Source of the DNA: a virus
IMG/VR virus record: IMGVR_UViG_3300021373_000508
Span: 1 to 22,836 of that record
Direction: 5' to 3' (one strand)
DNA: 22,836 nucleotides
Shown: piece by piece, positions 1 to 22,836 of the stretch
Layout of the letters: each line of letters begins with the position of its first letter
Numbering within the stretch: the first letter of the stretch is position 1
Program-made: the position numbers and the translations under genes
Notes under the pieces: model-generated
What the model was told of the DNA's origin: nothing
What the model saw: the letters and a program-made list of their open reading frames with translations, nothing else
Database searches by the model: none

Positions 1-2
1 CG

Positions 3-950
3 GATAGACCAGAGACCATGCGTGGTGTCAGTCTTAAGTTCCTAGTTATGGATGAGTACGCTGACATGAAGCCAGAGGTTTGGGAGCAGATACTTAGACC
101 TGCACTGGCTGACCAAAAGGGTGATGCACTGTTCATTGGTACGCCAATGGGACGTAATCACTTTTATGATTTATATACGTATGCTTGTATTGGTGAAGAC
201 CCTACGTTTGCAGGTTATCACTTTACTAGCTACGATAATCCACTGCTAGACCCTGAAGAGATTGAAGCGGCTAAGAACTCTATGTCAGCTTTTAGTTTCC
301 GTCAGGAGTTCATGGCATCATTCGAGGCACAAGGTAGTGAGTTATTTAAAGAAGAGTACGTTCAATTTTCTGAGGAAGAACCTCAATCAGGTAGTTATTA
401 TATTGCAGTCGATTTGGCAGGTTTTGCTGATGTGGCGAAAGCTACAACCAAAACTAAAAGACTTGACCAAACAGCTATCTCAGTTGTTAAAGCAGGTGAA
501 GAAGGTTGGTGGGTCGCTGATATCATTTATGGTCGATGGGGTGTGGAAGCCACTGCTAGAAAAATTTTTGAAGCTGTACGAGACTATAGTCCAGTGGCTG
601 TCGGGATTGAGAAAGGGGCGTTAAAGAACGCTGTACTTCCATACATCTCAGACTTAATGAAGTCCAACAATAGGTTCTTCCGTATAGATGAACTTACTCA
701 CGGTAATAAAAAGAAAACAGATAGGATTGTTTGGGCGTTACAAGGTAGGTTTGAACACGGTAAGATAACACTTAACAAGGGAGAATGGAACGCTACATTC
801 CTAGATGAACTATTCCAATTTCCTAATCAGCTTGTACATGATGACTTGATTGACTCGTTGGCGTACATAGACCAACTGGCTAACATAGCCTATACATCAG
901 ATTATGTAGAAGAAGACTATGAATTTTTAGACGCATACGCAGGGTACTAA
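3..950 (+). CDS. terL: Terminase large subunit, C-terminal part (5' truncated by window edge)
   Basis: DNA-packaging motor: ATP-driven translocation of phage DNA into the procapsid and cleavage by a nuclease domain. The frame is open to the left window edge, so the N-terminal ATPase part with Walker A is outside. Counting from the first visible Met (base 18), the Walker B strand LVMDEYAD has Asp12 and the catalytic Glu13, followed by a coupling motif FIGTP (39-43). The RNase H-like nuclease domain follows: YYIAVD ends in the first metal-binding Asp (132), then an IGIEKG strand with the second acidic residue, and a C-terminal HDDLIDSLAY segment with the last acidic cluster. The gene ends one base before the portal start, so the two are probably co-translated. 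The terminase call is firm from motifs and position next to the portal. The Met at 18 should not be taken as the real start because coding continues upstream of it. Confidence 0.95.
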   Translation, partial: DRPETMRGVSLKFLVMDEYADMKPEVWEQILRPALADQKGDALFIGTPMGRNHFYDLYTYACIGEDPTFAGYHFTSYDNPLLDPEEIEAAKNSMSAFSFRQEFMASFEAQGSELFKEEYVQFSEEEPQSGSYYIAVDLAGFADVAKATTKTKRLDQTAISVVKAGEEGWWVADIIYGRWGVEATARKIFEAVRDYSPVAVGIEKGALKNAVLPYISDLMKSNNRFFRIDELTHGNKKKTDRIVWALQGRFEHGKITLNKGEWNATFLDELFQFPNQLVHDDLIDSLAYIDQLANIAYTSDYVEEDYEFLDAYAGY

Positions 951-951
951 T

Positions 952-3021
952 ATGTTATTAGAGGACAAACAAGAATTAAGCATTGAGCAAAGCCTAGAGG
1001 GTTGGGTTATTGATAAATGTCAGAGTTGGCGTGACCACTTTGAATCCAACTACTCAGAGAAGTTTGATGAGTACTATCGCCTTTGGCGCGGTCAATGGGC
1101 GGCAGAGGACAGAACAAGAGATTCAGAACGCTCCAAGATTATCTCTCCTGCTTTACAACAAGCAGTTGAGTCATCCGTTGCGGAACTAGAGGAAGCTACC
1201 TTTGGTCGTGGCAAGTGGTTTGACATTGAGGATGACGTATCAGATAAAGATAAACGCGATATAGCTATTTTACGTGAGGTCTTATATAAAGACTTTAAAA
1301 AGAATAAAGTCCGTAAGAGCGTAGCTGAGTGTCTTATTAATGCGGCAGTATTTGGTACAGGTATTGCTGAAGTAGTATTAGAAGAAGAGAAAGAGTTTCA
1401 ACCTGCAACACAACCTGTAATGGGTGGCGAATTAACAGCGGTTGGTGTCAACATCGTAGATAAAACCTGCGTCAAGCTACGACCCGTTATGCCACAGAAC
1501 TTCCTTATCGACCCGTTAGCTACCTCCGTTGAAGAAGCGTTGGGTTGTGCTGTAGATGAATTTGTACCTACACACCTAGTAGACCAACTACAGGAACAAG
1601 GTGTTTACCGTAACGTATATGTAGGCGAAGCCGCACCAGACTTCGACATTGAGCCAGATAAAGATTTGTCAGTGTTTGAGGATGATAAGGTACGCCTAAC
1701 TAAGTACTACGGTTTAGTACCTCGTCATTTATTAAAAGCGGCACAAGAAGAAGATGAAGCAGAAGAAGTAGAAGAATTAGTCGCTAGTGAAGAGGATGAC
1801 TCTTATTACGTAGAAGCTATTGTTGTTATTGCTAATGACGGTACACTGCTTAAAGCAGAAACTAATCCATACATGATGGGCGACAGACCTATCGTTGCAT
1901 TTCCTTGGGATGTCGTTCCTAGTCGTTTTTGGGGACGAGGTGTATGTGAGAAAGGGTATAACTCACAAAAGGCGTTAGACGCTGAAATACGAGCTAGAAT
2001 CGATGCTCTTGCATTGACTATCCACCCAATGATGGCTATTGATGCTACACGTATGCCTAGAGGCTCTCGTGCTGAGGTACGTGCAGGTAAAACCATACTA
2101 ACTAACGGTTCACCTAAAGAAGTACTACAGCCTCTTAACTTTGGTAATGTTAGTCAGGTTACGTTTGCACAAGCCGCTGAACTACAGAAGATGGTACAGA
2201 CAGCTACTGGTGCTATTGACTCTGCGGGAATCCCTGGTTCTATAAACGGTGACTCAACAGCCGCAGGTATCTCTATGAGCCTCGGTGCTATTATCAAGCG
2301 TCACAAGCGTACCCTAATCAACTTCCAAGAATCATTCCTTATTCCATTCGTAACTAAAGCCGCACATCGTTATATGCAGTTTAACCCTGAGCGTTATCCT
2401 GTTGCGGACTACAAGTTCCACACATCTAGCAGTCTAGGTATCATTGCTCGTGAGTATGAAGTTACACAGCTTGTACAGTTACTACAAACCATGCAACAAG
2501 ACAACCCAATGTACTCACAGTTGATTATGTCCATTGTAGATAACATGAACTTGTCTAACCGTGAAGAACTCATCATGGCTCTACAACAAGCTAATCAGCC
2601 TAACCCACAGGCACAGCAAGCACAACAAGCTATGCAACAAGCACAAGTGGAGTTCCAAAAGTCACAAACTGCGGCACTACAGGGTCAGGCTACAGAGTCT
2701 CAAGCTAGAGCGCAAAAACTTATGGCGGAAGCTAGTGTCGTACCACAGGAACTTGAGATTGACCGTATTAAAGCTGTTACGGCTAATCTTAAAGCAGGAG
2801 ATGCGGATGACAAAGAGTTCCAGAAGCGTCTTAAAATATCAGAGCAGTTACTCAAAGAACGTGAAGTAGCTGTAAAGGAAGGTAAACAAAATGATAACAC
2901 AACTCCAGTTCAACAAGGCGTTACAGGAAATCAACGAGTCGTACCAGAAGCAGAACCAACGCTTAGAGGCATTGGAAGCGGAAGTCCGAGACCTCAAGGC
3001 ATCCCTAGAGGAGAAGTCTAA
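952..3021 (+). CDS. Portal protein (head-tail connector)
   Basis: The dodecameric ring at the capsid vertex through which DNA is packaged and ejected, and on which the tail is built. The call rests on position directly after TerL, length (689 residues, typical of large podovirus portals), the N-terminal WRGQWAAEDR-type region, the central DRPIVAFPWDVVPSRFWGRG segment, and a long Gln/Ala-rich helical C-terminus (about residues 545-600). An acidic run rich in Glu and Asp sits at about residues 264-285, probably a surface loop. After about residue 645 the protein becomes Gly/Pro-rich and probably disordered. That tail is the part read in a second frame by the embedded gene at 2891-3052. The start at 952 follows the terminase stop by one base, with an AGGG element upstream. 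The stop overlaps the next start as TAATG. Confidence 0.92.
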   Translation: MLLEDKQELSIEQSLEGWVIDKCQSWRDHFESNYSEKFDEYYRLWRGQWAAEDRTRDSERSKIISPALQQAVESSVAELEEATFGRGKWFDIEDDVSDKDKRDIAILREVLYKDFKKNKVRKSVAECLINAAVFGTGIAEVVLEEEKEFQPATQPVMGGELTAVGVNIVDKTCVKLRPVMPQNFLIDPLATSVEEALGCAVDEFVPTHLVDQLQEQGVYRNVYVGEAAPDFDIEPDKDLSVFEDDKVRLTKYYGLVPRHLLKAAQEEDEAEEVEELVASEEDDSYYVEAIVVIANDGTLLKAETNPYMMGDRPIVAFPWDVVPSRFWGRGVCEKGYNSQKALDAEIRARIDALALTIHPMMAIDATRMPRGSRAEVRAGKTILTNGSPKEVLQPLNFGNVSQVTFAQAAELQKMVQTATGAIDSAGIPGSINGDSTAAGISMSLGAIIKRHKRTLINFQESFLIPFVTKAAHRYMQFNPERYPVADYKFHTSSSLGIIAREYEVTQLVQLLQTMQQDNPMYSQLIMSIVDNMNLSNREELIMALQQANQPNPQAQQAQQAMQQAQVEFQKSQTAALQGQATESQARAQKLMAEASVVPQELEIDRIKAVTANLKAGDADDKEFQKRLKISEQLLKEREVAVKEGKQNDNTTPVQQGVTGNQRVVPEAEPTLRGIGSGSPRPQGIPRGEV

Positions 3022-3052
3022 TGCCCGCAAAAAGAGACCCAAGACTAGCTAG
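2891..3052 (+). CDS. Small coiled-coil protein embedded out of frame in the portal 3' end
   Basis: A 53-residue ORF in the +1-shifted frame of the portal tail, running 32 bases into the next gene, so two reading frames overlap at either end. It begins MITQLQFNKA and ends in a basic tail NARKKRPKTS. Leu25, Leu28, Val32, Leu35 and Leu39 follow a 3-4-3-4 heptad pattern, with Ile14 and Tyr18 in compatible positions, so a parallel coiled coil is likely. An AAGGAAGG Shine-Dalgarno sequence at about 2875-2882 is eight bases before the ATG. By contrast, the portal frame over the same bases encodes a Gly/Pro-rich low-complexity tail, which suggests that this frame is the more constrained one. Family and function are not recognised. 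A virion-associated or assembly cofactor role fits its place beside the portal, but that is inference. Confidence 0.7.
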   Translation: MITQLQFNKALQEINESYQKQNQRLEALEAEVRDLKASLEEKSNARKKRPKTS

Positions 3053-3311
3053 AGTAGGAGTCTCTGGTTATAATAAACCTAAGCGTACACCGAATCACCC
3101 TAAGAAGTCTCATGTGGTGGTTGCTAAGGAAGGTGATAAGATTAAGACCATACGCTTTGGTGAGCAGGGAGCAAAGACTGCGGGTAAACCTAAGGCAGGT
3201 GAATCCGCTAAGATGAAAGCTAAACGTAAGTCCTTTAAGGCTAGACACGGTAGAAATATATCCAAAGGTAAAATGTCTGCGGCTTATTGGGCTGATAAAG
3301 TCAAATGGTAG
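3021..3311 (+). CDS. Small basic DUF6321-like protein
   Basis: A 96-residue, strongly basic protein starting MPAKRDPRLARVGVSGYNKP and ending with a KSFKARHGRNI block and AAYWADKVKW. From memory this resembles the DUF6321 family of phage proteins usually placed between portal and capsid genes; I could not check it by search. No enzyme motif is visible. The Lys/Arg richness suggests binding to nucleic acid, or to the acidic scaffold or portal. The start overlaps the portal stop (TAATG), indicating coupled translation; the upstream GGAGAAG serves as ribosome-binding site. Its first 32 bases also encode the end of the embedded coiled-coil gene. Confidence 0.8.
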   Translation: MPAKRDPRLARVGVSGYNKPKRTPNHPKKSHVVVAKEGDKIKTIRFGEQGAKTAGKPKAGESAKMKAKRKSFKARHGRNISKGKMSAAYWADKVKW

Positions 3312-3324
3312 AGAGGTAATAGCT

Positions 3325-3438
3325 ATGCCAATGGTAGGTAAAAAGAAGTTCCCATACACTAAAGCAGGTAAGACTGCCGCTAAGAAAGCCGCTAAGAAAA
3401 CTGGTAGGAAAGTAAAGAAAGTAAAAGGTAAGTACTAA
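3325..3438 (+). CDS. 37-residue lysine-rich protein
   Basis: A very small gene preceded by a GAGAGG ribosome-binding site (3311-3316). The product starts MPMVGKKKFPYTKAGK and continues with AAKK repeats to KVKGKY. It has 14 Lys and one Arg in 37 residues and no acidic residue, resembling the tail of histone H1-like proteins. Similar MPMV...KKFPYT tiny proteins are, from memory, found in this position in other marine podoviruses. It ends in a TAATG overlap with the next basic gene, so the three basic proteins are translated in series. A role in neutralising DNA or the acidic scaffold during assembly is possible, but unproven. Confidence 0.75.
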   Translation: MPMVGKKKFPYTKAGKTAAKKAAKKTGRKVKKVKGKY

Positions 3439-3836
3439 TGGCTAGAACCGATGAAGCTAAATGGAAGCGCATCGTAGCCGCAGTTAAAGCAGGAAGCAAA
3501 GGCGGGAAGGCAGGACAATGGTCTGCTCGTAAGGCACAGTTAGCCACTCAACGCTACAAGAAGGCGGGCGGTGGTTACACTGGCGGTAAGACTAAAGCCC
3601 AAAAGTCTCTATCTAAGTGGACTAAAGAGGATTGGGGAACTAAGTCTGGTAAGCCTAGCACTCAGGGTAAGAAGGCTACAGGTGAGCGTTACTTGCCTAA
3701 GAAGGCACGAGAGTCTTTGTCTAAGAAGGAGTATGCCGCTACGTCACGTAAGAAACGTGCTGACACCAAAGCAGGTAAACAATTTAGTAAACAACCTAAA
3801 AAGATTGCAAAGAAAACAGCAAGACATAGAAAATAG
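3438..3836 (+). CDS. DUF5872-like small basic protein
   Basis: A 132-residue Lys-rich protein. It contains a GSKGGKAGQWSARKAQLA block near residues 18-36, a YKKAGGGYTGG turn, WTKEDWGTKSGKPS, GERYLPKKARESLS and a C-terminal QPKKIAKKTARHR segment. This arrangement of W-T-x-E-D-W-G-T-K-S-G-K-P and E-R-Y-L-P-K-K-A-R matches my recollection of DUF5872, a family of unknown function in phages, giant viruses and bacteria. No catalytic motif is evident. The start overlaps the upstream stop (TAATG). It is the last gene before the promoter at 3840, so it closes the portal transcription block. Confidence 0.82.
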   Translation: MARTDEAKWKRIVAAVKAGSKGGKAGQWSARKAQLATQRYKKAGGGYTGGKTKAQKSLSKWTKEDWGTKSGKPSTQGKKATGERYLPKKARESLSKKEYAATSRKKRADTKAGKQFSKQPKKIAKKTARHRK

Positions 3837-3839
3837 TTC

Positions 3840-3868
3840 TTGACTTTTGTGACCAAATATGGTATAAT
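3840..3868 (+). promoter_or_regulatory. Strong sigma70-type promoter with extended -10
   Basis: A -35 box TTGACT (3840-3845), a 17-base spacer and a perfect -10 box TATAAT (3863-3868) preceded by TG at 3860-3861, giving the extended -10 form TGGTATAAT. Transcription would start near 3875 and give an AT-rich leader of about 65 bases ending in AAGGAG (3925-3930) before the ATG at 3940. The leader contains two AGTATA repeats (about 3878 and 3889), which could be chance or an operator. It lies exactly in the only 100-base gap upstream of the scaffold/capsid block, so it probably raises expression of the capsid genes using host RNA polymerase. Confidence 0.85.
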
Positions 3869-3939
3869 ATTCCTATAGTATACGTTAAGTATATTATATA
3901 AATTAATAATTAAAGCTGTCCATTAAGGAGAAACAGTGT

Positions 3940-4188
3940 ATGACAGATGTAGAACTTGAGAAGTACTATCGTTCCTTTGAAGAAATGTTCCGTTTAGATG
4001 GTTGGAAAAATTTATTACAGGACATTAAAGGAAGTGCTGATAATATCAACTCAGTAGAAGCCTGTCAGGATGACAAAGACCTTTACTTTCGTAAGGGACA
4101 ACTTGTAGTCATGGCTAACCTACTAAACTTAGAAGCACAAATCGAAACAGCTAAACAGCAACAAGAAGAAGACGACTCGGAAGAATGA
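3940..4188 (+). CDS. Small acidic hypothetical protein
   Basis: An 82-residue protein, first gene after the strong promoter and preceded by a good AAGGAG at nine bases. It is predicted to be all helical: KYYRSFEEMF, GWKNLLQDIK and a longer helix MANLLNLEAQIETAKQQQ, ending in an acidic EEDDSEE tail. No signal peptide or membrane segment is present. It is not recognised with confidence; similar small acidic helical proteins accompany capsid genes in related podoviruses. Its stop overlaps the next ATG (ATGA), so it is translationally coupled to the zinc-ribbon gene. Confidence 0.75.
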   Translation: MTDVELEKYYRSFEEMFRLDGWKNLLQDIKGSADNINSVEACQDDKDLYFRKGQLVVMANLLNLEAQIETAKQQQEEDDSEE

Positions 4189-4412
4189 GACGTTTATTTG
4201 ACTTCAAATGCGACAACGGACACGTCAATGAATTTTTAAGAGACGTAGAAGTAGAAGAAGTTGATTGTCCTGATTGTGAGTTGAAGGCTAGAAAAATTGT
4301 TACACCAGTTAAAGTTAATCGTGAAAAGAACTCTTGGAAGGAAGTCCGTAGATGGTCTAAACAAAGAGAGTCACAAATAAAACACGAACGCAAACACGGA
4401 GTAACACTATAA
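4185..4412 (+). CDS. FmdB-like zinc-ribbon protein
   Basis: A 75-residue protein with a treble-clef-like zinc ribbon: Cys9-D-N-Gly-His13 and Cys28-P-D-Cys31 are the likely metal ligands. The layout (RLFDFKC, a spacer of about 14 residues, CPDC, then a KARKIVTPV strand) resembles the FmdB-type putative regulatory zinc ribbons found in phage structural regions, though the first knuckle is C-x-x-G-H instead of C-x-x-C. The C-terminal half is very basic (KEVRRWSKQRESQIKHERK), consistent with nucleic-acid binding. It overlaps the upstream gene by four bases. A regulatory or assembly role is inference. Confidence 0.8.
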   Translation: MRRLFDFKCDNGHVNEFLRDVEVEEVDCPDCELKARKIVTPVKVNREKNSWKEVRRWSKQRESQIKHERKHGVTL

Positions 4413-4464
4413 CGTAAGGACAACTCCTGACCATAGAACCCTTACATTTAATACACCTCCATAA

Positions 4465-4480
4465 TGATATAATCACGGAG
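4465..4480 (+). promoter_or_regulatory. Possible extended -10 element overlapping the scaffold leader
   Basis: TGATATAAT (4465-4473) fits the extended -10 consensus TGnTATAAT. No convincing -35 box lies 16-18 bases upstream; TTACAT at 4442 is too far. Predicted initiation near 4480 would leave almost no leader and would fall on the GGAG ribosome-binding site (4477-4480). CTCC at 4457-4460 could pair with this GGAG and mask it. Either a weak promoter or a small translational control hairpin is possible; the site is suggestive only. Confidence 0.3.
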
Positions 4481-4487
4481 TTTAATA

Positions 4488-5288
4488 ATGGCAAGACTAA
4501 TAGAAGAGCGTCCAACGGAAGACGTAGAAGAGCAAGACATTGATAACCAAGAAGTAGAAGAACAAGAGCCTCAAGTTGAACCAGAGGGAACTCTTGAAGA
4601 ACCTGAAACAGATTTACCTGATAAGTATCAAGGGAAGTCTACAGCTGAAATAGTAAGGATGCACCAAGAAGCTGAGAAACTCTTAGGTAAGCAAAGTTCT
4701 GAAGTAGGGGAGTTACGAAAGGTTGTTGATGACTACATCCAGACACAACTCTCGACCCAAGAAACACAAGCAACACAGGCTGACGAAGAAATAGACTTTT
4801 TCTCAGACCCCGACAAGGCAGTCGAAAGAGCAATTAGTAATCACCCTAAGATTAAGGAAGCTGAACAAATCAGCAACCAATATCGCCAGTCAACGGCAAT
4901 GAACAAACTGCAAACTAAACACCCTGAGATGCAGGAGATTTTGCAGAATGAGAAGTTCGCTGAGTGGATTAAGGGTTCAAAGATTAGACAACAGCTCTTT
5001 GTACAGGCAGACCAACAGTATGATTATGATGCCGCTGACGAGTTATTTTCCCTATGGAAGGAACGTCAACAGGTTGTCACTCAAACTGTAGCCAATGAGA
5101 AACAGCAACGCAAGCAAGCAGTTAAAGCCGCATCGACAGGAAATGCTCGTGGTAGCGGTGAACAGCGAGGCAAGAAGGTCTATAGACGCGCAGACATTAT
5201 TAAACTAATGCGTACTGACCCCGATAGATACCAAGCACTATCAAATGAGATTATGCAAGCGTATGCAGAAGGGAGGGTACGAAACTAA
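4488..5288 (+). CDS. Capsid assembly scaffolding protein
   Basis: A 266-residue internal scaffold expected to guide coat-protein assembly and leave the procapsid. The evidence is its place just before the major capsid gene, a strongly acidic N-terminus (Glu/Asp-rich, residues 5-45), a conserved-looking LPDKYQGKSTAEIVRMH segment, long Gln/Glu-rich helices, and a basic C-terminal helix pair (KVYRRADIIKLM...YQALSNEIMQAY). This acidic-N, basic-C design is typical of phage scaffolds, where the basic C-terminus binds the coat protein. GGAG at 4477-4480 precedes the ATG by seven bases. No protease motif is seen, so removal is probably by exit from the procapsid. Confidence 0.88.
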   Translation: MARLIEERPTEDVEEQDIDNQEVEEQEPQVEPEGTLEEPETDLPDKYQGKSTAEIVRMHQEAEKLLGKQSSEVGELRKVVDDYIQTQLSTQETQATQADEEIDFFSDPDKAVERAISNHPKIKEAEQISNQYRQSTAMNKLQTKHPEMQEILQNEKFAEWIKGSKIRQQLFVQADQQYDYDAADELFSLWKERQQVVTQTVANEKQQRKQAVKAASTGNARGSGEQRGKKVYRRADIIKLMRTDPDRYQALSNEIMQAYAEGRVRN

Positions 5289-5309
5289 TATTATTTTTGG
5301 AGAATTAAA

Positions 5310-6263
5310 ATGACTGATTCAACTTATCCCGCAAATGGCGGTTTCGTAAACAACACTAGCGCGGCTACTTTCATTCCAGAGATTTGGAGTGATGAGGTTA
5401 TTGCCGCTTACCAAAAGAACCTTGTACTAGCTAACCTAGTCAAGAAACTATCTATGACTGGCAAGAAAGGTGATACTCTTCACATTCCTAAGCCTGTTCG
5501 TGGTGATGCACACGCTAAAGCAGAAGGCGTTGCAGTTACTGTACAAAATGCTACTGAAGGCGAAGTACAAGTAACAATCAACAAGCACTTCGAGTACTCG
5601 CGTCTAATCGAAGACATCACTGAGACTCAAGCACTTGCTTCTCTTCGTCAGTTCTACACTGGTGACGCAGGTTACGCTCTAGCTAAACAAGTAGACACTG
5701 ACTTGTTTGCTCTTGGTAAAGGCTTTGAAGGCGTTGATGATACTACTTATGTTGGTACTAACTCTTATCAGTTCAACGGCACTACTGGCATTGAAGACTA
5801 TGCCGCTGATGCTGTAGCTTCTGGTGACTTATTCAACGACAACGGATTCCGTGACTTAATTCAAAAAATGGATGACGCTGACGTACCTATGGATGGTCGT
5901 TGCTTAGTAGTTCCTCCATCAGTTCGTAACGAAATCATGGGCATTGACCGCTATTCTTCAAGTGACTTTGTAGATGGTCGTGTTGTAAACAACGGTCAAA
6001 TCGGTAACTTGTACGGTATTGACATCTATGTTTCTTCTAACTGCCCAATCATCGAAACTGCCGCGGCTAACTCTGCGGGTGGTGACGTTAAACAAGGTAT
6101 GTTGTTCCACAAGGACACTATGGTTCTTGCAGAGCAAATGGGCGTTCGTTCACAAACTCAGTACAAGCAGGACTTCCTTGCTACTCTATACACTGCTGAC
6201 ACTTTGTATGGTACTGCTGTTCTACGTGAAGACGCAGGCTTTAACGTAATGGTTAACGGCTAA
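5310..6263 (+). CDS. Major capsid protein (HK97 fold)
   Basis: A 317-residue coat protein forming the icosahedral shell. It follows the scaffold by 21 bases, with GGAGA (5299-5303) as a strong ribosome-binding site. N-terminal features include FIPEIWSDEVIAAYQKN and LVKKLSMTGKKGDTLHIPK, a pattern common in podovirus coat proteins; YSRLIEDITETQALA and DLFALGKGF represent the spine-helix region, and MDGRCLVVPPSVRNEIMG the A-domain. No long pro-domain is visible, fitting a separate scaffold. Codons ending in C (AAC, TTC, GAC, CAC) look more frequent here than in neighbouring genes, as expected for a very highly expressed protein. It is followed at once by a terminator. Confidence 0.93.
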   Translation: MTDSTYPANGGFVNNTSAATFIPEIWSDEVIAAYQKNLVLANLVKKLSMTGKKGDTLHIPKPVRGDAHAKAEGVAVTVQNATEGEVQVTINKHFEYSRLIEDITETQALASLRQFYTGDAGYALAKQVDTDLFALGKGFEGVDDTTYVGTNSYQFNGTTGIEDYAADAVASGDLFNDNGFRDLIQKMDDADVPMDGRCLVVPPSVRNEIMGIDRYSSSDFVDGRVVNNGQIGNLYGIDIYVSSNCPIIETAAANSAGGDVKQGMLFHKDTMVLAEQMGVRSQTQYKQDFLATLYTADTLYGTAVLREDAGFNVMVNG

Positions 6264-6275
6264 TAGTTGTAACTT

Positions 6276-6320
6276 AAGGGGTTTCTTCGGAAGCCCCTTT
6301 CCCTTTCTTCTCTTTTTTTT
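6276..6320 (+). terminator. Rho-independent terminator after the major capsid gene
   Basis: A ten-pair stem (AAGGGGTTTC with GAAGCCCCTT, one T-G wobble) closed by the very stable TTCG tetraloop at 6286-6289. A pyrimidine-rich stretch follows, with eight consecutive T at 6313-6320. The first T-run directly after the stem is interrupted by CCC, so termination may be partial. It sits 13 bases after the coat gene stop and separates the capsid transcript from the tail fibre gene. Confidence 0.9.
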
Positions 6321-6339
6321 AATCACATAGGATTGTTTC

Positions 6340-7767
6340 ATGGCTATATTCAGAGGTGTAGGCGGTGCAGGTACTGCGTCAGACAATGCATTCTTATTGG
6401 AGATTAGTGAAGCATCCGAGGCGGCACAAGCCGCGGCTCAACAAGCTGAACAATCAGCCCTTGCCGCTGTAAATGCAGAGGTAAGTTCAGCTACCTTTAA
6501 CACCAGTGACGGTGTACTTACATTGACTAAGACAGGCGGTGCAACAGTTACCGCAGACCTTGATGGTAGGTTTCTTACGTCATACACAGAAACAAACGAT
6601 TTATCCACAGCTGTAACGTGGGCTAATGTTCCTGATGCAAATATAACTGAGTCTAGTGTTACACAACACCTTACTGCTTCTAATGTGTCTGCCGCAGGTG
6701 CGCTAATGGATTCAGAAGTAACTAACCTAGCACAGGTTAAGGCTTTTGATTCAAGCGATTATGCTACATCTGCACAAGGCACGACAGCAGACAACGCCCT
6801 GCCTAAAGCAGGTGGGCAGATGACGGGTAACATTACTTTCTCTGGTACACAAACTGTAGACGGTAGAGATTTATCTGTAGATGGTGCTAAACTAGATAAT
6901 ATTGAAGCAAATGCAGACGTAACGGACACAGCTAATGTAACATCCGCAGGTGCGCTAATGACTACAGGGGGTCAGCTAACGGGTAACATTACTTTTTCTG
7001 GCACACAAACTGTAGACGGTAGAGACTTGTCTGTTGACGGTTCTAAACTAGATAGCATTAAAAAAAGAACATTTGGTAATACAACTGGAATTAGTATCAC
7101 TACTACTAGTCCTGTAACAATATTTGAAGGCGGTATTGCCGCTCCAAACGTTAATGCATTACAAACAATGACAGCACGTTTTCACTTAAGGGTTAGTAAC
7201 TCAAGCACAGCTAATAAATTAAATAACCAATACTACCTTACTAAATTTCTTTATTCAAAAGGCACATCAGGTGTTTCTATAGGTACAGCAACTTATGATA
7301 GTTCACCTTCCCCTTATAATGCATGGTATTATGTGTCTGGTGATAAAACAGATATTATTGTTCCAAACAGAGGAAGAATGGCAACATCATCGGCAGGTGC
7401 TAGTAGTGGTCAAGTATTAGGTAGTTATTATGATTCAACTAATAATAGAACATATTTCAGAATAAGTAAATTTCCAGATGCAACCACTGTTTATAATAAT
7501 GTAACTGTTTACTATTCTGTAGATAGTTTTGTTAATTCAGGTTCTTATGTTGCAAATAATAATAATTTCAATAGTAGGTATTTTAGTCTTTTAGCTAAAT
7601 CTCTTTCTACTCCTACATACCAATCTCCTGATATTGCCATAGAAGATAGTTTTGGTAGGTCGAGTACTGCTACAAAATTTAAAATAGAAATTGATTTTAT
7701 TACTAGCTTAACAAATATAAGCGTTGGTGTTTATGATTTTATGGGACATACTGAGGTTTCACCGTGA
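6340..7767 (+). CDS. Tail fibre-like protein with exchangeable distal domain
   Basis: A 475-residue protein. The N-terminus (GVGGAGTASDNAF) leads into an Ala/Gln/Glu-rich trimeric coiled-coil candidate (residues 23-50), then TFNTSDGVLTLT β-strands. It has two 31-residue copies of a GGQ-TGNITFSGTQTVDGRDLS module (residues 158-188 and 210-240) typical of phage fibre shafts. From about residue 241 the sequence changes to a Ser/Asn/Tyr-rich β-rich domain with no recognised family, probably the receptor-binding tip. Base composition changes at the same point: the 3' 700 bases are clearly more AT-rich, with AAT/TAT-rich runs. This fits acquisition of a tip domain by recombination at the shaft repeats. 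The start has AGGA (6329-6332) upstream. Confidence 0.82.
   Translation: MAIFRGVGGAGTASDNAFLLEISEASEAAQAAAQQAEQSALAAVNAEVSSATFNTSDGVLTLTKTGGATVTADLDGRFLTSYTETNDLSTAVTWANVPDANITESSVTQHLTASNVSAAGALMDSEVTNLAQVKAFDSSDYATSAQGTTADNALPKAGGQMTGNITFSGTQTVDGRDLSVDGAKLDNIEANADVTDTANVTSAGALMTTGGQLTGNITFSGTQTVDGRDLSVDGSKLDSIKKRTFGNTTGISITTTSPVTIFEGGIAAPNVNALQTMTARFHLRVSNSSTANKLNNQYYLTKFLYSKGTSGVSIGTATYDSSPSPYNAWYYVSGDKTDIIVPNRGRMATSSAGASSGQVLGSYYDSTNNRTYFRISKFPDATTVYNNVTVYYSVDSFVNSGSYVANNNNFNSRYFSLLAKSLSTPTYQSPDIAIEDSFGRSSTATKFKIEIDFITSLTNISVGVYDFMGHTEVSP
6811..7059 (+). repeat. Two tandem 93-bp fibre-shaft modules
   Basis: Copy one is 6811-6903 and copy two 6967-7059, offset by 156 bases (52 codons). 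The encoded 31-residue modules differ at only three positions (Met/Leu, Ala/Ser, Asn/Ser). A shorter shared segment, SAGALM, precedes each. The repeats stay in frame, so unequal recombination would shorten or lengthen the shaft without breaking the gene. Confidence 0.9.
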
Positions 7768-7994
7768 TACAAATTGGATATACAAAACTAGTAGAAGAAG
7801 ATTGGGTTGATGTTATTGAAACGACTATTGAAAACACTGATATGCTAGAAGTAAATCAAGAGGTTGAGGATGTTCGTTTATCTTTTGGAAGCAGGTCAGA
7901 TGTTGTACGAGTCTTTTGGCAAGAGTATTTTGGCGAAGACGATGAAGAAGGTAACAGGATATACCGAAAAATTGGACATATAGATGTCGCTTAA
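7764..7994 (+). CDS. Small acidic protein following the tail fibre
   Basis: A 76-residue product starting at a GTG that overlaps the fibre stop (GTGA), with GAGG (7752-7755) upstream. The next in-frame ATG would remove a third of the protein. The sequence is acidic, with strands such as QIGYTKLV and DVRLSFGSRSDVVRVFWQEYF and an acidic loop GEDDEEGN. No signal peptide or membrane segment is seen. I do not recognise the family. Small genes coupled to fibre genes are often fibre assembly chaperones, but there is no direct evidence here. Confidence 0.7.
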   Translation: MIQIGYTKLVEEDWVDVIETTIENTDMLEVNQEVEDVRLSFGSRSDVVRVFWQEYFGEDDEEGNRIYRKIGHIDVA

Positions 7995-8046
7995 TTGTGC
8001 CACCAACTGACACACAAAGAAATCCATCGTAACAAGGAATAATATT

Positions 8047-8214
8047 ATGGTAACGGAAGAAACAAAACAAGCTGTAGACGTAATGGCGGCATCAACTGGT
8101 ATAATGTCGTTGGCGGCTTGGTTGCCTCCCGTTGCTAGTTTATTTACGATTATCTGGTTAGGTATTCGTATTTATGAGTCAAAGACAGTACAAGATTTAT
8201 TGCGTAAGAAATGA
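8047..8214 (+). CDS. 55-residue putative holin (T7-like class II size)
   Basis: A short gene with AAGGAA (8033-8038) eight bases before the ATG. The product has a charged N-terminus MVTEETKQAVDV, a hydrophobic stretch of residues 17-43 (SLAAWLPPVASLFTIIWLGI) interrupted by Pro-Pro, then RIYESKTVQDLLRKK with a positively charged end. Depending on the Pro-Pro break it could form one long or two short membrane helices. Size, topology and charged tail match small holins that form holes in the inner membrane. It overlaps the next gene (ATGA). The holin call rests on topology, position and recollection of similar marine phage proteins. It could also be another small membrane protein. Confidence 0.65.
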   Translation: MVTEETKQAVDVMAASTGIMSLAAWLPPVASLFTIIWLGIRIYESKTVQDLLRKK

Positions 8215-8837
8215 GACAAGTTTTTTGCTTACTAATGATGTTGTCTTGGGTAACACTGGCGGACAACGCTCAGGAAGGTAGTTTGAATACGTACCACGGT
8301 GCTAACTCGACTACTAATAGTAACAATACAACTACAGATACGTCAACTAGTAATACGTACAATGGAGCAGGAAGCAGTAGCGAAATACCAGTAGGTTCTG
8401 CAATCACTCCTAGTTACATGAGTAATGGTATGGACACTTGCCTTAAGGGTTCAGGTGGTTCATTACAGACAGTAGGCGTAGGTTTGTCAAGCGGTAGTTA
8501 TGATGTTGACCCTGAATGTAACAGACGTAGGGACGCTAAAGTACTAGCTGATTTAGGAATGAAGGTAAGTGCCGTAGCACGTATGTGCCAAAGCACTGAA
8601 GTATGGAAGGCAATGTTTATCTCAGGTACACCTTGCCCCATACTGAACAACGGTAAGTTGGTTGTAGGTAAACGTGCTATGTTAGTTATGAAACGTCAGC
8701 CAGAGACTTACATACCAGACTACAACAAGAAAACAAAAGATTGGTACAATACTGTATTAAACATAGGAGGAGAGGACACAGATGAAGAAGATACTATTAT
8801 CTCTATTAGTGCTAAGTTCCGTAGCTCACTCAAGTGA
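8211..8837 (+). CDS. Exported protein with signal peptide and four cysteines
   Basis: A 208-residue protein beginning MRQVFCLLMMLSWVTLA, a good Sec signal peptide with cleavage likely between residues 17 and 20. A Ser/Thr/Asn-rich linker (24-57) follows, then a compact domain with Cys77, Cys103, Cys126 and Cys142, enough for two disulfides in the periplasm. Recognisable blocks are EIPVGSAITPSYMSNGMDTC, ECNRRRDAKVLADLGMKV and GTPCPILNNGKLVVGKRAML. From memory, similar proteins occur in other marine podoviruses without assigned function. The Cys near residue 6 is not a lipobox. The last 56 bases overlap the next gene. It may act in the periplasm during lysis or at the envelope, or be a virion protein exported on its own; the sequence does not decide. 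Confidence 0.78.
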   Translation: MRQVFCLLMMLSWVTLADNAQEGSLNTYHGANSTTNSNNTTTDTSTSNTYNGAGSSSEIPVGSAITPSYMSNGMDTCLKGSGGSLQTVGVGLSSGSYDVDPECNRRRDAKVLADLGMKVSAVARMCQSTEVWKAMFISGTPCPILNNGKLVVGKRAMLVMKRQPETYIPDYNKKTKDWYNTVLNIGGEDTDEEDTIISISAKFRSSLK

Positions 8838-9627
8838 GTACGATGCTTTACTAGAATCTAGCACTGCTATAGTTGACAAAATCAATACTGGTATCCTCCT
8901 AGTAGGTGCGGCTCAGGAATACGCACATCATGGTGATGCTTTGTCGGACGGCACTATGTCCACCACAGCACACATTAGTGAAGCTGAAGTACAAGCGTAC
9001 AATACTGCATTGACTAACTTTGCTACTAACTATCAGCCATATGGTGACGTTAAGGCTGTATTAGAAAACAAAGCTATGGAAGAACTAGAACTAATGGATG
9101 ATGCCATTGGTACATTCACTGAAGTTGTTGTAGAGATGATTGAAGTACAACAAGTAGCTGAACGTGTAGAGGAAGCTCAAGGTAATCCACAGCAGGAAGA
9201 AGAAGTACAGACGTTTGTAGCTGAGACTGTAGAAGTCCTACAGATTGAACAAGAGACTGTTGACACTTACAACCAGTCAGTAGATGACATTGAGACTCAC
9301 GCTAACAACGCTAGTGCTTATTTAGCCGTAGCTAACTCAGAGGAAGCTGTAGCATTCCTAGAGCAAGGCGTTGAGAATGCTAACACTACAGCGGAGCAGA
9401 CTAACATCTTCTATGACGCTAACGCACAGTGGGTGTCTATGGGTTATCCTACCACACGTAACCTAACGGCTATATTCCTTAACGGTAATGACGACATAGG
9501 TTTAAACTTGTACGTTACTGAGACTGACATCCTAGCGGCAGGTAGTGAATCAGAGTTCTTCCAAACAGGACCAACTCATCTAGGTTACTCTTGCTTTATG
9601 TATGGAACGGAGTGTGTTGAACTATGA
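8782..9627 (+). CDS. Second exported protein, acidic and helical, with C-terminal cysteine pair
   Basis: A 281-residue protein starting MKKILLSLLVLSSVAHS, a classic signal peptide with cleavage expected after AHS. The start lies inside the previous gene; AGGAGG (8765-8770) and GAGAGG just upstream support it. The mature part is very acidic and helical (Glu/Val/Thr/Gln-rich, residues 90-215) with features of an antiparallel helical bundle, followed by WVSMGYPTTRNLTAIFLNGN and a short C-terminal loop with Cys271 and Cys278 that could form a disulfide. No enzyme motif is recognised. It sits directly after another exported protein and before a membrane-anchored coiled-coil protein, suggesting a set acting together across the periplasm. 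The stop overlaps the next ATG (ATGA). Confidence 0.78.
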   Translation: MKKILLSLLVLSSVAHSSEYDALLESSTAIVDKINTGILLVGAAQEYAHHGDALSDGTMSTTAHISEAEVQAYNTALTNFATNYQPYGDVKAVLENKAMEELELMDDAIGTFTEVVVEMIEVQQVAERVEEAQGNPQQEEEVQTFVAETVEVLQIEQETVDTYNQSVDDIETHANNASAYLAVANSEEAVAFLEQGVENANTTAEQTNIFYDANAQWVSMGYPTTRNLTAIFLNGNDDIGLNLYVTETDILAAGSESEFFQTGPTHLGYSCFMYGTECVEL

Positions 9628-10049
9628 GTTTAGAAAGTACAGAACTCAAAATAGGTGACACATCATTTAAGGGCGTATGGATTGCCATCGTACTTGGTAT
9701 TGGTAGTACTATAGGTGGTGGCGTATGGACAGCCTCTAGTTTGTACAGCAGACTGGAAGCAGTAGAGGCACAACAGATACCTGATATAAGCCCCATACGT
9801 GAGAATCTAGCGACTTTAGGCACAAGACTAGAGACACTACTAGGACAACAAGAAAAGCTCTTAGAATTGAATACAGACGTTTCTAAGCTATCTAACGATA
9901 TAGAGGCTATGAAAGCTACAGTAACAAAAGCAGAAATTATTATTAATGACATTGGTGATACAGAAGTAAAGTTCAAAACAATAAACAAAGAGATAGAGGA
10001 TTTGTGGCAGGGGATGGACTACCTGAATGCAAGCCCTTTACAGAGGTAA
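9624..10049 (+). CDS. Membrane-anchored coiled-coil protein (spanin-like layout)
   Basis: A 141-residue protein: a short N-terminal segment (1-16), one membrane helix (about 17-36, WIAIVLGIGSTIGGGVW), then a long coiled coil (about 38-130) with heptads such as LYSRLEAVEAQ, LGTRLETLLGQQEKLLEL and KTINKEIEDLW. This is the layout of inner-membrane spanins (Rz-like), which bridge the envelope in the last lysis step. No outer-membrane lipoprotein partner with a lipobox was found nearby, so the spanin role is unproven. ATGA overlap with the previous gene; CGGAG lies 12 bases upstream of the start. Confidence 0.72.
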   Translation: MSLESTELKIGDTSFKGVWIAIVLGIGSTIGGGVWTASSLYSRLEAVEAQQIPDISPIRENLATLGTRLETLLGQQEKLLELNTDVSKLSNDIEAMKATVTKAEIIINDIGDTEVKFKTINKEIEDLWQGMDYLNASPLQR

Positions 10050-10052
10050 ATT

Positions 10053-10451
10053 ATGTTACAGCAATTAATTGGACCAGTTACAGGTTTACTTGACAAATTT
10101 ATAGAGGATAAAGACAAGAAGAATGCTATCGCGTTTGAACTTTCGACAATGGCTGAAAAACACGCGCAGGAACTTGCGAAAGCGCAAATTGAAGTTAATA
10201 AGACAGAAGCGGCACACAAGAGCTTATTTGTGTCAGGTTGGAGACCTGCTGTTGGTTGGACTTGTTGTCTTGGACTTGCGAGTAACTTCCTTCTTATCCC
10301 GATGGCAAATTTTGCGCTTGCTCTTGCCAATTCTACCATTGAAGTCCCTGTTCTAGATTTGTCAACTATGATGCCAGTCCTTATGGGTATGCTTGGTTTA
10401 GGTGCTATGAGAACTGCTGAAAAAGTTAAAGGTGTCGAAAGGAATAAATAA
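10053..10451 (+). CDS. 3TM-type holin (GTA-holin-like family)
   Basis: A 132-residue protein with an amphipathic charged N-terminal helix (residues 14-55), the signature block SGWRPAVGW (61-69), a hydrophobic helix about 67-90 and a second about 103-119, ending in a basic tail KVKGVERNK. The WRPAVGW-type motif followed by hydrophobic helices is characteristic of the Holin_3TM family linked to lysis in phages and gene-transfer agents. GAGG sits upstream of the start. It ends in a TAATG overlap with the next gene. With the 55-residue membrane protein at 8047 this would give two holin-like proteins in one cassette; one could be an antiholin. Confidence 0.82.
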   Translation: MLQQLIGPVTGLLDKFIEDKDKKNAIAFELSTMAEKHAQELAKAQIEVNKTEAAHKSLFVSGWRPAVGWTCCLGLASNFLLIPMANFALALANSTIEVPVLDLSTMMPVLMGMLGLGAMRTAEKVKGVERNK

Positions 10452-12469
10452 TGAGCGTATATCAACGTCCTCCAAATTATTATTTTCTACCTAAAGCACA
10501 GCAAGAAGAAATAGATAGAAAAATATACGAGCAGAAAGTTGCTGATGGTGTTATTGCTTCAGGTAGCGGTATGCTTAGTTATGCTCCTTCTACTGGCTCT
10601 GGTGCGAGCAAGGCTTTAGCGGCAGAAGGTAAAACACCTGAATCCGAGATTTATTATACACCTGAAGAATTAGCCGCCCGCGCTGAAGAAGAAGAAAAAA
10701 TAAGAGCAGAAAAAGCCGAAGAAGCAAAACGTGTTTCTGAAAGAATGGCAATAGCGGCTTATGAAGAAAGAAGAAAAGAAGAGGACTTTGAGAATCTTTT
10801 TCGTTCAGGAGAGTTTGAGCAAGGAGATTATGAAGAGCGCAAAGAAGAATACTTTGAAACTGACAGACCAGACAAAGACTTTAAAAGCGCAGAAGAAAAT
10901 TTAAATTACCGTGAAAAGATTTTAAACTTTAATGATGTAGATAATTACTTTGATAAGTTTTCAGATGAAGAAGAAATCTACTCAGTAGCGGCAGGTGAAC
11001 TAATAACTAGAAGAGATGATGCTTTATTATCAACGTATACATCTCCTGATAGCTTAGGCGCGGCAAAAGAAAGAGCAGATTATTATTATATACAAAGCTT
11101 AGAGAGAAGCCTTGAAAAAGCGACAACTGCTGAAGAAAAAAAATCTTTAAAAGAATTAATAGACAAAGGCGCACCTAATTTTGATACAATAGAAGATATT
11201 AAAAATTGGGAATCTTTAGAGTCTACTTATAAAAACAAAGACTCCAGTAAAGATTTTAGCGTTGAACGTGCTGAGTATGATGCTTTAGATATGCAAAAAA
11301 CCGTAATGGCTGAGTTTGTGACTCAACCTGCGGGAGGCGGCTTTAGTGACTTTAGAAGAGAGTACGGTGGTAACTTTGCATATCGTGCTTTTACATTACC
11401 AAAGGATGAGTCTGGTAATACCATACAACCTGAATACAGGGGAGATGTACGTTTAAACACAGGAACGGCTTACAATCAAATATCTTCCTCTGTACTAGAA
11501 GATAAAGATTCGACAATAGGTGGCTTTGGTGAAACTACTTATGTACTTCCTGAGTTTGAAGAGCCAAGTAAACTTCAACAGTTTGCTCAACCTTTAGGTC
11601 TTATTCTTAGCGCAATCTTTCCGCCTTCCGCACCTATTATTATGGGTGTGTCTACAACAATAGCAACAGACGGAGATATAGAAGAAGGTATAAAATCTGG
11701 TTTAGAAACCTACGTAACAGGTAAAATAACCGATATAACTAAAGACCAAATATTAGATGCTTATGAAGCCGCAGATATTCCTGTACGAGAACTTGACCTA
11801 TATACACAATCAAAATTAGTTGAAGTTACAAACGATGTTTTAGCAGGAAAGTCAGGAACAGAGTCAGCCGAATCAGCAGTTAAAAGTATTATATGGAAAA
11901 ACTTAAAAGAAACCGCATCGGAAGAATTTCCTGAAGGCGAAGGTTTTGATTTTGATTTCGATTTTGATTTGTCAGGTATTAATATAGGTGGGTTTGATTT
12001 AGATTTATTTGACGATATTAAAGGGTTAGATTTTTCTGGTTTGGATTTACCTGATTTTGATATAAGTTTTCCAGATGTAAAGCTACCAGACATAGATATA
12101 GATAAGCCTAACATAGATTTAGACTTTCCTGATTTTCCTGAATTAGAATTAGGCGGTATAGACGTAAACTTAGAAGGTATAGATTTAAACTTATCAGGTA
12201 TGGATTTAAACGGATTTGATTTAAATTTAGATGGTAAAGGTTTAGACTTAAGTGCTCCAGACATAGATATAGACACTCCAGACATAGATATAAATATACC
12301 AGACATGGATTTACCTTCTTTAAACCTTGGTCTTAGTCTTGCGGAAGAAGAAGAGGAAACGGAAGTCGAACAATTATTTTCAGATGAATTATTTAAATAT
12401 GACACAAAGATTGGGTACACAATGCCACTGACCAAGTCTAAGAAAACAAACTCAAGGAAATTTATATAA
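10451..12469 (+). CDS. Large protein with acidic helical N-terminus and Asp-rich repeat domain
   Basis: A 672-residue protein of unrecognised family. Residues 1-60 contain Tyr/Pro and Gly/Ser segments; 70-250 are charged and helical (Glu/Lys/Arg/Ala, e.g. ARAEEEEKIRAEKAEEAKR). A hydrophobic stretch near 375-405 (LGLILSAIFPPSAPIIMGVS) and the Gly-bounded segment after it resemble membrane-interacting parts of phage ejection proteins. Residues 499-621 form an Asp-rich repeat array of mostly G/P-x-D-x-x units with about one Asp in every four residues, no Arg or Cys, followed by an EEEEETEV stretch. Coupled by TAATG to the holin upstream and to the adaptor gene downstream. A virion component, fibre or ejection protein is plausible; the repeats could bind calcium, but neither is proven. 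Confidence 0.72.
   Translation: MSVYQRPPNYYFLPKAQQEEIDRKIYEQKVADGVIASGSGMLSYAPSTGSGASKALAAEGKTPESEIYYTPEELAARAEEEEKIRAEKAEEAKRVSERMAIAAYEERRKEEDFENLFRSGEFEQGDYEERKEEYFETDRPDKDFKSAEENLNYREKILNFNDVDNYFDKFSDEEEIYSVAAGELITRRDDALLSTYTSPDSLGAAKERADYYYIQSLERSLEKATTAEEKKSLKELIDKGAPNFDTIEDIKNWESLESTYKNKDSSKDFSVERAEYDALDMQKTVMAEFVTQPAGGGFSDFRREYGGNFAYRAFTLPKDESGNTIQPEYRGDVRLNTGTAYNQISSSVLEDKDSTIGGFGETTYVLPEFEEPSKLQQFAQPLGLILSAIFPPSAPIIMGVSTTIATDGDIEEGIKSGLETYVTGKITDITKDQILDAYEAADIPVRELDLYTQSKLVEVTNDVLAGKSGTESAESAVKSIIWKNLKETASEEFPEGEGFDFDFDFDLSGINIGGFDLDLFDDIKGLDFSGLDLPDFDISFPDVKLPDIDIDKPNIDLDFPDFPELELGGIDVNLEGIDLNLSGMDLNGFDLNLDGKGLDLSAPDIDIDTPDIDINIPDMDLPSLNLGLSLAEEEEETEVEQLFSDELFKYDTKIGYTMPLTKSKKTNSRKFI
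11945..12313 (+). repeat. In-frame Asp-rich, about seven-residue protein repeats
   Basis: The 123 encoded residues contain 32 Asp. Clear seven-residue units are LGGIDVN, LEGIDLN, LSGMDLN, then SAPDIDI, DTPDIDI, NIPDMDL. Earlier units are less regular (FDFDFDFD, GFDLDLFDD, PDIDIDKPNIDLDF). The alternation of hydrophobic residues with Asp suggests stacked β-strands, as in a β-solenoid or AHNAK-like PDxDI arrays. At DNA level the CCAGACATAGATATA block recurs (12071-12101 area and 12259-12292 area), indicating expansion by duplication. Confidence 0.85.
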
Positions 12470-13122
12470 TGACTTACTTACAACTAGTAAACAGTGTACT
12501 TCGTAGGATGCGTGAAAACGAAACAACTACTGTTGAAAACTCAACGGATACTTATGTAAGACTAATAGGTGAGCTTGTTAACGATGCTAGACGTATTGTT
12601 GAGGATGCTTGGGATTGGTCAGCACTCAGAACTACACTTATCGCAGAAACCACAGCAGGTGTTTTTAATCTTAAACTAGAAGAAACTAACAACTCGTTTA
12701 AAATCTTAGACGTTATTAATGATACATCTAATCTATTTATGCGTCCTGCTAGTTCCGCTTGGATGAACAATGCATACTTAATCCAAGAGCCTCTTACAGG
12801 TTCTCCTGAGTACTATTCCTTTAATGGTGTGAATGCTGATGGTAGCGCACAGGTTGACATATATCCTAAACCAGATGGCGCGTATAAGTTAAACTTTAAC
12901 ATTGTAGACAGGACAGACCCATTTACAAATGACACAGATAAGCTGTATGTACCTTCAGCACCAGTAATTCAATATGCAGTAGCTTTAGCTTCCCGTGAGC
13001 GTGGAGAAACAGGTGGTACTTCATCACAGGAACTATTCTCTCTAGCGGACACTACGTTAGCAGATGCAGTAGCGTTTGATGCCGCTAGATTCCCTTCTGA
13101 AACTGTATGGACACCTTGCTAA
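12469..13122 (+). CDS. Head-tail adaptor protein (P22 gp4 / SU10 adaptor type)
   Basis: A 217-residue protein expected to bind under the portal and link it to the tail nozzle. It is nearly the usual length of podovirus adaptors, starts with a helical MTYLQLVNSVLRRMRE segment and IGELVNDARRIVEDAWDWSAL, and has β-rich middle strands (LNFNIVDRTDPF) and a helical end (ALASRERGETGG...). The W-D-W after a helix of acidic and basic residues is typical of this family. AAGGAAA (12453-12459) lies upstream; it starts in TAATG overlap with the Asp-repeat gene and ends in the same way with the nozzle gene. Confidence 0.85.
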   Translation: MTYLQLVNSVLRRMRENETTTVENSTDTYVRLIGELVNDARRIVEDAWDWSALRTTLIAETTAGVFNLKLEETNNSFKILDVINDTSNLFMRPASSAWMNNAYLIQEPLTGSPEYYSFNGVNADGSAQVDIYPKPDGAYKLNFNIVDRTDPFTNDTDKLYVPSAPVIQYAVALASRERGETGGTSSQELFSLADTTLADAVAFDAARFPSETVWTPC

Positions 13123-14846
13123 TGGCACAACAACTACAGAACATTACAGTACAAGCACCAGGATTTGCGGGAATCAACAGTCAGGATTCACCTGTATCTC
13201 TTGACCAATCCTTTGCGTCAATTGCTAGTAACTGTATTATTGATGAATACGGACGTATTGGCGCACGTAAAGGTTATACGGAAGTATCTACTCATTCCAG
13301 TACAGCTACGTTATTAGGTGACAGTAGAGGCATAGAGTCTGTGTTTGAGTCATTAGATGCTAGTGGTGATAAAGTAGTATTTTCTGCGGGTAACAATAAA
13401 ATATTTTCAGGCACTACACAACTAACTGATTTGACTCCTGTTTCTCCTTATGCTATAACAGCAAATAACTGGAAGATTGTTAGCTTTAATAATCATACTT
13501 ATTTTTATCAAAGAGAACATGAACCCTTAATTTATACAGACTCTAGTGGTTCTGGTGTACTAGTTAAACATAGTGATTTTAGTGGTCAAACTACACCCCC
13601 TCAAGCCAATGAAGTTATAGGTGCATATGGTAGATTATGGGCGGCTGATGTATCTGGTAACACTAAAACTGTTTACTGGAGTGACACGTTACAAGGACAT
13701 AAGTGGTCAGGCGGTACAGCAGGTTCTTTAAATTTAACCACAGTATTCCCTACGGGTCACGATGAAGTTACAGCATTAGCGGCACACAATGGATTCTTAA
13801 TTATCTTTTGTAAGCGTTCAATTATTATTTACTCTGGTGCTGAAAGCCCTGCTACGATGCAACTACACGATACAATAGAAGGCGTAGGTTGTATTGAAAG
13901 AGACTCAGTACAGCACACAGGCACTGACATTATATTTCTGTCTGAAGAAGGTGTACGTAGTTTTGGTAGGACTATACAAGAAAAGTCAATGCCTATGCGT
14001 GACATTAGTAATAATGTACGTACTGAGTTAACTAGTTTGGTTAGACAACAGACTAATCCTATTAAGTCTATATACAGCGCAGATGAAGCTTTTTATTTAT
14101 TGTCTTTACAGGATAGTAATGTTGTATATTGTTTTGATATGAGAACTGCTTTACCTGACGGCTCTAACAGGGTAACTACATGGGGTGGAGTCAACCCACG
14201 CAGTATGGCACTACTACAGGATGGTAGTATTTACTTTGGTAGAGAAGATGGTATATTTAAATATGGCGGCTATCAAGACAAAGACTCTTCTTATGAAATG
14301 ATATACTATAGTAATCCACTAAATTTTGGTAACTCTACAAACCTTAAGTTTCTTAAAAGATTTAACATTACAGTTATCGGTAACGTAGCGTCACAGACTA
14401 CACTAGCTTGGGGTTACGATTATGCAGGTTCTTTTATTAAGAAACCTTTTAACACAGATTTACTTAATACACCAATATCTGAGTTTAATGTAGGTCGTTT
14501 TGGAGACCAAACAACAACTAAGCTTCTTCCTGTTGGTGTTACTGATGGTGATTATTTAGGAGAGTTTTCTTCTGCACCTACAGCAAACAATACATACGAT
14601 TTATACTATAATACAACGGAAGATAAGTTATATTATTGGGACGGTGATTCTTGGGAAGAGTTAAGTAATTCTGATTCTAGTTTTGCTGTATCTAGATTTA
14701 CAACGGGCATTGACATACAAAGACCTACAATTAATACAAGCGGTAGTGGTACTGTAGTAACTATTGGTATCGAATCTACTATCGATGGCGCACCTTATTC
14801 AATACAACAAATAGACGTACACGCTCTTTTAGGGAGATTAATTTAA
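13122..14846 (+). CDS. Tail nozzle / tail tubular protein B-like
   Basis: Builds the tail tube below the adaptor in short-tailed phages. The sequence is β-rich and propeller-like throughout: IIDEYGRIGARKGYTEVS, NWKIVSFNNHTYFYQ, GAYGRLWAADVSG, AHNGFLIIFCKRSIIIYSG, TDIIFLSEEGVRSFG. The YGRLWAA and GVRSFG strands are typical of nozzle proteins. I take the ATG at 13122, giving 574 residues starting MAQQLQNITVQAPGF, because it overlaps the adaptor stop as TAATG like most junctions here. An in-frame ATG at 13107 would add five residues lying in the adaptor gene. Late segments (about residues 480-510, DGDYLGEFSSAPTANNTYDL and the YYWDGDSWEEL stretch) may be an inserted small domain. Confidence 0.85.
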   Translation: MAQQLQNITVQAPGFAGINSQDSPVSLDQSFASIASNCIIDEYGRIGARKGYTEVSTHSSTATLLGDSRGIESVFESLDASGDKVVFSAGNNKIFSGTTQLTDLTPVSPYAITANNWKIVSFNNHTYFYQREHEPLIYTDSSGSGVLVKHSDFSGQTTPPQANEVIGAYGRLWAADVSGNTKTVYWSDTLQGHKWSGGTAGSLNLTTVFPTGHDEVTALAAHNGFLIIFCKRSIIIYSGAESPATMQLHDTIEGVGCIERDSVQHTGTDIIFLSEEGVRSFGRTIQEKSMPMRDISNNVRTELTSLVRQQTNPIKSIYSADEAFYLLSLQDSNVVYCFDMRTALPDGSNRVTTWGGVNPRSMALLQDGSIYFGREDGIFKYGGYQDKDSSYEMIYYSNPLNFGNSTNLKFLKRFNITVIGNVASQTTLAWGYDYAGSFIKKPFNTDLLNTPISEFNVGRFGDQTTTKLLPVGVTDGDYLGEFSSAPTANNTYDLYYNTTEDKLYYWDGDSWEELSNSDSSFAVSRFTTGIDIQRPTINTSGSGTVVTIGIESTIDGAPYSIQQIDVHALLGRLI

Positions 14847-17188
14847 TGAGTAATTATACTATAACAACGGACTTTCGAGCAAAAGATAGACTCCCCTCAG
14901 GCAACGCGGCTAAGGTAATCAAAGGCTCTGAGTTTTCAGTTGAATTTACAAATATTAAAACAGCAGTAAATACTAAGGCTGATTTAAATGCACCCAACTT
15001 TACAGGGGCTGTAGACTTTGCAAGCACTGTAGATATAGTTGGGGATTTAACTGTAGATACAAATACTTTCCATGTTGATGTTACTAATAACAGAGTAGGT
15101 ATTGGTACTACTAGTCCTACGACTGCGTTAGACGTTACTGGTGTTATTACCACTGACGGTTTAACGTCATCGGCAGGTATAGACGTTACTGGCACAGTGA
15201 CTGCTAGTGGTTTGACTGTAGACACCACTACTCTTCATGTTGATGCTAGTAACGATAGAGTAGGTATAGGTACTACTAGTCCTGACACATTGCTTGAAGT
15301 AGTTGGTGCTGACCCTATTCTTACAATACGAGACAGCGAAACTACAGGTGCAAATACTAATGCAACTTTAAGGTTAGCGGAGTCTGGTGGTTCTGATACG
15401 CTTGGTAACTATTGGGATATAAACCACACAGGCAACGGTGAATTACGTTTTGTGCAGGACAGAGACGATGTAAGCAACGAGCGTATTCGTATAGATTACG
15501 CAGGCAACGTAGGTATAGGTACTAGTAGCCCATCAGAGGCGTTAGAAGTAAATGGTAAAGTAAAAGCTGATACACATTTCACATCTAGTGACAATGCTGT
15601 GACTTTAAGTACATCTGGAAATGGTGGTAACGTTTATTTAAGACCTAATGGTGCTACACAAGCATCAGGTCAGGTTATAGTAGACTCATCAGGCAACGTA
15701 GGTATAGGCACTACTAGTCCTTCACAAAAACTTCATGTTTATCATGCTACAGATAATCAAATAGCTACGTTTGAAAGTGGAGATAGTACGTCTGCTCTTA
15801 AAATAAAAGACAGCACAGATGAAACATTAGTGCAAAACATAGGTGGTATACAGCAGTTTGTTTCTAATAACACAAATACAGGAACAGCAGGTACACGTTT
15901 TCTTCATGGCAGTTCTGAGAAAATGCGTATAGACTCCTCAGGCAACGTAGGTATAGGTACTAGTAGTCCTGCTACTAGTCTAACTGTAACAGGTTCTCAA
16001 GCTAATGGTTTAGAATTAGATAGAAACGATTTTGATAATACACAAAGTTGTAGGTTGTTTTTTGATTCTTCTACAAGTGGTTTTTCTATGTTTAACAATA
16101 GTGGCGGACTTGCATTTTGTACAGGTGCGGTACCAAATTCTACATCTGGTACTGAAAAAGTACGCATCGACTCATCAGGCAGAGTAGGTATAGGTACTAG
16201 TAGTCCTGATAAAGACTTGCACATAACTAATACAACTGAAGCAGCAACTATACGTTTAGAAAGAAACCAATCTGAGATACCCGATGGTGGAGTAATAGGT
16301 GCAATTGAGTTTGAAAGCAGAGACGTTAGTGCAGGCTCAACGGGTGTGGTTGGTAAAATAGAAGTACGAGCAGAAGATACTACTCCAGACACCAGAATGG
16401 CATTCTATACGCACGATAATGACAGTGGTACGGGTAGTTTAGAGGAACGTATGCGTATCGACTCATCAGGCAGAGTAGGTATAGGTACTACTAGTCCTGC
16501 TGAAGAACTACATATATCCTCTTCTGTACCCAAAATACGTATGCAAGATTCTGATGGCACTAATCAATATGGTGAGTTTTACCATTCAGCGGGGACAACA
16601 GCTATCTTAGCTAGGAACAACACCACTGACGGTACTATTGTTTTTCAAAAGAATGATGGCACTACTACAGATGAAACGATGCGTATAGACGCATCAGGCA
16701 ACCTATTGGTGGGTAAGACTTCTGGTGCGTTTAATGATGTAGGTCACGCATTGTATGCCACAGGTTTAGTTCAACATACTAGAGATGATGCTACTGTTTT
16801 ACAATTAAACAGATTGACGAGTAACGGAGGGATTGTAACTTTCCATAAAAATGGTGGAACTGAAAAAGGGTCTATAACCGTAACAGACTCAACAACTAGT
16901 TACAACACTAGTTCCGATGAACGTCTTAAAGAAAACATTACAGACTCTGCTGACGCAGGTAGTAAGATTGATGCTATACAGATTAGACAGTTTGATTGGA
17001 TTTCTGATGGCTCACATCAGGACTACGGTGTAATTGCACAGGAGTTAATTAACGTAACACCTGAAGCTGTATCTGAAGGTGATACTGAAGAAGACATGAT
17101 GGGTGTTGACTACAGCAAGCTAGTACCTATGCTGATTAAAGAAATACAAACATTACGCAACCGAGTTGCACAACTGGAGAATAACTAA
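14846..17188 (+). CDS. Tail fibre with VGIGT repeats and C-terminal S74 self-cleaving chaperone
   Basis: A 780-residue receptor-binding fibre or spike. The N-terminus (TTDFRAKDRLPSGNAAKV) is a virion-attachment candidate. The shaft has seven VGIGT(T/S)SP motifs, mostly preceded by M-R-I-D-S-S-G. The last 100 residues form a Peptidase_S74 intramolecular chaperone: YNTSSDERLKENI, FDWISDGSHQDYGVIAQEL, GVDYSKLVPMLIKEIQTLRN. In this family a Ser-Lys dyad cuts before the Ser; here Ser690 and Lys695 (codons at 16913 and 16928) fit, so a piece of about 91 residues would be released after trimerisation. It starts in TAATG overlap with the nozzle gene after AGGGAGA. Fibre role from domain; host receptor unknown. 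Confidence 0.9.
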   Translation: MSNYTITTDFRAKDRLPSGNAAKVIKGSEFSVEFTNIKTAVNTKADLNAPNFTGAVDFASTVDIVGDLTVDTNTFHVDVTNNRVGIGTTSPTTALDVTGVITTDGLTSSAGIDVTGTVTASGLTVDTTTLHVDASNDRVGIGTTSPDTLLEVVGADPILTIRDSETTGANTNATLRLAESGGSDTLGNYWDINHTGNGELRFVQDRDDVSNERIRIDYAGNVGIGTSSPSEALEVNGKVKADTHFTSSDNAVTLSTSGNGGNVYLRPNGATQASGQVIVDSSGNVGIGTTSPSQKLHVYHATDNQIATFESGDSTSALKIKDSTDETLVQNIGGIQQFVSNNTNTGTAGTRFLHGSSEKMRIDSSGNVGIGTSSPATSLTVTGSQANGLELDRNDFDNTQSCRLFFDSSTSGFSMFNNSGGLAFCTGAVPNSTSGTEKVRIDSSGRVGIGTSSPDKDLHITNTTEAATIRLERNQSEIPDGGVIGAIEFESRDVSAGSTGVVGKIEVRAEDTTPDTRMAFYTHDNDSGTGSLEERMRIDSSGRVGIGTTSPAEELHISSSVPKIRMQDSDGTNQYGEFYHSAGTTAILARNNTTDGTIVFQKNDGTTTDETMRIDASGNLLVGKTSGAFNDVGHALYATGLVQHTRDDATVLQLNRLTSNGGIVTFHKNGGTEKGSITVTDSTTSYNTSSDERLKENITDSADAGSKIDAIQIRQFDWISDGSHQDYGVIAQELINVTPEAVSEGDTEEDMMGVDYSKLVPMLIKEIQTLRNRVAQLENN
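15095..16498 (+). repeat. Seven dispersed 24-bp in-frame repeats (VGIGT[T/S]SP)
   Basis: Starts at 15095, 15260, 15509, 15698, 15947, 16184 and 16475. The core GTAGGTATAGGTACTACTAGTC varies at few bases, and most copies are preceded by GACTCATCAGGCAACGTA or a close form. Spacing is 165-291 bases, always a multiple of three, with 249 used twice. An eighth degenerate copy (GNLLVGKTSG) is near 16700. The near-identity at DNA level gives sites for exchange of the sequences between them. Confidence 0.9.
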
Positions 17189-17475
17189 TGAACTTTACAA
17201 TCTCAACTTTAGAAAGTAACACAGACGGTGGCGTAACGGTAGCACACTGGCGAGTGAGCAAAACATCAGGTGACAACACAGCTACTTCCTATGGTACTGT
17301 TGGTTTTACTCCTGACTCATCTGCTGATGGTTATGTAGCCTATGACAGCTTAACGGAAAATACAGTGATTGGTTGGGTTCAAGGTGCTTTGGATACAGAG
17401 GCACTTGAGGCTAGTCTTGATGCAGACCTAGCGGAACAAGCATCACCATCAGTTACTGTAGGAACACCTTGGTAA
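17188..17475 (+). CDS. Small protein following the tail fibre
   Basis: A 95-residue protein in TAATG overlap with the fibre stop, with GGAGA upstream. It begins MNFTISTLESNTDGGVTVAHW, has β-strands and ends in an Ala/Leu-rich helix (ALEASLDADLAEQ) and SVTVGTPW. The NTDGGVTVAHWRVS pattern recalls small phage proteins with unknown function located beside tail genes; I cannot name the family with confidence. No signal peptide or membrane segment. Its place suggests a structural or assembly role. Confidence 0.72.
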   Translation: MNFTISTLESNTDGGVTVAHWRVSKTSGDNTATSYGTVGFTPDSSADGYVAYDSLTENTVIGWVQGALDTEALEASLDADLAEQASPSVTVGTPW

Positions 17476-17487
17476 GGAGAATAGATA

Positions 17488-18294
17488 ATGGGTATAGATG
17501 TAGGAGGTTTAGTTGGCGGTGCTTTAGATATTGCTTTAGCTGAAGCAGTAGCTGACAAGGCTGTCGAAAAAGTAGAAAAAATAGGTCAAGAGGCTCAAAC
17601 AGGAGCAGGTCTGCTTGCTGAAGAAGTTTCAGGAATGACTCAATTTCAACCCTTCAGTGTTATGACAGGGTTGGGCGGTGCGGATGTATCAGCAACGGGT
17701 GGTTATGATTTAAACTTAAGTCCTGAACAACAAGCTTTACAAAACCAGTTGTTTACTAGAGCGCAGGGTTTGTTTGACTTTGCCGCAACTGACCCTTCAG
17801 AATCACAAGCTGAGATGTATGAAACACTTAGAGGATTACAGCGACCTGAAGAGGAAAGAGCGCGGTTAGCTTTAGAGGAACGTATGTTGTCTCAAGGACG
17901 TTTGGGTTTAGCGTCTGATGCATACGGTGGTGCTACTCCAGAAATGTTGGCGCAAGCACAAGCTCAAGAGCAAGCTAAACTACAGGCAAGCTTAGGTGCA
18001 AGAGACGCGGCTATGGCGGAACGTCAGCAAGCGTTAGCGACAGGTCAGGGTTTAATGAGCTTAGGTTATATGCCACAACAGCAAGCATTAGCCTCTCTAG
18101 GTATGGGCAGTGAATTAGCTAAACTAGGATTAACAGGACAAACAGCGGGTGCTGAGTTGTTCGGACAGCTAAGTCAGACAGGACTAGAAAGTCAAATCCA
18201 AGCACAGCAATTAGCGGCAATGATAAGACAGGCTCAGATAACAGGTTTGTTTGAAGCTATGAAAGGCGAAAAAGGTCTGTTTAATTTAGGATAA
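17488..18294 (+). CDS. Putative internal/ejection protein 1
   Basis: A 268-residue protein with a strong AAGGAGA (17474-17480) before the start. The N-terminus GIDVGGLVGGALDIALAEAVAD is Gly/Ala-rich and hydrophobic; the centre (about 150-190) is a Gln/Ala-rich coiled-coil candidate (MLAQAQAQEQAKLQASLGAR), and the C-terminus has further Gln-rich helices (ESQIQAQQLAAMIRQAQITG). Such helical Gln/Ala-rich proteins after the tail genes of podoviruses are often internal proteins ejected with the DNA. The role is inferred from order and composition. Confidence 0.72.
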   Translation: MGIDVGGLVGGALDIALAEAVADKAVEKVEKIGQEAQTGAGLLAEEVSGMTQFQPFSVMTGLGGADVSATGGYDLNLSPEQQALQNQLFTRAQGLFDFAATDPSESQAEMYETLRGLQRPEEERARLALEERMLSQGRLGLASDAYGGATPEMLAQAQAQEQAKLQASLGARDAAMAERQQALATGQGLMSLGYMPQQQALASLGMGSELAKLGLTGQTAGAELFGQLSQTGLESQIQAQQLAAMIRQAQITGLFEAMKGEKGLFNLG

Positions 18295-18304
18295 GGGATT
18301 AAAA

Positions 18305-19072
18305 ATGGCTAGAAGAGATATAGCAGGATTATTAACAGGCGTTCCTAGCAATTTTGCTGAAACTATGATAAGAAGCGGTCAGGTTGCGGGAGATGTCCAA
18401 GGCGGTCGTCTTAGAGGTATGTTCTCAGGCGGTAAACAAGGTTACTTAAGTGATAGAGAAACAGTACAAGTAGGATTAAGAAATTTTAAAGAGTTACCTG
18501 AAGAAAAGAAACGTAATGTTATACGTGCGGCACAAGCGTTAGGTGAAACTACGTTAGCGGCTGATTTAGTAAATCAATTACAACAAGAACAAAAAAATGT
18601 TTTAATTCAAAACAGAAAAGAAGCTCTTTTAAAAATAGCTAGAGCGCAAGGTAACGAATTAATAGAAGAGTACATCCTGTCAGCAGGTGATACTGATGCC
18701 GCCTTAAATAAAATACAGGAAGTTTTGTTTAGAAGAGACCCTACTTTTAAAAGCACAGCCGCACCAACTAAAGCTGACATAACATTATATGAAAAACTTT
18801 TAGAACAATACACAGATAAAGAACTTGAAGCACTTGGTATCCCAACTGGCTTTAGTTTCTTAGGTTTTGGCGGTGGTGTTGATGATGCAGATAAACTTAT
18901 TATCATAAACAATGCAAAAGAAATTGCTACAAACCGACCTAAGTTAGGTAAGAAAGCCGCATTATCTGAAGCACTGCGTCAGTATGGTATAAGTCAGTCG
19001 CAAGAAAATGTACCGACAGATACAAACGTAGTCGAAAGTTCTTCCCGTATGACTGGTGCACCAATTAAATAA
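18305..19072 (+). CDS. Putative internal/ejection protein 2
   Basis: A 255-residue protein starting MARRDIAGLLTGVPSNFAET, with early Gly/Arg-rich segments (GDVQGGRLRGMFSGGKQGYL), helical middle (QEQKNVLIQNRKEALLKIARAQ), and a Gly-rich turn FSFLGFGGGVDDADKL around 180-195. It follows the previous gene by ten bases and precedes the 984-residue protein by eleven, so all are co-transcribed. No recognised domain. It is probably an internal virion component, by position only. Confidence 0.7.
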   Translation: MARRDIAGLLTGVPSNFAETMIRSGQVAGDVQGGRLRGMFSGGKQGYLSDRETVQVGLRNFKELPEEKKRNVIRAAQALGETTLAADLVNQLQQEQKNVLIQNRKEALLKIARAQGNELIEEYILSAGDTDAALNKIQEVLFRRDPTFKSTAAPTKADITLYEKLLEQYTDKELEALGIPTGFSFLGFGGGVDDADKLIIINNAKEIATNRPKLGKKAALSEALRQYGISQSQENVPTDTNVVESSSRMTGAPIK

Positions 19073-19083
19073 AGGTTTTAAAT

Positions 19084-22038
19084 ATGGCTAATCCCCGTAG
19101 CAAACGAGCTCGCGCCCTGTCTGAAAAACGAGTTAGTGCTTTGTCTGAAAAAAATAAAACAAGAGAAAACACTACTCCTGCGCTAACAGGAAGACCAATA
19201 CGTCTAGCAGAAATACAAGCAAACGAATACCTAATGAAGAACGGTATCCTTGCGGGTGACCTGTGGGACGAAGAGTCTGGTGAAATAACCAGAGTATTTT
19301 CTAAACCAGAGGATGCTATGACTGAGGGTCATGTCATTACTCAAGAAGAAATTAATGTTAACCCTTACCTACAAGAGAATGACATCAGAGCAGGTGATAG
19401 GTTTTATGATGGTGTGATACATCGTGCTAATACAGACAACGCTTGGATGCAATTTAAGTATGGCTTTAGTGAAGGCACTAGCATTACAGAGAATGCAGGT
19501 GTGTGGCTAGAAAGTGTACTGCCTATTGGTGAAATAAATATAGACTTTAGTAAGAACGACTTTAGTGCTATTAGTTATGATTCTCCAGAAGAGCTATATG
19601 GCAAAGGGTTTGCTACAGCGTCTCCTGAACAACGTAGAGAAATGATTATTGCTCGTAAAGAACGTCAACTACAGCACGACTACGGTCAGTTCTTTGACCC
19701 TGACGAAAGCTCAGGTGTGCGTACAGTAGGTAACGTAGCAAGTGAACTAGCTGACCCTACTACTGCTATTCCTTTCTTTGGTGGATATAAAACACAAGCC
19801 GCATTAGGTGCTACGATTGCAGGCGGTAGTACAGCTTTGAGTCAGAAAGTACAGGAAGGAAAAGTAGACCCTGCTTCGGTAGCTATGGCATCTACTATCG
19901 GTGCTGTGTTACCTCCTACTATTATGAAGGGTGCTAATGTAATTAAAGATAAAGGTGCTAGGAAAGTATTGGAACAAGCACAAGGTGTTATTGACGGTCA
20001 CATTGCTAAAGGTGGCTCAACTCGTACTATTAACGAAGCACTTACTGAGGCAAAGATTAATCCCATCAAAGTAGAGATGGCGGCTAAAAGACTTGGTACA
20101 AAAGTTAGAATACCTTTAGATAAAACACAAGCAGAAAAAGCAATCAACAAGTCTATCGCTAGAGACTCTGCTGTGTCTCGTCAGTACAGCAAAGGTCTTG
20201 ATAGATTCTTAGGTGCGTTATCTACACGTATTGGTAGCATATCTCAAACTGTTAAAAATAGACTACGTGAATTTGAGTTTGACACACACGCTAGGACTGC
20301 TGAGTTTTCTAAAAGAGTAGAACCTTTCTTTACAACATTTAAAGATGTACCTAAAGCTACACAGGCACAAATATCTAAGCACTTATTTAATGGTGACTTT
20401 GATGCGGCTACTGGTTTGATGTCAGAGTTTTCTCCTGTGTTGTCCGAAGCATTTGAAAAGAATGTCAAGCCTGTTCTTGATGAACTAGGCACAGAGTTAC
20501 TTGAGTCTGGACATAGCTTTGAAAAGATACCTAATTACTTCCCACGTAATGTTAAAGACTATGATGCACTACGTGCTTCTCTTGGTCTTAAAGAACGTGG
20601 TATACTAGATGCACAGTTAGAAGCATATGCTAAAAGCAAAAAGACAACTGTAGGTAAACTGTCTGATGAAGAAACATCGAAGGTTATTGACTTAGCCTTA
20701 CGAGGATACAAGCAAACAAAAGATGGATTTAAGCCACGCTTTGCTAAACAACGTGAGATAGGTAAAGTAGACAACGTAACTTTAGATACCTATGCTAATG
20801 CTGATGAATCGTTAGCTATGTATATTCGTAATGCAGTACACGATATAGAGAGAAGAAAGTTCTTTGGTCGCTCAGGTAAAGTAGATGACGCTAATCAGTT
20901 TGACACGCAGATGTCCATTGGTCAGCTTGTTAAAGATGAACTAGCAGACGGTACTCTTGACAAAGCTAGACAGCTAGAACTAGAAGAGTTGTTGTCAGCT
21001 AGGTTTATTGGCGGTGAGCAAAGCCCATCAGCCGCAGGTAAAACCATACGTGACTTAGGTTACATGAGTACTATTGCTAACCCTATTACAGCAATGATAC
21101 AGTTGGGTGACATCGGTGTTACGTCAGCTTTGAAAGGCTTTAGAAATACAATCTCATCTATGTTTGGTACTAAAGATATTAAAATCGTAGACTTAGGTAT
21201 TGACGATTTGATTACCAAAGAGTTAGCATTGGGTGACAACAGAAAGATTGCTAAGGCACTTGACAAGATGATGGGTGGTGTAGCCTTTAAAGCTATTGAT
21301 AGACTCAGTAAAGAAACACTTATCAATGCTTCCCTTAAACGTGCGCGTAGAATGGTTAAGTCTCCTAAAGGAGAAGCAAAGCTACGTAAAGAAGTTGAGA
21401 AGGTAATGGGCAAAGAGACAGATGCCTTTATTGCTGACATGAAAGCGGGTGAAGTATCTCGTAATGTCAAGCTATGGGCGTTCAATGAGTTGTCAGAAGT
21501 ACAGCCTATATCTTTGAGTGAGATGCCTGAGATGTACCTTAACTCTAAGAACGGTAGACTTGCATATATGCTTAAGTCGTTTACCCTAAAGCAGATTGAC
21601 TTAGTGCGTAACAAAGTAGTAGGTCAATGGAAAGCAGGTAACAAAGTACAGGCAAGCAAAAATGCAGCACTCTTAGCAGGGTACTTAACGACAGCTAACG
21701 TAGGTACTAGCACAGTTAAAGACATACTGCTAGGTCGTGAGGTACGTTCAGAGGACATCCCTGACAGAGCATTATGGGCGTTGCTTGGTGTGTACGGTAT
21801 GAATGAATATGTATATGACCGATACTTAAAACAAGGTAAAATTGTTGAAGGCGGTATGATGTACATTACTCCTGCCGCACCTTACGTAGAAGCCTTGACT
21901 ACTTTAGCTATAGAACCTTTTGAAGATGACCCAAGTTATGCTCGTGCCTTGAACGGTATACCTGTAGTAGGTCGTATATTGTACAACTGGTTTGGTGGTG
22001 GTGCTGAGAAATTTAACGAACGTCTGGATGAGGACTAA
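19084..22038 (+). CDS. Large internal virion (ejection) protein
   Basis: A 984-residue protein, the longest in the window. A basic N-terminus (MANPRSKRARALSEKR) is followed by two related units, NEYLMKNGILAGD (47-59) and NPYLQENDIRAGD (93-105), offset by 46 residues. A Gly/Ala-rich region about 236-290 (AALGATIAGGSTAL, VAMASTIGAVLPPTIM) looks able to insert in a membrane. The rest is mostly helical and charged, with KSFTLKQIDLVRNKVVGQW and ANVGTSTVKDILLGREV near the end. Size, helical content and late position match the large ejection proteins of podoviruses (the T7 gp15/gp16 type), but no lytic transglycosylase or protease motif was found. It ends two bases before the next start. Confidence 0.8.
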   Translation: MANPRSKRARALSEKRVSALSEKNKTRENTTPALTGRPIRLAEIQANEYLMKNGILAGDLWDEESGEITRVFSKPEDAMTEGHVITQEEINVNPYLQENDIRAGDRFYDGVIHRANTDNAWMQFKYGFSEGTSITENAGVWLESVLPIGEINIDFSKNDFSAISYDSPEELYGKGFATASPEQRREMIIARKERQLQHDYGQFFDPDESSGVRTVGNVASELADPTTAIPFFGGYKTQAALGATIAGGSTALSQKVQEGKVDPASVAMASTIGAVLPPTIMKGANVIKDKGARKVLEQAQGVIDGHIAKGGSTRTINEALTEAKINPIKVEMAAKRLGTKVRIPLDKTQAEKAINKSIARDSAVSRQYSKGLDRFLGALSTRIGSISQTVKNRLREFEFDTHARTAEFSKRVEPFFTTFKDVPKATQAQISKHLFNGDFDAATGLMSEFSPVLSEAFEKNVKPVLDELGTELLESGHSFEKIPNYFPRNVKDYDALRASLGLKERGILDAQLEAYAKSKKTTVGKLSDEETSKVIDLALRGYKQTKDGFKPRFAKQREIGKVDNVTLDTYANADESLAMYIRNAVHDIERRKFFGRSGKVDDANQFDTQMSIGQLVKDELADGTLDKARQLELEELLSARFIGGEQSPSAAGKTIRDLGYMSTIANPITAMIQLGDIGVTSALKGFRNTISSMFGTKDIKIVDLGIDDLITKELALGDNRKIAKALDKMMGGVAFKAIDRLSKETLINASLKRARRMVKSPKGEAKLRKEVEKVMGKETDAFIADMKAGEVSRNVKLWAFNELSEVQPISLSEMPEMYLNSKNGRLAYMLKSFTLKQIDLVRNKVVGQWKAGNKVQASKNAALLAGYLTTANVGTSTVKDILLGREVRSEDIPDRALWALLGVYGMNEYVYDRYLKQGKIVEGGMMYITPAAPYVEALTTLAIEPFEDDPSYARALNGIPVVGRILYNWFGGGAEKFNERLDED

Positions 22039-22040
22039 TA

Positions 22041-22836
22041 ATGACTTTACCTTCAAGCAGTAAATGGATTGCAGACACCTACCATTCATTACCACCCGAA
22101 GAAAGAGAGCAGTTTCTTAAAGAGGTAGCATATAGCGGGCTATCTTTAGCACCTGTGTCTGGTGAGATTATCTCAGCTAAAGAAGCTAAAGAACAGTTTG
22201 AACAAGGTAATATAGGTCGTGGTTTACTAGCTACCGCAGGTGCTGTACCGCTTGTCGGACCAGTAGGACGTAGCGCGGGAAGTTTAGTTAATAAAATAGC
22301 TCAAAACACGCCTACCCATATTAAAGATTTTTACAGCGGTAATCCTGTAAAAGGTATGTTTAACTTTGGTAAAGAGTTTGCTAAAGCTACTCCCACAGCT
22401 ATTAGAGAAAGCATAGACCCACAAGCAGTAGCCAAGCGTAGAGTTCAAGGTATATCAGATACAAAGGTTGATGACTGGGCAAGCGAACTAGGACAAGACG
22501 CTGACCTTACAGCTATCTCTATAAACCGTCAGTTACCTAATACTGAGGGTGCGTTACTAGAACGAAGTGTTGTGGGTTTAAAATACTTAGACTCACGTAT
22601 ACCTAGAGAAGATACAGCTAGACTTGCTCAGGGTATCGGTCAAGGTTTCAGGGAAAGTAAAGATGTCCCAGAGTCTATTGTAAACAGAGCATTGACTCAC
22701 CTGACAAACGGACCACACATTAAGAATCCTAAAGGAGTCTACGAGTATCAAATCAAAGACCCATCATCAGGTGCTAACATAGGATACAGAGAAGCCGCAG
22801 GTGTTGCTACTACTAGTTCCCCTATCTCAAGAGCAA
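22041..22836 (+). CDS. Putative internal/ejection protein, 3' truncated by window edge
   Basis: An open frame of at least 265 codons, from an ATG two bases after the upstream stop to the window end, with no stop. The protein starts MTLPSSSKWIADTYHSLPPE, then a helical segment and a Gly/Ala/Val-rich stretch GLLATAGAVPLVGPVGRSAG (about residues 60-79) that could interact with membrane, then helical charged regions (AIRESIDPQAVAKRRVQG, LARLAQ-like repeats of charged residues). No enzyme motif appears in the visible part. Close coupling to the 984-residue protein suggests a shared role, possibly in the ejection apparatus. The product may be much longer outside the window. Confidence 0.75.
   Translation, partial: MTLPSSSKWIADTYHSLPPEEREQFLKEVAYSGLSLAPVSGEIISAKEAKEQFEQGNIGRGLLATAGAVPLVGPVGRSAGSLVNKIAQNTPTHIKDFYSGNPVKGMFNFGKEFAKATPTAIRESIDPQAVAKRRVQGISDTKVDDWASELGQDADLTAISINRQLPNTEGALLERSVVGLKYLDSRIPREDTARLAQGIGQGFRESKDVPESIVNRALTHLTNGPHIKNPKGVYEYQIKDPSSGANIGYREAAGVATTSSPISRA

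Follow-up and report, generated by a model that had tools for sequence, protein, structure and literature searches.

A pre-adaptor protein family of SU10-type podoviruses with an exchangeable acidic linker

We suggest that gene X, which lies directly before the tail adaptor gene in an uncultured SU10-type podovirus, encodes a virion-associated protein of the tail or ejection apparatus, in which a long polyanionic stalk or spacer joins a conserved helical head to a short motif for docking at the C-terminus. We hold this reading to be somewhat better than even. The exchangeable part of X turns out to be the linker, one always-acidic connector between conserved ends. The X family is undescribed, and its architecture is new as a protein layout.

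The window, that is, the whole 22.8 kb stretch of DNA analysed, comes from an IMG/VR virus record and covers an SU10-type podovirus structural region. Its genes are ordered as terminase, portal, scaffold, capsid protein, a fibre-like gene, small envelope genes, holin, X and adaptor. Past the adaptor follow a nozzle-like gene, called so by its position, a second fibre gene and then the putative internal virion proteins A, B and C, named by position and size only. The genes upstream of X resemble envelope or lysis genes. The start of X overlaps the last base of the holin stop codon and its end overlaps the adaptor start. The fibre genes, at 6340 and 14846, are separate from X and have fibre matches. 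X carries the largest negative net charge (−78) among the window proteins computed. The genes and signals to which we refer are as follows.

10053..10451, + strand: holin (GTA_holin_3TM), upstream neighbour of X, about 89% identical across relatives
10451..12469, + strand: gene X, 672 residues, net charge −78, with 104 distinct family members at the equivalent position
12454..12459, + strand: AAGGAA, likely ribosome-binding site of the adaptor by direct reading, inside the last codons of X
12469..13122, + strand: SU10-type tail adaptor (PF24175, E 2.7e-9), downstream neighbour of X, about 79% identical across relatives
17488..18294, + strand: putative internal virion protein A, whose N-terminal charge differs between X-bearing and X-lacking phages

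Elsewhere in the window, positions 3438-3836, between the portal and scaffold genes, encode a very basic (net +33), Lys/Arg-rich protein of 132 residues. Two overlapping genes at 8211-9627 have signal-peptide-like starts and are highly conserved across relatives; one of them is strongly acidic (net −40).

The query P0001 retrieved no more than two relatives, of which one is an identical record, and for scanning genomes the profile of all A1 proved too variable. Scanning with the adaptor yielded 80 loci, in most of which the gene directly before the adaptor is X, and scans with the family profile and protein A then led to 104 distinct X proteins. An HMM of the conserved core (residues 195-486) retrieves the family. 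The median identity to the window is 30% for X (hits only), 89% for the holin and 79% for the adaptor. The signature of the family comprises a position directly upstream of an SU10-type adaptor, an LNTGTA core, an acidic linker and LFxxELFKFxTxI near the end, all of which are present in the window X. Neither Pfam nor PHROG contains a match to the window X, and none was found in 50,697 phage records. Thus, the earlier statement that no described phage family carries such an array stands, and the array does adjoin tail genes. Cultured phages gave portal and adaptor relatives only, very distant and none with X, and the genome contigs nothing but remote Prevotella adaptor fragments.

Two loci (L172:2-2085 and L177:708-2998) have two consecutive genes before the adaptor, one for a 612-residue protein, intact in L177 and 5′-cut in L172, and one for a 151-residue protein ending in LLGSLFKDL; these are possibly X split in two. 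The X homologues of L178 (1861-3990) and L185 carry another variable repeat, VAPKTT, close to the N-terminus, with a four-unit copy difference at 99% identity.

The alignment of the family shows a variable N-terminus, a conserved LNTGTA core, a hypervariable linker and a conserved C-terminal motif. In the window X these parts are located as follows.

10451..11032, + strand: variable, charged and partly coiled N-terminal part, residues 1-194, poorly conserved in A1/A2, with a model helix at 71-118
11033..11908, + strand: conserved core, residues 195-486, all-helical at 202-291 with pLDDT mostly above 90 (AlphaFold)
11453..11470, + strand: LNTGTA motif, residues 335-340, the most conserved spot of the core
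11570..11665, + strand: hydrophobic helical segment, residues 374-405, with model helices 374-389 and 391-405
11909..12355, + strand: exchangeable acidic linker, residues 487-635, whose type, length and unit number vary among relatives
11945..12313, + strand: Asp-rich P-[DE]-Φ-(x-Φ)n array, residues 499-621
12362..12409, + strand: conserved C-terminal motif region, residues 638-653, family form LFxxELFKFxTxI, with a model helix at 638-647

T337, G338 and T339 of the LNTGTA motif are nearly invariant, and distant members carry LTTGTA, LTTGSG or LNTGSQ. The segment 374-405 has a hydropathy of 1.83 in the window and exceeds 1.6 in only 10 of 88 members, so a canonical membrane helix was rejected for most members. 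At the C-terminus E640, F643, E646 and K649 are nearly invariant, and the motif region is retained in distant phages. The invariance of the last residues, NLRRYG, was rejected as pure evidence of docking: they overlap the ribosome-binding site of the adaptor, to which part of their conservation is due.

The sequence-only reading had singled out 11945-12313 as an Asp-rich seven-residue repeat array. Direct count confirms that these positions are exactly residues 499-621 of the 672-residue protein and hold 32 Asp in 123 residues (26%, versus 6.7% in the remaining protein). The LEGIDLN and DTPDIDI units it had cited are present, and so is the DNA-level repeat: CCAGACATAGATATA occurs in three exact copies, at 12086, 12257 and 12278, and once more at 12299 with 2 mismatches, against a chance expectation of 0.06. 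The low-complexity region reaches somewhat beyond the array, over about residues 490-635. As to the seven-residue period, the identities at lag 7 number 33, far above the shuffle mean of 14.9 and reached by 0 of 5000 shuffles, but the units are of 3, 5, 7 and 9 residues and clean 21-bp repeats are restricted to two short stretches.

12155..12211, + strand: 21-bp tandem repeat, 2.7 copies, seven-residue unit of the LEGIDLN type
12255..12310, + strand: 21-bp tandem repeat, 2.7 copies, seven-residue unit of the TPDIDIN type

Lags 5, 12 and 14 also stand out, and the spacing from Asp to Asp is mostly 2 or 5. The array is thus no clean heptad; its spacing mixes 5 and 7. Opposite the repeat runs a long antisense ORF (11761-12435, − strand; 224 residues, Ser/Lys-rich), which also occurs in relatives (L003) and for which the biased codons of the array are the best explanation.

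The alternation of hydrophobic residues and Asp, also claimed earlier, is supported, and its two-residue register is strictly kept. Hydrophobic and polar residues alternate at 100 of 122 steps, versus 61 in shuffles (shuffle maximum 81). In five related linkers, those of the window and of four relatives with a like linker, the spacings between successive prolines no more than 11 residues apart are odd in 104 of 104 cases, versus about 56% in shuffles; the window by itself offers few spacings, 8 of 8 odd, a result that shuffles sometimes match. P-[DE]-Φ begins at most prolines of these linkers. From the odd spacings and these starts follows the unit grammar P-[DE]-Φ-(x-Φ)n, 3+2n residues long, with lengths of 3, 5, 7 or 9. 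Across all family members ΦPxΦ recurs after 3, 5, 7 or 9 residues and never after 4, 6 or 8. The sole even spacing, 10, consists of 5+5 units with the middle member off-motif (Ala before Pro, or GLDI). An extended amphipathic chain would be expected to show just such a constraint on register.

Relatives differ in the type of linker that they carry. Asp-rich P-[DE]-Φ linkers are found in the window, L003, L014, L019 and L086, and amphipathic helical repeat linkers in most X members. Other members combine helical and LPDIDLP repeats (e.g. L020 and L037). In L138 the linker is of VDVP and collagen-like type, and Pfam Collagen scores above cut-off in the linkers of both L138 and L144, a hint that some members form trimeric stalks. 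Still more distant genes occupy the equivalent place in L149, L156 and L168, with TP-rich and GKDG linkers; only position and a short ELFK-like end, and not the HMM, connect the L149 group with the family. The linker is exchangeable: L014 and L043 share 69% of the head and 28% of the linker, which is of different type, while in the pair L043 and L087 the linkers are 69% identical and the heads only 43%. Near-identical pairs differ by one whole linker unit, of 7 residues at 99.9% identity, 9 at 99.7% and 5 at 99.1%. The linker is acidic in 83 of 83 measured, with net charges from −9 to −115.

We suggest that the two ends of X act on different partners and that the middle would be a polyanionic stalk or spacer, the Asp-rich array being the stalk of the window's lineage. 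The stalk may act by physical means: being extended, acidic and amphipathic, the chain would set the distance and the charge between the ends. Because this role is physical, the stalk would be free to change length by whole units and to be swapped by recombination, and the replacement stalks would be other acidic types: amphipathic helix, mixed or collagen-like. The placement of X in the virion is read from its gene context. Several observations stand against the proposal: the strict proline register exceeds the need of a random-coil spacer, no cultured relative carries X, the covariation of X loss with protein A is a single event, the adaptor's ribosome-binding site accounts for part of the C-terminal conservation, the hydrophobic segment is no canonical membrane helix in most members, and the L149 group is tied to the others only by position and a short motif. 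Since the register is strict, pure disorder does not tell all about the array; an extended amphipathic chain that is ordered only in a trimer fits both this register and the absence of structure in the monomer prediction.

Close to the earlier idea of a calcium-dependent or antifreeze-like β structure is an alternative in which the array is an ordered β structure, such as a pentapeptide-like β-solenoid or a trimeric β-stalk, perhaps stabilised by cations. The strict alternation and the odd proline spacing speak for it, as do the collagen stalks of some relatives and two weak profile similarities, one to designed pentapeptide-repeat proteins (E 3.6e-8 with the profile and 0.003 with just the window array), the other to stretches of apolipoprotein B (E 1.3e-12 in the PDB profile search). 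However, both of these matches are gapped and LxLPxL-driven, and we judged them compositional. The AlphaFold monomer of the whole X has no strands in the array and leaves residues 490-635 without structure (block pLDDT about 28-36). Neither strands nor structure appeared when the array was modelled as a fragment together with the six closest linkers (pLDDT 35-49); both are monomer predictions from few sequences, with which a trimeric stalk remains compatible. Units of 3, 5, 7 and 9 residues break a fixed five-residue coil: the pentapeptide motif [ASTV][DN][LF]xx at a period of 5 runs for 1 unit at most in the window and for no more than 2 in relatives. The calcium part of the idea is not supported, as there is no RTX (GGxGxD) or dockerin/TSP3 (DxNxDGxxD) match and the D-x-[DNS]-x-[DNS]-G strings, three loose ones, fall short of a full EF-hand loop (DxDxDG). 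The antifreeze part is likewise unsupported, the TxT motif being absent, as are strands of the array in the monomer predictions of protein and fragment. Disorder and variable, unconserved repeats had been named as findings that would count against the β structure; the AlphaFold monomer gives the one and the comparison of relatives the other. Altogether we regard an ordered β array as unlikely. Searched with Foldseek, the AlphaFold model had no match with E below 0.1 among PDB and viral models.

Slightly more doubtful still is a surface fibre or host-range protein, the linker variation of which would reflect an arms race with the host. X diverges much faster than its neighbours, and PHROG tail-fibre families typically have collagen-like stalks, but the core and the C-terminus are conserved while the linker varies by simple units, the window has its separate fibre genes at 6340 and 14846, and no receptor-binding domain was found in X. 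The matches of some members to tape-measure PHROGs and to collagen or fibre families appear to be driven by the linker repeats, and the core is not identified by them. It is improbable, in turn, that the array merely reflects low-complexity drift in a spacer that is dispensable and under selection for nothing. Fast change, unit slippage and the complete loss of X in one clade speak for drift; the acidity of all 83 linkers, the register in all 104 spacings and the conservation of both ends speak against it. Finally, the overlap of the X start codon with the holin stop and the envelope- and lysis-like genes upstream might make X an accessory lysis protein, which we consider very improbable, as X is equally coupled to the adaptor, has no detected hydrolase domain, and is absent from phages that retain the upstream genes.

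The loss of X bears on the favoured tail or ejection role. X is absent from ten loci, in which its last seven codons (MNLRRYG) are left after the holin stop, in L033 and L034 with one base changed; these codons contain the Shine-Dalgarno-like AAGAAGG of the adaptor. Because this scar is present, the X-lacking state is derived by deletion. The scar lies at the holin-adaptor junction of the lacking loci L007-L051, e.g. at L010:4520-4565. The X-lacking loci with a full nozzle form one clade in the nozzle tree. The genes downstream were not replaced wholesale, since protein C of the X-lacking L008 is still 87% identical to that of the window. In the six X-lacking loci with a readable protein A (L007, L008, L010, L012, L034 and L048) its N-terminus is basic, net +4 to +9, of KKRKAAK type. 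It ranges from −10 to 0 in 60 distinct sequences from X-bearing loci, where X-bearing means a gene of at least 60 residues upstream of the adaptor, homologous by position for some distant loci. Protein A, which we assign to the virion interior from its position, has no match in PHROG. The covariation only suggests a functional link and is a single event, because the X-lacking loci form one clade. We propose, tentatively, that stalks are chosen by physical properties only, with β-like P-[DE]-Φ-(x-Φ)n chains, amphipathic helices and collagen-like repeats interchanging through recombination while acidity is kept, and that the loss of X is offset by the basic N-terminus of an ejection protein; this joint proposal is possible rather than probable. 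A hydrophobic N-terminus of protein A was rejected as a marker of X loss, as charge separates the groups and hydropathy fails to, and fibre length was not a clean correlate. In the fragment L199:1-919 a homologue of the small near-portal gene is followed by the adaptor without X between them, and X may lie elsewhere; the N-terminus of the L199 protein A is hydrophobic and neutral.

If the proposed role is true, X, common in uncultured short-tailed phages yet undescribed, amounts to an experiment done by nature: polymer types that are unrelated replace one another in one part of a virion protein, with the ends constant. One could then ask whether length, charge or fold is what such a stalk or spacer requires. 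The clade that deleted X, with its scar and its difference in another putative virion protein, indicates a functional partner that can be tested. The exchangeable stalk is a more unusual pattern than the Asp repeat. Annotators gain a signature (pre-adaptor position, LNTGTA and LFxxELFKFxTxI) for a protein missed by standard family libraries.

Last, we compare X with known systems. The ejection proteins of T7-, P22- and SU10-type podophages are similar to X in their tail-operon context, mosaic evolution, helical core and low cross-group conservation (PMC8954989, PMC9509320); ejection proteins as such are mosaic (PMC8954989). However, the SU10 ejection proteins, gp20-24 (PMC9509320), are numbered after the adaptor gp11, whereas the X gene precedes the adaptor. 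The number just before gp11 belongs to gp10, which is predicted to be immunoglobulin-like and has no capsid density (PMC9509320). X showed no detectable similarity to known ejection proteins by PHROG, Pfam, PDB-sequence or fold comparison, and therefore we do not file it among them. Pentapeptide-repeat β-solenoids share the Leu-rich five-residue spacing of some X relatives and the weak profile similarity; unlike them, X has no A[DN]LXX consensus, no predicted strands (monomer) and a variable unit length. PEVK-type entropic chains and AHNAK and periaxin repeats are eukaryotic, long and described or predicted as extended and disordered, and their repeat regions are polyampholytic or mildly basic (PMC7072810). 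The phage array has in common with them pentapeptide-like repeats, P-[DE] and evenly spaced proline (PMC7072810), so that the AHNAK comparison drawn earlier is fair as a resemblance, but it is strongly acidic, and the likeness is one of pattern. The collagen-like stalks of phage tail fibres (PF01391, PHROG collagen-like minor tail) differ in that the window X has no Gly-X-Y repeats and no Pfam match, and X is no recognised fibre. They are nevertheless alike as exchangeable low-complexity stalks, and true collagen repeats fill the linker of the related X of L138 and L144.
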